64,000 nucleotides of DNA, from the NCBI GenBank assembly GCA_017999365.1, contig JAGNLW010000003.1, positions 124,001-188,000 of the forward strand. The letters are read 5' to 3'. The position numbers were made by a program, and so were the translations under genes. The first letter of the stretch is position 1. The number at the start of each line of letters is the position of its first letter. The notes beneath the pieces were generated by a model. The model was given only the letters and a program-made list of their open reading frames with translations, did no database searches and was not told the DNA's origin. This document shows, in pieces, positions 1 through 64,000 of the stretch. The stretch is from Candidatus Aminicenantota bacterium (lineage in GTDB: Bacteria; Acidobacteriota; Aminicenantia; Aminicenantales; Saccharicenantaceae).

Positions 1-566
1 GCCGCGACCTCGAGAACGAGGTCAAGGACCTGAAGGTCCAGATCGGCAAGTACAAGCGCCAGCTCAACGAGGTCAAGACCAACAAGGAATACACCTCGCT
101 CCTCCACGAGATCGAGGAGACCCAGCGCAAGGTCGACACCCTCGAGGAGGCCATCATCGCCGAGATGCTGGCCGCCGACGACGTCGAGGAGGAGATCAAG
201 GCCGCCCTCCACCGGCAGTCCCAGGAGGAGGACGTCCTCAAGAAGGAGAAGCTCGTCCTCGACGGCAAGCTCAAGGAGACCGAGGCCAAGCACGCCGCCC
301 TGGCCAAGGAGCGGGAGGCCCTCCTGCCCCGCGTCCCCCGCGAGCAGCTCAAGCTCTACGAAGCCATCGCTTCGAAGAAGGGCGGGGCCGCCCTGTCCCC
401 CGTCACGGGCGACTTCTGCGCCATGTGCCACATGCGGGTCCGGCCGCAGATGCTGAACGAGATCCGGGACAAGACCGCGGTCATCCTGTGCGAAGCCTGC
501 GGCCGCATCCTCTATTGGACCGAGAAGCCCGAGCCGGTCAAGCCCGGGCCACCCGCCGCCGAATAG
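1..566 (+). CDS. C4-type zinc-ribbon coiled-coil protein (5' truncated)
   Basis: The gene enters the window already open (reading from base 3), so about 187 C-terminal residues are visible and the start lies outside. The first ~110 residues are charged and heptad-like, predicting a long coiled coil, with the NKEY...LLHEIEE stretch typical of this family. The C-terminus carries CAMC and, about 20 residues later, CEAC, a four-cysteine zinc ribbon. This architecture matches the zf-RING_7 / CT398-like family, often described as putative nucleic-acid or regulatory proteins; no enzymatic function is known. It ends 12 nt before the stop of the converging acyl-CoA synthetase gene. Family assignment is firm, molecular role unknown. 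Confidence 0.85.
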   Translation, partial: RDLENEVKDLKVQIGKYKRQLNEVKTNKEYTSLLHEIEETQRKVDTLEEAIIAEMLAADDVEEEIKAALHRQSQEEDVLKKEKLVLDGKLKETEAKHAALAKEREALLPRVPREQLKLYEAIASKKGGAALSPVTGDFCAMCHMRVRPQMLNEIRDKTAVILCEACGRILYWTEKPEPVKPGPPAAE

Positions 567-578
567 GCGCGGGGCGCC

Positions 579-2396
579 TCAGCCCCCGATCGTCCCGTCG
601 TCCCGCCCCTCCTCGCCGTCCTCCCGGTAGAGCGCGTCGATGGCGTCCCGGTACTCGCTCGTCACGTTGGCCCGGCGGACCTTGAGGGAGGGCGTGATCT
701 CGCCCCTCTCGATGTCGAAGTCGCGGTGCAGGACGGCGATCTTCTTGACCCGCTCGTAGGAGGCCAGCTGAGGCGTGGCCCGGTCGACCTCGGACTTGAG
801 GAAATCGACGACGCGCCGGTCCTTGCACAGCTCCTCGATCGTCCCGAACGGGATGCCCTGCGACTTGGCGTAGTCCCGGAGCTTGTCGAAGTCCGGCACG
901 ACGAGAGCGGCGATGAAGCGCTGGCGGTCGCCGAGGACCACGGCGTTGGTGATATAGGGGCTCGACTTGAGCAGGTTCTCGATGGGCTGGGGAGCGATGT
1001 TCTTGCCGCCGGAGGTGACCAGGAGGTCCTTCTTGCGGTCGGTGATGGCGAGAAAGCCGTCGGCGTCCAGCTGTCCGATGTCGCCCGTGTGGAACCAGCC
1101 GCCCTCCATGACCTCGCGGGTCTCGGCCTCCTTCTTGTAGTAGCCCTTCATGACGTTGGGCCCGCGGGCCAGGATCTCGCCGTCCTCGGCGATCTTGACC
1201 TCGACGCCGGGGATGACCTTGCCGACGGTGCCCAGGCGGGTGGCGCCGAAGGCGTTGATGGAGATGACGGGGGACGTCTCGGTCAGTCCGTAGCCCTCGA
1301 GAATGGTCAAGCCGAGGGCGTAGAAGAACTCGGCGATGTCCTTCGACAGGGGCGCCCCGCCCGAGACGAAGAGCCGGACCCGGCCGCCCGTCTTGGCGAT
1401 GACCTTGGAGAAGACGAGCTTGGCGGCGATCCGGCGCCGGAAGGCCAGGCCGCCGGGGACGGGCCGCCCGGCCAGCTCGATCGCGCTGGCGGCCTTGCCG
1501 ACCCCGAGGGCCCAGAAGAAGATCTTCCGCCGCAGGGACGGGCTGGCCAGGACCTGGTCCATGACCTTGGTGTAGATCTTCTCGAAGACGCGGGGCACGC
1601 TGACCATGATGTGGGGCCGGACCTCGAGGAGGTTCTGGGCCACGGCCTCGACGCTCTCGGCGAAGGCCACCGTCGAACCCTTGTAGAGATAGGTGAACAT
1701 GACCATGCGCTCGAGGACGTGGGACAGCGGCAGGAAGGACAAGGCCGTGTCCTCGGAGGAGATCTGGATGATCTCCGCGGACGTCCGGATATTGCTGACG
1801 AGGTTGTCATGGGTCAGGATGACGCCTTTCGGGACGCCTGTCGTACCCGAAGTATAGATGAGCGTGGCCTCGTCCTCCGGCCTGACCCGGGCCACCATCG
1901 CCTCGTAGAGGTCCGGCTCTTTCGCGGCCAGCTCGCGGCCCTTCTCCAGTACGGAGGCCAGGGTCAGGACGCCGGCCGGGGCCGTCTCGGCGAAGGTGAT
2001 GTAGTGCCGGACCTTGGACAGGACCGTCCGCAGGGGCTCGACCTTCTTCCAGTGATCGGCGTTGGAGACCACGACGATGGTGGCGTCCGAATCGTCGACG
2101 ATGTAGCGGATCTGCTCCGGCACCAGGGTCGTGTAGATCGGGACGGTCAGGCCGCCGGCGCAGAGCGTGGCCAAGTCGGTCATGGTCCAGGCCGGTCGGT
2201 TCTCGGACAGGAGACAGAGCTTCTGGCCCGGCTGGAAACCGAGCGCGCGCAGCCCGAGGGCGAGGTGTTCGACGTCCGCCCCGAATTCCGCCGTCGAAAT
2301 GGGCGTGTAGACGCCGTCCTTCTTGACGAGCATGAAATCGGGCTTGGGATAGGACTTGACGGAATGGACGATGAGCTCGGCCAAGGTGTTGACCAT
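579..2396 (-). CDS. Long-chain acyl-CoA synthetase (AMP-forming)
   Basis: 605 aa, normal length for the FadD15-like branch. It should activate a fatty acid with ATP to an acyl-adenylate and transfer it to CoA. Visible ANL-superfamily motifs: the P-loop YTSGTTGVPKG (about residues 181-191), the adenine-binding GYGLTETSP, the TGD aspartate motif and the hinge DRKKDL followed by GGKNIAP. The ATG at 2396 is preferred over an upstream TTG at 2453 because the family-like sequence starts at MVNTLAEL, a GAGAGGG ribosome site precedes it, and the TTG start would overlap the ABC gene. It lies 53 nt behind the ABC ATPase gene and may be the last gene of that operon, although its function does not obviously belong there. 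Confidence 0.9.
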   Translation of the reverse strand: MVNTLAELIVHSVKSYPKPDFMLVKKDGVYTPISTAEFGADVEHLALGLRALGFQPGQKLCLLSENRPAWTMTDLATLCAGGLTVPIYTTLVPEQIRYIVDDSDATIVVVSNADHWKKVEPLRTVLSKVRHYITFAETAPAGVLTLASVLEKGRELAAKEPDLYEAMVARVRPEDEATLIYTSGTTGVPKGVILTHDNLVSNIRTSAEIIQISSEDTALSFLPLSHVLERMVMFTYLYKGSTVAFAESVEAVAQNLLEVRPHIMVSVPRVFEKIYTKVMDQVLASPSLRRKIFFWALGVGKAASAIELAGRPVPGGLAFRRRIAAKLVFSKVIAKTGGRVRLFVSGGAPLSKDIAEFFYALGLTILEGYGLTETSPVISINAFGATRLGTVGKVIPGVEVKIAEDGEILARGPNVMKGYYKKEAETREVMEGGWFHTGDIGQLDADGFLAITDRKKDLLVTSGGKNIAPQPIENLLKSSPYITNAVVLGDRQRFIAALVVPDFDKLRDYAKSQGIPFGTIEELCKDRRVVDFLKSEVDRATPQLASYERVKKIAVLHRDFDIERGEITPSLKVRRANVTSEYRDAIDALYREDGEEGRDDGTIGG

Positions 2397-2449
2397 TTTC
2401 CCTCTCTTATCGAAAAGTGGCCCGATTGTAGTTTTCCCCCGGGGGACTG

Positions 2450-3145
2450 TCAAGCCGAGGGTATCCTCCCGTCCCGCAGCTCGACCGTCCGGTCGGCCAG
2501 GGCGGCCAGCCGGGGGTTGTGGGTGACCAGGACCTCCGTCAGCCCCTCCCGGGCGTTGAGGTCCTTGAGGAGGGCCCCGATCTCCTCGCTCCGGGCCGTG
2601 TCGAGGTTGCCGGTCGGCTCGTCGGCCAGGAGGATGGCCGGCCGGTTGACGAGGGCCCGGGCGATGGCCACGCGCTGCATCTCGCCGCCCGAGAGCTGGC
2701 CCGGCAGGTGGCGGGCCCGCTTGTCCAGGCCGAGACGGGCCAGCAGCGCCTCGACGTCAGCGCCGGCGCCGGGCTTGCGGTAGAAGGTCAAGGGCAGGAC
2801 GACGTTCTCGACCACCGTCAGGGTCGGGACGAGGTAGAACTTCTGGAAGACGTAGCCGAAGACCTCGCGGCGGACGCGGGTCAGCCGGGCCTCCGTGAGG
2901 CCCCGGCCGTCGGCGAAGACGGCCCGGCCGTCGAGGGACAGCCGGCCCGAGGTCGGGTTGTCGAGGCAGCCGAGGACGTTGACCAGGGTCGTCTTGCCGG
3001 ACCCGGACGGGCCGACGACCGACAGGAACTCGCCCCGGCCGACGGTCATCGAGATGCCGTCGACCGCGGCGACCTCCTCGGTGCCGCGGCGATAGACGCG
3101 GCGCAGGTCCTCGGCCTCAATGGCGAAGGGCGGCCGGGCGCTCAC
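2450..3145 (-). CDS. ABC transporter ATP-binding protein, LolD/MacB type
   Basis: 231 aa, a single cytoplasmic nucleotide-binding domain. Walker A GPSGSGKT is at residues 45-52, Q-loop Gln near 101, signature LSGGEMQ at 151-157, Walker B ILLADEP at 171-177, followed by the TGNLD signature typical of the LolD/FtsE/MacB group and a VTHNP switch histidine. The GTG start overlaps the stop of the permease gene as GTGA, so the two are translationally coupled. The partner is the FtsX-type permease immediately upstream. Such pairs are mechanotransmission systems working on periplasmic partners rather than classical importers. The substrate cannot be read from the ATPase. Confidence 0.93.
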   Translation of the reverse strand: MSARPPFAIEAEDLRRVYRRGTEEVAAVDGISMTVGRGEFLSVVGPSGSGKTTLVNVLGCLDNPTSGRLSLDGRAVFADGRGLTEARLTRVRREVFGYVFQKFYLVPTLTVVENVVLPLTFYRKPGAGADVEALLARLGLDKRARHLPGQLSGGEMQRVAIARALVNRPAILLADEPTGNLDTARSEEIGALLKDLNAREGLTEVLVTHNPRLAALADRTVELRDGRIPSA

Positions 3146-4338
3146 GACTGCTCCTCGCTGCGGATGGTATCGAGGGGCCTCATGCGGGCCGCCCGCCAGG
3201 ACGGGTAGACGCCGCTGGCCAGGCCGATGGCCGTGACCGCCCCCAGGGTCGTCAGGACCAGCCCGGCGTCGATGGCCACCAGGCCGCCGCTCGGCGCGTA
3301 CGGCAGGAGGCGCCGGACCAGGACGTCGGTCAGCCGGGCCGTCAGCAGGGCCAGGCCCGTGCCCAGGAGCCCGCCGGCGACGCAGAGCATGACCGTCTCG
3401 AGCCAGACCAGCTTGAACACGTCGCCGGCCAGGGCGCCCATGGACTTGAGGATGCCGATCTCCTGGCGCCTCTCCATGACCGACATGAGGACGGTGTTGA
3501 CGACGCCCATGACGGCGATGAGGATGGCGATGAGGGCGATCGAAAAGACCAGGACCCGGGCTGTCGAGACGAGCGTCATGATGGTCGTCTTGACCTGGCT
3601 CAGGCTGACGACCTGGACGTCGGGCAGCCGGTACATCTTGTCCTCGAAGGCCTTCATATCGGCGTCCTTGCGGACCTTGATGCCGATCGAGGTCAGCTGG
3701 CGGACGTCGAATGCCTGCTGGACGGTGCCCAGGGGCAGGAAGATGGTCCCGTCGTCCTGGGTCCCGGTCCGCTCGAGGACGCCGACGACCTTGACCTCGA
3801 TCTCCTTCTCGGGGATGAGGTAGAGGTCGCCGACCTCGCGCTGCTCGAGCTCGGCCACTTCGTAGCCGAAGACGGCCTCGAGGGCCTCGGGCTCGCGGAA
3901 CCAGCCCCCGGCCTTGAACGGCAGGGCGCTCTTGAGCTTGGGGAAGGTCGCCGGGTCGACGCCGAGGTAAGCGGCGAGGCCGCCCGTCTCGCCCTTGTTG
4001 GGGTCGAAGACGACCTGCATCAGCATGGGCGTCACACCCTCGACCTCGGGCTCGCCCGCGACCGCCGCGGCGATCGACGGGTCCATGTACTTGAGCCCCG
4101 TGCCGCCCTTGAGCATGAGCGTGGCCGCCTCGTAGGGGCAGCCCTTGGCCACGACCAGCATCTGGAAGCCGAGGTTGTCGATGTCCTTGTTGAGGGAGGC
4201 CTCGTAGCCGCGGTTGAAGCCGAACAAGCTGATCAGGACCCAGGCGGCCAGGGCCAGTCCGAGCAGGGTCAGGGCGCTCCGGGTCCGCTTGCGGAGGAGG
4301 CCCTTATAGGCGACGGCGAAGACGGAGACTTTGGTCAT
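3142..4338 (-). CDS. FtsX/MacB-type ABC permease
   Basis: 398 aa. An N-terminal transmembrane helix (about residues 18-40) is followed by a ~220-residue extracytoplasmic domain of MacB_PCD type and then three C-terminal helices (about 260-295, 310-340, 355-380) separated by the conserved MERRQEIGILKSMGA coupling segment. This is the MacB/LolCE topology. The extracytoplasmic domain contains a CPYEAATLMLKGG segment with a lone Cys. The gene is ATGA-coupled to the periplasmic protein gene upstream and GTGA-coupled to the ATPase gene downstream, so all three are probably one machine. Export of a periplasmic or lipid-linked substrate, or a metal or redox-related task, are both possible. Confidence 0.9.
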   Translation of the reverse strand: MTKVSVFAVAYKGLLRKRTRSALTLLGLALAAWVLISLFGFNRGYEASLNKDIDNLGFQMLVVAKGCPYEAATLMLKGGTGLKYMDPSIAAAVAGEPEVEGVTPMLMQVVFDPNKGETGGLAAYLGVDPATFPKLKSALPFKAGGWFREPEALEAVFGYEVAELEQREVGDLYLIPEKEIEVKVVGVLERTGTQDDGTIFLPLGTVQQAFDVRQLTSIGIKVRKDADMKAFEDKMYRLPDVQVVSLSQVKTTIMTLVSTARVLVFSIALIAILIAVMGVVNTVLMSVMERRQEIGILKSMGALAGDVFKLVWLETVMLCVAGGLLGTGLALLTARLTDVLVRRLLPYAPSGGLVAIDAGLVLTTLGAVTAIGLASGVYPSWRAARMRPLDTIRSEEQS

Positions 4339-5006
4339 GACGGTTGTCCTTTGAAGAACGGGAGATGGGCGTTGCCGAGGAGGAACTCGTCGACCAGGAC
4401 GAGGTTCTTCTTGACCGCCCTCAGGATGGCCCGGAAGTCCTTCTCGGACCCGGGATCGGGATTGGCGATGCGGGCCACGGGCCCCGGAGGGTCCTCGATC
4501 CCGCGAACGACGTCGTAGCGGTAGAACTGCTCGAGGCTCAGGCCCAGGAAGGGATCGCCGAAGGCCGGGTCCCGAAAAGCCTTGGCCGCCTTGGAGGTCA
4601 GCTTCTGGACATAGAAGCCGCGGATGACGCCGGCCGTGTCGAGGGCCAGGAAGACCTGCAGGCCGCCGTAGGTCCCTTTTTGATTGACGCCGTGGATGTA
4701 GCCGATGAGCTCGGCCCCTTTGTAGATCTCGTACATCGTGTAGGGGACGTCGGCGGTCTCGAAAAGCCCGGTGAAGCGGTCGCCCAGGCGGGCCTCGATG
4801 CGGCGCAGGAGGTCGTCGCCGCCCCTGCGGGAGATGGAGGCGTAGAGCGTCTTGTAGCCGGTCGACGCGGGGAAGAGCCGCTTGACGTCGCGGTCCGGGT
4901 CGTTGAGGTCGCAGCCGACGGCCGCGCGAAGGAGCGGCGCGAGGGCCGCGGCCAGGACGAGCGCCGCGGCCGCGGAGACGAGGGCCTTGCCGGTCTTGGC
5001 GGTCAT
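4335..5006 (-). CDS. Periplasmic FMN_bind-like protein of the ABC operon
   Basis: 223 aa with an N-terminal membrane anchor or signal (about residues 9-29, alanine-rich, ending ...LLRAAVGC). The middle (about 105-165), with YGGLQVFLALDTAG, IRGFYVQKL and FLGLSLEQF, resembles the FMN_bind fold seen in NqrC, RnfG and NosR periplasmic domains. The Ser-Gly-Ala-Thr segment that carries covalent FMN in those proteins is not present; the corresponding place reads NPDPGSEKDF. So either flavin is bound non-covalently or the fold is used for something else. The gene overlaps the permease gene by 4 nt and follows the beta-barrel gene by 13 nt. The family call is tentative and based on pattern similarity only. 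Confidence 0.55.
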   Translation of the reverse strand: MTAKTGKALVSAAAALVLAAALAPLLRAAVGCDLNDPDRDVKRLFPASTGYKTLYASISRRGGDDLLRRIEARLGDRFTGLFETADVPYTMYEIYKGAELIGYIHGVNQKGTYGGLQVFLALDTAGVIRGFYVQKLTSKAAKAFRDPAFGDPFLGLSLEQFYRYDVVRGIEDPPGPVARIANPDPGSEKDFRAILRAVKKNLVLVDEFLLGNAHLPFFKGQPS

Positions 5007-5019
5007 GTCGTCTTCCTTT

Positions 5020-6036
5020 CTAAAGCCCCTTGTAATAATAGAGCTGGACGGCGACCCGGGCCCCGCGGCGCGCGCCGTCGCGGAAGACCAGGAGGCGGGC
5101 AGAGAGGTCGGCGTTCAGGAGATAGGTCAGTCCCGCGCCGAGGTTCGTGTCCCATTCCCCGGCCCGACGCGTCACGGCCGGCTGGGCCTCGATCTTGAGC
5201 CGGCCCTCGTCGAGCAGGGCCAGGCCGGCGCGCCAGAAGAGCAGGAACTCGCCGGTCCCGTCCCGGTCGCCGACGAGGAGCTCGAGCCGGTGCTCCCAGT
5301 TCCTCCACAGGTAGGTCGCGTCGATGGCGGCGGCGGTCCAGGCGACCGGGTCGGCCGACATGAGGGCGTAGCCCATCGTCTCGAGGACGTTCCCCCGGGC
5401 CAGGGACAGCCCGACGCTGAAGTTGTCGCGCGCCGGGACGCCCTTGAACAGGCGGGCGGCCAGGAGATAGTTGCCGCGGAGGCGCAGGGCCATGCCGCTG
5501 CCGGCGGTGAGCGAGACGGCCACGCCGCCGGAGGCGAAGTCGCGCTCGATCCCGAGGCCCCAGTCCCGGTCGTAGCCGAAGCCCAGCATGGCCGGGGCCG
5601 GCAGCAGCAGGGCGTGGCTGTCGAGGACGGAGGACAGGCCGAGGGCCGGGCGGCTGTGCCCGGCCCAGACGTTGAAGGTCCGCGTCTTGAGGCGGAAGTA
5701 GGCGTTGTAGAGCTGGGGCTCGAGCGCCCGCCCGCTCCCCTCGTCGTAGGCCAGCCGGGCCTGGACCGCAAGCAGGCCGATGTCGCGCGTCCGGCCGGAG
5801 AACCTCTTGACGAGATCGAAACCGAGGCTGGGCTTCTGCATGACGTCGTCGGGCATGAGCGAGAAGAGCGCGATCTCCCGTGACGCCGTGTCATAGGCCG
5901 CGACGGCCTGAAGCTCCAGGTAAAGGAGCGTGCCCTGGGCCCGCAGGCCCCCCGCCAGGGACGCGAACAGGAGCAACCGGACGGCGAGGCGCCCGCCCCC
6001 GGTCACAATCCTCCCGGGACGGGCAGGGTCAGACAT
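5020..6036 (-). CDS. Putative outer-membrane beta-barrel protein
   Basis: 338 aa. A signal-like hydrophobic stretch (about residues 15-32, ending GGLRAQ) is followed by alternating hydrophobic/polar strands rich in Tyr, Trp, Gly and Arg, for example the stretches around NYLLAARLFKG and TYLWRNWEHRLELLVGD. The C-terminus ends with strand-like RVAVQLYYYKGL, which resembles an outer-membrane beta-barrel terminal strand. No named family recognised. It sits between the YtkA-like and FMN_bind-like genes (8-nt overlap with the former, 13 nt from the latter), so it is probably the outer-membrane component or a surface partner of this ABC operon. The alternative is a soluble periplasmic beta protein. 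Confidence 0.6.
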   Translation of the reverse strand: MSDPARPGRIVTGGGRLAVRLLLFASLAGGLRAQGTLLYLELQAVAAYDTASREIALFSLMPDDVMQKPSLGFDLVKRFSGRTRDIGLLAVQARLAYDEGSGRALEPQLYNAYFRLKTRTFNVWAGHSRPALGLSSVLDSHALLLPAPAMLGFGYDRDWGLGIERDFASGGVAVSLTAGSGMALRLRGNYLLAARLFKGVPARDNFSVGLSLARGNVLETMGYALMSADPVAWTAAAIDATYLWRNWEHRLELLVGDRDGTGEFLLFWRAGLALLDEGRLKIEAQPAVTRRAGEWDTNLGAGLTYLLNADLSARLLVFRDGARRGARVAVQLYYYKGL

Positions 6037-6502
6037 CGAAGGCGATGCGCCCCCGGAAGATGACGATGCCGTTGCGGGAGAAGGTCAGCAGGACCTCCCA
6101 GTCCCCGGGCATGACGATGCTCACGGGCATGAGGTAGTCGCCGGCCTTGTTGGTCTTGAAGGCGACCTCGCCCGAATCGTGGGCGCCGCGCATGGACGGC
6201 ATGTCGGAGCGGCCGGTGACGGCCAGGTCGGAAACGCGCTTCCCGTCCTTGTCGTAGAGCTTCACGATCAGGATGGCCGTGCCCATCTTGGGCGTCTTGT
6301 CGAACTCCCAGGTGAAGTAGTTGACCTCGCCGATCCAGCATTTCTTGCCGGACTTGGGCAGGTCCTGGAAGACGGGCTCCTGGCCCTGGGGCGTCAGGCC
6401 GGGCGAAGCGCAGCAGGACCCGGCCGGCTGGGCCCGGGCCGCTCCGGCGAAGAGGGCGAGCGCGGCCGCGGCGGCGAGGAATAATGCGGTCGTTCGTCTC
6501 AT
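6029..6502 (-). CDS. Secreted YtkA-like domain protein, first gene of the ABC operon
   Basis: 157 aa. Signal peptide residues 1-24 (cleavage after AGAARA) exposes a mature N-terminus with adjacent cysteines (GSCCASPG). The rest resembles a small Ig-like YtkA/FixH-type domain: TWEFDKTPKMGTAILIV, a D-K-D-G turn, SDMPSMRGAHDSGE and a closing GDWEVLL strand. YtkA-like domains occur in copper- and redox-related extracytoplasmic proteins, and Met/His/Cys residues here could bind metal; that is inference. ATG with AGGAGT ribosome site; the gene lies directly behind an unusually clear promoter with a palindrome over its -10. First of five co-directional, overlapping genes down to the LolD-type ATPase. 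Confidence 0.65.
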   Translation of the reverse strand: MRRTTALFLAAAAALALFAGAARAQPAGSCCASPGLTPQGQEPVFQDLPKSGKKCWIGEVNYFTWEFDKTPKMGTAILIVKLYDKDGKRVSDLAVTGRSDMPSMRGAHDSGEVAFKTNKAGDYLMPVSIVMPGDWEVLLTFSRNGIVIFRGRIAFDV

Positions 6503-6531
6503 GGCGGACTCCTTCCGGCCTTAAGGCCGAT

Positions 6532-6554
6532 ATTCCTATGTATTATATAGGAAT
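6532..6554. promoter_or_regulatory. Palindromic operator candidate over the -10 box
   Basis: Perfect inverted repeat ATTCCTAT (6532-6539) / ATAGGAAT (6547-6554) with a 7-bp spacer. It covers the -10 hexamer and transcription start region of the minus-strand operon promoter, where a dimeric repressor would block initiation. The regulator is not encoded next to it. Confidence 0.55.
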
Positions 6555-6571
6555 TGAGCCGGGAATGTCAT
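6542..6571 (-). promoter_or_regulatory. Sigma70-type promoter of the YtkA/ABC operon
   Basis: Read on the minus strand: -35 ATGACA (6566-6571), 18-bp spacer, perfect -10 TATAAT (6542-6547). Transcription would start near 6535, giving a leader of about 33 nt before the ATG at 6502. The surrounding AT-rich island stands out from the GC-rich background. Confidence 0.7.
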
Positions 6572-6733
6572 TATTTCCCGCCGCGGGTCAAGTTTCCTTA
6601 CGTTCCCGGCCCTCACGTCCCCGAGAAGCGGCCTGGCCCGAAAGTTGCTGTCGCAGGGGTAAGGGAGACTGCCGGCCCTAAACGAAGTCCCCGGCTCGAG
6701 CGTCTTCATCGATAGGACGAGAGGAGGCCCGCG

Positions 6734-8983
6734 ATGAGAATACCTTTCGTGGTCCCTACCCTCCTCCTGGCGTTGGCCGTCCCGGCCCTGCCCCAGGAGG
6801 CCTTCGACCTGATACGGAAAGGCGACGCCGCGGCCGTCAAAGCTCTGGTCGAGAAGTCGCCGCAACTCGTCAAGGCCCGCGACGGGCAAGGACGGACGCT
6901 CCTCCACTACGCCGCCTACGGCCGCGACGCCGGCTTCATCGAGTACCTGATCGACAAGGGCGCCGAGCCCGGGGCCGCGACGCCGGCCGGCGAGACGGCG
7001 CTCATGACCGCCGCCGCGAACGACCGCCCGGAGGCCGCGGCGGCCCTGCTGAAGAAGGGCGCGCCTCTCGAAGCGAAGAACGATTACGGCCGGACCGCCC
7101 TCGTCCTCTGCGCCCGCGAACTTGGCCAAGCGGCGACGGCCCGGCTCCTCCTCGACGCCGGCGCAGACATCGACGCCGCGGACAAGAACGGTTCGACCGC
7201 CCTCGAGCTCGCCGCTTGGCGGGGCAAGACGGAATTCGTCGACCTGCTTCTCGAGCGCGGAGCCAAGGTGCCGGAGAGCGGTCGGAACTGGTCGGGATTG
7301 CTCGAGGAGGCCGTATCGAACGGCCTGGCCCGGCTCTTCCGCCGGCTGACGGCGGCGGGCCAGGACCTCCGGGCCCTCGATCCCCAGGGCGGCCGGCTGC
7401 TGCAGGCCGCCGCGGCCGGCGGCTCGGTCGAGATCGTCGGCCTGCTCATCGACAAGGGCTTCTCCCCCGCCAAGGCCGACCGCTTCGGCTGGACACCGCT
7501 CCACTTCGCCGCCCGGGACGGCCGCGTCGAGGCGGCCCGGACCCTCATCGAGCGCGGCGCCTCGATCGACGCCCGGACGCTCATGGGCCAGACCGCCTAT
7601 AACGTCGCCCGGGAGCGAGGCATGGCCCCCGCGGCGGACCTGCTGGCCGCCAAGGGCGCCGACCGAGCGGCCACCCGGTTCCCCCGCCTCGAAGGCGACT
7701 ATCTGGGCCAGACGCCGCCGGCCGACAAGCCCGAGCTGTTCGCCCCGGGGATCATCTCGTCGACCTGGGGGCTCCATAGCACGGCCGTTTTTTCGCCGGA
7801 CGGGAACGAGGTCTGGTGGGCCCCGATGATGTCCTTTCCGGGAGAGGTCTATTCCCGGGGCGGCCTCCTCGTGATGCGGCGCGTCGGCGGCCGCTGGACG
7901 GCCCCGGACTGGGCGCCATTCTCGGGCCCCAAAGGCGAGGACGATGTCCCCTTCTTCTCGGCCGACGGGAAGCGTCTCTACTTCCTCTCCCGGCGCCCCC
8001 TGCCGGGGGAATCCCAGCCAGGGAGCGAGAAGGTCTGGTCCGTCGACCGGACGCCCGGCGGATGGGGCCAACCCCGGCCCTTCGACCCCAACGTCAACGC
8101 CGTCGACAAACACTGGCAGTTCTCGCTCGACCGCGAGGGCGACCTCTATTTCGCGGGACGGCCGCCCGACAGCCGCGGGCTCAGCGATATCTACGTCGCC
8201 CGTTTCGCCGACGGCGCCTACGAAAAGCCCGTCAACCTGGGCGACCCGATCAACACCGCCGAGATCGACGATACGCCCTTCATCGCCCCGGACGGGAGCT
8301 ATCTCCTGTTCTCGCGCCAGTTCGACCTCTGGGTGAGCTTCCGGGAGGCGGACGGAGCCTGGGGCGCGCCGTTCAACATGGGGCCCGAGGTCAACAGCCC
8401 GTCGATCGAACTGTGCCCCATGGTCACGGCCGACGGCAAGTACCTGTTCTTCCTCAGCCAGCGCGGCGGCGAGAGCCACGCCTACTGGGTCAGCGCCAAG
8501 GTCATCGACGTCCTGAAGACCCGGCGCGATGAGAAGGCGGTCATCGAGAAGGTCGTCCGCGACAACATCGGCTGGGCGCTGACCAAGGACCGGGCGCTCC
8601 TCGAGAGCACGATGGTCCGCGACGAGAGCCTGTTCATCTTCAACCCCACGTCCGAAGCCAAGGTCGGCTGGAGCCAGATGGTCAAGAACTTCGACTTTTG
8701 GATGGACCCGCGCTTCAAGGCGACGGCATGCGAGATCCGGGACATGAGGATCGGCGTCTCGCGGGCGGGCGACGCCGCCTGGTGGTCGTGCCTGCTCGAC
8801 GACCTGGCCGAATGGGACGGCAAGCCGACCGGCTGGAAGGACACCCGCTGGACGGGCGTCCTGGAGAAGCGGGACGGGAATTGGCTCATCGTCCAGATGC
8901 ACTTCTCATTCGCTGCCGACAAGGTCGCGGCCGAGGTCAAAGCCAAGCTCGAGGCCGGGAAGGCCGGCCTGGAAAGGAAATGA
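6734..8983 (+). CDS. Secreted ankyrin-repeat / PD40 beta-propeller / SnoaL-like fusion protein
   Basis: 749 aa with a signal peptide (about residues 1-21, ending ALPQ). Residues ~22-315 hold seven to nine ankyrin repeats (GRTLLHYAAYGRD, GETALMTAAAND, GRTALVLCAREL, GSTALELAAWRG, GWTPLHFAARDG and others). Residues ~330-585 show WD40-like PD40 blades (FSPDGNEVWWAP, FSADGKRLYFLS, FIAPDGSYLLFS, VTADGKYLFFLS). Residues ~590-749 form a DUF4440/SnoaL-type NTF2-like domain ending GNWLIVQMHFSF. Extracytoplasmic protein-binding and sensing roles fit, but no enzymatic residue is evident. GAGAGGAGG ribosome site, ATGA-coupled to the cupin gene. Domain calls are solid; the combination is unusual. Confidence 0.85.
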   Translation: MRIPFVVPTLLLALAVPALPQEAFDLIRKGDAAAVKALVEKSPQLVKARDGQGRTLLHYAAYGRDAGFIEYLIDKGAEPGAATPAGETALMTAAANDRPEAAAALLKKGAPLEAKNDYGRTALVLCARELGQAATARLLLDAGADIDAADKNGSTALELAAWRGKTEFVDLLLERGAKVPESGRNWSGLLEEAVSNGLARLFRRLTAAGQDLRALDPQGGRLLQAAAAGGSVEIVGLLIDKGFSPAKADRFGWTPLHFAARDGRVEAARTLIERGASIDARTLMGQTAYNVARERGMAPAADLLAAKGADRAATRFPRLEGDYLGQTPPADKPELFAPGIISSTWGLHSTAVFSPDGNEVWWAPMMSFPGEVYSRGGLLVMRRVGGRWTAPDWAPFSGPKGEDDVPFFSADGKRLYFLSRRPLPGESQPGSEKVWSVDRTPGGWGQPRPFDPNVNAVDKHWQFSLDREGDLYFAGRPPDSRGLSDIYVARFADGAYEKPVNLGDPINTAEIDDTPFIAPDGSYLLFSRQFDLWVSFREADGAWGAPFNMGPEVNSPSIELCPMVTADGKYLFFLSQRGGESHAYWVSAKVIDVLKTRRDEKAVIEKVVRDNIGWALTKDRALLESTMVRDESLFIFNPTSEAKVGWSQMVKNFDFWMDPRFKATACEIRDMRIGVSRAGDAAWWSCLLDDLAEWDGKPTGWKDTRWTGVLEKRDGNWLIVQMHFSFAADKVAAEVKAKLEAGKAGLERK

Positions 8984-9354
8984 GCCCCATGGAAGCGATC
9001 GATCTCCGTCAGAAGCTCGCCCTGTTCTCGAAACAATGGCATCCCCACCTCATCGCCGAAGGGGACACCCTGCAGGTGTACCTATCCAAGCTCGAGGGGG
9101 ATTTCGTGATGCATGTCCACGAGGAGGCCGACGAGCTGTTCTACGTCGTCAAAGGCGCCATGGAGATGTGCTTCGGTGACCGCAGCGTCCCCGTCCGGGA
9201 AGGGGAGATCATCCTCGTGCCCCGCGGCGTCGCGCACTCTCCCCGGACGCGGCCCGGCGAGGAGGTCCACGTCCTGGTCGTCGAGCCCCGCGGCACGACC
9301 CATACCGGGAACATCCAAACCGAGCGGACGGTCAAGGATTTCCCCCGGATCTGA
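8980..9354 (+). CDS. Small single-domain cupin protein
   Basis: 124 aa. Cupin motif 1 is visible as HVHEEADELFYVVKG and motif 2 around GEIILVPRGVAHSPR; the His, His, Glu and later His are conserved metal-ligand positions. Small cupins of this type may be isomerases, dioxygenases or ligand sensors and the substrate cannot be told. The ATG at 8980 forms an ATGA overlap with the preceding fusion gene; a second ATG at 8989 is possible. Followed after 15 nt by the metallo-beta-lactamase-fold gene, so the three are probably one transcript. No signal peptide, hence cytoplasmic. Confidence 0.85.
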   Translation: MSPMEAIDLRQKLALFSKQWHPHLIAEGDTLQVYLSKLEGDFVMHVHEEADELFYVVKGAMEMCFGDRSVPVREGEIILVPRGVAHSPRTRPGEEVHVLVVEPRGTTHTGNIQTERTVKDFPRI

Positions 9355-9369
9355 GAGGAGAGGCGTCCG

Positions 9370-10284
9370 ATGCGATCGATATCGAAATGGCGGACCGTCT
9401 GGGGCGGCGTCGTCATCCTGTCGTCCCTAGGGTTGTCGGGCCAGGCGCCGGCGGCGGGACCGTCCGGCCCCCCGGGCCGGACCGCGAGCCCCCTCAGCCT
9501 CACCCCTATCGCCAACATGGGCGTCCTGGTGAGCTTCGGCGAGACCAAGGTGCTTATCGACGCGCTCTTCGACAAGCCCCATCCCGATTACCGGGCCCCC
9601 GAGCCGGAAACGCTGGACAGGATCATGAAGGGGGCGGCGCCGTTCGACGGCATCGACCTCGTCCTCGTCACCCACGACCATCCCGACCATTTCGACCCCG
9701 GCTTGGCCGTCCGCTACCTGGAAGCCAGGCCGGAAGCCGCGCTCCTGGCCCCCTCGGACGCGGTCGAGGCCATGCGCCGAGCGGCCCCGGATTGGCCGGG
9801 GATCGGGCCGCGCGTCACTTCGATCGGCCTCGGGGTCGGAGAAACGAGGGTCCTGAGCGTCAAGGGCGTCGCCGTCACGGCCTGCCGCACGCTTCACAGC
9901 GGCGACCGGGACGTCCCGATGAACCTCATGTATCTCCTCGAGACCGGCGGTCGGCGCGTCTGGCACGAAGGCGACCCCAACGGGAGATGCGATGTCTTCC
10001 AGGCCTTCGGTCTCAAGGACGCCCGGTTCGACCTGGCCGTCGTCCATTACTGGTATCCGCTCGAGCCGAACTGCGCCCGCTTCCTCGAAGAGGGTCTCGA
10101 TGTCGATCACATCGCCCTGGCCCACTTGCCCATCCGGCTCGAGGGCGACGCGCCCGGCAAGATCGACCTGGTCCGGCGGGACTACAAGGACCTCTTCCTT
10201 CTGCTGCCCGGGATGCCGACCAGGGCCTTGAGCGCAGGGCCGGCCGATGGGTGCGGGGACCGGGCCCGATCCGCTCCCCGGTAA
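9370..10284 (+). CDS. Secreted metallo-beta-lactamase-fold hydrolase
   Basis: 304 aa with an N-terminal signal or anchor (about residues 9-25) and a Pro/Gly-rich linker. The HxHxDH metal motif appears as THDHPDH (residues 101-107), followed by a histidine in TLHSGDRD and an acid in HEGDPNGRCD, consistent with a two-metal site of the UlaG/L-ascorbate-6-phosphate lactonase-like branch of the superfamily. Real substrate unknown. GAGAGGAG precedes the ATG. Ends 16 nt before the stop of the converging GH127 gene. Confidence 0.85.
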   Translation: MRSISKWRTVWGGVVILSSLGLSGQAPAAGPSGPPGRTASPLSLTPIANMGVLVSFGETKVLIDALFDKPHPDYRAPEPETLDRIMKGAAPFDGIDLVLVTHDHPDHFDPGLAVRYLEARPEAALLAPSDAVEAMRRAAPDWPGIGPRVTSIGLGVGETRVLSVKGVAVTACRTLHSGDRDVPMNLMYLLETGGRRVWHEGDPNGRCDVFQAFGLKDARFDLAVVHYWYPLEPNCARFLEEGLDVDHIALAHLPIRLEGDAPGKIDLVRRDYKDLFLLLPGMPTRALSAGPADGCGDRARSAPR

Positions 10285-10300
10285 CGGCTCCCTCCGCCGG

Positions 10301-12700
10301 TCACTTCCGGACGACGCGGATGCCGAACACGGACCCCGTCTCGCGGCCGTCGAGCCCCTCGAAGCGGACCGTGACCTTGTTCTTGCCGGCCACGGTCTCG
10401 GCGGGAAGGTCGTAGGCGACGTCGAAGTACCCTTCCTTCTCCTGCGGGGCCCGACGGGGGATGCGCTCTTCACCCAATTTCCGGCCGTCGACAAGGACGG
10501 CGAAGGCCCGGTCGGCCCGCTCGTCGCGGGTGTAGGTGACGACGAGCTTCAACGGGGCCGCCGGATCGACGGGGAGGTCGAACGAGAACCAGTCCGCGGC
10601 CCGTCGGCCGTAGCGGCCGCGGGCCTGGACGGGCGTTGTCTTCCCTCCCCGCATATTGAAGTCCCGCTCGGACTGCATCTGCCCAGGCTGGACGAAGACG
10701 ACGGTGGCGGCCTCGAGGGCCCGGCGGGCCTCCTCGGCGGCCTTCATCGCCGCGGCCCGCTCCGTCCATTCTTTCGTCGTCAGGATGTCCCAATAAGCGG
10801 CATAGACGCGCCGGTGGAGGCGATAGAACGGGACGAGGTCGACGTCCCGGTCGCGGCCGGCGCCCGCGGTCCTGAAGACGCCGGGACGTCCCGCGACGGG
10901 GACGATCCAATCGGCGAGCGACGCGGCGTCCGTCACCAGGACCGGCGTCGAGGGCCAGCGGGAGGCGTTCCCGGCCGTCGCGACGGCCTCGTCGCGGGGC
11001 TGGCGCGGCGGGATGGGCCCCAGGTCTCCGGCCAGGACGAGAGGACCCCACAGGACGGCCGCCTTTCCTGGCGCCCCCGGGAGCGGCTCGAGGCGGAGCG
11101 ACTTGGGCAGGGCGAGCTCGACGCGGTCGCCCGTCCGCCACTTGCGTGTGACGCGGACGTAGGAGCCGGCCGGGGCCGGGTCCTTCACCGCCTTGCCGTT
11201 GACCTTGACCGCAAAGCCCTCCCCCGCCCAGGCCGGGCGCCTGAGGGCGACGGTGAAGAGGCGGGGCTTGGCGGTCGCGACCGAGAGGGCCGCGTCCGTC
11301 CCTTCCGGGAACGACGTGGCCATCGTCAGGCGGACGCCGGCCGCCCGCCACTCGGCGGTCGACGGCGCGTAGAGGTTGACCCAGAGGGTGTCCCCGGACT
11401 CGTAATAGAGGCCGTCGCCGTGCAGGGCGTGGCTCTCCATGCCCGAGCCGACGCAGCAGGTGAAGTCCTCCGCCATGTCCTGGTACTCGCGGACGACGCC
11501 CTGGCCGACGGGGACCATGTAACAGGTCGCGCCGTCGGACGGGTCCATCGAGCCGAGGATGTGGTTGAAGAGGGCCCGTTCGTGGAAGTCGGCGTAGCGG
11601 ATATCGGGCTCGAGGGCGAACAGGGCCCGGGCGAACTTGATCATGTTGTAGACGTTGCAGGTCTCGGCCGTCCGGCCCTCGATCATGTCGCCGATCTCGT
11701 CGGGCTCGCCGAAATACTCGTTGCGGCCGTGGCCGCCCGTGGCGAAGCTGTGGTGGAGGGCGACCCGGTCCCAGAAGAACTTGGCCGCGGCGCCGTCGGC
11801 CTCGTTGCCCGTGGCGACGTAGCGGGCCAGCGACCCCAGGAGCTTGGGGACCTGGGTGTTGCCGTGCTTGCCGCGCAGGATGTCCTCGCCCCGGGCCAGC
11901 GGCTCGACGACGGCCCGGTGCTCGAAACGGTCCGAGAGGCGGAGCCAGCGGGCGTCGCCCGTGTCCCTATAGAGGTCGGCCAGGACCTCGTTCATGCCGC
12001 CGAACTCCGTCCCCAGCATCTTCTGGACCTGGGCGTCGTCGAGCTTGGAGAGGACGCTTTCGGCCCAGGCCGCGAAGCGCGTCTCGACCGCGAGGGCTTC
12101 GCGGCTGCCGGCGAAGCGGTGGGCGTCACGCAGGCCGGCGAAGATCTTGTGCTGGACGTACCACGGCGACCACATGCCGTTGAGGTCGAAGCCGGCCGAG
12201 CGGATGTCGCCCGCCGCGACCTGGCCGTAGAGGGTTTTGCCGGGAGTCTTGTCGCGGTCGGTCTGGGCGCCGATGTAGCCGTCCCCGTGCTTGGCCTGGA
12301 CCGCGGCCAGCTCGGCGACAAGGGCGTCGGCCCGCTCCTTGAAGCGCGCGTCACCGGTCGCCGCGTACATCAGGCTGACTCCCGAGAGGTAATGGCCGGC
12401 GATGTGGCCCGTGAGTTGGCGGTCGTCGCCGTCCCAGCCTCCGTAACCCGGGGCCTTGGGCTCCAGGCCGGCGGCCCGGCGCAGGAAGGCCATCATCCGG
12501 TCGACCGAGAGCGAGAGGAGATAGCGGCCGTTGAGGTCCTGGGCCTGCTTGAGGGGCCCGCCCGTCAGGCGGACGTCCTCGAGCGGCAGGGGCCGGGCCT
12601 TGGCCGCGACGGCCGGAGCGACGGGTCCCGCCGCCATGGAAGCGGCGAGCGGCGCGAGGGCGCCGATGAGGATGAGGACCTTGGCCAGTTCTTTCATCAT
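10301..12700 (-). CDS. GH127-type beta-L-arabinofuranosidase (DUF1680), secreted
   Basis: 799 aa with a signal peptide (residues 1-33). GH127 enzymes remove beta-L-arabinofuranosyl units using a zinc-bound cysteine nucleophile. The required Glu-Cys3 site is present: AETC (Glu346, Cys348) and TCCVGSG (Cys415, Cys416), so the protein should be active. The all-helical (alpha/alpha)6 barrel covers about 45-440, beta-sandwich parts follow, and the last ~150 residues form a carbohydrate-binding-like beta domain. Start chosen at ATG 12700 (AGGAG, 7-nt spacing); the frame stays open further upstream but over the neighbouring gene's end. Last gene of a minus-strand glycan operon. Exact sugar specificity is inferred from the family. 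Confidence 0.9.
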   Translation of the reverse strand: MMKELAKVLILIGALAPLAASMAAGPVAPAVAAKARPLPLEDVRLTGGPLKQAQDLNGRYLLSLSVDRMMAFLRRAAGLEPKAPGYGGWDGDDRQLTGHIAGHYLSGVSLMYAATGDARFKERADALVAELAAVQAKHGDGYIGAQTDRDKTPGKTLYGQVAAGDIRSAGFDLNGMWSPWYVQHKIFAGLRDAHRFAGSREALAVETRFAAWAESVLSKLDDAQVQKMLGTEFGGMNEVLADLYRDTGDARWLRLSDRFEHRAVVEPLARGEDILRGKHGNTQVPKLLGSLARYVATGNEADGAAAKFFWDRVALHHSFATGGHGRNEYFGEPDEIGDMIEGRTAETCNVYNMIKFARALFALEPDIRYADFHERALFNHILGSMDPSDGATCYMVPVGQGVVREYQDMAEDFTCCVGSGMESHALHGDGLYYESGDTLWVNLYAPSTAEWRAAGVRLTMATSFPEGTDAALSVATAKPRLFTVALRRPAWAGEGFAVKVNGKAVKDPAPAGSYVRVTRKWRTGDRVELALPKSLRLEPLPGAPGKAAVLWGPLVLAGDLGPIPPRQPRDEAVATAGNASRWPSTPVLVTDAASLADWIVPVAGRPGVFRTAGAGRDRDVDLVPFYRLHRRVYAAYWDILTTKEWTERAAAMKAAEEARRALEAATVVFVQPGQMQSERDFNMRGGKTTPVQARGRYGRRAADWFSFDLPVDPAAPLKLVVTYTRDERADRAFAVLVDGRKLGEERIPRRAPQEKEGYFDVAYDLPAETVAGKNKVTVRFEGLDGRETGSVFGIRVVRK

Positions 12701-12728
12701 ATCGGTGCTCCTGTTCCTTTCCTTCGTA

Positions 12729-14072
12729 TCAGAGGCTCCAGCCGGCCCGGTGGGGACGGCGGATGAGCGCCTCCGCTTCGGGGACGTTGGTGACGCGCAG
12801 GGCGGCGGCGTCCCAGGCGATGCGCGCATCGAGCTTCTTGGCCACGTTGCCGAGCAGGCAGATCTCGGTCAGCGGCCCGGCGTATTCGAAGGCCGCCCCG
12901 GCCTTCTCCCTTCTCTTGCAGGCCCGGGCCCAGTCCTGCTCGTGCGAGCCCTCGACGCGGGGTATGGAGCGCTCGGGCCGCCGGGCCTCGCGCATCAGGG
13001 ATTCGGGGACGAGGCGGGGCGAGTCGGCGTAGACGCCGCACAGGATGACGCCCTTGGCGCCCTTGAAGACCAGGCCGCCCTCCTCGGGCATCTTCCGGCC
13101 GTCCTCGAGAGCCTCTGGCCGGGGCGCCCGCAGGCCTTCGTACCAGGTCAGCTTCACGGGCGGCCGGCCGCCGCGGGCCGGGAAGCGGTAGGTGACGACG
13201 GCCGCGAGCGGATGGGTCTCGGCGTTGAGGCCGGTGCTCGTCGCCTCGACGGTCTCGGGTGCGTCGAGGTCGAGGGCCCAGACGGCCGCGTCGAGGGTGT
13301 GGGCGCCGCGGTCGCCCATCATGCCGACGCCGAAGTCCCACCAGCAGCGCCAGACGAGCGGATGGTAGGCCGGATGGTACGGGCGGAACGGGGCCGGCCC
13401 GATCCAGAGGTCCCAGTCGAGCCCCGCCGGCGCGGCCGGCGTATCGGCCGGGCGCTCGCCCCACTTCGAGCTCCAGTAGGCGTGACCCCAGGGATAATAG
13501 GACAGGTCGCACCAGGCGTCGACCTCGCGGACCTCGCCGATGAGGCCGGCCCGGATCCACTCGACGACGAGGCGGATGCCCTCGCCGGAGTGGCCCTGGA
13601 TGCCCATCTGGGTCGTCAGCTTCGAGGCCTTGGCTGCGAGCGCCAAGTGGCGAGCCTCCCAGACGTCGTGGGTCAGCGGCTTCTGGGTGTAGACGTGCTT
13701 GCCGGCCCTCAGCGCGGCCATGGTGATGACGGCGTGGGTATGGTCGGGCGTGGCGATGACCACGGCATCGAGGGCCCTCTCCTTCTCGAGCAGGACGCGG
13801 AAGTCCGTATAGAACCGGGCCCCGGGATAGCGCTTGACCGTCGGCGCGGCGTAGCCCGGATCGACGTCGCAAAGGGCGACGATGGCCTCGGTCTCGAGCT
13901 CCTTGAGGTTGGCCGCGCCCATGCCGCCGACGCCGATGCCGGCCACGGCCAGCTTGTCGCTCGGGGGGGTGAAACCCCGGCCCAGGACATGGCGGGGCAC
14001 GATGGTCGCCGCGGCGGCCGCGGCCGAGGACTTCAAGAACGCGCGGCGGGACCGGCTGAACGGTGCGCTCAC
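12729..14072 (-). CDS. Tat-exported Gfo/Idh/MocA family oxidoreductase
   Basis: 447 aa. A twin-arginine signal SRSRRAFLKSS at residues 6-16 is followed by an Ala-rich h-region, so the folded, cofactor-loaded enzyme is exported. Rossmann motif GIGVGGMGAANL binds NAD(P); the family EKP lysine motif appears as TQKPLTHD, as in other Tat members that hold their cofactor tightly. GTG start at 14072 preceded by GAGGAGGT at 4-nt spacing. Located between the DUF1624 acyltransferase and the GH127 genes, it probably oxidises or epimerises a sugar or cyclitol, or acts as an NAD-dependent glycosidase-like enzyme. Substrate unknown. Confidence 0.9.
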   Translation of the reverse strand: MSAPFSRSRRAFLKSSAAAAAATIVPRHVLGRGFTPPSDKLAVAGIGVGGMGAANLKELETEAIVALCDVDPGYAAPTVKRYPGARFYTDFRVLLEKERALDAVVIATPDHTHAVITMAALRAGKHVYTQKPLTHDVWEARHLALAAKASKLTTQMGIQGHSGEGIRLVVEWIRAGLIGEVREVDAWCDLSYYPWGHAYWSSKWGERPADTPAAPAGLDWDLWIGPAPFRPYHPAYHPLVWRCWWDFGVGMMGDRGAHTLDAAVWALDLDAPETVEATSTGLNAETHPLAAVVTYRFPARGGRPPVKLTWYEGLRAPRPEALEDGRKMPEEGGLVFKGAKGVILCGVYADSPRLVPESLMREARRPERSIPRVEGSHEQDWARACKRREKAGAAFEYAGPLTEICLLGNVAKKLDARIAWDAAALRVTNVPEAEALIRRPHRAGWSL

Positions 14073-14110
14073 GGGACCTCCTCGACGTCCGGGGATGGCG
14101 GCATCGGGCC

Positions 14111-14839
14111 CTACTTCGGGGAGCCGATGAGATACAGGATGCCCATGATGACGGGTTGGTGGACGAGGTAGATGAGGAGAGAATAGCGGCCGGCGAAGTT
14201 GACGAACGTCACCGGAGGACGCCAGGGCAGGAGGCTCCGGCGCGGGGCGTAGACGGACTTCCCCAGGGCCGCCCCGAGGAGGAACACGCCGAACCAGGGG
14301 ATGAGCGGGAAATAGTCGAAGGACGAGAACGACGGGCTGTGGAGGCCCAGCGGCAGTAGCCAATCGAAGGACACGGCCAAGGCTTTCTTGACGGCCGGCA
14401 GGAAGGCCCCGAGCCCCAGGACGAAGGCGCCGGCGGCGGCGCAGACGGCGGCGCCGGCTTTCTCGAAGGCCGCGCCGTAGAGGAGCATCGAAACGGCCAG
14501 GCACTGCAGGATGCCGAACCAGACGGCCGACGAGGGATCGAAGACGTAGGTGACGGCCGTGACGAGGAAGGACACGGCCAGGAGCCGCAAGCCGCGGCGG
14601 ACGTTGCTGCGGGTCAGCGTGCCGCTCACGCCGGAGAGGACGACGAAGACCGTGGCGAAGAAGGCCTGGGCCACGATCCAGCCGGGGCGGCCGAGGTCGG
14701 TCGTGAAGACGAGGACCTTGGTCATCCCCCGGTACTCGCCCAGGTCGTAGAGAAGGTGGTAGCCGACCATGAGGATGATGGAGACGCCGCGCAGGAAGTC
14801 GATCTCCCAGATGCGGGAGGAGGCGCCTTCGGTCTTCAC
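14111..14839 (-). CDS. DUF1624 / heparan-alpha-glucosaminide N-acetyltransferase-like membrane protein
   Basis: 242 aa, about seven predicted transmembrane helices. The N-terminal signature RIWEIDFLRGVSIILMVGYH and the late Y-S-L-L-I-Y-L-V-H-Q-P segment are typical of DUF1624 proteins related to membrane acyltransferases that use the H in YH. These proteins acylate sugars across the membrane in characterised relatives. First gene of a minus-strand series (acyltransferase, Tat oxidoreductase, GH127), 38 nt ahead of the oxidoreductase, which suggests carbohydrate modification or turnover. The acyl donor and acceptor are not predictable here. Confidence 0.8.
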   Translation of the reverse strand: MKTEGASSRIWEIDFLRGVSIILMVGYHLLYDLGEYRGMTKVLVFTTDLGRPGWIVAQAFFATVFVVLSGVSGTLTRSNVRRGLRLLAVSFLVTAVTYVFDPSSAVWFGILQCLAVSMLLYGAAFEKAGAAVCAAAGAFVLGLGAFLPAVKKALAVSFDWLLPLGLHSPSFSSFDYFPLIPWFGVFLLGAALGKSVYAPRRSLLPWRPPVTFVNFAGRYSLLIYLVHQPVIMGILYLIGSPK

Positions 14840-14893
14840 GCCCGAGAGGATAGTCCAGGCCGCCCGCCGGCGTCAAGGAACGGGCCCGGGCGG

Positions 14894-14922
14894 TTGACAG
14901 GCCCGGAGGCCTGGTCTATAAG
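14894..14922 (+). promoter_or_regulatory. Sigma70-type promoter of the SCP2 gene
   Basis: TTGACA (14894-14899), 17-bp spacer, TATAAG (14917-14922); start expected near 14930, directly before the GAAGGAGG ribosome site of the gene at 14943. Lies in the divergent gap with the DUF1624 gene. Confidence 0.65.
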
Positions 14923-14942
14923 GAGGGCCTGAAGGAGGCCCC

Positions 14943-15341
14943 ATGACCCCGTTCACGTACCTGTCCGAAGAATGGCGGGCCGAGGCCGAGCGCCGTCTCA
15001 AGGCGGAGCTCACGCCCGAGCGCATGAACCGCATCACGTCGTCGATGTCCAACGTCTACCTCGACTGCCCCGGCGGCGGCTCGAAGTACCTCCTCTTCCG
15101 GTTCGCGGACGGCGCCTTGACCGAGCTCGGCCTGGGCGCGGGAGAGCCGCCGGAAGCCGAGTTCCACATCACCGGCGCCTACGACGTCTTCGCCCGGATC
15201 TCTCGGGCCGAACTGGGGGCCCAGAAGGCCCTCATGACCGGCCAGCTCAAGCTCAAGGGCAACATGATCAAGGCCCTCAAGCTGGCCGCCATCGCGGACC
15301 GCCTCAACAAGGTCCTGGCCGGCATCCCGGCCGTCTACTGA
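14943..15341 (+). CDS. SCP2 sterol-carrier-like domain protein
   Basis: 132 aa, a single SCP2 domain without signal peptide: central LGLGAGEPPEAEFHITGAYDVF and the characteristic GQLKLKGNMIKALKLAAIADRL near the end. SCP2 domains bind lipids or fatty acyl-CoA in a hydrophobic tunnel; in bacteria they often accompany lipid or radical-SAM enzymes. GAAGGAGG ribosome site 4 nt before ATG. Followed after 10 nt by the M24-like gene, so likely co-transcribed with it. Confidence 0.85.
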   Translation: MTPFTYLSEEWRAEAERRLKAELTPERMNRITSSMSNVYLDCPGGGSKYLLFRFADGALTELGLGAGEPPEAEFHITGAYDVFARISRAELGAQKALMTGQLKLKGNMIKALKLAAIADRLNKVLAGIPAVY

Positions 15342-15351
15342 GGAGGGCGCC

Positions 15352-16575
15352 GTGAGAGCCCCCGATCCGAATAGCCCCTACTTCATCGACTTCCCCGGCC
15401 GGGTCCGGGCCCTGCAGACGGCCATGGCCGCGGCCGGCGTCGACGTCTATCTCGGCTCGCGCCTGCGGACGCTGTCCTGGCTCCTGGACACGTTCTGCCC
15501 CTGGCGGAGCTTCGTCGTCGTCCCGGCCGAGGGCCCGCCGGCCGCCTTCACCTTCGTCATCGACGCCGCGCGCGTCGCCGACGAGACCTGGCTTCCCGAG
15601 GACCGCGTCTTCGGCTTCGCCCCCATGGGCGGCCAGGACCAGATCGAGCTCATCGCCGACTTCGTCGAAGACCTGCTCAAGGGCCGGACAGGCCGCATCG
15701 GCATCGAGAGCGGCATGTCGAACTACCTGCCCGAAGGCAACCTGACCCATTACGAATACGAGCGTTTCCGCGACGCCCTGGCCCCGTCGGAGCTCGTGAA
15801 CGCCCACGACCTCGTCGACCGCCTTGCGCTCGTCAAGGACGCCGGCACCATCGCCCGCTTCCGCGAGGCCTCGCGCATCGTCGACGTCGGGCACGCCGCC
15901 GTGTTCGAGACCCTCAAGAGCGGCGGTTGGAAAGGCCTGACCGAGACCGAGATCGCCGGCCTGGCCGCCCTGGCCATGCGCCGGGCCGGGAGCGAGTGGG
16001 AATGGTCCTTCACCGGCGGCAACGAGATCGCTTCGGGCTACCGCACCGGCCTCACGGGCGGCGCCTGCACGCCGGCCTCGCGCCGGGAACTCAGGGCCGG
16101 GGAGCCGCTCATGGTCGACATCCACGCCATGTTCATGCTGGGCCTCGGCGACCACTCCCACAACTACCTTATCGCCCCGGCGAGCGACCGCCAGCTCTGG
16201 CACGCCCGCAACTTCACCGACATCGTGGCCCTGACCCTTAAAACCTACCGGGCCGGCATCAGCCCGTCCGAGCTGGCCGAGAGGATGATCGGCTTCGCCG
16301 AGAGCCGCGGCTTCGCCGATTCCATGGTCCCCGGTTTCGAGCACGGCATCGGCCTGATGGGCGACGAGTGGCGCATCGGGATGAACGACGGCCCGTTCCC
16401 CTACTGGACCAACCCCGACCACCGCTACCGGGAGAACGAGGTCCTCATCTGCGCCATGCAGTATGCCTGTCCGGAGGAGGACATCGGTTTCCGCTACGAG
16501 AACCCCATCGTCATCGGCAAGGACGGCTGCGAGGAGCTGTCGAAGTTCCCGCTGGCGGTGGACGTGCTGCCCTGA
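15352..16575 (+). CDS. M24-fold (creatinase/prolidase-like) protein with incomplete metal site
   Basis: 407 aa: N-terminal creatinase-like domain (~1-165) and C-terminal pita-bread domain (~175-400). Compared with active M24 aminopeptidases the two aspartates are kept (VDIHAMFMLGLGD, 11 apart) as are the first histidine (FEHGIGL, codon 16342-16344) and the last glutamate (FRYEN). The usual second histidine of HE is Asp (GDE, 16363-16365), and the glutamate of the EPG motif aligns with Ala in ICAMQY (16453-16455). The protein may therefore have one metal, another chemistry, or none. GTG start at 15352 with GAGGAGGG. Follows the SCP2 gene by 10 nt. Fold confident, peptidase activity doubtful. 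Confidence 0.8.
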   Translation: MRAPDPNSPYFIDFPGRVRALQTAMAAAGVDVYLGSRLRTLSWLLDTFCPWRSFVVVPAEGPPAAFTFVIDAARVADETWLPEDRVFGFAPMGGQDQIELIADFVEDLLKGRTGRIGIESGMSNYLPEGNLTHYEYERFRDALAPSELVNAHDLVDRLALVKDAGTIARFREASRIVDVGHAAVFETLKSGGWKGLTETEIAGLAALAMRRAGSEWEWSFTGGNEIASGYRTGLTGGACTPASRRELRAGEPLMVDIHAMFMLGLGDHSHNYLIAPASDRQLWHARNFTDIVALTLKTYRAGISPSELAERMIGFAESRGFADSMVPGFEHGIGLMGDEWRIGMNDGPFPYWTNPDHRYRENEVLICAMQYACPEEDIGFRYENPIVIGKDGCEELSKFPLAVDVLP

Positions 16576-16622
16576 CCCCACAACGACCATAAGCGAGCCC
16601 GCGATCAGACTTAAAAAAGCTC

Positions 16623-16650
16623 TTGACAAATAAATAACATTTGTTATATT
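16623..16650 (+). promoter_or_regulatory. Promoter of the tetR operon
   Basis: Perfect -35 TTGACA (16623-16628), 16-bp spacer, -10 TATATT (16645-16650), in a sharply AT-rich island between GC-rich genes. Drives the TetR-flavodoxin-flavodoxin-AEC operon. Confidence 0.7.
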
Positions 16651-16663
16651 ACATTAGTTATAT
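16634..16663. promoter_or_regulatory. TetR-type operator candidate
   Basis: Perfect palindrome ATAACA-TT-TGTTAT (16634-16647) inside the promoter spacer and reaching the -10 box, plus a direct repeat CATTTGTTATAT / CATTAGTTATAT (starting at 16638 and 16652, period 14 bp). Placement suits autorepression by the TetR protein encoded 27 nt downstream. Confidence 0.6.
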
Positions 16664-16689
16664 ATGACGGATAGAGACAAGGAGCGGAC

Positions 16690-17340
16690 ATGAGCCCCAG
16701 GGAAACGACGTTCGACCGAGCCGCCGTCCTCGGCGCCGCCGTCGAGATCGTCCGGGGAAAGGGCTGGGACGCCCTGACGGCCCGGGCCGTCGCCGACCGG
16801 CTCGCGTCCTCGGTGGCGCCCGTCTACAGCACCTTCGGCTCCATGGAGGCCCTCCAGCGGGCCATCCTCGAGGAGGCCCGGGCGCGGCTCCATGAGAGCA
16901 CCACGGTCGCCTACACGCCCGACGCCTTCCTCAATATCGGGGTGGGCATCGTCGTCTTCGCCCGGGAGGAAGGGCAGCTCTTCGCGGCCCTCTTCCACAC
17001 GCGGCACCATCACGCCGACATCGTCGAAGGCGTCTTCGCCTCCATCCTCGAGCGGATGAAGGCCGACCCGGTGCTGAAGCAGCTCCCCGGCCGCTCGCTC
17101 GACCGGCTGCTCCACTACCTCGGCCTGTACACCCTCGGCCTGGCCGCGTCCGTCGTCTACGGGCGGACGGCCGACCGTTCGACCGAGGCCATCGTCGCCC
17201 TGATGAGGAACGCCGGGAACATGACCATCTTCGGCGAGCTCTCCGGCTTGGCCGAGATCGGCGGTCCGGACTACGAACGCGAGTGGGCGCGCGTCCTCCG
17301 CGACAAGAACATCGTCCTGCCCACGAAGGAGAACCCATGA
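16690..17340 (+). CDS. TetR/AcrR family transcriptional regulator
   Basis: 216 aa. N-terminal helix-turn-helix (about residues 25-55) with ALTARAVADRLASSVAPVYSTFGSMEALQRAIL, the standard TetR recognition-helix pattern ending in Y-x-x-F. The C-terminal helical domain (~60-216) would bind an unknown effector. The operator candidate within its own promoter predicts autorepression, and the next three genes overlap or follow closely, so the whole operon is probably derepressed by the ligand. Downstream flavodoxin-like reductases suggest a quinone, nitro-compound or other redox-active effector; this is inference. Confidence 0.92.
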   Translation: MSPRETTFDRAAVLGAAVEIVRGKGWDALTARAVADRLASSVAPVYSTFGSMEALQRAILEEARARLHESTTVAYTPDAFLNIGVGIVVFAREEGQLFAALFHTRHHHADIVEGVFASILERMKADPVLKQLPGRSLDRLLHYLGLYTLGLAASVVYGRTADRSTEAIVALMRNAGNMTIFGELSGLAEIGGPDYEREWARVLRDKNIVLPTKENP

Positions 17341-17915
17341 ACGTCATCATCCTGGACGGCGGTCCCCGCGACGCCCGCGGCGCCTCCGCCCGCGCCCTGG
17401 CGGCCGAGGCCGGCGCCCTGGCCCGGGCCGGCGGGCACGACGTCACGGCCTTCGCCCTCGACGGCCTCGACATCAAGCCCTGCCGGGGCTGCTTCGCCTG
17501 CTGGGTGAAGCACCCGGGCGCGTGCGCCATCAAGGACGACCAGGAGCCCGTGCTGCGGGCCATGGCCGCGGCCGACATCCTCGTCTGGATCACGCCGGTG
17601 GCCTTCGGCGGTTACGCCCCGGCCCTGAAAAAGGCGCTCGACCGCTTCATCCCCAACATCCTGCCCTTCTTCGTCATCCGGCGCGGCGAGGTCCATCACC
17701 CACCGCGCTACGAGAGGCGGCGGAGCCTTCTCGTCCTGGGGGCCCGGCCCGCGCCGGACGCCGAGGCCGAGGCCGTCTTCCACCGCGTGGCGGAGCGCAA
17801 CGCCCTCAATCTCGACAGCATCCGGACGCTCTCGATCGTCGTCCATGACGGGGAGGCGGACGGATACAAGGGCCGCGTGTCGGAGTTCCTGGCCGCGGCG
17901 GGAGGCGCCCAATGA
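17337..17915 (+). CDS. NADPH-dependent FMN reductase-like (flavodoxin fold) protein 1
   Basis: 192 aa, flavodoxin-like fold. The cysteine motif [15 protein letters not shown] (about residues 44-58) followed by KDDQEP is typical of iron-sulfur flavoprotein/NADPH-dependent FMN reductase relatives, and the flavin-binding loop reads [19 protein letters not shown]. Unlike the usual family N-terminus (GSPR), this one reads [14 protein letters not shown]. Start ATG at 17337 overlaps the tetR stop (ATGA) and has AAGGAG. Likely reduces quinones or aromatic compounds with bound FMN. Followed by a second flavodoxin-fold gene with a further ATGA overlap. Confidence 0.85.
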
Positions 17916-18595
17916 AAGCTTTGCTCATCACCGGCAGCCCGAAAGGCCGGGCCAGCGTGTCGCGCCAGTTCGGCGCCGCGCTCCTGGACCGCCTGGCCGC
18001 CCGCGGGTCGGAGACCGAGGAGACATCCGTCGCCGAGATCCTGCGTTCGTCGGAGGAGCGCCACCGCTTCTATCGCGCGGCCGACGCCGCCGACGTCGTC
18101 GTGGTCTCCTTCCCCCTCTACGTCGACCAGCTCCCGGCCCCGCTCATCCAGACGCTCGAGCTCCTGGCCGACCGCAGGCTCGGCGCCCAGGGCGCGACGC
18201 CCTGGCCGGGGCCGCTCGCCCAGCGGCTCGTGGCCATCGTCCAGTGCGGCTTCTGGGAGAGCTACCAGAACCGGCCGGCCGTCGACATCATGCGCCAGTT
18301 CGCCCGGGAGACGGGATTCGTCTGGGCGGGCGGCCTGGCCATGGGCGCCGGCGGGGCCCTGTCGGGCAAGTCGCTCGACAAGGCCGGCGGCATGGTCCGC
18401 AACGCGGCCCGGGCCCTCGACCTGGCCGCCGCGGCCCTGGCCGAGGGCGGTCTGGTGCCGCCCGAAGCCGAGGCCCTGATGGCCAAGCCCCTGATGCCGC
18501 GCTGGCTCTACCACCCGGCCGCCAATTGGGGCTTCCGCCACCTTCTGAAGAAGCACGGGGCCAAGGCCCGGACCTACGACCGGCCCTACGCCTGA
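17912..18595 (+). CDS. NAD(P)H-dependent oxidoreductase (flavodoxin fold) protein 2
   Basis: 227 aa. N-terminal [29 protein letters not shown] is the phosphate-binding P-loop of flavodoxin-like oxidoreductases and [18 protein letters not shown] the second flavin loop. Distinct from the preceding protein: it lacks the CxGCxxC motif. The two overlapping genes may form a heteromeric reductase or act in sequence. ATGA overlap with gene 1, 3 nt before the AEC transporter gene. Confidence 0.82.
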
Positions 18596-18598
18596 CCC

Positions 18599-19504
18599 AT
18601 GGACCATCTGCTGGCCATCTTCATCCGGGTCATCGTCCCGGTCGCGGTGACGGTCGCCGTCGGCTACACGGCCGCCCGCTTCCTCGTCCTCGACCTCAAG
18701 ATGCTGGCCCGCCTGGGTCTCTACGTCCTGGTCCCCTGCCTGACCTTCACCTCGATGGCCCGGACGACGCTGGGGGCGGGCGAGTTCGGCCTCATCGTGG
18801 CCTTCACCCTTCTCTCCGTGCCCGTGCTCTACGCCGTCTCCGCCGCCGCCGCGAGGCTCCTCAAGCTCCCTCCGGCCGAGGCCGGGGCCTTCCACATATC
18901 GGTCCTGTTCGGCAACGCCGTCAACGTCGGCTTCCCCGTCCTTCTCCTGGCCTACGGGCCGGGCGCCCTCGAGCGCGGCATCGTCTACGCCATGACGGCC
19001 CAGATCGTCATGCAGAGCTTCGGCGTCTATCTCGCCGCCCGCGGCCGAGCCGGCTTCCGCGAGGCCGCCAAGCGCACGGCCTCCATGCCGGGCCTCCACG
19101 CCATGGTCCTCGGCCTCCTCGTCAAGGTCCTGGCCGTGCCCGTCCCCGACCCCATCTTCGATCCCCTCAAGCTCGTCGGCGATTCCCTGGTGCCCTTCCT
19201 GCTACTCGTCCTGGGGATGCAGCTGGCCGCTGTCGACCTCAAGGGGAAGTGGACGGCCGCCTCGGCCGCCGTCTTCCTGCGCCTGGTCGTCGCGGCCGTG
19301 GTCTCGGTCGGGCTGGCCCGGCTCCTCGGCATGGAGGGTTTGACGCGTCAGACCATGGTCCTCGAGAACAGCATGCCCAGCGCCATCCTGGGCCTGGCCC
19401 TGGCCCAGGAGTTCGACACGGCGCCGGAGCTCGTCACCAAGGTCATCTTCCTGTCGACGCTGGCCGGCCTCGTCACCCTGGCCGTCCTGATAACGGTCGT
19501 CTGA
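18599..19504 (+). CDS. AEC family (auxin efflux carrier-like) transporter
   Basis: 301 aa with about ten hydrophobic helices in two halves, matching AEC/MdcF-type secondary transporters. Conserved family features include the N-terminal [17 protein letters not shown], the [13 protein letters not shown] segment and the late [17 protein letters not shown] segment. Bacterial members export or import small carboxylates or amino-acid-like compounds; substrate unknown. Last gene of the TetR-controlled operon, 3 nt behind the second reductase gene, so it could expel the reduced product or the inducer. Confidence 0.9.
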
Positions 19505-19568
19505 CCCGGTCTTCGGCCGGCGGCGACTTCGTTCCTCGCGAACGGGGTCGGAAGCTTTCCCGCCGTCG

Positions 19569-19577
19569 TGCTAAAAT
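19569..19577 (+). promoter_or_regulatory. Extended -10 promoter element before the DUF2200 gene
   Basis: TGC-TAAAAT at 19569-19577, an extended -10 motif without an evident -35; start near 19584, about 28 nt before the chosen ATG. Confidence 0.45.
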
Positions 19578-19611
19578 GACCCGGACGGATCCGGATGAGA
19601 CGGGAGAGACC

Positions 19612-19962
19612 ATGACCAACGAGCGCGTCTTCAGGATGAGCCTCGCGAGCGTCTACCCCCTCTATGTCGCCAAGGCGGAGAAAAAGGGGCGCACCAAGAG
19701 CGAGGTCGACCAGATCATCCGCTGGCTGACGGGGTACCGCCAGGACGAACTGGAGGCGCGGCTCGACGGGCGGACCGATCTCGGGACGTTCTTCGCCGAG
19801 GCCCCCCGGCCGAATCCGTCCCGGGCCCTGATCAAAGGCGTCGTCTGCGGCGTCCGCGTCGAGGACGTCCAAGACCCGACGATGCGGGAGATCCGCTATC
19901 TCGACAAGCTCATCGACGAGCTGGCCAAGGGCAGGGCGATGGACAAGATCCTGCGGAAATAG
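19612..19962 (+). CDS. DUF2200 family protein
   Basis: 116 aa. Almost the entire sequence is the DUF2200 signature: [31 protein letters not shown] and [35 protein letters not shown]-type segments. Function unknown; often annotated only as conserved cytoplasmic protein. Start chosen at ATG 19612 because known relatives begin close to the RxxxMSxASVYP segment; an in-frame ATG at 19576 overlaps the -10 element. Stands alone between the AEC gene and a converging hydrolase gene. Confidence 0.88.
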
Positions 19963-19983
19963 GGCCTCCGCCCTCCCCGCGGC

Positions 19984-20943
19984 CTACTTCGCCCGCCGCC
20001 CCCCGAGCCGCGCGATCATCGCCCGGATCGGGGCCAGGACGGCCTCCGGCTTCTCCACATGGACGTTGTGGCCGGCGCCCTCGACGAAGATCTGCTCGGC
20101 CCCGGGGATGAGGCCGACCAGCTTCTTCTGCATTGCCGCCGCCGCTTCGCCGAGCTTAGCCTGGCCCTCCGGACTGAAGACGGGCGGCAGTCCGCTGCCG
20201 CGGGAGGCGGCGGTGATCACGACGAGCGGGACGCGGGGAAGGGGCCCGCTCCGGCGGAGCTGCTCGACGGTCGCAGCCATGTAGTCCGTCTCGGTGACCG
20301 GATCGGGAACGGCCGTCCGGTAGGGGGCGATCATGGCCGCCAAGGTCTCGCGGTCCCGCCCGGTCAGGGCTTCGAGCTGGGCCTCCGGGAGGTCCTCGTG
20401 GGAGGCCTCTTCGAGGACCAGGCCGGCCGTCTCGCCCGGATAGGCGGAGGCGAAGAGACGGACGATGCGACCTCCATAGGAATGCCCGACGAGCAGGTAC
20501 GGCTTCTGGACCCCCAGTTTTCCAAGAAGGATGTGGAGGTCGTCGGCCGACTGCCGGCCATCGACGGGCAGGACCCCCCGTTCGCTCTGGCCGTATCCGG
20601 CCCGATCGTAGGTGACGGCCGTGGCGACCTCGGCGATCCCCTCCACCAGCGGGTTCCAGTAGGCCTGGGGCGCCTGAAAGCCGCTCACCAGGACCACCGT
20701 CGGACCGCCCGATCCATAGACCACGGCGTGAAGCCGCCGGCCGCCGACATCGACCATGCGCTCGGCCCCTTGGATCGCGAGCGGCGGGACCTTCAGAGGA
20801 GGAGGCGGGGGTGGGGGCGGCGTTTGCGGCGTCTGGCCGCCGCTATCCTGCGTCCCGAAGATAGCGATCGAGCCGCACACGATCACCGCAGCGATGCGGG
20901 CCAGCCGGAACGCGTTCCGCCCCAGGACAGGAGGCGTCCTCAT
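19984..20943 (-). CDS. Membrane-anchored or secreted alpha/beta hydrolase
   Basis: 319 aa. A hydrophobic segment (about residues 13-30) is followed by a proline-rich linker (eight consecutive prolines near residues 42-49) and an alpha/beta hydrolase domain. Nucleophile elbow GHSYGG places Ser155; the late histidine is in GAGHNVHVEKPE; an acid in the central sheet completes the triad. Oxyanion region VLVSGFQ. Members range from esterases to peptidases and haloalkane or lactone hydrolases, so the substrate is open. Converges with the DUF2200 gene. Confidence 0.88.
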   Translation of the reverse strand: MRTPPVLGRNAFRLARIAAVIVCGSIAIFGTQDSGGQTPQTPPPPPPPPLKVPPLAIQGAERMVDVGGRRLHAVVYGSGGPTVVLVSGFQAPQAYWNPLVEGIAEVATAVTYDRAGYGQSERGVLPVDGRQSADDLHILLGKLGVQKPYLLVGHSYGGRIVRLFASAYPGETAGLVLEEASHEDLPEAQLEALTGRDRETLAAMIAPYRTAVPDPVTETDYMAATVEQLRRSGPLPRVPLVVITAASRGSGLPPVFSPEGQAKLGEAAAAMQKKLVGLIPGAEQIFVEGAGHNVHVEKPEAVLAPIRAMIARLGGRRAK

Positions 20944-20994
20944 AGGGCCAGGATAGCGGGCCGGAGGACGCGAGTCAATCGCCCCGGGGGAGGC

Positions 20995-23454
<2,460 letters not shown>

Positions 23455-23491
23455 GGGTACTCCTGCGCGGGCCGGCTTCTTGGGGGCGGCC

Positions 23492-25891
<2,400 letters not shown>

Positions 25892-25962
25892 TCACTTATA
25901 AAAAAATGCCGGCTCCCGGCGCGGCCGCGACACGGGACCCGGGGGCCATTTTTCTCCGTTCC

Positions 25963-25971
25963 ATTATAGCA
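25963..25971 (-). promoter_or_regulatory. Extended -10 promoter of gyrB-gyrA
   Basis: On the minus strand TGC-TATAAT (25963-25971); a poor TTGCGT lies 18 bp upstream of the hexamer. Start near 25956, leader about 70 nt. Confidence 0.6.
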
Positions 25972-26014
25972 AAAATAAGGGCCCCGACGCAAGATATTTT
26001 TGATTTTTTCTTCA

Positions 26015-26041
26015 TTTACAAATCTTTCATTTAGATATATT
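26015..26041 (+). promoter_or_regulatory. Plus-strand promoter candidate of a short transcript
   Basis: TTTACA (26015-26020) and TATATT (26036-26041), spacer 15 bp (17 bp to the overlapping TATTTA). A transcript starting near 26048 would meet the terminator at 26096-26117, giving an RNA of about 70 nt. Confidence 0.4.
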
Positions 26042-26095
26042 TAGACCGCTTTTCGGGTCCCCGGGCGGGTCCGCTCCGCGGCCTCCTTCTCAGAG

Positions 26096-26117
26096 ACGCC
26101 CGAAGGGGCGTTTTTTT
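26096..26117 (+). terminator. Intrinsic terminator with no plus-strand gene before it
   Basis: Perfect hairpin ACGCCC-GAAG-GGGCGT followed by a run of T. The nearest plus-strand gene upstream ends at 19962, so this must end a short RNA, serve as an attenuator for the GTPase gene, or shield gyrB. CGGGCG at 26062-26067 could pair with the 5' arm (CGCCCG, 26097-26102) as an antiterminator. Confidence 0.75.
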
Positions 26118-26220
26118 CTCACAGTTAGGAGGGGGCAGGCCCGCTTTTTCGCGCTCCTTCGCGGTCCCTCGGGAAGCGCCCGGCCGGCCTCGTCCGCGCC
26201 TACCGCCGGGCCCGTCCGTT

Positions 26221-26229
26221 TGCTATAAT
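26221..26229 (+). promoter_or_regulatory. Extended -10 promoter abutting the GTPase start codon
   Basis: TGC-TATAAT (26221-26229) ends only 6 nt before the ATG at 26236, so initiation at the normal distance would start at or within the start codon, i.e. a leaderless mRNA. No ribosome site is present. Confidence 0.6.
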
Positions 26230-26235
26230 CGCGTC

Positions 26236-27225
26236 ATGCCCGCGAACCTGCCGCCCGAGTACCACCGCATCGAGGCCGAGCTGCGCGAGGCCCGCACGCC
26301 CGAAGAGAAGATCGACATCTACGAGCGGCTCATCCGCGTCATCCCCCACCACAAGGGCACGGACAAGCTCATCGCCATGTACCGGCAGAAGATCGCCAAG
26401 GCCCGCGAGGAGGGCGAGCGGCAGGCCTCCACGGCCAAGCGGGTCCCCGGCCACAAGGTCGAGAAGTCGGGCGCGGGCCAGGTCGTCCTGGCCGGCCCGC
26501 CGAACGCGGGCAAGTCCAGCCTCGTCCGGGCCCTCACGGGCGTCGAGGTCGAGGTCGCCGATTACCCCTTCACGACCCGCTCCCCCGCCCCGTTCATGAT
26601 GCCCTTCGAGAACGTCAAGGTCCAGCTCGTCGACACGCCGCCCGTCACGGCCGAGCTCATGGAGACCTGGTTTCCGGAGATGGTCAAGATGGCCGACGCC
26701 GTCCTGCTCGTGGCCGACCTGGGCGACCCCGACGCGGCCGCGACGCTCGACGGCGTCATCAAGCGCCTCCGCGAGCGCAAGGTCGAGCTCGTCAAGGGCG
26801 ACACCGACGTCCCGCCGCCCTGGTCCCCCTTCCGCAAGCGGACGCTCCTCGCGGCCAACAAGATCGACGTCGGGGGAGCCGCCAAGGCCTTCGACGACCT
26901 CGGCGTCCTGCTCGAGGGCCCGTTCGAGCGCCTGGCCGTGTCCGCCGTCTCCGGACGCGGTCTGGAATCCCTGCGGCGGGCCGTCTTCGGGCTCCTGCGC
27001 GTCGTCCGCGTCTACAGCAAGATCCCCGGCAAGAAGGCCGAGAAGGACTCCCCCTTCGCGCTCCGGACCGGCAGCACCGTCATGGACATGGCCAAGGCCG
27101 TCCACAAGGACTTCGCCGAGAAGCTCCAGTACGCCCGGGTCTGGAACGCCTCGGGCCTCGACGGCCTGCGGGTCAACCGCGACTACGTCCTCGCCGACGA
27201 GGACGTCGTCGAGCTCCACATCTGA
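26236..27225 (+). CDS. TGS-domain GTPase of the OBG/DRG group
   Basis: 329 aa. A helical N-terminal region (~1-75) precedes the G domain: G1 GPPNAGKSS (about residues 86-94), G2 around YPFTTRSP, G3 DTPP, G4 NKID and G5 SAVSGRG. The last ~70 residues are a TGS domain (SPFALRTGSTVMDMAKAVHKDF ... YVLADEDVVELHI). DRG/OBG-type GTPases with TGS act with ribosomes or RNA. G3 has DTPP instead of the usual DTPG/DLPG, a feature of DRG-like variants. Stands alone with a promoter touching its start codon; ends close to the converging M28 peptidase gene. Confidence 0.9.
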   Translation: MPANLPPEYHRIEAELREARTPEEKIDIYERLIRVIPHHKGTDKLIAMYRQKIAKAREEGERQASTAKRVPGHKVEKSGAGQVVLAGPPNAGKSSLVRALTGVEVEVADYPFTTRSPAPFMMPFENVKVQLVDTPPVTAELMETWFPEMVKMADAVLLVADLGDPDAAATLDGVIKRLRERKVELVKGDTDVPPPWSPFRKRTLLAANKIDVGGAAKAFDDLGVLLEGPFERLAVSAVSGRGLESLRRAVFGLLRVVRVYSKIPGKKAEKDSPFALRTGSTVMDMAKAVHKDFAEKLQYARVWNASGLDGLRVNRDYVLADEDVVELHI

Positions 27226-27258
27226 CCCGGGGACACGGGCCCGGGGTGCGGCTACCCT

Positions 27259-27287
27259 GGGGACACGTACCCGAGGTACATGTCCCC
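27259..27287. repeat. REP-like palindrome copy 1
   Basis: GGGGACACGTACC (27259-27271), 3-nt loop CGA, GGTACATGTCCCC (27275-27287): 12 of 13 pairs with a C-A mismatch at arm position 8. Lies between two convergent genes, touching the stop of the M28 gene. A second copy is at 31058. The GGGGACA...TGTCCCC form resembles palindromes mobilised by REP-associated tyrosine transposases (RAYT); no transposase is in this window. Confidence 0.7.
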
Positions 27288-28849
27288 TATTTCCGGAAAT
27301 CGAGGGCCGGCTCGTCGGCGATGTCCATGATGGTCATGAACAGGAGCTGGGCGATGTCCTCCATGATCTCGGGGGTGATCAGGCTGAGGTCGTCCCGGGT
27401 GTTGTGGTAGGTCGGCAGGGGCGACCGCGGCCCGCCGAAGGCCCCGAAGGTCAGCGAGGGCACGCCCTTCCAGAAGAACCAGGCCGAGTCCTGCCGCGGC
27501 CGGGCCGGATAGTTGGCCGGGCCCGTGCTCAGGACGCGGTGGACGAAGCCCTTGTTGGCCTTCTCGACGAACTCCCAGAACTTCGGATAGGTCGTCCCGC
27601 CCGAAGCGCTGATCTTGGTCCCGCTGCCGGGCCCCTCCATGTTCATGAAGACGACGGTCTTGTCGAGCGGGTAGATGGGGTGGTCCGTGTAGTAGTGCGA
27701 GCCCTCGGTGCCCTGGTCCTCGCTCTGCTCCTCGCTGCCGAAGAATAAGAACACGACCGTCCGCTTGGGCTTGACGGCGCACTTGGCCATGGCCTCGGCC
27801 ACGCCCAGCGTGACGGCCGCGGCCGTCGCGTTGTCGTTCGCGCCCGGCAGGAGCTCCCACAGGCGGCCGAGGTGGTCGAGGTGCCCGCCGACGATGATGA
27901 TCTCGTCCTTGAGCTGCGGGTCGCTGCCGGTGATCTTGCCCAGGAGGTTGATGCCCACGCCGTCGGGGTGGTGGTCGGACCGGTTGCTGATCCTCATCGT
28001 CTTGCCGGTGGCGAAGGACAGCGGCTTGAGCTCCTTGCGGATGGCCGCCACAACGTCCTTGTGGACCTTCCCGGTCCCGGCGAAGACGTCGGCCACGACG
28101 GCCTCGCCGACGTGGTGGTAGACGAAGCCCTCGACGTAGGCGTTGTTGGGATTGCCGATGGGGCCGTAGTTGTAGATCATCCCCGCCGCCCCGTGGGCCG
28201 CGGCGTTCTTGAGCTTGTACTGGTGGAAGGAGTAGGGCCGCCACTTCTTGAACTGTTCGAGGGTCTTCTCCCCGGGCCCGACAGGCACCTCCGATTCGAG
28301 GAGCACGATCTTGCCCTTGACGTCGACGCCCTTGTAGTCGTCGTAGCCGAGCTCGGGGGCGGTGATGCCGTAGCCGGCGTAGACGACCTCGGCCGTGACG
28401 TCGCCGGTCCCCGTCGTGCCGCCGGGCATGAACTCGTCCTCGTAGGCGTAGGACTTGCGGACGGCGCCTCCCTTCCCGGCCGGGACGACGAGCTCGCAGA
28501 CGCCGCCCTTGTGGACGACGGTGTAGGGATTCGGGAAGAGCTGGCGGTAGGTGCCGTTATCGCCGCCGGGCTCGACGCCCCAGCCTTTGAGCAGGGACTC
28601 GACCCAGGCCACGCAGGCCTCGTATTCCGCGGTCCCGGTCAGCCGGCCGCCGTACTTCTCGGAGACGAGCTCGACGACGTACTCGTAGAGCGGCTGGCTC
28701 TGGATGAGATGCATGGCCTCGAGGATCTTGGCCTCGTCGGTCTGGGGCGCGGCGGCCTGTCTGGGGGCCTGGGCCAAAAGGCCCGTCCCCGCGAGCGCAA
28801 GCGCGAGAGCGAGCGGAACGGCGGTGAAGAGACGGCGGAACGGCTTCAT
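27287..28849 (-). CDS. Secreted M28 family zinc aminopeptidase-like protein 1
   Basis: 520 aa with a signal peptide (residues 1-~27, ending LLAQ). A PA-type insertion (about residues 150-260: VYAGYGITAPELGYDDY, VKGKIVLLE) interrupts the peptidase domain. Zinc ligands and catalytic residues of M28 are visible: GGHLDHLG, PGANDNATAAA, FFGSEEQ, a late FMNMEG acid position and a final histidine in YHNTRDD. Probably a di-zinc exopeptidase acting in the periplasm or outside. Homologous to the M28 gene at 31172, which it faces across two other genes. Stop codon abuts a REP-like palindrome. Confidence 0.9.
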   Translation of the reverse strand: MKPFRRLFTAVPLALALALAGTGLLAQAPRQAAAPQTDEAKILEAMHLIQSQPLYEYVVELVSEKYGGRLTGTAEYEACVAWVESLLKGWGVEPGGDNGTYRQLFPNPYTVVHKGGVCELVVPAGKGGAVRKSYAYEDEFMPGGTTGTGDVTAEVVYAGYGITAPELGYDDYKGVDVKGKIVLLESEVPVGPGEKTLEQFKKWRPYSFHQYKLKNAAAHGAAGMIYNYGPIGNPNNAYVEGFVYHHVGEAVVADVFAGTGKVHKDVVAAIRKELKPLSFATGKTMRISNRSDHHPDGVGINLLGKITGSDPQLKDEIIIVGGHLDHLGRLWELLPGANDNATAAAVTLGVAEAMAKCAVKPKRTVVFLFFGSEEQSEDQGTEGSHYYTDHPIYPLDKTVVFMNMEGPGSGTKISASGGTTYPKFWEFVEKANKGFVHRVLSTGPANYPARPRQDSAWFFWKGVPSLTFGAFGGPRSPLPTYHNTRDDLSLITPEIMEDIAQLLFMTIMDIADEPALDFRK

Positions 28850-28954
28850 GACGACTCCTCCTTCGTCGAAGGTGCGGGGGAGTATTCTACGTTCGGTCCC
28901 CGGTCCGAGTCAAAGAGAACGGACCGGGGGCCGGCCGCGGGCCGGCGCGATCCG

Positions 28955-30142
28955 TCAGGCCTTGTCCAGGGCCTGGGCCAGGTCGGCCCGGATGTCCTCG
29001 ACGCCCTCGCAGCCGACCGCGAGCCGGATGAGGTCGTCGGTGATGCCGGCTTCCAGGCGGTTCTCCCGCGACACGCCGGCGTGGGTCATGCTGGCCGGGT
29101 GCTGGATGAGGCTCTCGATGCCGCCGAGGGAGACGGCCAGGGTGCAGAGCTCCACGGCGTTGATCATCCTGCGGCCGGCCTCGTACCCCCCGCGCAGCCC
29201 GAAGGTGATCATGGAGCCGAAGCCCTTCATCTGCTCCTTGGCCAGGGCGTGCTGGGGATGGCTTTCGAGGCCGGGGTACTTGACCCAGGCGACCTTGGGA
29301 TGGGCGGCCAGCCAGGGCGCCAGAGCGCCCGCGTTGGCTTGGCCCTTCTCGATCCTCAGGGCCAGGGTCCGGACGCCCCTCAGGACGAGCCAGGCCTGGT
29401 GGGGGTCCATGGTCCCGCCCATCATGACCAGGACCTTGCGCAGCCGCTTGTGGAGGGCCTCGTCCCGGGCGACGATCGCGCCGCCGACGACGTCGCTGTG
29501 GCCGTTGATGAACTTGGTCAGGCTGTGCATGACGACGTCGGCCCCCAGGTCGAGCGGCCGCTGCAGGAGCGGGCTCGAGAAGGTGTTGTCGACGACGAGC
29601 GTGAGGCCGCGCTCGCGGGCGATCCGGGCGCAGGCCCTGAGGTCGGTCAGGGCCAGCGTGGGGTTGGCCGGCGTCTCGACGAACAGGAGCCTCGTCTCCG
29701 GACGCAGGGCCTTCTCGACGTTCCGGATGTCCGACGTGTCGACGAAGTCCGATCGGACCCCGAAGCGGGAGAACTCGGTCTCCAGGACCGTCCGCGACGG
29801 GCCGTAAAGGGCGGCCGTGCCGACGACGTGGGCGTCCTTGTCGAGCAGGGCCGTGTAGATGGTCGTCACGGCGGCCATGCCCGTGGCCGTGGCCGAGGCG
29901 TCGCAGCCGCCCTCGAGCGCGGCCAGGCTCGCTTCCAGGGCCCGGACGGTCGGGTTGCCGATGCGGGTATAGATGAAACCGGCCTCCTTCCCGGCGAAAC
30001 GGGCGGCGCCCTGTTCGGCGCTCTCGAAGGCGAAGGTCGAGGACTGGTAGATGGGGACCGACACCCCGCCGTAGACGGGATCGGGCTCCTGGCCGGCGTG
30101 GATGGCGGTCGTTTCGGGGCTGAGGTACGGGGTCTTGCTCAC
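28955..30142 (-). CDS. PLP-dependent Cys/Met metabolism (transsulfuration) enzyme
   Basis: 395 aa, normal length for the cystathionine gamma-synthase / gamma-lyase / methionine gamma-lyase family. PLP lysine Lys210 in HSLTKFINGH, phosphate-contacting Tyr58 and Arg60 of the neighbouring subunit in YTRIGNPT, stacking Tyr113 in ALYGPS, and the late SLGGIESLIQHPASMTH. The position holding the reactive cysteine of characterised methionine gamma-lyases is Pro115 here, so cystathionine gamma-lyase/synthase or O-acetylhomoserine sulfhydrylase are at least as likely. Monocistronic with its own extended -10 promoter, divergent from the cyclophilin gene. Specificity unresolved. Confidence 0.9.
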   Translation of the reverse strand: MSKTPYLSPETTAIHAGQEPDPVYGGVSVPIYQSSTFAFESAEQGAARFAGKEAGFIYTRIGNPTVRALEASLAALEGGCDASATATGMAAVTTIYTALLDKDAHVVGTAALYGPSRTVLETEFSRFGVRSDFVDTSDIRNVEKALRPETRLLFVETPANPTLALTDLRACARIARERGLTLVVDNTFSSPLLQRPLDLGADVVMHSLTKFINGHSDVVGGAIVARDEALHKRLRKVLVMMGGTMDPHQAWLVLRGVRTLALRIEKGQANAGALAPWLAAHPKVAWVKYPGLESHPQHALAKEQMKGFGSMITFGLRGGYEAGRRMINAVELCTLAVSLGGIESLIQHPASMTHAGVSRENRLEAGITDDLIRLAVGCEGVEDIRADLAQALDKA

Positions 30143-30171
30143 GGTCGGGCTCCTTGGGATGACGGGCCACG

Positions 30172-30180
30172 ATTATACCA
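30172..30180 (-). promoter_or_regulatory. Extended -10 promoter of the transsulfuration gene
   Basis: Minus-strand TGG-TATAAT at 30172-30180; start near 30165, leader about 22 nt to the ATG at 30142. Confidence 0.6.
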
Positions 30181-30188
30181 TGTCCGGT

Positions 30189-30217
30189 TTGATTCGGCCC
30201 GCCGATTCTGCTATTTT
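30189..30217 (+). promoter_or_regulatory. Promoter of the cyclophilin gene
   Basis: TTGATT (30189-30194), 17-bp spacer ending TGC, TATTTT (30212-30217); start near 30224, before the TAGGAGG ribosome site at about 30238. Divergent from the minus-strand promoter at 30172. Confidence 0.5.
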
Positions 30218-30249
30218 GGCCTCTTCCGCCAGTCCGTTAGGAGGTTCTC

Positions 30250-30831
30250 ATGACCCGGAATATCCTGCCCCTGCTTTTCGCCGCGACGGTCTTCCTGGCC
30301 GGCACCGTCCTGGCCCAAACGCCCGCCGCCGATCCCAAGGTCCTGATCAAGACGAGCGAAGGCGACATCACCCTCGAGCTCTTCCCGGCCAAGGCCCCCA
30401 TCACCGTCAAGAACATCCTCGACTACGTCGAGGCCAAGTTCTACGACGGGCTCATCTTCCACCGCGTCATCCCCAACTTCATGATCCAGTGCGGCGGCCT
30501 CGACGCCGAGATGCACCAGAAGACGGGCAACGAGCCCATCAAGAACGAGGCCGGGAACGGCCTGAAGAACGTCCGCGGCAGCGTGGCCATGGCCCGGACC
30601 AACGTCGTCGACAGCGCCACCAGCCAGTTCTTCATCAACCTCAAGGACAACGCCTTCCTCAACCACAAGGACAACACCGCCGAGGGCTTCGGCTACTGCG
30701 TCTTCGGCAAGGTCGTGGCCGGCATGGACGTCGTCGACAAGATCGCCAAGGTCCCGACCGTCAGCAAGCGCGGCCACCAGGACGTGCCCTTGGCGCCCGT
30801 GACCATCCTCTCGGCCACGGTCGTCAAGTAG
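30250..30831 (+). CDS. Periplasmic cyclophilin-type peptidyl-prolyl isomerase
   Basis: 193 aa with a clear signal peptide (residues 1-22, ending VLAQ). Cyclophilin core: [14 protein letters not shown] (catalytic Arg in FHR), [29 protein letters not shown] and the C-terminal [10 protein letters not shown]. The sequence is close in layout to the periplasmic PpiA of enterics. It speeds cis-trans isomerisation of Xaa-Pro bonds during envelope protein folding, fitting the many secreted proteins around. TAGGAGG ribosome site. Followed after 12 nt by a small membrane protein gene. Confidence 0.95.
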
Positions 30832-30843
30832 CGCCCGGCGCGC

Positions 30844-31044
30844 GTGTTCGACACGATCTTCGCCTTCGTCCACCTGGGCGGCCTCCTGGCCGCCTTGGTG
30901 TTCGCCTTCCTGGCCCTGGCCCGCGGCCACGTCGGCCGCTTCGGGCTCATCCTCGGCCTTCTGGCCGCCTATTACGTCATCCTGCTCCACCCGGCGGTCA
31001 AGAAGGAGATCGCCCGCCGCCGCTCCCTGAAGAAGCCCGGCTGA
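30844..31044 (+). CDS. Small two-helix membrane protein
   Basis: 66 aa from a GTG start. Two hydrophobic helices (about residues 5-26 and 31-50) separated by ARGHVGRF, then a basic tail KKEIARRRSLKKPG that should stay in the cytoplasm. Codon third positions are G/C-rich as in neighbours, supporting coding. No family recognised. Follows the cyclophilin gene by 12 nt and ends just before a REP-like palindrome. Confidence 0.55.
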   Translation: MFDTIFAFVHLGGLLAALVFAFLALARGHVGRFGLILGLLAAYYVILLHPAVKKEIARRRSLKKPG

Positions 31045-31057
31045 CGCGCGGGAAGAC

Positions 31058-31086
31058 GGGGACACGTACCTGAGGCACATGTCCCC
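31058..31086. repeat. REP-like palindrome copy 2
   Basis: GGGGACACGTACC (31058-31070), loop TGA, GGCACATGTCCCC (31074-31086): 11 of 13 pairs; the left arm is identical to copy 1 at 27259 and the C-A mismatch at position 8 is shared. Intergenic. Confidence 0.7.
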
Positions 31087-31099
31087 AATCTCGCCCGGA

Positions 31100-31128
31100 T
31101 TTACTTTTGGCCCGGAAGGGCCTATCAT
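31100..31128 (+). promoter_or_regulatory. Promoter candidate of the M28-psd-pssA-M23 unit
   Basis: TTTACT (31100-31105), 17-bp spacer, TATCAT (31123-31128), placing the start near 31135, before the AAAGGAGG site at 31153-31160. Confidence 0.4.
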
Positions 31129-31171
31129 TCCCCGTGGTCGAGGTATGTCCCGAAAGGAGGCCCCGGAACCC

Positions 31172-32650
31172 ATGCCGAGAACACGCACCCTCGCGCTCGC
31201 CGTCGCGGCCCTGGTCCTGGCGGGTTCCCTGCCGGCTCACGGCCAGGCGCTCGACGCCAACCTCAAGGCCGGCCTCAGGGCCATCAGCCCCGCGGAGGCC
31301 TACGACATCGTCAAGACCCTGGCCCTCCCGGAATACGCCGGCCGCCTGACCGGACACCCCGGCTACACCGCGGCCGCCGAGTGGGCGGCCAGGAAGCTGG
31401 CCTCCTGGGGCCTCAAGCCCGTCTCGGGGAAAGACGGCTACCTCCAGCCCTACCCCTCGCCGTACACGGTCGTCGACAAAGCCGAAATGACCGTTCTCCT
31501 GCCCGACGGACCTCCCGACCCGGCCAAAGGCCAAGCATATAAGGAGATGAAGCTCGCGCCCGAGAAGGACTTCCTGCCCCTCCTCTATTCCGCGAGCGGC
31601 GACCGGACCGCCGACGCCGTGTTCGCCGGCTGGGGCATCTCCGCCCCCGAGCTGGGCTACGACGACTACGCCGGCCTGGACATCAAGGGCAAGTTCGTCC
31701 TCTGCTTCCGCGGCACCCCCGACCGCGACCCGAAGTGGACTCCTTACGACGAGCACCGGACGCGCATGGCCGCGGCCCGCGACCGCGGCGCGCTCGGCGT
31801 CGTCTACATCTACGACGAGATCGCCTCCAATCCCAACGGCGACTACCTCGAGGGCTTCACCCCGGCCATGATCTCGCTCAAGGTCATGGACGCCCTGCTC
31901 AAGGAGAACGGCTCGACGGCGGCCGACCTGCGCAAGGTCCTGACGACCTACAAGCGGCCCCTGTCCTTCCCGCTCCGGGCCCGCCTGCGCCTGGCCGTCT
32001 CGTCGCGGCACTTCCCCCAGGCCGTCGGCTACAACGTCGTCGGCTACGTCGAAGGCTCCGACCCGAAGCTGCGGCGCGAGTGCGTCGTCATCGGCGGCCA
32101 CTTCGACCACACCGGCGCTCACATGGGCCTGCTCTTCCCCGGCGCCGACGACAACGCCAGCGGCAGCGCCACGGTCATGGCGGCCGGCAAGGCCGCCGCG
32201 GCCCTGGCCCGCAGGCCCAAGCGCTCGATCGTCGTGGCCCTGTTCGGCGGCGAGGAGCTCGGCCTGCAGGGCTCGACCTGGTTCGTCGATCACGTGCCCG
32301 GCCCCTTCGACAGGATCGCCGGCATGCTCAACTTCGACATGACCGGCGAGGGCGACGGCCTGTGGGGCGCCGTCTCGCCCGAACCGCCGGATTTCAAGAA
32401 GGCCATCGAGACGGCCGACGCCACGGTCAAGGTCCTGCGCGGCCTCGGCGTCATCTCCGGCGTCGGCGTCCGCGGCTCCGACTTCGCGCCGTTCTTTCTC
32501 AAGGGCGTCCCGGCCGCCAGCCTCGGCTCCAACGGGCCTCACCTGGCCTACCATCAGACCGGCGACACCGTCTACCGCATCAATCCCGACATCACGGCCG
32601 ACGCGGCCAAGCTGGCCTTCCTGGCCGCATACTATTGGGCGGACCGCTAG
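31172..32650 (+). CDS. Secreted M28 family zinc aminopeptidase-like protein 2
   Basis: 492 aa with a signal peptide (residues 1-25, ending AHGQ). Same architecture as the M28 protein at 27287: PA-like insertion (FAGWGISAPELGYDDY, IKGKFVLCF) and peptidase residues GGHFDHTG, PGADDNASGSA, FGGEELG, NFDMTGEGD and a final histidine in YHQTGD. So the two are paralogues. Start ATG 31172 is preferred because it begins the signal peptide, although its AAAGGAGG site is 11 nt away; ATG 31145 is the alternative. psd follows after 8 nt. Confidence 0.9.
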   Translation: MPRTRTLALAVAALVLAGSLPAHGQALDANLKAGLRAISPAEAYDIVKTLALPEYAGRLTGHPGYTAAAEWAARKLASWGLKPVSGKDGYLQPYPSPYTVVDKAEMTVLLPDGPPDPAKGQAYKEMKLAPEKDFLPLLYSASGDRTADAVFAGWGISAPELGYDDYAGLDIKGKFVLCFRGTPDRDPKWTPYDEHRTRMAAARDRGALGVVYIYDEIASNPNGDYLEGFTPAMISLKVMDALLKENGSTAADLRKVLTTYKRPLSFPLRARLRLAVSSRHFPQAVGYNVVGYVEGSDPKLRRECVVIGGHFDHTGAHMGLLFPGADDNASGSATVMAAGKAAAALARRPKRSIVVALFGGEELGLQGSTWFVDHVPGPFDRIAGMLNFDMTGEGDGLWGAVSPEPPDFKKAIETADATVKVLRGLGVISGVGVRGSDFAPFFLKGVPAASLGSNGPHLAYHQTGDTVYRINPDITADAAKLAFLAAYYWADR

Positions 32651-32658
32651 AGGGGGCC

Positions 32659-33288
32659 ATGAGGATCGCCAAGGAAGGGCTCCGGTTCATCCTGCCGGCG
32701 GCGGGCCTGGCCGTTCTCTTCGGCGCGCTCGGCCTGGCCTGGCTCGCCGGACTGGCCTTTCTTCTCGCCTGCGCCTTCACCTTCTTCTTCCGCGATCCCG
32801 AGCGCGTGCCGCCTCCCGGCGAGCGGCTCGTCGTCGCGCCGGCCGACGGCGAGGTCCTGGGCCTCGAAACGCTCGCCTCCCATCCGTCCTTCCCCGGCCC
32901 GGTCTCGCGCCTGACCGTCTTCCTGTCCCTCTACGACGTCCACGTCGTCCGCGCCCCGCTGGCCGCGACCGTGGCCTCGGTCGACCGCAAGCCCGGCCTG
33001 TTCCTGCCGGCCTATCGGCCCGAGGCCGGCGAGCGGAACGAGTCGACGACCCTGGCCCTCAAAGCCGCCGGCGCCGACATCGTCATGAAGATGAGCGTCG
33101 GCGTGGCCGCCCGTCGCATCAAGTCCTTCGTCCGGCCCGGCGACGCGGTGGCCCGCGGCTCCCGGGTCGGGCTGATGTTCTTCGGGTCGCGGGTCGAGCT
33201 GACCTTCCCCCCGAACGTCGTCCTCAACGTCGGCCTCCACGACAAGGTCAAGGCCGGCCAGACCGTCATCGGCGAGGTCCAGCCATGA
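32659..33288 (+). CDS. psd: Phosphatidylserine decarboxylase (short type)
   Basis: 209 aa, the short Psd type. Two N-terminal membrane helices (~9-43), then the characteristic FFRDPER, PADGEV, VFLSLYDVHVVRAP segments. The self-processing site is FGSRVEL: cleavage between Gly176 and Ser177 would create the pyruvoyl group of the short alpha subunit. It makes phosphatidylethanolamine from phosphatidylserine at the inner membrane. ATGA overlap with pssA, which makes its substrate, confirms the pathway. Confidence 0.95.
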   Translation: MRIAKEGLRFILPAAGLAVLFGALGLAWLAGLAFLLACAFTFFFRDPERVPPPGERLVVAPADGEVLGLETLASHPSFPGPVSRLTVFLSLYDVHVVRAPLAATVASVDRKPGLFLPAYRPEAGERNESTTLALKAAGADIVMKMSVGVAARRIKSFVRPGDAVARGSRVGLMFFGSRVELTFPPNVVLNVGLHDKVKAGQTVIGEVQP

Positions 33289-34040
33289 GAGCGAAACGCG
33301 TCCAGACCGGGGTCAGCGTCATCCCCAGCCTGTTCTCGCTGACCAACCTGTTCTTCGGCTTCATGAGCGTCCTGCTGACCTTCCAGGGGCGCTACCGGAT
33401 GGCGGCCATCCTCATCATCATCGCCGCCCTCATGGACGGCCTCGACGGCCTGGTGGCCCGGGCCACGCACACGCCGTCCGAGTTCGGCGTCGAGCTCGAC
33501 TCCCTGGCCGACGCCGTCTCGTTCGGGCTGGCCACCTCCGTCCTGCTCTATTTCTGGGGCCTGGAGACGGCCGGGACGCCGGCCGTGTTCTTCAGCTTCG
33601 TCTTCCTGACCGCCGGCGTCCTGCGGCTGGCCCGTTACAACGTCCGCAGCAAGGTCCCCACGGACCGCAAGCACTACCAGGGCTTGACCGTGCCCTCGGC
33701 GGCCATGTTCATGTGCGCCGTCGTCAACTTCCACCCCGTGCCGCTGGCCGCGCGGGAGTCGGGTTTCCTCGTCGCCGTGGCCATGCTCCTCGTCTCCCTG
33801 TGCATGGTCAGCACCCTGCCCTACCCGAATTTCATCAAGGCCTTCATCGGCCAACGCATCAACATCAGCACCGCCCTGTTCGTGGCCGTGTCCCTGTTCG
33901 GCGTCCTGTTCTACGCCCGCTACTTCATGCTCCTCTACTTCGGCCTGAACGTCCTCTCCGGCCCGACCGTGGCCCTGGCCCGCCTGCTCCGGAAACACCC
34001 CCGGAAGAGGGCCGTGCCCAAGGTCGATCCCACGCAGTGA
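33285..34040 (+). CDS. pssA: CDP-diacylglycerol-serine O-phosphatidyltransferase
   Basis: 251 aa, about six to eight membrane helices. The CDP-alcohol phosphotransferase motif is DGLDGLVARATHTPSEFGVE followed by LDSLAD, supplying the metal-binding aspartates and the general base. Condenses CDP-diacylglycerol and serine. Overlaps psd (ATGA), giving a two-step phosphatidylethanolamine module; the M23 peptidase gene follows after 10 nt. Confidence 0.95.
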   Translation: MRAKRVQTGVSVIPSLFSLTNLFFGFMSVLLTFQGRYRMAAILIIIAALMDGLDGLVARATHTPSEFGVELDSLADAVSFGLATSVLLYFWGLETAGTPAVFFSFVFLTAGVLRLARYNVRSKVPTDRKHYQGLTVPSAAMFMCAVVNFHPVPLAARESGFLVAVAMLLVSLCMVSTLPYPNFIKAFIGQRINISTALFVAVSLFGVLFYARYFMLLYFGLNVLSGPTVALARLLRKHPRKRAVPKVDPTQ

Positions 34041-34050
34041 CGCGGAGCGG

Positions 34051-35340
34051 ATGGGGCGAGCGAAGCTGAACCGGGCCCGCGCGGCGGCGGCCGCCGCCGT
34101 CGTCCTGGCCGCCGCAGCCGGCCTCGTCGTCCTCGTCCGGGTCCTCTTCCCGCCCACGCCGCCCGCCGCGCCGGAGACGGGGCCGGCCGTCCCGGTCCTG
34201 GCCGCGCCCGACGCCGCGCCTCCCCTCGTCGAGGACCGGATCGTCATAGCGGCGCGTTCGACCCTGGCCGAGATCCTCAAGCGCCGCGGCTTCACCGACC
34301 GCGAGGTCCACGACCTCCGGGAGGCGGTCAAGCCGGTCTACGACCTGGGCCGCATCCGGGCCGGGCAGGAGCTCCGCCTGGCCTCCCTCCCCGACGGCCC
34401 CTGGCAACGCCTGGAGTACGACATCGACGAAACCCGATACCTGGTCGTCGAACGGCGGGAGGGCCGCGTCGAGGCCAAACGGGAATATGTCCCCGTCGAG
34501 TTCCGGCCGGCCTTCGTCTCCGGGGTCATCGAGGACAGCCTGATCGCGGCCCTCAACAAGGCCGGCGAGCAGGACAGCCTGGCCATCGACATCGTCGAGC
34601 GCTGCTTCGGGTGGGACATCGATTTCCACACCGACCTGCGCAAAGGGGACACCTTCCGCGTCTTCGTGGAGAAGCGCTACCTCGACGGCCGCTTCGCCGG
34701 CTACCGCGACATCCTGGCCGCCGAGTTCGTCAACGAGGGCCGCGTCTACCGGGCCTACCGCTTCGTCTATCCGGACACCAAGGCGGCCGACTACTTCGAC
34801 GAGAACGGCGGCTCGCGTCGCAAGGACTTCCTGCGCTCGCCGCTCAAGTTCGGCCGGGTCACCTCGCGCTTCACCTCGAGCCGGCTCCACCCCATCCACA
34901 GGATCTACCGCCCCCACTACGGCGTCGACTACGCCGCCCCCATCGGCACGCCGGTCCAGGCCACGGCCGACGGCACGGTGACCTTCGCCGGCCGCGACGG
35001 GGCCGCCGGCAACACCGTCAAGCTGACCCACCGCAACGCCTACGCCACGGCCTACCTCCACCTGAGCCGGTTCGGGGCGGGCGTGCGCAAAGGGGCCGCG
35101 ATCAAGGGCGGGGACATCGTCGGGTACGTCGGGACGACGGGCGATTCGACCGGCCCGCACCTCGACTACCGGATCTATTACCACGGCTCGCCGGTCAACC
35201 CGCTGAGCCACAAGTTCAAGCCGGCCGATCCCCTGAGGAAGGAATTCCTGGAGGAGTTCCGGAAAGAGGTCGGCCGGCTGGGCGTCGCCCTGCGGCTGCC
35301 CGAGGTCGTCCGGGCCTACACCGCCGGGCTCAGTTTTTGA
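34051..35340 (+). CDS. M23 family murein endopeptidase-like protein
   Basis: 429 aa. N-terminal membrane anchor (about residues 11-31), a central region with an OapA/LysM-like and linker section (~60-265: LAEILKRRGFTDREVHDL), and a C-terminal M23 domain (~280-400). Zinc ligands HYGVD and the late PHLDY; usual lysostaphin-like enzymes have HLH at the second site, here HLD, so Asp may replace the last histidine ligand. The architecture resembles MepM-type cross-link hydrolases of the periplasm. Co-directional with the phospholipid genes, 10 nt behind pssA. Its last 11 nt overlap the end of the converging FecR gene. Confidence 0.88.
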   Translation: MGRAKLNRARAAAAAAVVLAAAAGLVVLVRVLFPPTPPAAPETGPAVPVLAAPDAAPPLVEDRIVIAARSTLAEILKRRGFTDREVHDLREAVKPVYDLGRIRAGQELRLASLPDGPWQRLEYDIDETRYLVVERREGRVEAKREYVPVEFRPAFVSGVIEDSLIAALNKAGEQDSLAIDIVERCFGWDIDFHTDLRKGDTFRVFVEKRYLDGRFAGYRDILAAEFVNEGRVYRAYRFVYPDTKAADYFDENGGSRRKDFLRSPLKFGRVTSRFTSSRLHPIHRIYRPHYGVDYAAPIGTPVQATADGTVTFAGRDGAAGNTVKLTHRNAYATAYLHLSRFGAGVRKGAAIKGGDIVGYVGTTGDSTGPHLDYRIYYHGSPVNPLSHKFKPADPLRKEFLEEFRKEVGRLGVALRLPEVVRAYTAGLSF

Positions 35341-37321
35341 TCTTCCCGCCGCCGCCGCTCGAGCCCTTGGCCTCCCCGCCGCGCGAGGACGGCCCCGACC
35401 CCTCCGACTGGCCGCGCGCGGCCGCCGGGGCCGCGGCGCCCGTGCCCGAGGAGGACGAGCCGCCGGCGTAGGAGCCGCCGTTCGAGACGGCCGGCCCGTA
35501 GCTCACGCCCTGGCTCGTCAGGTGCGGGACCAACCCGCCGGGGCGCTCGCGATCGCGCGAGGTGAGCCGCAGCTCGGGGCAGCGGACCTCGTTGCGGACG
35601 CTCGAATACTCGATGCGGACGCCGAGGGCGCGGGCGACCCGCAGGTCGGGGTTCCAGTCGCGGAACCGCATGGCCCGGCTCTCCGTCCGGCGGGACGCGG
35701 GACCGTCCGGCCGGACCTGGAGGGCGATGGGGACGGCGGTCAGGCCTTTCCCATGGACGGGGGCGCTCTCCGGCGCCGCGATCTTCCTCGGGGCCGCCGC
35801 GGGGCCTTCGATGCCTCGGAAGACGCGCGCCGCCTCCCGCCGGGGATCGGTGATCGCCCGCGCGGGCGGCGCGTCGCCGGCGGCGCCGGCGGTCCTCTTC
35901 GAGACCTCGCCGAGGGACAGGGTCTTGCCGTGGACGGCCGGCGAGCCGAGGTCGCCCTTGGCCACGAAGACCAGGCGGTCGCGGACCCGGTCGGCGCCGG
36001 CCCGGACCCGGGGATCGCCCTTGGCGTAGGCGTCGGTCACCTTTTTGACGACGGCCTTGAGCTCGGGCGGCAGGGGCAGGGTGGACGCGCCGGGCTGCTT
36101 CAGGGAGTCCTTGCGCACGACGGTCCGCGGACCCGTGGATCCGGAGGCGACGCCGTCCGCCCAATAGGGCGAGTAATAGAGCCCGCCGTCCGCATAGCCC
36201 AGGCCGGACGCCCAATACGAGCCGCCGGGCATCCAGTCGTAGAGGCTCCAGGGCCTCCATCCGGCGTAGCCGAAGTAGAACTCCCAGTCCGCCCAGGCCG
36301 GCGCGAACAGGGACCCGGGCAGCCAGAACCAGCCGCGTTTCTCGTCCCACTGCCAGACGCCCAGGTGATACGGGATCCAGCCCCACGGTTCCTGGGGCAC
36401 CCAGAACATCTGGCCGGCGGCATAGGACCACTGCCCGTAATAATAGGGGCTCCAGCCCCAGGGATAGGTCCCGTTGTCGATGTAGGGCCGCCAGACGTAA
36501 CCGTAGAGGTCGTCCCAGAGCCACTCCCCGTAACGGTTGCCGTAGGTCTGGGCGAAGTGGAAGACGGCCGGAGGGAGCTTTTGCAGGGGTTTGGGCAGGG
36601 CGGCCAGGCCCTCGTGGAGGTCCTCGAAATGGGCGTTGACGTCCTCGTTCCAGAGCTCGAAGGCCGTGCCGTCGATGGCCGCGGCCAGCTCCGACTGGTG
36701 GTCGGCCAGGATGATGAGACGCTCGCCCTTCTTGACCGTCCGGTCCGTGAGCCGGTCGGCGTCCGGTCCGAAGAGGACCTGGGCCCGTCCGTAGCGGACC
36801 TGCGCTTCGGTCGTCCCGTCGGCGGCCGCGGAGACGAGGGCCACGGAATTGTGTTTCATCTTGACGGCGGCGTTGGCCGTCAGGATCTGGAACATCTCCC
36901 TGCGGCCGTACTCTTTGTACATGACGTAGACGCGGCCGCGGGCGAGGGTCAGCACCGAGAGGGCCTCGGCGGCGCTCAGGCTGCGGGCCAGGATGGTCTC
37001 GACCTTGATCTCGGTGGCGACGTCGAGGCGGACGACCGTCCCGGTATCGAACTGGATCTCGCAGCGCCGGCCGGCCGAGGTCCGGACGGTGTCGCCGGGC
37101 CCGACGGGCAGGTTGACGACGGCCGTTTCGGGCTCGGTCCGGCCCTCGCGCAGGACCATCGGATCGGCCCCGCCCTCCCCGGGCTCGATGTAGCTGATGC
37201 GCCCGAAGTAGAGGTCCTTGGGGCCGTTGACGACCCGGTAAGGGCCTTCCGCCCATGCCCCGGCGGCCAGCGCCAGGACGGCGACGACCGTTAACGCCGT
37301 TCTCATTCCCCCGTTCTTCAT
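35330..37321 (-). CDS. Secreted FecR-domain / Trp-Tyr-rich DUF6600 protein
   Basis: 663 aa. Signal peptide (about residues 1-24, ending GAWA). Residues ~65-200 form a FecR-like beta domain ([24 protein letters not shown]). Residues ~250-400 are extraordinarily rich in Trp and Tyr ([43 protein letters not shown]), the DUF6600 pattern. The C-terminal third is low-complexity, Pro/Ala/Ser/Gly-rich and probably disordered. FecR domains of this extracytoplasmic type are thought to bind glycans or other proteins; function unknown. Start ATG 37321 has AGGAG 6 nt upstream. Extended -10 TGC-TATTAT lies at 37360-37368 on the same strand. Confidence 0.85.
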
Positions 37322-37358
37322 GACCGTCTCCTCATGCCACACGGAGATACTGCATCTT

Positions 37359-37378
37359 TATAATAGCACGAATCGTGC
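37359..37378. promoter_or_regulatory. Divergent promoter region with a 13-bp palindrome
   Basis: TATAAT on the plus strand (37359-37364) and extended -10 TGC-TATTAT on the minus strand (37360-37368) overlap each other and abut the perfect palindrome GCACGA-A-TCGTGC (37366-37378). One bound protein could control the FecR and the Nudix transcripts together. Confidence 0.5.
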
Positions 37379-37517
37379 CAACCGCCTCCCCTGGACATTC
37401 CGGGCTTCCCGCCCTCGAGTGTCCCCAAAAGCGGTCTCGATGTCCCCTTTCGGCGTCCCCCCCCTCCCCCGCTTTTGCGTTGCCGGGCGGGAAGCATGTA
37501 CAATGTCCCCGAGATCC

Positions 37518-38015
37518 ATGGCCCGCCCCAAGCTCCGCAATCCCGTGCCGACCGTCGACATCATCATCGAGGTCCCGGCCGGCCGCGGCCGCCGGGGCGT
37601 CGTCCTCATCGAGCGCCGGAACCCGCCGCCGGGCTGGGCCCTGCCCGGCGGCTTCGTCGATTACGGCGAGCCCCTCGAGGCGGCCGCCGCGCGCGAGGCC
37701 CGCGAGGAGACCGGGCTCGAGGTCGAGCTCGTCGGCCAGCTCGGGACCTATTCCGACCCCGCCCGCGATCCCCGCCTGCACACCGTCTCGACCGTGTTCG
37801 TGGCCAGGGCCTCGGGCCGCCCCCGCGGCGGCGACGACGCCCGCCGGGCCGTCGTGGCCGATCCCCGCGACCGCCGGTTGCCGCTGGCCTTCGACCACCG
37901 CCGGATCCTCGACGACTATCTCCGCGACCGCAAAGGAGTCACGCCATGCCGGACACGGACACCGCCGACCTCGTCGAAGCCGCGAGCGTCCAAGGCCCGT
38001 TCGAAGCGGACCTGA
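37518..38015 (+). CDS. Nudix hydrolase
   Basis: 165 aa. A complete Nudix box is visible, [28 protein letters not shown], shown here by its key elements GGFVDYGE and REAREETG; it binds Mg and cleaves nucleoside diphosphate-X bonds. The [14 protein letters not shown] lead-in and the late [12 protein letters not shown] resemble ADP-ribose-pyrophosphatase-like members. Start ATG 37518 fits relatives beginning [11 protein letters not shown] 37503 lies in a decayed TGTCCCC repeat and is less likely. The last 70 nt overlap the next gene, so the C-terminus (after about DYLRDRKG) may be an artefact of a lost stop or a real overlap. Confidence 0.8.
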
Positions 38016-38212
38016 TCAGGAACCTCCTGGCCAGCCACGGCATCGTCTCCGTCGTCCGCGGCCGCACGGCGCCTTTCGTCTATCCCCTGACCGTCGACGG
38101 GATGGCCGAATTCAAGATCTTCGTGCAGCCGGCCGACCTCGAGAAGGCCCGCGACCTTCTCGCGGCCAGGCCCGAGCCCGACGGCGAAGAAAGCCCGCCG
38201 GACGCCGTCTGA
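37946..38212 (+). CDS. DUF2007 family putative signal-transducing protein
   Basis: 88 aa. [25 protein letters not shown], the central [27 protein letters not shown] and an acidic tail match the small DUF2007 alpha/beta fold. Function unknown; relatives may be regulatory. AAAGGAG lies 7 nt before the ATG, inside the end of the Nudix frame, so the two genes overlap by 70 nt in different frames. Confidence 0.8.
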
Positions 38213-38315
38213 TCCGCGGCCCTGTCTCCCGGTCCCCCAACCGCTGGGGCCCCGCCCTCACGCCGGCCCGCTTATAGGGTCCCTCCTTTTATTCTTTATT
38301 TTGGGCTTTTTTCTC

Positions 38316-38344
38316 TTGACAACAGCTGTCGGGATTCATATATT
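38316..38344 (+). promoter_or_regulatory. Promoter of the dcw cluster
   Basis: Consensus -35 TTGACA (38316-38321), ideal 17-bp spacer, -10 TATATT (38339-38344). It is the best sigma70-type promoter in the window and stands directly before mraZ. Confidence 0.8.
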
Positions 38345-38345
38345 T

Positions 38346-38369
38346 GGGAGGAAACGGGACAAAGCGGGA
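38346..38369. promoter_or_regulatory. MraZ operator (three GGGA repeats)
   Basis: GGGA at 38346, 38356 and 38366, exactly 10 bp apart, spanning the expected transcription start and the first transcribed bases. MraZ of other bacteria binds tandem TGGGA/GTGGG-type repeats with the same 10-bp period upstream of its own gene, so autorepression of the dcw transcript is expected. Confidence 0.75.
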
Positions 38370-38379
38370 CAAAACAGGC

Positions 38380-38847
38380 ATGGCCAACGTGCTCATCGGC
38401 AGCTATACCGCGCGGCTCGACGCCAGCGGCCGCATCAAGGTCCCGGAAAAATTCCGCGAGGTCATCGAGCAGGTCTACGGCAAGGACCTCTTCGTCACTT
38501 CGCTCTCCGACGATTCCATCAAGATCTATCCGCTGTCCGTGTGGCTGGCCATGACCGACCTCACCTCCGACGGCGCCCTCCATCTCCGGCCCGACGTCCG
38601 CAAGTTCATGCTCCGCGTCAACCGGAACGGCTCGCGCCACGAGCTGGACTCCAAGGGCCGCGTCCTCATCAGCCAGGCCCTGCGGGAGAAGGCCCGGCTC
38701 CGCGACGAGGTCGAGGTCCTCGGGCTGTCCAACCACCTGGAGATCTGGAACAAGGACGTTCTCGACGGAACTCTCGAGGAGAAACCGCTCTCGGACGAGG
38801 ATTTCGAGAGCATCGCCCGCCTCATCCCTCGAGGAAAGCCGGAATGA
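38380..38847 (+). CDS. mraZ: Transcriptional regulator MraZ
   Basis: 155 aa with two SpoVT-AbrB-like halves: GSYTARLDASGRIKVPEKFR near the N-terminus and HELDSKGRVLISQALREKA in the second half, each with the conserved D-x-x-G-R. MraZ forms rings and represses its own operon. ATG 38380 begins the conserved N-terminus; an ATG at 38344 lies in the promoter. First gene of the dcw cluster; its stop overlaps rsmH by ATGA. Confidence 0.97.
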   Translation: MANVLIGSYTARLDASGRIKVPEKFREVIEQVYGKDLFVTSLSDDSIKIYPLSVWLAMTDLTSDGALHLRPDVRKFMLRVNRNGSRHELDSKGRVLISQALREKARLRDEVEVLGLSNHLEIWNKDVLDGTLEEKPLSDEDFESIARLIPRGKPE

Positions 38848-39740
38848 CGGAGAAGGGACACTGCCCCGTCCTCCCCACGGAAGTCCTCGAATGTCTTGAC
38901 GCGGGGCGGGCCGGGGTCTACCTCGACTGCACCCTGGGGCTGGCCGGCCACGCCCTGTCCATCCTGGAGCGGAACCCCGAGGCCCGCCTGATCGGCCTGG
39001 ACCGCGACGGCGCGTCCCTGGAGATCGCCCGGGAGCGGCTCTCGCCCTACGCCGATCGCGTCACGCTCTTCCAGACCGACTTCAAGGACCTCGACGCCCT
39101 CGACCTGCCCTTCGGCGAGGTCCGCGGCGTCCTGGCCGACCTCGGCATCTCCTCCTTCCAGTTGGACACGCCCGAGCGCGGCTTCAGCCACACCCACGAA
39201 GGCCCTCTCGACATGCGCCTGGACCCGCGGACCAGGACGACGGCGGCCAAGGTCCTGCATACTTATCCCGAACAGCGGCTGGCCGAGCTGTTCGCCCGCT
39301 ACGGCGAGCTCGGACAGACCCGGCGCCTGGCCCGCGAGATCGTCCACCTCCGCAAGCTCGGCCGGCTCGAGACGACGGGCGACCTGCGGCTGCTCGTCGA
39401 GCGCCTCTACCGGTGGCGGCCGCAGAAGGGCCGCATCCATCCGGCGGCCAAGGCCTTCCAGGCCCTGCGCATCGAGGTCAACGGCGAGCTCGACGGTCTG
39501 GGCGAGTTCCTGGAGCGGACGGTCCGGCGCGCCGCCAAGGGCACCCGGTTCGTCGTCATCTCCTTCCACTCGCTCGAGGACCGCATCGTCAAGCGCGCCT
39601 TCCACGCCCTGGCCGTCCCGGACGAAGGGGCCCCCCTGCTGGCCCTCCTCACCAAGAAACCCCTGACGGCCTCCGACGAAGAGGTCGCCGCCAATCCCCG
39701 GGCCCGGTCGGCCAAGCTGCGGGCGGCGGAGAGGATCTGA
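38844..39740 (+). CDS. rsmH: 16S rRNA (cytosine1402-N4)-methyltransferase
   Basis: 298 aa. HCPVLPTEVLE N-terminus, SAM-binding LDCTLGLAGHA, ADLGISSFQLD, RGFSH...GPLDMR and the C-terminal FHSLEDRIVKRAF are all characteristic of RsmH/MraW, which methylates C1402 in the ribosomal P site. ATGA overlap with mraZ; its stop overlaps the ftsL start (TGATG). Confidence 0.97.
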   Translation: MTEKGHCPVLPTEVLECLDAGRAGVYLDCTLGLAGHALSILERNPEARLIGLDRDGASLEIARERLSPYADRVTLFQTDFKDLDALDLPFGEVRGVLADLGISSFQLDTPERGFSHTHEGPLDMRLDPRTRTTAAKVLHTYPEQRLAELFARYGELGQTRRLAREIVHLRKLGRLETTGDLRLLVERLYRWRPQKGRIHPAAKAFQALRIEVNGELDGLGEFLERTVRRAAKGTRFVVISFHSLEDRIVKRAFHALAVPDEGAPLLALLTKKPLTASDEEVAANPRARSAKLRAAERI

Positions 39741-40039
39741 TGGTCCGGCGGAAGCTCAATTGGAAGGGGATCGCGATCGCCGCGGCCTCGACCGTCCTCG
39801 GCGTGGGCATCCTGACCTTCTACGTCTGGTACCAGACCGAGTCCGTCAAGCTCGGCCTCGATCTGGCCCGCGGCGAGGCCCGCATCCGCGAGCTCGAGGT
39901 GGCCATCGAGGGCCTCGAGCTGCGCCGGGCCAAGCTCCTCGATCCCCGCCGGGTCGAGTCCATCGCCCGGGAGAAGCTCGGGCTCGTCGACCCCGCGGAC
40001 GCGGACATCGTCTACGAGGCCCAGGACCCCATCCGCTGA
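39740..40039 (+). CDS. ftsL: Cell division protein FtsL
   Basis: 99 aa bitopic protein: short basic cytoplasmic tail, one helix (about residues 10-28), and a coiled-coil extracytoplasmic part (LGLDLARGEARIRELEVAIEGL) ending in IAREKLGLVDP, the usual FtsL/septum-initiator signature. ATG overlaps the rsmH stop by one base. Position between rsmH and the PBP gene is conserved in dcw clusters. Partner of FtsB and FtsQ and activator of FtsWI. Confidence 0.88.
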   Translation: MVRRKLNWKGIAIAAASTVLGVGILTFYVWYQTESVKLGLDLARGEARIRELEVAIEGLELRRAKLLDPRRVESIAREKLGLVDPADADIVYEAQDPIR

Positions 40040-40049
40040 GGCGACCGCC

Positions 40050-41789
40050 ATGAGGACCTTCTATGAGACCGACATCCGCCGCCGGACCAAGGTCCTGGCC
40101 GCGTTCCTGGCCGCCTGGGCCCTGGTCGTCGCGGCCCGCCTGGTCCAGGTCCAGGTGCTGGGGCACGCCAAGGCCAAGGCCGCCGTCCTCCGGCAGGCGC
40201 TGGACGAGACGCCCATCGAGCCCCGCCGCGGCGACATCCTCGACCGCAACGGCGAGATCCTGGCCTGCAGCCTGCCCTCCCCCTCGGTCGTCGCCCGGCC
40301 GGTCGCCGGAGAGAAGCCGGAAGCGATCAGGTCCAAGGTCCAGGCTCTGAAACGAGAGCTGGGACTGACCGAGAAGGAGGCCGCCGTCATCAGGGACCGG
40401 TTGGCGGCGGGCGCGGCCTTCACCTACGTCAAGAGGAAGGTCCCGGAAGAAACCGCGGCGCGGGTCATGGGACTCAAGATCGCCGGCGTGGAGCTCGAGC
40501 CCGGGACGCGCCGTTATTATCCCCTCGGCCCCCTAGCGGCCCAAGTCCTCGGCGGCATCAACCTGACCGGCGAGTCCAGTCGCGGCATCGAGTATCTTTA
40601 CAACAAGCACTTGGCCGGCGAGAAGGGCCGCCAGATCAGCTACCAGGTCAACGGACGCCGGGACTACCAGACGCGGGTCATCGAGCCGCCCGTCCCCGGC
40701 CGGGACCTCGTCCTGACGATCGACGCCACCGTCCAGTACATCGCCGAGAAGGAGCTGGCCAGGGCCGTGGCCGAACACGGAGCGGCCTGGGGCGCGGTGG
40801 CCGTCATGGACCCCCCGAGCGGTGAGGTCCTGGCCATGGCCAGCTGGCCGACCTACGACCCGAACGACTACCCCGGACCCCAGGAGGCCTGGCTCAACCG
40901 CCCCGTCGGTGTCTCTTACGAGCCCGGCTCGACCTTCAAGATCATCACCGCGGCCGCGGCCCGGGAGCGCGGCCGGGTCGGCTTCGGCGAGGTCTTCGAC
41001 TGCTCGGCCGGCTCCATCCGGGTCGCGAACACGGTCATCACCGACCACGAGCGGGAGCACGTCCTGAGCTTCCCGCAGGTCCTCATCAAGTCCTCCAACG
41101 TGGGCACCGTCCTGTTCGCCCAGCGCCTGACCAATCCCGAGTTCTACGAGACGCTCCGGGCCTTCGGCATCGGGGCCAAGACCGGCATCGAGCTCCCCGG
41201 CGAGGAGACCGGCTTGCTGCGCCCGCCGGACGAGTGGAACCGGAAGGTCTCCCTCCCCCACATCGCCATCGGCTACGAGGTCATGGTCTCCCCGCTCCAG
41301 ATGCTCAGGGCCATGAACGTCTTCGCCACGGGCGGGCTCCTGGTCCGGCCCCGCATCGTCCGGGACCGGGCCGGCGAGGACAGCCCCAAGTCCGCGCCCG
41401 CCCGGGCCATCTCCGAGAAGACGTCCACCGATCTCGTCGAGCGCGTCTTCGAGGCCGTCGTCGAAGAGGGCACGGCCAAGGGCGGGCGGCTCGACGGCTA
41501 CCGCGTCGCCGGCAAGACGGGAACGGCCAAGAAGGTCGACCCGGCCACCGGCGCCTATATCCGGGAGTACCGGGCGACGTTCGTCGGTTTCACGCCGGTC
41601 GAGAGGCCGCGGCTGAGCATGATCGTCGTCCTCGATTCGCCGAAGGAGCACTATTACGGCGGCCAGGCCTGCGCGCCCGTGTTCCGGGACATCGCCCGCC
41701 AGGTCCTGCGCTATCTCCGCGTCGCGCCGGAGCGGCCCCTGCCCCCGACCGTGCTGACGGCCGGGCGGGAACCGGGGAGGGCGCGGTGA
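40050..41789 (+). CDS. ftsI: Septal peptidoglycan transpeptidase (PBP3/FtsI)
   Basis: 579 aa class B penicillin-binding protein. N-terminal membrane helix (~14-30), dimerisation domain starting EPRRGDILDRNGEILA, transpeptidase domain with active-site STFK (Ser294), SSN (IKSSNVG) and KTG (AGKTGTAKK). No PASTA domain follows. Makes septal cross-links with FtsW. GTGA overlap with murE; 10 nt after ftsL. Confidence 0.96.
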   Translation: MRTFYETDIRRRTKVLAAFLAAWALVVAARLVQVQVLGHAKAKAAVLRQALDETPIEPRRGDILDRNGEILACSLPSPSVVARPVAGEKPEAIRSKVQALKRELGLTEKEAAVIRDRLAAGAAFTYVKRKVPEETAARVMGLKIAGVELEPGTRRYYPLGPLAAQVLGGINLTGESSRGIEYLYNKHLAGEKGRQISYQVNGRRDYQTRVIEPPVPGRDLVLTIDATVQYIAEKELARAVAEHGAAWGAVAVMDPPSGEVLAMASWPTYDPNDYPGPQEAWLNRPVGVSYEPGSTFKIITAAAARERGRVGFGEVFDCSAGSIRVANTVITDHEREHVLSFPQVLIKSSNVGTVLFAQRLTNPEFYETLRAFGIGAKTGIELPGEETGLLRPPDEWNRKVSLPHIAIGYEVMVSPLQMLRAMNVFATGGLLVRPRIVRDRAGEDSPKSAPARAISEKTSTDLVERVFEAVVEEGTAKGGRLDGYRVAGKTGTAKKVDPATGAYIREYRATFVGFTPVERPRLSMIVVLDSPKEHYYGGQACAPVFRDIARQVLRYLRVAPERPLPPTVLTAGREPGRAR

Positions 41790-43252
41790 AGCTGGCCGAC
41801 GTCCTGCGCGACATCCCCCTCGTCGGGTCCGACGCTCCCGGCGGACTGGAGATCACCGGCCTGGCCTACAACTCCAAATCCGTCCGGCCCGGGGCCCTCT
41901 TCGCGGCCCTGCGCGGGGCGGCCCAAAGCGGCATGGATTTCGTGGCCGAAGCCGAAGCCAACGGCGCGGTGGCCGTCCTGTCGTCCTGGCCCAGGCCGGC
42001 CGCGGCCCGGGCGGCCTGGGTCCAGGCCGCCGACGCCCGGGAAGCCTTGGCCCTGGCCGCGGCCAACTTCCACGGCCACCCTTCGGACCGCATGAAGGTC
42101 GTCGGCGTGACCGGGACCAAGGGCAAGACCACGACGACCTATCTCCTCGAGTCCATCCTCCGCGCCGCCGGCGCCGCGCCCGGCGTCGTCGGGACGATCA
42201 CCTACCGGCGGCCCGGCTGGGAGGTCCCCGCCCCGCGGACGACGCCCGAGTCCCCGGACCTGCAGGCCCTGCTCCGCGACATGGTCGACGCCGGCGTCAG
42301 CCACTGCGTCATGGAGGTCTCCTCCCACGCCCTCGAGCAGAAGCGGGTCTGGGGGGTCGGCTTCGACGTCGCCGTCTTCACCAACCTCAGCGGCGAGCAC
42401 CTCGACTACCACCCCTCGATGGAGAGCTACTTCGAAGCCAAGAAAAAGCTCTTCGCCCTCAACCACAAGAAACGGGCCGCGGTCGTCAACATGGACGACC
42501 CCTGGGGCCAGCGGCTGGTCGCCGAGCTGCCCATGACGACCGTGACCTTCGGGCTGGCGCCGGCGGCCATCGTCCGGGCCGTCAAGCACGTCATGACCGA
42601 AGCCGGCATCGACGCCCAGGTGGCCTACCCCGGCGGCGTGATGCGGCTCCAGTCGGCCCTCGTCGGCCGGCACAACCTGTCCAACGTCCTGGCCGCCGCG
42701 GCCGCCGCCCTGGCCCTGAATATCGCCCCGGCGGACATCGTCGATGGCGTGGCCGCGCTGGCCGGCGTGCCGGGCCGCTTCGAGCGCGTTCCCAACGGCC
42801 GCGGCATCCAGGTCGTCGTCGACTACGCCCACACCGACAACGCCCTCGAGCACGTCCTGATGACCGCCCGGGAGTTCAAGCCCCGCCGCCTCATCCTCGT
42901 CTTCGGGGCCGGCGGCGACCGCGACCGCGACAAGCGCGAGCGCATGGGCCGGGTCGCGGCCCGCCTGGCCGACTGGACCGTGCTGACCTCGGACAATCCG
43001 CGCTCCGAGGACCCCGCGGCCATCATCGCGGCCATCGAGGGCGGCTTCGCCAAGGAGGCCGTCAAGGCCTACGAGGTCGAGCCGGACCGCCGTAAGGCCA
43101 TCGTCCGGGCCCTGGCCACGGCCAACAAGGGCGACATCGTCATCATCGCCGGCAAGGGCCACGAGACCTACCAGGTCTTCAAGGACCGTACCGTCCGCTT
43201 CAACGACATCGAGGTCGCGGCCGAGTCCCTGCGGGCCGGAGAGGAGAGCTGA
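41786..43252 (+). CDS. murE: UDP-MurNAc-L-Ala-D-Glu:meso-diaminopimelate ligase
   Basis: 488 aa Mur ligase. ATP loop GTKGKTTTT, carbamylated-lysine region SYFEAKKKLF, C-terminal domain motif SDNPRSEDP: the DNPR sequence is the marker of ligases adding meso-diaminopimelate rather than lysine. N-terminal UDP-binding part has YNSKSVRPGALF. GTG start at 41786 overlaps the ftsI stop. Confidence 0.96.
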   Translation: MKLADVLRDIPLVGSDAPGGLEITGLAYNSKSVRPGALFAALRGAAQSGMDFVAEAEANGAVAVLSSWPRPAAARAAWVQAADAREALALAAANFHGHPSDRMKVVGVTGTKGKTTTTYLLESILRAAGAAPGVVGTITYRRPGWEVPAPRTTPESPDLQALLRDMVDAGVSHCVMEVSSHALEQKRVWGVGFDVAVFTNLSGEHLDYHPSMESYFEAKKKLFALNHKKRAAVVNMDDPWGQRLVAELPMTTVTFGLAPAAIVRAVKHVMTEAGIDAQVAYPGGVMRLQSALVGRHNLSNVLAAAAAALALNIAPADIVDGVAALAGVPGRFERVPNGRGIQVVVDYAHTDNALEHVLMTAREFKPRRLILVFGAGGDRDRDKRERMGRVAARLADWTVLTSDNPRSEDPAAIIAAIEGGFAKEAVKAYEVEPDRRKAIVRALATANKGDIVIIAGKGHETYQVFKDRTVRFNDIEVAAESLRAGEES

Positions 43253-43254
43253 AC

Positions 43255-44640
43255 GTGGCCGCGCTGACCCTGGCCGAGGTGGCCCGGATGACCGGAGCGG
43301 CGGTGCTCCACGGCTCCCCCGGCCTGACCTTCGCGCGCTACGGCATCGACTCGCGCCTGACGATGGGCGGAGAGCTCTTCTTCGCCGTCCCCGGCCGCCG
43401 CGACGGGCACGACTTCGTGGCCGCGGCCGCGGGCGCGGGCGCCGCCGGCGCGGTCGTCTCCCGGCCGGTCGAGCCGCCCGCCCCCGGCTTCGGCCTCCTG
43501 CTCGTCCCCGACACCGTGGCCGCCCTGCAGGACCTGGCCCGCGGCGTCCTGGCCCTCCATCCGGTCAAGGTCGTCGGCGTCACCGGCAGCGTCGGCAAGA
43601 CGACGACGAAGGAGTTCGCCGCGGCCCTGCTCGCGGCCCGCCTCCGCGTCCTCAAGTCCGAAGGCAACTTCAACAACCGGCTCGGCCTGGCCCTCTCGGT
43701 CCTGCGGCTCGAGGCCGGACACGACGCGGCCGTGCTGGAGATGGGCATGAGCGCTCCCGGCGAGATCCGGGACCTGACCCGCGTCGCCCCGCCCCACGTC
43801 GCCGTGGTCACCAACATCGCCCCGGTCCATCTGGAGTTCTTCCGGGACCTCGACGGGATCGCCCGGGCCAAGAAGGAGATCCTCGACGGGGCCCGGCCGG
43901 GCGCCACGGCCGTCCTCAATGCCGACGATCCCCGGGTCATGGGCATCGCCGCGGACTTCCCGGGCCGGCGGGTGACCTTCGGACTGGCTCCCGTCGCCGA
44001 CGTCCGGGCCGCGTCGGTCGTGTCCCGGGGCCGGGCCGGATTCGAGATCGACCTCCGCTACGGCACCGAACAGGGCTTCCTCCCCTTCTCCTTCCTCAAC
44101 CGGGCCGCGGTGGCGGACCTCCTGGCCGCCGCGGCCGTCTCTTTCGCCTTCGGACTTCGGTTGGCCGAGATCGTCCCGGCCGCCGCGGCGCTGCGGCCGG
44201 CTCCCCGCCGGGGTCTTTTGGTCGAGGCCCCGGGCGGCGTCCGCGTCTACGACGACGCCTACAACTCGAGCCCCCGGGCCCTCGAGGCCGCCCTGACCAG
44301 CCTGGCCGGGCTGCCGGCCCGGCGCCGGGTCGCCGTCCTCGGCGACATGCTCGAGCTCGGCGAGGGAGGACGGGACTTCCACCGGGCCGCCGGCGAGACC
44401 GTCGCCCGGACCGGCTGGGACCTCCTCGTCGCCGTCGGCCCTCTGGCCGCGGTCCTGGCCGAAGGCGCCCTGGCCGCCGGCCTCGGCGCGGCCGCCGTCC
44501 TCCGTTTCGCCGACGCCGCCTCCGCCGCCGCGGCCGTGGCCGGCCTCGTCCGCGACGGCGACCTCGTCCTGGTCAAGGGCTCGCGCGGCATGCGCATGGA
44601 GACCGTCGTCGAGGCCCTCCGGGCCGGAGGAAAGGAGTAG
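43255..44640 (+). CDS. murF: UDP-MurNAc-tripeptide:D-Ala-D-Ala ligase
   Basis: 461 aa. ATP loop GSVGKTTTKE, the MurF-specific EGNFNNRLGLALSVL, EMGMSAPGEI and DDAYNSSPRALEAAL. It adds D-alanyl-D-alanine to the tripeptide, completing the nucleotide-bound precursor. GTG start, 2 nt after murE, 3 nt before mraY. Confidence 0.96.
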   Translation: MAALTLAEVARMTGAAVLHGSPGLTFARYGIDSRLTMGGELFFAVPGRRDGHDFVAAAAGAGAAGAVVSRPVEPPAPGFGLLLVPDTVAALQDLARGVLALHPVKVVGVTGSVGKTTTKEFAAALLAARLRVLKSEGNFNNRLGLALSVLRLEAGHDAAVLEMGMSAPGEIRDLTRVAPPHVAVVTNIAPVHLEFFRDLDGIARAKKEILDGARPGATAVLNADDPRVMGIAADFPGRRVTFGLAPVADVRAASVVSRGRAGFEIDLRYGTEQGFLPFSFLNRAAVADLLAAAAVSFAFGLRLAEIVPAAAALRPAPRRGLLVEAPGGVRVYDDAYNSSPRALEAALTSLAGLPARRRVAVLGDMLELGEGGRDFHRAAGETVARTGWDLLVAVGPLAAVLAEGALAAGLGAAAVLRFADAASAAAAVAGLVRDGDLVLVKGSRGMRMETVVEALRAGGKE

Positions 44641-44643
44641 GCC

Positions 44644-45732
44644 GTGCTGTACTGGCTCCTCGTACCGCTCCGCGACCAGATCTTCTTTTTCAACGTCTTC
44701 CGGTACATCACCGTGCGGACGGCTCTGGCCGGGCTCACGGCCCTGGTCCTGAGCTTCCTCCTCGGCCCCTGGCTCATCGGCCTGCTCCGCCGGCGGCAGA
44801 TCGGCCAGGAGATCCGGGAGGACGGGCCGCAGTCCCACCTCGCCAAGAAGGGCACGCCGTCGATGGGCGGCCTGCTCATCATCCTGTGCACGGTCGTCCC
44901 GACCCTCGTCTGGGGCAACCTGGCCAATGCCTACGTCTGGATCGCCGTCGCGGCCATGGTCCTGTTCGGCCTCATCGGGCTCCTCGACGACGCCCTCAAG
45001 GTCCGCCGCAAAAAGTCGCTGGGGCTTCGGCCGGGCCAGAAGATCCTCCTCCAGGTCCTGCTGGCCGCGGCCGTCGGCCTGGTCCTCGTCTGGATGGGCC
45101 TCAACGGCCAATTCAGCCTCAGCCTGAGCTTCCCCTTCCTCAAGAAGTGGGTGCCCTACCTGGGCTGGTTCTACCTGCCCTGGATCGCCTTCATCCTGGT
45201 CGGCTCGTCCAACGCCGTCAACCTGGCCGACGGGCTGGACGGCCTGGCCATCGGCCTGTCCCTCATCAGCGCCACGGCCCTGACGGCCCTGACCTACGTC
45301 GCCGGGCACGCCCTCTGGTCCCAGTACCTCAACATCGTCCGGGTGCCGCTCGCGGCCGAGCTGACCGTCTTCGCCGGGGCCTTCTCCGGGGCCTGCCTCG
45401 GTTTCCTGTGGTTCAACTGCCACCCGGCCAAGGTCTTCATGGGCGACGTCGGGGCCCTGTCGATCGGCGGGACCCTGGCCGTCATCGCCCTGCTCATCAA
45501 ACAGGAGTTCCTTCTCTTCACCGTGGCCGGGGTGTTCATCCTCGAAGCCCTCTCGGTCCTGCTCCAGGTCTCCTACTTCAAGATCAGCAAGGGCAAGCGC
45601 ATCTTCCGGATGGCGCCCCTCCACCACCACTTCGAGCTGTCCGGCTGGCCCGAGAGCCAGGTCGTCGTCCGATTCTGGATCCTGGGCCTCATCTTCGCCC
45701 TGTTCAGCCTGGCCACCCTGAAACTGAGATAG
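44644..45732 (+). CDS. mraY: Phospho-MurNAc-pentapeptide translocase
   Basis: 362 aa, ten membrane helices. Conserved loops: GTPSMGGLLI, the DD of LLDDALKVRRKKSLGL, NAVNLADGLDGLAIG, FMGDVGALSIGG and HHHFELSGWPES. Forms lipid I from the pentapeptide precursor and undecaprenyl phosphate. GTG start. murD follows after 2 nt. Confidence 0.97.
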   Translation: MLYWLLVPLRDQIFFFNVFRYITVRTALAGLTALVLSFLLGPWLIGLLRRRQIGQEIREDGPQSHLAKKGTPSMGGLLIILCTVVPTLVWGNLANAYVWIAVAAMVLFGLIGLLDDALKVRRKKSLGLRPGQKILLQVLLAAAVGLVLVWMGLNGQFSLSLSFPFLKKWVPYLGWFYLPWIAFILVGSSNAVNLADGLDGLAIGLSLISATALTALTYVAGHALWSQYLNIVRVPLAAELTVFAGAFSGACLGFLWFNCHPAKVFMGDVGALSIGGTLAVIALLIKQEFLLFTVAGVFILEALSVLLQVSYFKISKGKRIFRMAPLHHHFELSGWPESQVVVRFWILGLIFALFSLATLKLR

Positions 45733-45734
45733 AC

Positions 45735-47111
45735 ATGGACCTGAAGGGTAAGCGCGTTCTCGTCGTCGGCTTCGAGCGGACCGGCCGGGCCGCGGCCCGC
45801 TTCCTGGCCGGCCGCGGCGCCCGCGTCCGGATCACGGACAGCAAGCCGGCCGCGATCTTCGGCGGCGCGATCCGGGAGTTCGAGAAGCTCGGCGCGGCCT
45901 TCGAGCTCGGCGGGCACCGGCCCGAGGCCTTCCTCGAGGCCGACCTCATCGTCCCCAGCCCCGGCGTGCCGCCCCTCGCCGAGCTCCTGGCCGCCCGCGC
46001 CAACGGCGTGCCGGTCCTGTCCGAGATCGAGCTGGCCTGCCGGTTCCTCCGCGGCCGGATCGTCGGGATCACCGGCACGAACGGCAAGTCGACGACCTCG
46101 ACCCTCGTCCACGGCATCCTCCGGGAGGGCGGCCTCAAGGCCTTCCTGGCCGGCAACATCGGGACGCCGCTCGTCTCTTTCGTCGACCGCAGCCGCGACG
46201 GCCACGTCTACGTCACCGAGATCTCGAGCTTCCAGCTCGAGTACACCGAGCGGTTCGCGCCGGCCGTGGCCGCCGTCCTCAACGTCTCCGAGAACCACCT
46301 CGACTGGCACGGTTCCTTCGAGAGCTACTTCGAGGCCAAGAAGAAGCTCGTCCTGCGGCAGGGGCCCGAAGGCCTGGCCGTCCTCAACCGCGACGACGCC
46401 CGCGTCTGGGGCCTGGCCGCCGAGGCCCGCTCGCGGGTCTACGGCTTCAGCCCGGCCCGCCGCCCGGCCCGGGGCGCCTTCCTCGAGAACGGCTGGGTCG
46501 TCTTTCGCGACGGCGGCCGGCCGGACAGGGTCCTGCCCGTTTCGCGCATCCCGCTGCCCGGCGCCCACAACCTGGAGAACGTCCTGGCCGCCGCCCTCGT
46601 CGGCCGCCTCCTGGGCATCCCCGCGCCGGCCGTCCGGCGGGCCGTCGAGGCCTTCCGCGGCCTCGAGCACCGGCTCGAGGACGTCGGGACCTTCGGCGGC
46701 GTCCGCTTCGTCAACGACTCCAAGGCCACGACCGTGGCCGCGACGCTCCGGGCCCTGGCCAGCTTCGACCGGCCCGTCGTCCTCATCCTCGGCGGCCGCG
46801 GCAAGGGCGGCGACTTCTCCCCGCTCCGGGCGGCGGTCGCCAAGAAGGCCCGCGCGGTCGTCCTCGTCGGCGAGTCCGCCGGCAAGATCGAAGCCGCCCT
46901 CGGCGGCGTCGTCCCGGTCGACCGGGCCGCCGACTACCGCGGCGTCGTCCGGGCCGCCCGGGACCGGGCCGTCCGCGGCGACGTCGTCCTGCTGGCCCCG
47001 GCCTGCACGAGCTGGGACATGTTCAAGAACTTCGAGGAGCGCGGCCGGGTCTTCAAGCGCGAGGTCCGACGGCAGGCCGCCGGGCCGCGCCCGAAAGGGG
47101 CCGGCCGATGA
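45735..47111 (+). CDS. murD: UDP-MurNAc-L-alanine:D-glutamate ligase
   Basis: 458 aa. N-terminal Rossmann-type VVGFERTGRAAARFL, ATP loop GTNGKSTTS, TEISSFQLEY, HLDWHGSFESYFEAKKKLV with the carbamylated lysine, and C-terminal NDSKATTVAAT plus LILGGRGKGGDF. Adds D-Glu to UDP-MurNAc-L-Ala. ATGA overlap with ftsW. Confidence 0.96.
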   Translation: MDLKGKRVLVVGFERTGRAAARFLAGRGARVRITDSKPAAIFGGAIREFEKLGAAFELGGHRPEAFLEADLIVPSPGVPPLAELLAARANGVPVLSEIELACRFLRGRIVGITGTNGKSTTSTLVHGILREGGLKAFLAGNIGTPLVSFVDRSRDGHVYVTEISSFQLEYTERFAPAVAAVLNVSENHLDWHGSFESYFEAKKKLVLRQGPEGLAVLNRDDARVWGLAAEARSRVYGFSPARRPARGAFLENGWVVFRDGGRPDRVLPVSRIPLPGAHNLENVLAAALVGRLLGIPAPAVRRAVEAFRGLEHRLEDVGTFGGVRFVNDSKATTVAATLRALASFDRPVVLILGGRGKGGDFSPLRAAVAKKARAVVLVGESAGKIEAALGGVVPVDRAADYRGVVRAARDRAVRGDVVLLAPACTSWDMFKNFEERGRVFKREVRRQAAGPRPKGAGR

Positions 47112-48226
47112 GCCCGCGCCGCCGCTTCGGCTTCGACGTCCAGCTCCTGGCCGTCACCCTGGCCCTGGTGGGCATCGGCATCTTCTTCGTCTTCAGCGCC
47201 TCGAGCTTCATGGCCAGCGAGAAATACGGCCAGTCCCTGTACTTCCTCTTCCAGCAGGCCCTCGGCGCGGCCGCCGGCCTGGCCGTCGTGGCCTTCCTCG
47301 TCTCGGTCAAGAAGTCCTTCTTCCTCGAGCCGCCCTTCGCCTACGGCCTCCTCGCCGTGACGGCCGCGATGCTCGCGGCCTGCCTGGTCATGCCGGCCGT
47401 GGCCAACACCCACCGCTGGATCCTCCTGCCCGGGCTCCGCTTCCAGCCCTCGGAGCTGGCCAAGATCAGCGTCGTCCTGGCCCTGGCCGCCTGGCTCGAG
47501 AGCAAGAAGGACGCCGCCAACGACCGCAAGAACCTGGCCCTCGTGGCCGGGGCCCTGGCCGTCCTCGTCGTCCTGGTCCTCATCGAGCCGGACTTCGGCA
47601 CGGCCGTCCTGCTGACGGTGATGGCGGCCACGGTCCTGTTCATCGGCGGGGTCAAGCTGCGCTACCTCGTCGGCGCCGGCGTGCTGGCCGGGGCCCTGTT
47701 CGCTCTGGTCCTGGTCCAGGCCGATTACCGGGTGGCCCGGCTCCAGGGCTTCCTGGGCGCCGACCGGGACGCGCTCGGGGCCGGCTACCAGGTCGCCCAG
47801 TCGAAGCTGGCCTTGGGCTCGGGCGGGCTGGTCGGGACGGGCTTCGGCCGCAGCACCCAGAAGCTGAACTACCTACCCTTCAACCACACCGATTTCATCT
47901 TCGCCATCCTGGGCGAGGAGACGGGGCTCCTGGGGACCTTCGTCACTTTGGCCCTCTATCTCCTCTTCCTGTGGCGGGGGCTGAAGATCGCCCTGGAGGC
48001 GCCGTCGCCGGCGCTCAAGATGACCGCGGCCGGGCTGACGCTCGCCGTCGTGGGACAGGCGCTGATGAACATGTCCATCGTCCTCGGGCTCGGCCCGGCC
48101 AAGGGCACGACGCTGCCGCTGCTGTCCTACGGCCGGTCCTCCCTCATCTGCACGCTGGCCGCGGTCGGCCTGCTCCTCCACATCAGCCAGAAACGCGCCG
48201 ACACCGGCGGGACGGTCAGGATCTGA
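47108..48226 (+). CDS. ftsW: Septal peptidoglycan glycosyltransferase FtsW (SEDS)
   Basis: 372 aa, about ten membrane helices. SEDS signatures: GIGIFFVFSAS, HRWILLPGLRFQPSELAKI, EPDFGTAVLL, the large loop ending FNHTDFIFAILGEETGLLG and LPLLSYGRSSL. Polymerises septal glycan strands with FtsI. murG begins 4 nt later. Confidence 0.96.
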   Translation: MSPRRRFGFDVQLLAVTLALVGIGIFFVFSASSFMASEKYGQSLYFLFQQALGAAAGLAVVAFLVSVKKSFFLEPPFAYGLLAVTAAMLAACLVMPAVANTHRWILLPGLRFQPSELAKISVVLALAAWLESKKDAANDRKNLALVAGALAVLVVLVLIEPDFGTAVLLTVMAATVLFIGGVKLRYLVGAGVLAGALFALVLVQADYRVARLQGFLGADRDALGAGYQVAQSKLALGSGGLVGTGFGRSTQKLNYLPFNHTDFIFAILGEETGLLGTFVTLALYLLFLWRGLKIALEAPSPALKMTAAGLTLAVVGQALMNMSIVLGLGPAKGTTLPLLSYGRSSLICTLAAVGLLLHISQKRADTGGTVRI

Positions 48227-48230
48227 GGCC

Positions 48231-49331
48231 ATGGCCGGGCGCGGCGTGATCATCAGCGGCGGCGGGACGGGGGGGCACCTCTACCCCGCCCTGGTCGTCG
48301 GGCGACGGCTCCGGGCCGAGGCGCCGGACCTGCCCCTGACCTTCGTCGGGACCCGTCGCGACGTCGAGCAGCGCATCATGGCCGAGCAGGGCGTGCGTTT
48401 CATCCCCATGCGCATCGAGGGCCTCAAGGGCCGCGGCCTCAAGAGCCTGCGCGGCCTTCTCGTCCTGCCCCTGGCCTTCGCCCACTCGCTGGCCATCCTG
48501 GCCCGGACCCGGCCGCGCCTGGTCATCGGCGTCGGCGGCTACAGCTCGGGACCGATCGTGCTCCTGGCCTCCTGGCTCGGGATCCCGACCGTCATCCTCG
48601 AGCAGAACGCCCGGCCGGGCTTCACCAACCGGCTCCTGGCCCGGGCCGTCCGCAAGGCCGTCGTGGCCTTCCCCTCGACCCTGCCCTGCTTCCGGGGCAA
48701 GGGCGTCGTCCTCGGCAATCCCGTCCGGGAGGAGTTCTACGCCCTGCCGGCCCAGCCGCGCTCGGCGACCCTCGATGTCCTCGTCTTCGGAGGCAGCCAG
48801 GGCTCCCGCTTCCTCAACGATCTCGTCGTCGCCGCCCTGCCGCTCCTGGCCGGCGCCAAAGACCGCCTGCACTTGACCCATCAGACTGGCCCCCGCGATC
48901 TCGAGCGGGTGGCCGCCGCCTACCGGGCCGCCGGCCTCGACGCGGCCGAGGTCGCCGCCTATCTGTCGCCGATGGCCGCGTACTTCGGCCGGGCCGGCCT
49001 CGTCGTCTGCCGGGCCGGGGCCACGACCCTGGCCGAGCTCGTGGCCGCCCGCCGGGCGGCGCTTCTCATCCCCTTCGCCGGGGCCTCCGACGACCATCAG
49101 ACGGCCAACGCCCGCGAGCTCGAGGCCGCCGGCGGCGCCGCCGTCCTGGCCGAGGCCGAAGCCTCGCCCGAGGCCCTGGCCGCCCGCGTCCTCGGCTGGC
49201 TCGACCGGCCCGCGGAGCTCGAGGCCATGGCCGCCAACGCCGGCCGCCTCCAAGCCCCCGATCCGGCCGGACGCATCGCCGCCCTGTGCCTGTCCCTCAT
49301 CGGCCGCCGCCCCAAGGAGGACCCCTCGTGA
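48231..49331 (+). CDS. murG: Lipid II-forming GlcNAc transferase
   Basis: 366 aa GT28. GGGTGGHLYPAL near the N-terminus, GVGGYSSGP, EQNARPGFTNR, the donor-site VFGGSQGSRFLND and CRAGATTLAEL, followed by PFAGASDDHQTANA. Transfers GlcNAc from UDP-GlcNAc to lipid I at the inner membrane face. GTGA overlap with murC. Confidence 0.96.
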   Translation: MAGRGVIISGGGTGGHLYPALVVGRRLRAEAPDLPLTFVGTRRDVEQRIMAEQGVRFIPMRIEGLKGRGLKSLRGLLVLPLAFAHSLAILARTRPRLVIGVGGYSSGPIVLLASWLGIPTVILEQNARPGFTNRLLARAVRKAVVAFPSTLPCFRGKGVVLGNPVREEFYALPAQPRSATLDVLVFGGSQGSRFLNDLVVAALPLLAGAKDRLHLTHQTGPRDLERVAAAYRAAGLDAAEVAAYLSPMAAYFGRAGLVVCRAGATTLAELVAARRAALLIPFAGASDDHQTANARELEAAGGAAVLAEAEASPEALAARVLGWLDRPAELEAMAANAGRLQAPDPAGRIAALCLSLIGRRPKEDPS

Positions 49332-50716
49332 CCAAGAAGGGCTATCGCAAGCTCAACCACATCCACATGGTCGGGATCGGCGGCACGGGCATGAACGGCA
49401 TCGCCGAGGTCCTGCTCAACCTGGGCTACAAGGTCTCGGGCTCCGACATCCAGGAGAACGACGCCACCCGCCGGCTGGTCCGCCTGGGCGCCCAGGTGGC
49501 CATCGGCCACCGGGCCGAGAACCTGAGCAACGCCGACGTCGTCGTCACCTCCTCGGCCGTCCGCGAGGACAACGTCGAGGTCCGCAAGGCCCGGGCCGGC
49601 CTCATCCCGGTCATCCCGCGGGCCGAGATGCTGGCCGAGCTCATGCGCATGAAGTACGGCGTCGCCGTGGCCGGCTCGCACGGCAAGACGACGACGACCT
49701 CGATGACGGCCCTGGTCCTCGAGGCCGGCGGCTTCGACCCGACCGTCATCGTCGGCGGCCGGCTGAACACCATCGGGGCCAACGCCAAGCTCGGCGCCGG
49801 CGACTTCATCGTGGCCGAGGCCGACGAGAGCGACCGCTCCTTCCTCTACCTGTCCCCCTTCATCGCCGTCCTGACCAACATCGACGAGGAGCACCTCGAC
49901 CAGTACAAGAGCGTCGACGACCTCAAGGAGACCTTCGTCAATTTCGCCAACAAGGTCCCCTTCTATTGCCCCGTCATCCTCTGCCTCGACGACCCCAACC
50001 TCCAGAGCATCATCCCCCAGATCGAGCGCCGCATCGTCACCTACGGCTTCTCGGCCCAGTCGGACCTCACGGCCCGCGACTTCGCCTTCGACGAGTTCCG
50101 CAGCGCCTCGGTCCTGCTGGCCAAGGGCAAGCCCCTCGGGGCCCTCAGGCTGCAGGTGCCGGGGATGCACAACATCCTCAACGCCCTGGCCGCGGCCGCG
50201 GTCGGGCTCGACCTCGACATGGCCCCCCGGTCCATCCTCGAGGCGCTGGAGAGCTACACGGGGACGGGCCGGCGCTTCGAGCTGCGCAAGACCGTCGGCG
50301 ACGTCATGGTCGTCGAGGACTACGCCCACCACCCGACCGAGATCCGGGCCACGCTCGAGGCCGCGAAACGGGGCTGGTCCCGCCGCGTCGTGGCCGTCTT
50401 CCAGCCCCACCGCTACACCCGGCTGGCCCAGCTCATGACGGCCTTCGCCACGGCCTTCAACCAGGCCGACGTCCTGGTCCTGACGGACATCTACCCGGCC
50501 GGCGAGGACCCCATCCCCGGCGTCGACGGGCGGGCCCTGTACGAGGAGGTCCGCCAGTTCGGCCACAAGAACGTCCACTTCGAGCCCGACCTCAAGCGGA
50601 TCGGCCCGCTCCTCGGAGGGCTCCTGGCCCCCGGCGACATCGTCCTCGTCCTCGGCGCCGGCAACGTCAACCGGACCATCCCGGACATCGTGGCCGCCCT
50701 GGAGGCCAGGAGCTGA
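49328..50716 (+). CDS. murC: UDP-MurNAc:L-alanine ligase
   Basis: 462 aa. HMVGIGGTGMNGIAEVL UDP-binding N-terminus, ATP loop GSHGKTTTTS, EADESDRSFL, LTNIDEEHLDQY, C-terminal EDYAHHPTEIRATLEA and QPHRYTR. First amino-acid-adding step. GTG start overlaps murG. In many clusters murB and ddl follow; here ftsQ follows after one base. Confidence 0.96.
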   Translation: MTKKGYRKLNHIHMVGIGGTGMNGIAEVLLNLGYKVSGSDIQENDATRRLVRLGAQVAIGHRAENLSNADVVVTSSAVREDNVEVRKARAGLIPVIPRAEMLAELMRMKYGVAVAGSHGKTTTTSMTALVLEAGGFDPTVIVGGRLNTIGANAKLGAGDFIVAEADESDRSFLYLSPFIAVLTNIDEEHLDQYKSVDDLKETFVNFANKVPFYCPVILCLDDPNLQSIIPQIERRIVTYGFSAQSDLTARDFAFDEFRSASVLLAKGKPLGALRLQVPGMHNILNALAAAAVGLDLDMAPRSILEALESYTGTGRRFELRKTVGDVMVVEDYAHHPTEIRATLEAAKRGWSRRVVAVFQPHRYTRLAQLMTAFATAFNQADVLVLTDIYPAGEDPIPGVDGRALYEEVRQFGHKNVHFEPDLKRIGPLLGGLLAPGDIVLVLGAGNVNRTIPDIVAALEARS

Positions 50717-50717
50717 C

Positions 50718-51554
50718 ATGGCCACCGACGTCCGCGCCCACCGCCTGTTCCTCCGGCCCGGAGGCAAGGGCCTGGCCCTGCGCAAGGACCGGAAGAGGCG
50801 GGCCTTCGGGCCGCGGCAGGTCCTGGTCCTGCTCGCCCTTCAGGCGGTCTTCTTCCTGGCCCTGCGCGAGGCCTACCTGTTCCTCATCACCTGGGACGAG
50901 CTGGCCGTCCGCAAGGTCGACGTCGTCTGCGCCAAGCCCGAGCTCAAGGCCGCCCTGGACGCCCACTTCGCCGGGGCCCGCCTCGGCAACATCCTGCTCT
51001 GCGACCTCGACGCCCTGCGGGCCCGGGTCCGGCGGCTGGCCTGGGTCGAGGACGCCGGGGTCCGCAAGGTCTTCCCCTCGCGGCTGGTCGTCACGGTCGC
51101 GGTCCGGACGCCGTTCCTCGTCCTCGAGCGCGGCGGCGGGCTGTGGCTGGCCGACGCCTCGGGACACGTCCTCGAGCCGGTTTTCGACACCGGCGAATAC
51201 GGCCTGCCCGTCGTCTCGGACGAGGCGGGGTTCGCGACCGACGCCTTCGGCAAGTGGGAGGCCGCGGCCCGCTGCTACAACGCCCTGCCGCAGGACGAGA
51301 AGGCCCGGCTGGCGGGGCTGCGCTGCGGCGACTTCGGCACGCTCGAGCTGGCCTTCAAGGACGACCCCGTCCGGGTCGTCGTCGGCCGGTACGACCCGGC
51401 CGCGGACCTGGCCCGGTTCCGGGCCCGGCGGGCCGGCTGGGAGCGGCTCTTCGGGCCCCTGGCCCGCGTCCACATGGGCTTCGACGGCCGGACCTTCGTG
51501 CGCCCCGCGGAGCCGGCCGGGGACGGCGTCCCCGCACCTGACAAAGGAGACTGA
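50718..51554 (+). CDS. ftsQ: Cell division protein FtsQ
   Basis: 278 aa. Basic cytoplasmic tail (GGKGLALRKDRKRRAFGPRQ), one membrane helix (~35-55), a POTRA-like domain (VRKVDVVCAKPELKAALDAHFAG ... VRRLAWVEDAGVRKVFPSRLVVTV) and the FtsQ beta domain. Weakly conserved, as usual; position between murC and ftsA supports the call. 3 nt before ftsA. Confidence 0.9.
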   Translation: MATDVRAHRLFLRPGGKGLALRKDRKRRAFGPRQVLVLLALQAVFFLALREAYLFLITWDELAVRKVDVVCAKPELKAALDAHFAGARLGNILLCDLDALRARVRRLAWVEDAGVRKVFPSRLVVTVAVRTPFLVLERGGGLWLADASGHVLEPVFDTGEYGLPVVSDEAGFATDAFGKWEAAARCYNALPQDEKARLAGLRCGDFGTLELAFKDDPVRVVVGRYDPAADLARFRARRAGWERLFGPLARVHMGFDGRTFVRPAEPAGDGVPAPDKGD

Positions 51555-51557
51555 GCC

Positions 51558-52781
51558 ATGCCCAAGAACAGCTACATCGTCGGGTTCGACATCGGCACGC
51601 GCAAGGTCGTCGCCGTCATCGGCGAGGTCACCGAGGAGCGCAAGGTCGAGATCATCGGCATCGGCACGGCCGACTCCCACGGCCTGCGCAAGGGCGTCGT
51701 CGTCGACCTCGAGGCCACGACGTCGGCCATCAAGAAGGCCCAGGAGGAGGCCGAGCTCATGGCCGGGGTCGAGATCGCCTCGGCCTTCTTCGGCATCTCC
51801 GGCGCCCACATCAAGAGCTTCAACAGCAAGGGCGTCGTGGCCGTCTCCGGCAAGAACCGGGAGATCACCCGCGAGGACATCCGCCGCGTCGTCGACCAGT
51901 CCAAGGCCATCCCCATCCCGCCCGACCGCGAGATCATCCACATCATCCCCCAGGAGTACATCGTCGACGACCAGGACGGCATCAAGGACCCGGCCGGCAT
52001 GAGCGGCATCAAGCTCGAGGTCAACGTCCACATCATCACGGCCGCCCTGACCTCGCTCCAGAACCTCAAGAGCTGCGTCGGGCGGGCCGGCATCGGGATC
52101 GAGGAGATCGTCCTCAACCAGATCGCCACGGCCCAGGCCGTCCTGACCCAGGACGAGCGCGAGCTCGGCGTCGGCCAGATCGACATCGGCGCCGGGACGA
52201 CCGAGGTGGCCATCTACGAGCGCGGCAGCCTCTGGTACACCTCGACCATCCCCATCGGCGGCGACAACTTCACCAACGACATCGCCGTCGGCCTGCGGAC
52301 GCCCATCCCCGAGGCCGAGCGGATCAAGAAGAAGTTCGGCTGCCTGGCCGGGCCGCCCGTCGACGACCAGGAGACCATCGAGGTCCCCTCGGTCGGCAAG
52401 GGCCGCAAGCCCCGGGTCCTGTCGCGCCAGCTGCTGGCCGACATCATCCAGCCGCGGGCCGAGGAGATCTTCCGGCTGGTCGACTCCGACATCAAGCGCA
52501 TGGGCTACGACAAATCGCTCAACTCGGGCATCGTCCTGACCGGCGGCACGGCCCTCCTCGAGGGCCTCGAGGAGGTGGCCGAGGAGATCTTCGACCTCCC
52601 GGTGCGGCGCGGCGACCCGAGCGGCGTCGGCGGCCTGGTCGACCGCGTTTCGACCCCCGATTTCGCGACGGCCGTGGGGCTCATCCTCTACGGCTTCCGG
52701 ATATGGCAGGACCGCGGGCTCTCGAAGGACAAGAAGAGGGGCGCGCTCTCCCGGTTCAAGGACTGGTTCAAGGAAGGATAA
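51558..52781 (+). CDS. ftsA: Cell division protein FtsA
   Basis: 407 aa actin-like ATPase. FDIGTRKVVAVIGE phosphate loop, SHGLRKGVVVDLEAT of the 1C domain, IDIGAGTTEVAIYERG, LTGGTALLEGL, and a C-terminal amphipathic membrane-targeting helix GALSRFKDWFKEG. Anchors FtsZ to the membrane. ftsZ starts 9 nt later with AAGGAGG. Confidence 0.97.
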   Translation: MPKNSYIVGFDIGTRKVVAVIGEVTEERKVEIIGIGTADSHGLRKGVVVDLEATTSAIKKAQEEAELMAGVEIASAFFGISGAHIKSFNSKGVVAVSGKNREITREDIRRVVDQSKAIPIPPDREIIHIIPQEYIVDDQDGIKDPAGMSGIKLEVNVHIITAALTSLQNLKSCVGRAGIGIEEIVLNQIATAQAVLTQDERELGVGQIDIGAGTTEVAIYERGSLWYTSTIPIGGDNFTNDIAVGLRTPIPEAERIKKKFGCLAGPPVDDQETIEVPSVGKGRKPRVLSRQLLADIIQPRAEEIFRLVDSDIKRMGYDKSLNSGIVLTGGTALLEGLEEVAEEIFDLPVRRGDPSGVGGLVDRVSTPDFATAVGLILYGFRIWQDRGLSKDKKRGALSRFKDWFKEG

Positions 52782-52790
52782 GGAGGACAC

Positions 52791-54062
52791 ATGAGCGAAG
52801 ATCCCAGCCGGCTGAAATTCCACCTGGTCGAGGACCAGCTCGGGGCCAAGATCAAGGTCATCGGGCTCGGCGGCGGCGGCGGCAACGCCGTCAACCGCAT
52901 GATCGAGCACGGCATCCAGGGCGTCGAGTTCATCGCCGTCAACACCGACGTCCAGGCCCTCAACGGCAACCGGGCCAAGACGAAGATCCAGATCGGCACC
53001 CAGCTGACCAAGGGCCTGGGCTCGGGCGGCCGGCCCGAGGTCGGCAAGCAGGCGGCCATGGAGGACACCGAGCGGCTGCTCGAGTGCCTCCAGGGCGCGG
53101 ACATGGTCTTCCTGACCACGGGCCTCGGCGGCGGCACGGGCACGGGCTCGACGCCGATCATCGCCAACATCGCCGCCGAGCTCGACATCCTGGTCATCGC
53201 CATCGTCACCCTGCCGTTCGGCTTCGAGGGGCGCGTCCGGATGCGGCAGGCCGAGCAGGGGCTCAAGGAGCTCAAGTCGGCCGTCGACACGGTCATCGCC
53301 ATCCCCAACGAGCGGCTCGTCCAGACGGTCAACATGGCCACCTCGGTCCAGGACGCCTTCCGGCTGGCCGACGACATCCTGCGCCAGGCCGCCCAGGGCA
53401 TCTCGGACCTCATCACCAAGCCCGGCCTCATCAACCTGGACTTCGCCGACGTCAAGTCGGTCATGAAGGGCATGGGCATGGCCTTCATGGGCACGGGCCT
53501 GGCCACGGGCGAGAACCGGGCCCTCGAGGCGGCCGAGAAGGCCATCTCCTCGCCGCTGCTCATCGACACCTCCATCGAGGGCGCCCACGGCGTCCTCATC
53601 AACATCACCGGCGGCAAGACCATGACCCTCCACGAGGTCTCCAAGGCCTCCCAGCTCATCCACAGCCTGGCCGATCCCGACGCCAACATCATCTTCGGCA
53701 CGGTCATCGACGAGGGCATGAAGGACACGGTCAAGGTCACCGTCATCGCCACCGGCTTCGACCTGCCCGCGGAGAAGAGCTTGGCCCCGACGCCGTCGGC
53801 GACGCCGTCGGTGACGCCGGCGCCTGCCGGCGCGGCCCCGGTCCGGGCGGCCGCCCGGCGGCCGGCCGAGCCGTTCCCGGTCATGCCCCAGACGCCGCCC
53901 TATCTCTTCGAGAGCCAGGCGGCCGGGGGGCGGGCCGCGCGGACGCCGGAGTGGGAGCCCTCGGCCCTGTGCGAGAAGCAGTGGGAGACCTACGAGACGC
54001 CGTCCTTCATCCGCCGGACCAAGCATGCCTCGATGAGGAAGACGCCCCATGACATCAGCTGA
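52791..54062 (+). CDS. ftsZ: Cell division GTPase FtsZ
   Basis: 423 aa. [13 protein letters not shown], the tubulin signature [11 protein letters not shown]7-loop [11 protein letters not shown], a Pro/Ala/Thr-rich linker (about residues 325-395) and a C-terminal peptide ETPSFIRR for FtsA binding, with an additional basic tail [14 protein letters not shown]. Its last 14 nt overlap the start of hutI. Confidence 0.98.
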
Positions 54063-55329
54063 CCTCGTCGTCGCCGGCTGCCGCGAGCTCGTGACCTGCG
54101 CCGGGCCCGGGCCCAAGCGCGGCCGGGCCCTGCGGGAGATCGGCGCCGTCGCGAACGGCTGGGTGGCCTCGTCCAAGGGCGTCGTCGTCTTCGCCGGGAC
54201 CGAGGAGGAGTTCCTTGCCCGGGTCGCGCCCGAGCCGGACGCGGTCACGATCGACGCCCGGGGCCTGACGGCCCTGCCCGGGTTCGTCGACGCCCACACC
54301 CACCTTCCCTTCGCCGGGGACCGGGCCCGCGAGTTCGGCCTCCGCATCCAGGGCTGGTCCTACCAGCAGCTGGCCGAGCGGGGCATGGGCATCCAGACGA
54401 CGGTCAAGGCGACCCGGGCGGCCAGCCTGGACGACCTCGTCGCCCTGACCCTCCGGCGGCTCGACCGCATGCTCCTCTCCGGCACGACCACGGTCGAGGC
54501 CAAGAGCGGCTACGGCCTCAACCTCGAGGACGAGATCAAGCAGCTCGAGGCCCTGCGCGACGCGGCCGCCCTCCACCCCGTGGACATCGTCCCGACCTTC
54601 ATGGGCGCCCACGACATCGCGCCCGAGTACCGCGACCGGCGGGAGGGCTACGTCCGGCTCCTCGTCGACACGGTCATCCCGGCCGTCCGCGAGCGCGGCC
54701 TGGCCGAGTTCTTCGACATCTTCTGCGAGCCGGGCGCCTTCTCGCTCGAGGAGACGCGGGCGCTCGCGGCCGCCGCCAAGGCCGCCGGCTTCAAGGTCAA
54801 GGTCCACGCCGACGAGTTTGTGACCCTGGGCGGCGCGGAACTGGCGGCCGAGCTCGGGGCCGCCTCGGCCGAGCACCTCATCGCCGTGTCCGACGAGGGC
54901 ATCGCCCGGCTGGCCGGGAGCGACACCGCGGCCATCCTCCTGCCGGGGGTGTCCTTTTTCCTGATGATGGACAGGAAAGCGCCGGCCCGGCGCCTCATCG
55001 ACGGCGGGGCCGCCGTGGCCCTGGCCTCCGATTTCAATCCAGGCAGCTCCCACATCCACTCGATGCCCTTCATCCTCCAACTCGGCGTCTTCAGCCTCGG
55101 CCTGACGGTCGAGGAGGCCGTCAACGCCTGCACGGCCAACGCCGCCTACGCCGTCGGACGGCAGGCGACGGCCGGCAGCCTCGAGGAGGGGAAGCTGATG
55201 GACCTGATCCTGTGCGACGTCCCCGACCACGTCTCGCTGGCCTACGAGGCCGGCCGCAACCCCGTCCGGACCGTCATCAAACGCGGGCGGGTGGTCGTGG
55301 AGGACGGCCGGATCGGCGGGGCGCGGTGA
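54049..55329 (+). CDS. hutI: Imidazolonepropionase
   Basis: 426 aa amidohydrolase. Metal site [12 protein letters not shown], then [55 protein letters not shown] and SDFNPGSSH. Opens imidazolone-5-propionate to N-formimino-L-glutamate in histidine breakdown. No other hut gene is near. It overlaps ftsZ by 14 nt and thus sits at the 3' end of the dcw transcript, an unusual place for a catabolic gene. Confidence 0.95.
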
Positions 55330-55410
55330 TCGCGCCCCGCACGAGCCCCCGGTTCTACGTCCTGCGCCTGGCCTGGCTGGGCCGGCGCGCCGCCCTCCCG
55401 GTCATGGCCC

Positions 55411-55845
55411 TCAATCCCCGCCGGGCTCGAGGGCGAGCTTCGAGAGGCCGGTGGCCGCGTCCGTCCTTCGGGCGATATCGTCCCTGAACCGGACCAGGGT
55501 GACCTCGCAGGTCACCGAGACGACCGCTTCCTTCAGGTGCCCTCCCCGGACCCCGAACGTCTTGTCGCCGAGGGCGATGTGGGCGTGGATGAAGGGCCGG
55601 CCGTCGACGGTCGTGATATTGCCGTAGAGGGAGACGATCTCCGAGGGGCCGGGGACCGTGAGCCAGGAATAGGCGCCGGCGGCCGGGTCGAAATGCCCGA
55701 TCTCGGCTTCCCCGACGGCGCCCAGGCCGTGGAAATAGCCGCCGCCGATCGCGTCCCGCTCGCACAGGCCGCGGAGGGTCTCGACGATCCGCTCGCCGGG
55801 ATCGAGCCGGACGACGCAGGTCGGACCCAGGACGAAATACCTCAT
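55411..55845 (-). CDS. PPC (DUF296) domain protein
   Basis: 144 aa, single PPC/DUF296 domain: GGGYFHGLGAVGEAEIGHFD, NITTVDGRPFIHAHIALGD and GGHLKEAVV are typical; the paired histidines (HAH, GGHL) suit metal binding. Family members include bacterial trimeric proteins of unknown role and the plant AT-hook proteins' partner domain; some are annotated DNA-binding but no AT-hook is present here. ATG at 55845 overlaps the permease stop. Confidence 0.82.
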   Translation of the reverse strand: MRYFVLGPTCVVRLDPGERIVETLRGLCERDAIGGGYFHGLGAVGEAEIGHFDPAAGAYSWLTVPGPSEIVSLYGNITTVDGRPFIHAHIALGDKTFGVRGGHLKEAVVSVTCEVTLVRFRDDIARRTDAATGLSKLALEPGGD

Positions 55846-57224
55846 GCCGTCCCGTCCGCCTTGTCGAGCTTGCTCTTCCAGTAGAGGTAGGCCGGGATGC
55901 CCAGGCAGATGATGAGCAGCCCGAACATGGCGTTGCGGAAGGAGCTGAGGAGGGAGCCGAACGCGACGTAGACGGCGGCCAGGACGAACAGGACCGGCGT
56001 CACCGGGTAGCCCCAGGTCCTGTAGGGGCGCTCGAGGTCCGGCCTCTTCTTCCGCAGGACGATGACCGCGGCCACGGTCATGCCGAAGAAGATCCACTCG
56101 CCGAAGATGACGTAGGTGAAGAGCTGCTTGAAGGTCCCGGTCAGGGTCAGCAGGATGGACCAGGCGGTGATGGCCACGATGGAGACGTGGGGCGTCAGGA
56201 ACTTGGGGTGGCACTCGGCGATCTTCTTGAAGAACATGCCGTCCCGGGCCATGGCGAAGTAGACGCGCGGCGAGCAGAGCATGTTCTGGTTGGCCGCGCC
56301 GAGGATGGAGAAGAGGATGAGGCCGGTGATGAGCGAGGCCAGGAAGGGCCCGCCGATCGACTGCATGACGTCGAGGGCGACCCGGCCCTCGGAGGCCGCG
56401 ATCCGGCCGACGGGCATGATGTAGAGGTAGGCCAGGTTGGCCAGGACGTAGAGGGCGATGACGGCGACCGTGCCGATGAGGATGCCCAGGGGGAGGTTCC
56501 TTTTCGGGTCCTTGACCTCGCCGGCGCTGTAGGTCGCCGCCTCCCAGCCCTTATACGCCCAGAGGGACGCCACCAGCCCGACCCCGAACGCCCCCAGCAG
56601 CCCGAAATTGAACGGCCCGGGCGAGGGCTCGACGAAGTTCCGGGCGCTGCCCTGGCCCTTGGCGAAGAAAAAGACGCCGATGACGATGATGCCGATGGCG
56701 CCCGTCTTCAGGTAGGTCGTCCAATTCTGGAGGCGGCTCCCCCACTTCAGTCCGACGTAGTTCACGGCCCCCAGGAAGCCCACGAACCCGGCCGCGATGA
56801 GCTTCTTGACGAGCGGGCTCATGTCGACGAATCGGGGCAGGATGTTGTGGGAGAAGGCCACGGCCAGCGTGGCGATGGAGCCCGAATCGATGACCAGGAA
56901 GAGCGTCCAGCCGAACAGGAAGGAGATGAGCGGGCCGTAGGCCTCGCGGAGGTAGACGTAGATGCCGCCGGCCTCCGGCATGGCCGCCCCGAGCTCGGCG
57001 AAGGCCACGGCGCCGAAGAAGCTGAACAGGCCGCCGACGATCCAGACGGCCAGCATCAGGAGCGGCGCGGGGACGGCCGCCGCGATCTCCGACGGCGACA
57101 GGAAGATGCCCGAGCCGACGACGCCGCCGATGACGATCATGACGACGTCCCACAGGGACAGGATGCGCGGCAGGGCGATCTTGGTCTTGTCGACGGGAGG
57201 GCAACCGGGGGCGGTCTGTTCCAT
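55842..57224 (-). CDS. APC-superfamily amino acid permease
   Basis: 460 aa with about 12 membrane helices. N-terminal VIGGVVGSGIFLSP and AELGAAMPEAGGIYVYLREAYG are hallmark unwound-helix and loop motifs of the APC family; LAT-like exchangers (SLC7-type) share the layout. Substrate amino acid not predictable. Start ATG 57224 has AAGGAG; upstream extension of the frame rejected because it lacks family similarity. Co-transcribed with the PPC gene. Confidence 0.9.
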   Translation of the reverse strand: MEQTAPGCPPVDKTKIALPRILSLWDVVMIVIGGVVGSGIFLSPSEIAAAVPAPLLMLAVWIVGGLFSFFGAVAFAELGAAMPEAGGIYVYLREAYGPLISFLFGWTLFLVIDSGSIATLAVAFSHNILPRFVDMSPLVKKLIAAGFVGFLGAVNYVGLKWGSRLQNWTTYLKTGAIGIIVIGVFFFAKGQGSARNFVEPSPGPFNFGLLGAFGVGLVASLWAYKGWEAATYSAGEVKDPKRNLPLGILIGTVAVIALYVLANLAYLYIMPVGRIAASEGRVALDVMQSIGGPFLASLITGLILFSILGAANQNMLCSPRVYFAMARDGMFFKKIAECHPKFLTPHVSIVAITAWSILLTLTGTFKQLFTYVIFGEWIFFGMTVAAVIVLRKKRPDLERPYRTWGYPVTPVLFVLAAVYVAFGSLLSSFRNAMFGLLIICLGIPAYLYWKSKLDKADGTA

Positions 57225-57321
57225 GGGCGGCGACTCCTTGGGCGGGGCGTTGGCGGTCCGGACGATTCTAGCAAGAGGCGGGCAAAAGCGCAATCGGCCC
57301 CCGAGGCGGGACCGGTCCCGG

Positions 57322-58854
57322 TCAGGGCCGCGGGCCGCCGATGCGGTCCATCATGCGGTACTGGACGGCTTCCGAGACGTGGGGCGTCGCGATGCCGTCC
57401 GCGCCCTCGAGGTCGGCGATCGTCCGGGCCACTTTGAGCACGCGGTCGAAGGCCCGGGCGCTGAAGCCGAGCCGGGTGACGGCCGTCTCGAGGAGCCTCT
57501 CGGCCTCGGGCGGCAGGGCGCAGAACCGCTTGACCTCCTTCGGGCCCATGCGGGCGTTGGTGAACAGGCCCGACCCGGCGAAGCGGGCCGACTGCCGGGC
57601 CCGGGCCGCCGTCACCCGGGCCCGGATGGCCGCGGAGCTCTCGGCCGGGGCCCGCGAGACGATGTCGCCGAACTTGACCTCGGGCACGTCGAGCTGGATG
57701 TCGATGCGGTCGAGGAGCGGGCCGGAGATCTTGGCGTAATAGCGGGCCTTCTCGCTGTCCGTGCAGTCGGCCGCCTTGCCGAGCAGGCCCCGGCGGACGT
57801 CGGCGCAGGGGTTCATGGCCGCGACCAGCATGAAGGCCGAGGGGAAGGTCACCGCGTAGCCCGAGCGGACGACCGTGACCCGGCCGTCCTCGACGGGCTG
57901 GCGCAGGTCCTCGAGGACCTTGCGCCGGAATTCGGGCAGCTCGTCGAGGAAGAGGAGCCCGTGGTGGGCCAGGCTGACCTCGCCCGGCTTGGGCACCAGC
58001 CCCCCGCCGACAAGACCGGCGTCGGTGACCGTGTGATGGGGGGCGCGGAAGGGACGGATCCCGACCGTCCCCGACCCGGCCAGCAGCCCGGCCGCGCTGT
58101 GGACCCGGGTCACCTCGAGGCGCTCCTCGTAGGTCATGTCCGGGAGGATGGTCGGCAGGCGGCGGGCCAGCATGGTCTTGCCGGCCCCGGGGGGACCGAC
58201 CATGAGCACGTTGTGGCCCCCGGCCGCGGCCACCTCGAGGGCCCTCTTGGCGTGCCGCTGGCCCTTGACGTCCTCGAAGTCGACGGGATAAGCGGCCGGG
58301 GCCGCCGGCTCCGCGTCCTCGAAACGGCTGGGCGCGACCTGGCCCGGCTCGCGCAGCAGACGGACGACCCGGACCAGGTCCTCCAGGGCGAAGACCTCGA
58401 GGCCGCGGACGAGGGCGGCCTCGCGCCCGTTGGCGTGGGGCACGACCAGCCCGCGGAATCCCTGGGCCGCGGCCATCAGGGCCACGGGCAGGATGCCCCG
58501 CCCCGGCTTGAGCCGTCCGTCGAGGGCCAGCTCGCCGATGAAGAGATACTCCCTCAGCCGGGCCGCCGGGACGATCCCGAGGAAAGCCAGGAAGCCCAGG
58601 GCGATGGGCAGGTCGAAGGCCGAGCCCTCCTTGCGCCGGTCGGCCGGGGCCAGGTTGACGGTGACCCGGTTGGACTCCAGGTCGTATCCGCAGTTCTTGA
58701 GGGCCGCCCGGACCCGTTCCTTGCTCTCCCGGACGGCGGCGTCCGGCAGGCCGACGGTGACGAAGGTCGGGAAGCCGGCGCAGATGTCGCACTCGACCTC
58801 GACGGGGTAGGCGTCGATGCCGTGGAGCGCGGCGCTCGTGATGCGGTACAGCAT
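57322..58854 (-). CDS. comM: ComM/YifB-type Mg-chelatase-like AAA ATPase
   Basis: 510 aa. An N-terminal Lon-protease-like (ChlI) domain (residues 1-~165, no catalytic Ser-Lys pair evident), Walker A GPPGAGKTML, Walker B LLFLDELPEF, sensor AAMNPCAD and the C-terminal Mg-chelatase motif region with DRIDIQLDVP. ComM family members are branch-migration helicases that help integrate transforming DNA. Weak ribosome site; stands alone downstream of the structured intergenic region. Confidence 0.93.
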   Translation of the reverse strand: MLYRITSAALHGIDAYPVEVECDICAGFPTFVTVGLPDAAVRESKERVRAALKNCGYDLESNRVTVNLAPADRRKEGSAFDLPIALGFLAFLGIVPAARLREYLFIGELALDGRLKPGRGILPVALMAAAQGFRGLVVPHANGREAALVRGLEVFALEDLVRVVRLLREPGQVAPSRFEDAEPAAPAAYPVDFEDVKGQRHAKRALEVAAAGGHNVLMVGPPGAGKTMLARRLPTILPDMTYEERLEVTRVHSAAGLLAGSGTVGIRPFRAPHHTVTDAGLVGGGLVPKPGEVSLAHHGLLFLDELPEFRRKVLEDLRQPVEDGRVTVVRSGYAVTFPSAFMLVAAMNPCADVRRGLLGKAADCTDSEKARYYAKISGPLLDRIDIQLDVPEVKFGDIVSRAPAESSAAIRARVTAARARQSARFAGSGLFTNARMGPKEVKRFCALPPEAERLLETAVTRLGFSARAFDRVLKVARTIADLEGADGIATPHVSEAVQYRMMDRIGGPRP

Positions 58855-59219
58855 GTGTTCTTATCTCTAAGGACGGGGAATGACCGGTACTTATCTCATT
58901 CCCGTGATCCCCTCTCAAGGCGGCGAAGGGGATTGTCCTCGCAGATCCCCGTTGCTGGAGGAGGGGCGGCAGGGAGCGGAGCTTGCGGAGCGACCATCAG
59001 CAACGCCCCGGAGTGACTCGAAGGGGTGTTGCTGGGAAATCTCGAAAGCAAGTGCTTTTTCCAGATATTTCGCAGGATCGGGACTCCGGGCGCTCCGTCC
59101 CGATCCTGCCTGGTTCGCTCACCGGGTTCGCTCCCCGTTCCCCGGGGGGCCGGGGAGCCAGAGGATATCCCCAAGCCGAAACCGAGAGAGGGAGAATACG
59201 GGACCCGGGGAAAGACCGG
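58855..59219. other. Gene-free 365-nt region dense in inverted repeats
   Basis: No convincing gene; short open frames have low-complexity, Arg/Pro-rich products. Holds five inverted repeats (listed under the structured element) and a 13-bp-period direct repeat GGTTCGCTC (59112 and 59125). Promoter of comM must lie here but no clear hexamers are visible. Confidence 0.6.
58876..59109. repeat. Structured element with nested and alternative hairpins
   Basis: In order: GGGAATGA/TCATTCCC (58876-58903); ATCCCCT/AGGGGAT (58907-58933); CGTTGCTG/CAGCAACG (58950-59005); GCAACGCCCC/GGGGTGTTGC (59000-59032, one G-U pair), which competes with the preceding stem for the same CAGCAAC; and a perfect 13-bp stem GCAGGATCGGGAC/GTCCCGATCCTGC (59072-59109) with a 12-nt loop. 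Either a structured RNA or a palindromic/MITE-like repeat. Confidence 0.55.
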
Positions 59220-60005
59220 CTATTTCCCGGTATATTCCTTGGACAGCTTGTCGAGCTCGGCCTCGATCTCCCGGCGCGACTTGAGCATGAGCCGGGTCGT
59301 GTTCCCGGTCGGGGCCCGGACGCCGTCCGGGTCCCGGTCCCGCAGATCGCCGAGCGGTTCCGGCGACTCCGGAGAGGCCTCGGCCCCGGCTTCGCCCTCG
59401 AAGCGCGGCCGGACGCCGAAGACCTTGTCCCTGACGACGGGCACGGTCAGCTTGGAGATCTCGCGCAGGGTCTCGAAGACCCCCACCCCGCTGACGGCCT
59501 TGGCCTCGATCCAGGGCGACCGGCGGGGATTGAGGAGGTTGTTGAACGTCTCGACCGGGATGAGGTAGTCGAGGTCGCGCTTGTTGTACTGGAAGACGAG
59601 GGGGATCTTCATCAGGTCGATGTCGTGCTGAAGGCAGTTCCGGCGCAGGCCGTCGAAGCTCTCCAGGTTGGCGTCGAGGAGCGGGATCTGGGAGTCGGCC
59701 ACGAAGACGATGCCGTCGGCGCCGCGCAGGACGCTCTTGCGGGAGGCCTCGTAGAAGACCTGGCCGGGGCAGGACATGAGCTGGAAATGGACCTTGAAGT
59801 CGCCGATCATGCCGGCCCGGATGGGCAGGAGGTCGAAGAAATAGGTCCGGTCGGCCTCGGTCTCCAGACAGACGAGCTCGCCCCGGTAGGCGGGGTCGAG
59901 CTTGTGGTAGATGTAGCGGAGGTTGGTCGTCTTGCCGCTCAGGCCGGGGCCGTAATAGACGATCTTGATGGCGATCGTCTTGGTCGCGTGGTTGATGAAC
60001 GGCAT
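59220..60005 (-). CDS. MglA-like small Ras-family GTPase
   Basis: 261 aa. G1 YYGPGLSGKTTNLRYI, switch region EADRTYFFDLLP, G3-like CPGQVFYEASRKSVLRGADG, G4 YNKRDLD. These are the signatures of MglA, the polarity and motility switch with a conserved MglA-specific switch pattern. It has a C-terminal extension of about 60 residues (acidic then helix DKLSKEYTGK-like) beyond the ~200-aa GTPase. No MglB neighbour here. Start ATG 60005 with GGGAG; a further ATG at 60026 is possible. Confidence 0.88.
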   Translation of the reverse strand: MPFINHATKTIAIKIVYYGPGLSGKTTNLRYIYHKLDPAYRGELVCLETEADRTYFFDLLPIRAGMIGDFKVHFQLMSCPGQVFYEASRKSVLRGADGIVFVADSQIPLLDANLESFDGLRRNCLQHDIDLMKIPLVFQYNKRDLDYLIPVETFNNLLNPRRSPWIEAKAVSGVGVFETLREISKLTVPVVRDKVFGVRPRFEGEAGAEASPESPEPLGDLRDRDPDGVRAPTGNTTRLMLKSRREIEAELDKLSKEYTGK

Positions 60006-60081
60006 GACGACTCCCGGTGTCGTCATAGTATCGCCTTAACCGGGCCGACGCGTCAAGTCCGTGAAGGGAGGCCCGCCGGTG

Positions 60082-60090
60082 TGGTAGAAT
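60082..60090 (+). promoter_or_regulatory. Extended -10 element before the TIGR00725 gene
   Basis: TGG-TAGAAT at 60082-60090 with no -35; start near 60097, leader about 24 nt containing GGAAAGGAAGG. Confidence 0.5.
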
Positions 60091-60120
60091 GACGCCGGGA
60101 AGACCCGGAAAGGAAGGCCC

Positions 60121-60594
60121 ATGACCGACATCCGAGACAGGGTCCGCGTGGCCGTCATCGGCGGCGGCCGGCCGGGGAAACCGGCCCTCGAAGCCGCCCG
60201 CGAGGTCGGCCGGCGCCTGGCCGAAGCCGGCGCCGTGGTCGTCTGCGGCGGCCTCGGCGGGGTCATGGAAGCGGTCTGCCGGGGCGCCCGCGAGGGCGGC
60301 GGCCTGTCCGTCGGCATCCTGCCCGGGGCCTCCCCCGCCGACGCCAATCCCTGGGTCGACCTGGCCGTGGCCACCGGGCTCGGCTACACCCGCAACGCCC
60401 TGGTCGTCATGAACGCCGACGCCGTCATCGCCGTCGACGGCGAGTACGGCACGCTCTCCGAGATCGCCTACGGCAAGATCCACGGCAAGACGGTCGTCGG
60501 CCTCGGCACCTGGGAGGTCAAGGGCGTCGTCCCCGCCGCGACCCCCGAGGAGGCGGTCCGGTTGGCCCTAGAAGGCCTCCCCGCCCGGACATGA
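60121..60594 (+). CDS. TIGR00725 (LOG-like, lysine-decarboxylase fold) protein
   Basis: 157 aa. VAVIGGGRPG Rossmann loop, VVCGGLGGVMEAVCRGAREGGG and DGEYGTLSEIAYG are the nucleotide-binding signature of the TIGR00725/LOG superfamily. Cytokinin-type phosphoribohydrolases share this fold but have PGGxGTxxE; here DGEYGTLSE. Function unknown, perhaps nucleotide metabolism. truA starts 4 nt upstream of its end (ATGA overlap). Confidence 0.88.
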   Translation: MTDIRDRVRVAVIGGGRPGKPALEAAREVGRRLAEAGAVVVCGGLGGVMEAVCRGAREGGGLSVGILPGASPADANPWVDLAVATGLGYTRNALVVMNADAVIAVDGEYGTLSEIAYGKIHGKTVVGLGTWEVKGVVPAATPEEAVRLALEGLPART

Positions 60595-61319
60595 AGACCT
60601 ATCGCATCGTCCTCGGCTACGACGGCACGGACTTCCGGGGCTGGCAGCGCCAGCCCGGCGACCGCACCGTCCAGGGCGTCCTGGAGGAGGCCCTGTTCCG
60701 GGTGACCCGGAAGAAGGTCGCCGTCCACGGCGCCGGACGGACCGACGCCGGCGTCCACGCCTTGGGCCAGGTCGCCGGCTTCCGGGGCGCCTTCACCCTC
60801 TCCGACGCGGTCCTGCTGCGGGCCCTCAACGCCGTCCTGCCCGAGGACGTCCGCGTCTTCCGCCTCGAGGAGGCGCCGGCCGGCTTCGACGCCCGCCGCT
60901 CGGCCCGCTCGAAGCTCTACCGCTACCGCATCGCCGTGACGCCCCAGCCGGACCCGCTCGAGCGGCGCTGCGTCCTCCACTGGCCCTATCCCCTGAACGT
61001 CGCCGCCATGCGCCGGGCGGCCAAGCTGTTCGTCCGGACGGCGGACTTCACGGCCTTCTCGTCCAATCGGGACCGCTCGCCCGTGCGCACGGTCACCCGC
61101 TCCGAGCTCCGCCGCTCGGGCGGCGAGCTCGTCTACACGGTCGAGTCGCGGGGCTTCCTGCGCTACATGGTCCGGACGATCGTCGGGACGCTCCTCGAGG
61201 TCGGCCGCGGGCGCCTGCGGCCGGAGGACGTCGAGGACCTGTTCCGGACCAAGGACCGCTCGCGGGCCGGGACCACGGCGGCGGCCAAGGGGTTGACGCT
61301 CGTCCGCGTCGACTACTGA
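60591..61319 (+). CDS. truA: tRNA pseudouridine(38-40) synthase
   Basis: 242 aa. YDGTDFRGWQRQP N-terminus, GAGRTDAGVHALGQ with catalytic Asp52, ARSKLYRYRI, and RFLRYMVRTIVGTLLEVGRG-type C-terminal motif. Modifies positions 38-40 of the anticodon stem. ATGA overlap with the preceding gene; its 3' end overlaps converging rimI by 7 nt. Confidence 0.96.
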   Translation: MKTYRIVLGYDGTDFRGWQRQPGDRTVQGVLEEALFRVTRKKVAVHGAGRTDAGVHALGQVAGFRGAFTLSDAVLLRALNAVLPEDVRVFRLEEAPAGFDARRSARSKLYRYRIAVTPQPDPLERRCVLHWPYPLNVAAMRRAAKLFVRTADFTAFSSNRDRSPVRTVTRSELRRSGGELVYTVESRGFLRYMVRTIVGTLLEVGRGRLRPEDVEDLFRTKDRSRAGTTAAAKGLTLVRVDY

Positions 61320-61792
61320 TCGAGGACCAGGCCCATGACGTGGGCGTCCTCGTCCGGCTTGGTGTAGTAGTGCTTGCGCGTCCCCAGGATCTCGAACCCC
61401 AGCTTCTTATAAAGGTTGACGGCCGCGGTGTTGGACTGCCGGACCTCGAGGGTGACGAAGGCGGCGCCGGCGGCCCGGACCCGGTCGAGGGCGAAGCGCA
61501 TCATGGCTTCGCCGAGGCCCTGGCCCCGGCAGTCGGGATGGACGGCGACGTTGTTGATCTGGACGTCGTCCCGGATCTGCCAGTAGATGATGTAGGCCAC
61601 GACCTCCCCGCCCGGCCGCCGGACGACGACGAGGGGCGAGGAGATGGAGGTGTTCTGGATCTCGCCGCGGAAGGTCGTGTCGCTCCAGGGGTTGGAGAAG
61701 GACAGGGCCTCGATGGCCCGGACGGCCGGCAGGTCCTGGTCCCGCATGCGGCGGACGAAGTAGCGGTCCTGGCCCTCGATGAGGTCGGTCAT
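61313..61792 (-). CDS. rimI: Ribosomal protein alanine N-acetyltransferase (GNAT)
   Basis: 159 aa GNAT fold. VRRMRDQDLPAVRAIEALSF, NNVAVHPDCRGQGLGEAMM with the acetyl-CoA loop RGQGLG, and EVRQSNTAAVNLYKKLGFEILG typical of RimI. Acetylates the N-terminus of S18 or other proteins. ATGA overlap with tsaB, its frequent neighbour. Confidence 0.93.
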   Translation of the reverse strand: MTDLIEGQDRYFVRRMRDQDLPAVRAIEALSFSNPWSDTTFRGEIQNTSISSPLVVVRRPGGEVVAYIIYWQIRDDVQINNVAVHPDCRGQGLGEAMMRFALDRVRAAGAAFVTLEVRQSNTAAVNLYKKLGFEILGTRKHYYTKPDEDAHVMGLVLDQ

Positions 61793-62466
61793 CTCTCCTC
61801 GGCCTGGGACCGCCGGTAATAGATCGGTTCGAGGGAGGCGGCGTCGACGCCCCGGCCGGCCGCCAGGAGCGCGGCGCCGAGGCGGGCGACCTCGGCGGCG
61901 ACGAAGCGCGAGCGGGCGGGGAAGCGGGCCGCCTCCCCGAGGCGTTCCCGGACCGCCCCGCGGCAGGCGTCGAGCCCGCCGCCGATGAAGGCCACGGCCC
62001 GGCCGGCCGGGAGCCGGGCCAGGAAGGCCTCCGGCTCGTACGCTCCCTGGGGAACGAGCTCGGCGAGGCCGCCGGGGCCGGACTCGAACAGGGCGGCGTA
62101 GATCTCCCCCTTCTTGGCGTCGAGGAGCGGGCAGACGAGCGTCTCGGGGCCGCCCTCGAGCTTGGCCGCCAGGGCCGCCAGGGTCGACACCGGGGCGACC
62201 GGCCGGCCCGAGGCGAAGGCCAGGGACTTGACGGCGCCGACGCCGATGCGGATCCCGGTGAACGAGCCGGGGCCGGCGGCCACGGCGAAGGCCCCGACGT
62301 CCTTGATGCCGAGCCCGTGGGCCCCGAGCAGGAAATCGACCGACCGGAGCAGGCGGGCCGAGTGGGTCGCGGCCGACTCGACCGCGGCCTCGCCGAGGAG
62401 CGCGCCGTCCTCGGCCAGAGCCACGGAGCCGCTCGGCGTCGTCGTATCGACCGCGAGGATCAGCAT
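61789..62466 (-). CDS. tsaB: tRNA threonylcarbamoyladenosine biosynthesis protein TsaB
   Basis: 225 aa ASKHA fold. ILAVDTTTPSGSVALAEDG, ATHSARLLRSVDFLLG and AAGPGSFTGIRIGVGAVKSLA are family signatures. TsaB pairs with TsaD for the t6A37 modification of ANN-decoding tRNAs. Start ATG 62466 with GGAGGGGAG. Follows the dehydrogenase gene by 22 nt and overlaps rimI. Confidence 0.94.
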   Translation of the reverse strand: MLILAVDTTTPSGSVALAEDGALLGEAAVESAATHSARLLRSVDFLLGAHGLGIKDVGAFAVAAGPGSFTGIRIGVGAVKSLAFASGRPVAPVSTLAALAAKLEGGPETLVCPLLDAKKGEIYAALFESGPGGLAELVPQGAYEPEAFLARLPAGRAVAFIGGGLDACRGAVRERLGEAARFPARSRFVAAEVARLGAALLAAGRGVDAASLEPIYYRRSQAEER

Positions 62467-62488
62467 GCCGCTCCCCTCCCGGGCCGGA

Positions 62489-63604
62489 TCACAGCTTGGA
62501 GGCGACGGCGCGGCCGACGTCAAGGCTCGAGGACTTGCCGCCCATGTCGTAGGTCCGGGCCTGGCCGTCCTTGATGACCGCGGCCACGGCGGCCTCGATG
62601 GCCGCTCCCTTGGCCGTCTCGCCGATCCAGTCGAGCATCATCTTGGCGGCCAGGATGGTGGCGATGGGGTTGACCTTGTACATCCCGGCGTACTTGGGCG
62701 CCGAGCCGTGGGTCGGCTCGAAGACGGCGTACCGGTCGCCGATGTTGCCGCTGCAGGCGAAGCCGAGGCCGCCGACGAGTTGGGCGGCCAGGTCCGAGAT
62801 GATGTCGCCGAACAGGTTCTCGGCCACCAGGACGTCGTAGTCGTGGGGGTTCTTGAGCAGCCACATGCAGATGGCATCGACGTTGGCGTCCCAGAACTTG
62901 ATGTCGGGGTAGCCCTTGGCGACCTCGCGGGCCGTGGCGAGCATCAGGCCGCCGGTCTCGCGCAGGACGTTGGGCTTCTCGATGAGGCAGACCGACTTGC
63001 GGCCGTTCTTGCGGGCGAACTCGAAGGCCGCCTTGACGATGCGGGCGCAGGCCGGCTTGGTCATGATGCGGGTCGACAGGGCGATCTCATCGGCGGGGAC
63101 GTCCTTGAACCGCTTCATCTTGGGGTTGGTCAGGAGGGCGTCGCGGACGACCTGGGGCAGGGGGAAGAACTCGACCCCGGCGTACATGCCCTCGGTGTTC
63201 TCGCGGAAGATGATCAGATCGATGCCCTCCTTATAGTTGAGGGGGTTGCCCGCGTAGGCCTTGCAGGGCCGCAGGTTCTGATAGAGGTCGAACTCCTGGC
63301 GCAGCCGGACGATGGGGCTGAAGTAGCTCAGGCCCTTGCCCCTCAGCGAAGGATCGAGCTCGCGGTCGGCGTCCTCCCTCGGCTTCGAGGTGATGGCGCC
63401 GAAGAGGCAGGCGTCGGTCTCCCGGAGGAGCTTGAGGGTGCGGTCGGGCAGGGGATTGCCCTCCCGGCACCAGAAATCCCAGCCGATGTCGCCGTAGAGG
63501 TACTCGGCGTCGAGGCCGACCTTGTCGAGGACGGGCATCGTCGCTTCGACGACGTCCTTGCCGACGCCGTCGCCGGGCAGGATGGCGATCTTGTACTTGG
63601 CCAT
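62489..63604 (-). CDS. Isopropylmalate/isocitrate dehydrogenase family protein
   Basis: 371 aa beta-decarboxylating dehydrogenase: [35 protein letters not shown] (substrate arginines), [13 protein letters not shown], conserved Lys in EKPNVL, acid ligands [14 protein letters not shown] and [10 protein letters not shown] (NAD contact). The LRQxxDLYxNLRP pattern is seen in isocitrate and homoisocitrate members, while the leuD-like neighbour suggests leucine synthesis. So LeuB, IDH or homoisocitrate dehydrogenase are open. AAAGGAG 5 nt before ATG 63604; 2 nt after the leuD-like stop. Confidence 0.9.
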
Positions 63605-63606
63605 GG

Positions 63607-64000
63607 TCACTCCTTTGCGAGCTTCTTTTGGGTGTATGCGAGCAGGCCGCCGGCCTCGATGATGCCGATGACGGCCTCGGGCAGAGGCAGGAAGCGGAAG
63701 GTCCCCTTGGAGGAACGGATCTCGCCCTTGGCGAAATCGACCTCGGCGGTGTCGCCCGTGGCCAGGGCGTCGACGGCTTCGTCGCACTGCAGCACGGCCA
63801 GGCCGAGGTTGATGGCGTTTCGGAAATAGATGCGGGCGAAGGACCGGGCCACGACGGCCTGGACCCCGGCCGCCTTGAGGCAGGCCGCGGCCTGCTCGCG
63901 CGACGAGCCGCAGCCGAAGTTCTTGCCGGCCACGACGACGTCGCCGGGCTTGACCGCGGCGGCGAAGCCGGGATCGAGGTCCTCCATGGCGTGCTTGGCC
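63607..64000 (-). CDS. leuD: Isopropylmalate dehydratase small subunit-like (5' truncated)
   Basis: About 130 C-terminal residues; the frame continues beyond the window (upstream codons read AKHA before MEDLDPGF), so the start is missing. AGKNFGCGSSREQAA is the swivel-domain signature of LeuD and homoaconitase small subunits of the archaeal-like short type. It forms the dehydratase with a LeuC-like large subunit, expected just outside. Leads the dehydrogenase, tsaB and rimI genes. Confidence 0.88.
   Translation of the reverse strand, partial: AKHAMEDLDPGFAAAVKPGDVVVAGKNFGCGSSREQAAACLKAAGVQAVVARSFARIYFRNAINLGLAVLQCDEAVDALATGDTAEVDFAKGEIRSSKGTFRFLPLPEAVIGIIEAGGLLAYTQKKLAKE

Follow-up and report, generated by a model that had tools for sequence, protein, structure and literature searches.

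A copy of a lineage-specific palindromic repeat family probably fills the structured gap upstream of comM in a Candidatus Aminicenantota genome

The gap between an mglA-like gene and comM/yifB in a Candidatus Aminicenantota bacterium (family Saccharicenantaceae) raises the question of why an elaborately folding element lies directly upstream of comM. The window, by which we mean the whole stretch of DNA analyzed, spans 64,000 nucleotides of contig JAGNLW010000003.1. Both genes are on the minus strand, 365 nt apart, and the element occupies most of the gap from the mglA-like stop codon to the comM/yifB start (Table 1). An initial annotation had offered three readings: a structured RNA, a cis-regulator of comM, or a palindromic mobile repeat. 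We conclude, with a probability of roughly 0.78, that the element belongs to a lineage-specific family of non-autonomous palindromic repeats, which work in the manner of a REP heterodimer/REPIN or a MITE. It is built of inverted, diverged units with compensatory changes in their stems, has many dispersed copies, and is present at this site only in the window's genome.

The description of the gap as highly structured is borne out by folding. The plus-strand RNA folds at -198.7 kcal/mol (shuffles -154.8 ± 5.1; z -8.55) and the minus strand at -174.1 (shuffles -142.6 ± 5.8; z -5.45), and no shuffle was as stable as the real gap on either strand. We found the inverted repeats GGGAATGA/TCATTCCC (58876-58883/58896-58903) and ATCCCCT/AGGGGAT (58907-58913/58927-58933), and the perfect 13-mer stem (59072-59084/59097-59109) with its 12-nt loop, all as annotated. 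The single G-U pair lies within the stem 58998-59009/59023-59034, at a position that is G-C in most sister copies having this stem. The annotated interval, 58876-59109, captures the structure and misjudges its extent; other copies conserve 58910-59193, and the paired base runs from about 58883 to about 59219. The words GTTGCTG (58951), CAGCAAC (58998) and GTTGCTG (59028), from which two exclusive hairpins had been proposed, are present, but a conserved switch is not: of 18 distinct A-type copies carrying GTTGCTGG in the arm, only 4 contain the core word CAGCAAC. Competing pairing is a trait of some copies and not of the family.

Alignment of copies resolves the element into two diverged homologous units that face each other in inverted orientation. 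Each unit has the layout GGGAGCG...AGCGACC, then CAG-stem-CGGAG..C.CG.AG-stem-CTG, then GGGAAATATC, with a conserved core of about 77 nt. The hairpin loop CGGAGYGRCTCGGAG and the flank GGGAAATATC are conserved, and by inspection the hairpin is bordered by CGACC(AT) and GGGAAATATC. The outer arms pair with each other and align in inverted orientation, so terminal inverted repeats of the kind expected in a MITE are present.

Table 1. Features of the mglA-like/comM interval (positions in the window)
Feature	Positions	Strand	Basis
comM/YifB-family Mg-chelatase-like AAA ATPase	57322-58854	-	TIGR00368, 566 bits; Mg_chelatase domains
Whole element, outer paired base included	58883-59219 (about)		Copy conservation 58910-59193; outer stem from fold; copy alignment
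Left arm, A type; partly pairs with right arm; retained in short copies	58910-58966	+	Query 56-112 co-occurs with 283-339 in short copies
Core unit A: GGGAGCG-type direct repeats, hairpin, GGGAAATC flank	58967-59043	+	Model R2, 91.2 bits
Hairpin A, 12 bp including one G-U, loop GGAGTGACTCGAA	58998-59034	+	Stem search; covariation
Linker separating the inverted cores; variable, itself partly palindromic	59044-59063		Copy alignment
Core unit B, homologue of A in opposite orientation	59064-59140	-	Model R2, 68.6 bits; unit alignment
Hairpin B, perfect 13 bp, 12-nt loop	59072-59109	-	Stem search; covariation analysis
Right arm, B type	59141-59193	-	Query 283-339 present in short copies
Small-GTPase-like protein, MglA-like by inspection	59220-60026	-	Weak TIGR00231 match below its cut-off; order with comM conserved in relatives

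Searched with the gap sequence, the same genome yields over 20 additional copies, full or partial, at 70-98% identity, which makes the element a repeat. Six of these copies are about 285-305 bp long at 88-92% identity, and others are 82-84% identical. Short copies keep the two 57-nt arms around a different small center, single units without long arms also exist, and lone half-elements in this genome are fragments without a distant partner. Every one of the 13 genus genomes has matches. A covariance model of the core (R2), with 79 candidates scored per genome, counts 2 to at least 79 core units in each, the highest counts being lower bounds; of 167 units, 96 are accompanied by an inverted partner. 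R2 was also run with strict filters on 47 genomes belonging to other genera of the same family or order, and none of them gave a unit at E ≤ 0.001. When GTDB species genomes were scanned for the exact pattern, three MAGs bearing the label Candidatus Aminicenantes or Acidobacteria gave 31 matching stretches; a single Nocardia stretch was set aside because the hairpin is absent. Plasmid, phage and viral collections contain no match to the element, and the titles and opening abstract lines of publications on Aminicenantes and palindromic repeats mention nothing of it.

The mglA-like gene was located in 11 other genomes. In nine of them comM follows at about 50-100 nt and the element is absent; in G006 a 1.3-kb stretch of other sequence separates the two genes, and the G004 locus does not include comM. 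Among the genomes compared the element is at this site only in the window's genome, and since nine relatives keep the gene order without it, we interpret it as an insertion in this lineage and not an ancestral regulator. The mobile repeat of the initial annotation is thus supported by both the many genome copies and the empty site in nine relatives. A second polymorphic site is seen in a closer pair of genomes, in which some units were compared at the nucleotide level: a G005 unit directly follows a terminator-like hairpin, and the G010 counterpart has the same hairpin followed by eight T. No clean target-site duplication was found at sites with an empty counterpart, where the flanks have diverged. 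In G006 the 1.3-kb gap (L101) contains coding-like sequence that by eye resembles acetate kinase.

The stem sequence varies among copies and the pairing is kept by compensatory change. In 84 distinct sequences, aligned by fitting to the structure, the 12 stem pairs are formed in 96.5% of cells, double changes occur at all 12 pairs, and 212 cells are changed on both sides (49.3 ± 5.6 in shuffles); pairing drops to 35-43% in slid controls. A structure-free MAFFT alignment of 16 sequences gives 95.3% paired and 42 double-changed cells (13.2 ± 2.6 in shuffles). The hairpin therefore covaries strongly, and compensatory change in a mobile hairpin can be read clearly from this natural family. Selection on the folded strand is the simplest reading, and palindrome correction by template switching could also yield the covariation. 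Stem cells with G-T outnumber those with A-C (22 vs 7), a hint of a strand-specific fold that is weakened by the relatedness of the sequences and their structure-fitted alignment.

These data bear on the possibility that the element is a genus-specific structured RNA, either a small RNA or an mRNA 3′-end element, that has spread and been kept for its RNA function. The covarying hairpin, with its conserved loop and flank, and the G-T excess fit such an RNA and are compatible with the initial annotation's RNA proposal; the same covariation signal could, however, come from folded single-stranded DNA or palindrome-correcting mutation. Presence at this site varies between species, the inverted pairs fold on both strands, and a consensus scan finds no promoter-like site. 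No Rfam family matches at gathering score; with E up to 1 allowed, a single lncRNA family appears, scoring well short of its cut-off. We consider it unlikely that the element has spread and been kept for an RNA function.

We judge it rather improbable that the element is a classical MITE, in which a DDE transposase acts on the outer inverted repeats and the hairpin cores are passengers. Bacterial MITEs and palindromic repeats such as ERIC, BOX and NEMIS are non-autonomous, intergenic, palindromic and lineage-restricted, and the BOX interior is modular. Compared by description, the element is like them in each of these respects, and its outer inverted arms, its modular interior and the short copies with another center would suit a DDE mechanism. 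A difference is that no parent transposon was found, and no target-site duplication either at sites with an empty counterpart, whose flanks have diverged. In addition, single units occur without long arms, and no transposase gene was found between such ends in the window's genome, Y1 being the family searched by name. Reading frames between nearby units look ordinary by inspection and none is a transposase; no autonomous copy was found in this genome, with Y1 the transposase family searched.

Palindrome elements derived from IS200/IS605 have a hairpin near one end. The element shares this, and its single unit has a sharp left boundary; in contrast to those elements it has no linked Y1 transposase, and G005 has many units and no Y1 match. 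REP dimers are inverted hetero-dimers with structured spacers, found mostly between tandem or convergent genes, and for one REP class, the CGTC type, there is no dedicated transposase (PMC3733652). Our family resembles REP/BIME/REPIN sequences (PMC3733652) in having many dispersed intergenic hairpins, often as inverted hetero-dimers with structured spacers, in its stem G-T pairs and in being commoner between convergent and tandem genes, and resembles CGTC-type REPs (PMC3733652) in the missing dedicated transposase. It differs in its core, which measures about 77 nt (a REP unit is 20-40 bp) and has direct repeats upstream of a 12-bp stem, in its exchangeable outer arms, in that no GTAG or CGTC tag was seen beside the hairpin, and, compared with the GTAG class, in that no RAYT/tyrosine transposase gene is flanked by the unit (25 Y1 loci). 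Because size, tag and flanking genes all disagree, we file the element as a dispersed palindromic bacterial repeat that works like a REP dimer but is not a REP.

Under the repeat-family explanation, the element would move as a folded single strand recognized in trans by a transposase, possibly through the hairpins with their conserved loop and flank, the outer palindromic arms, or both. Y1 (RAYT-like) enzymes are the leading candidate mobilizers within this explanation, though we hold this tentatively, at somewhat below even odds. The genus has 25 Y1 loci, two of them in the window's genome. The unit is in the flanks of none of the 25 (best R2 match E 0.19), and several of these loci have other repeats on both flanks. 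A BLAST of the two Y1 flanks in the window's genome with the element, in search of a RAYT partner, gave short weak matches only. These two RAYT-like genes, L058 (G000:C7:321469-321792) and L059 (G000:C4:715367-715681), have, by inspection, other palindromic words at their borders, GTGAATGCCAGGCA and GGGGACATGTACC, which suggests that the genome has additional REP families.

Of 67 ends of the REP GGGGTCAAACCTA in G007, 16 form exact junctions with a unit. At three places there two REP-unit junctions face each other, 185-205 nt apart, and an inverted unit pair was confirmed at one of them. In G006 and G007, Y1 genes have REP words of the GGGGTCAAACCTA type on either side. Because REP ends join the unit and such REPs flank Y1 genes, it is plausible that the unit hitch-hikes with RAYT-type REPs in G007. 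This does not account for G005, which has at least 50 units and 96% completeness and in which no Y1 match was found. Some members of the genus contain many copies of a compact inverted pair, GGGGTCAAACCTA-17 nt-TAGGTTTGACCCC (G005 has about 100 ends), which the window's genome lacks.

The many units and missing Y1 gene of G005 point to an enzyme of unrecognized kind if the 77-nt hairpin core is itself an independent mobile module that is recognized through its fold and conserved loop, joins up with varying outer arms and, in one relative, now serves as a spacer of transposase-type REPs; we regard this version as doubtful. The family lends itself to asking by which enzyme REP-like elements are moved when they have no RAYT of their own.

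It is very improbable that the element is a cis-acting switch regulating comM through two exclusive hairpins: the 7-nt words and the position directly upstream of comM would suit this reading, but nine relatives have the same gap without the element, the alternative pairing is found in 4 of 18 copies with that arm, and the same element lies beside many other genes. As no relative has the element there, conserved regulation of comM, as initially annotated, is not supported, and explaining the striking structure as a mobile repeat removes a false lead. With the element taken as an inserted repeat, any effect on neighboring transcripts would come as a side effect of insertion; the element might, for example, stabilize the 3′ end of an mglA-like/comM transcript or attenuate it.

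Of 127 units with callable neighbors, 42 are in convergent, 64 in tandem and 21 in divergent gaps; background gaps by length (the window and some loci) are 15% convergent, 58% tandem and 26% divergent. Units are thus roughly commoner between convergent and rarer between divergent genes, as REPs are, a bias that is only indicative because genes were called crudely, paired units were each counted and the background includes loci chosen for the element. The idea that single units always lie beside a hairpin was not established, since the left-side excess over random is weak (median -10.9 vs -9.5 kcal/mol). At L157, L209 and L237, in relatives, a unit appears to be joined to the 3′ end of a reading frame and may provide its last codons and stop.
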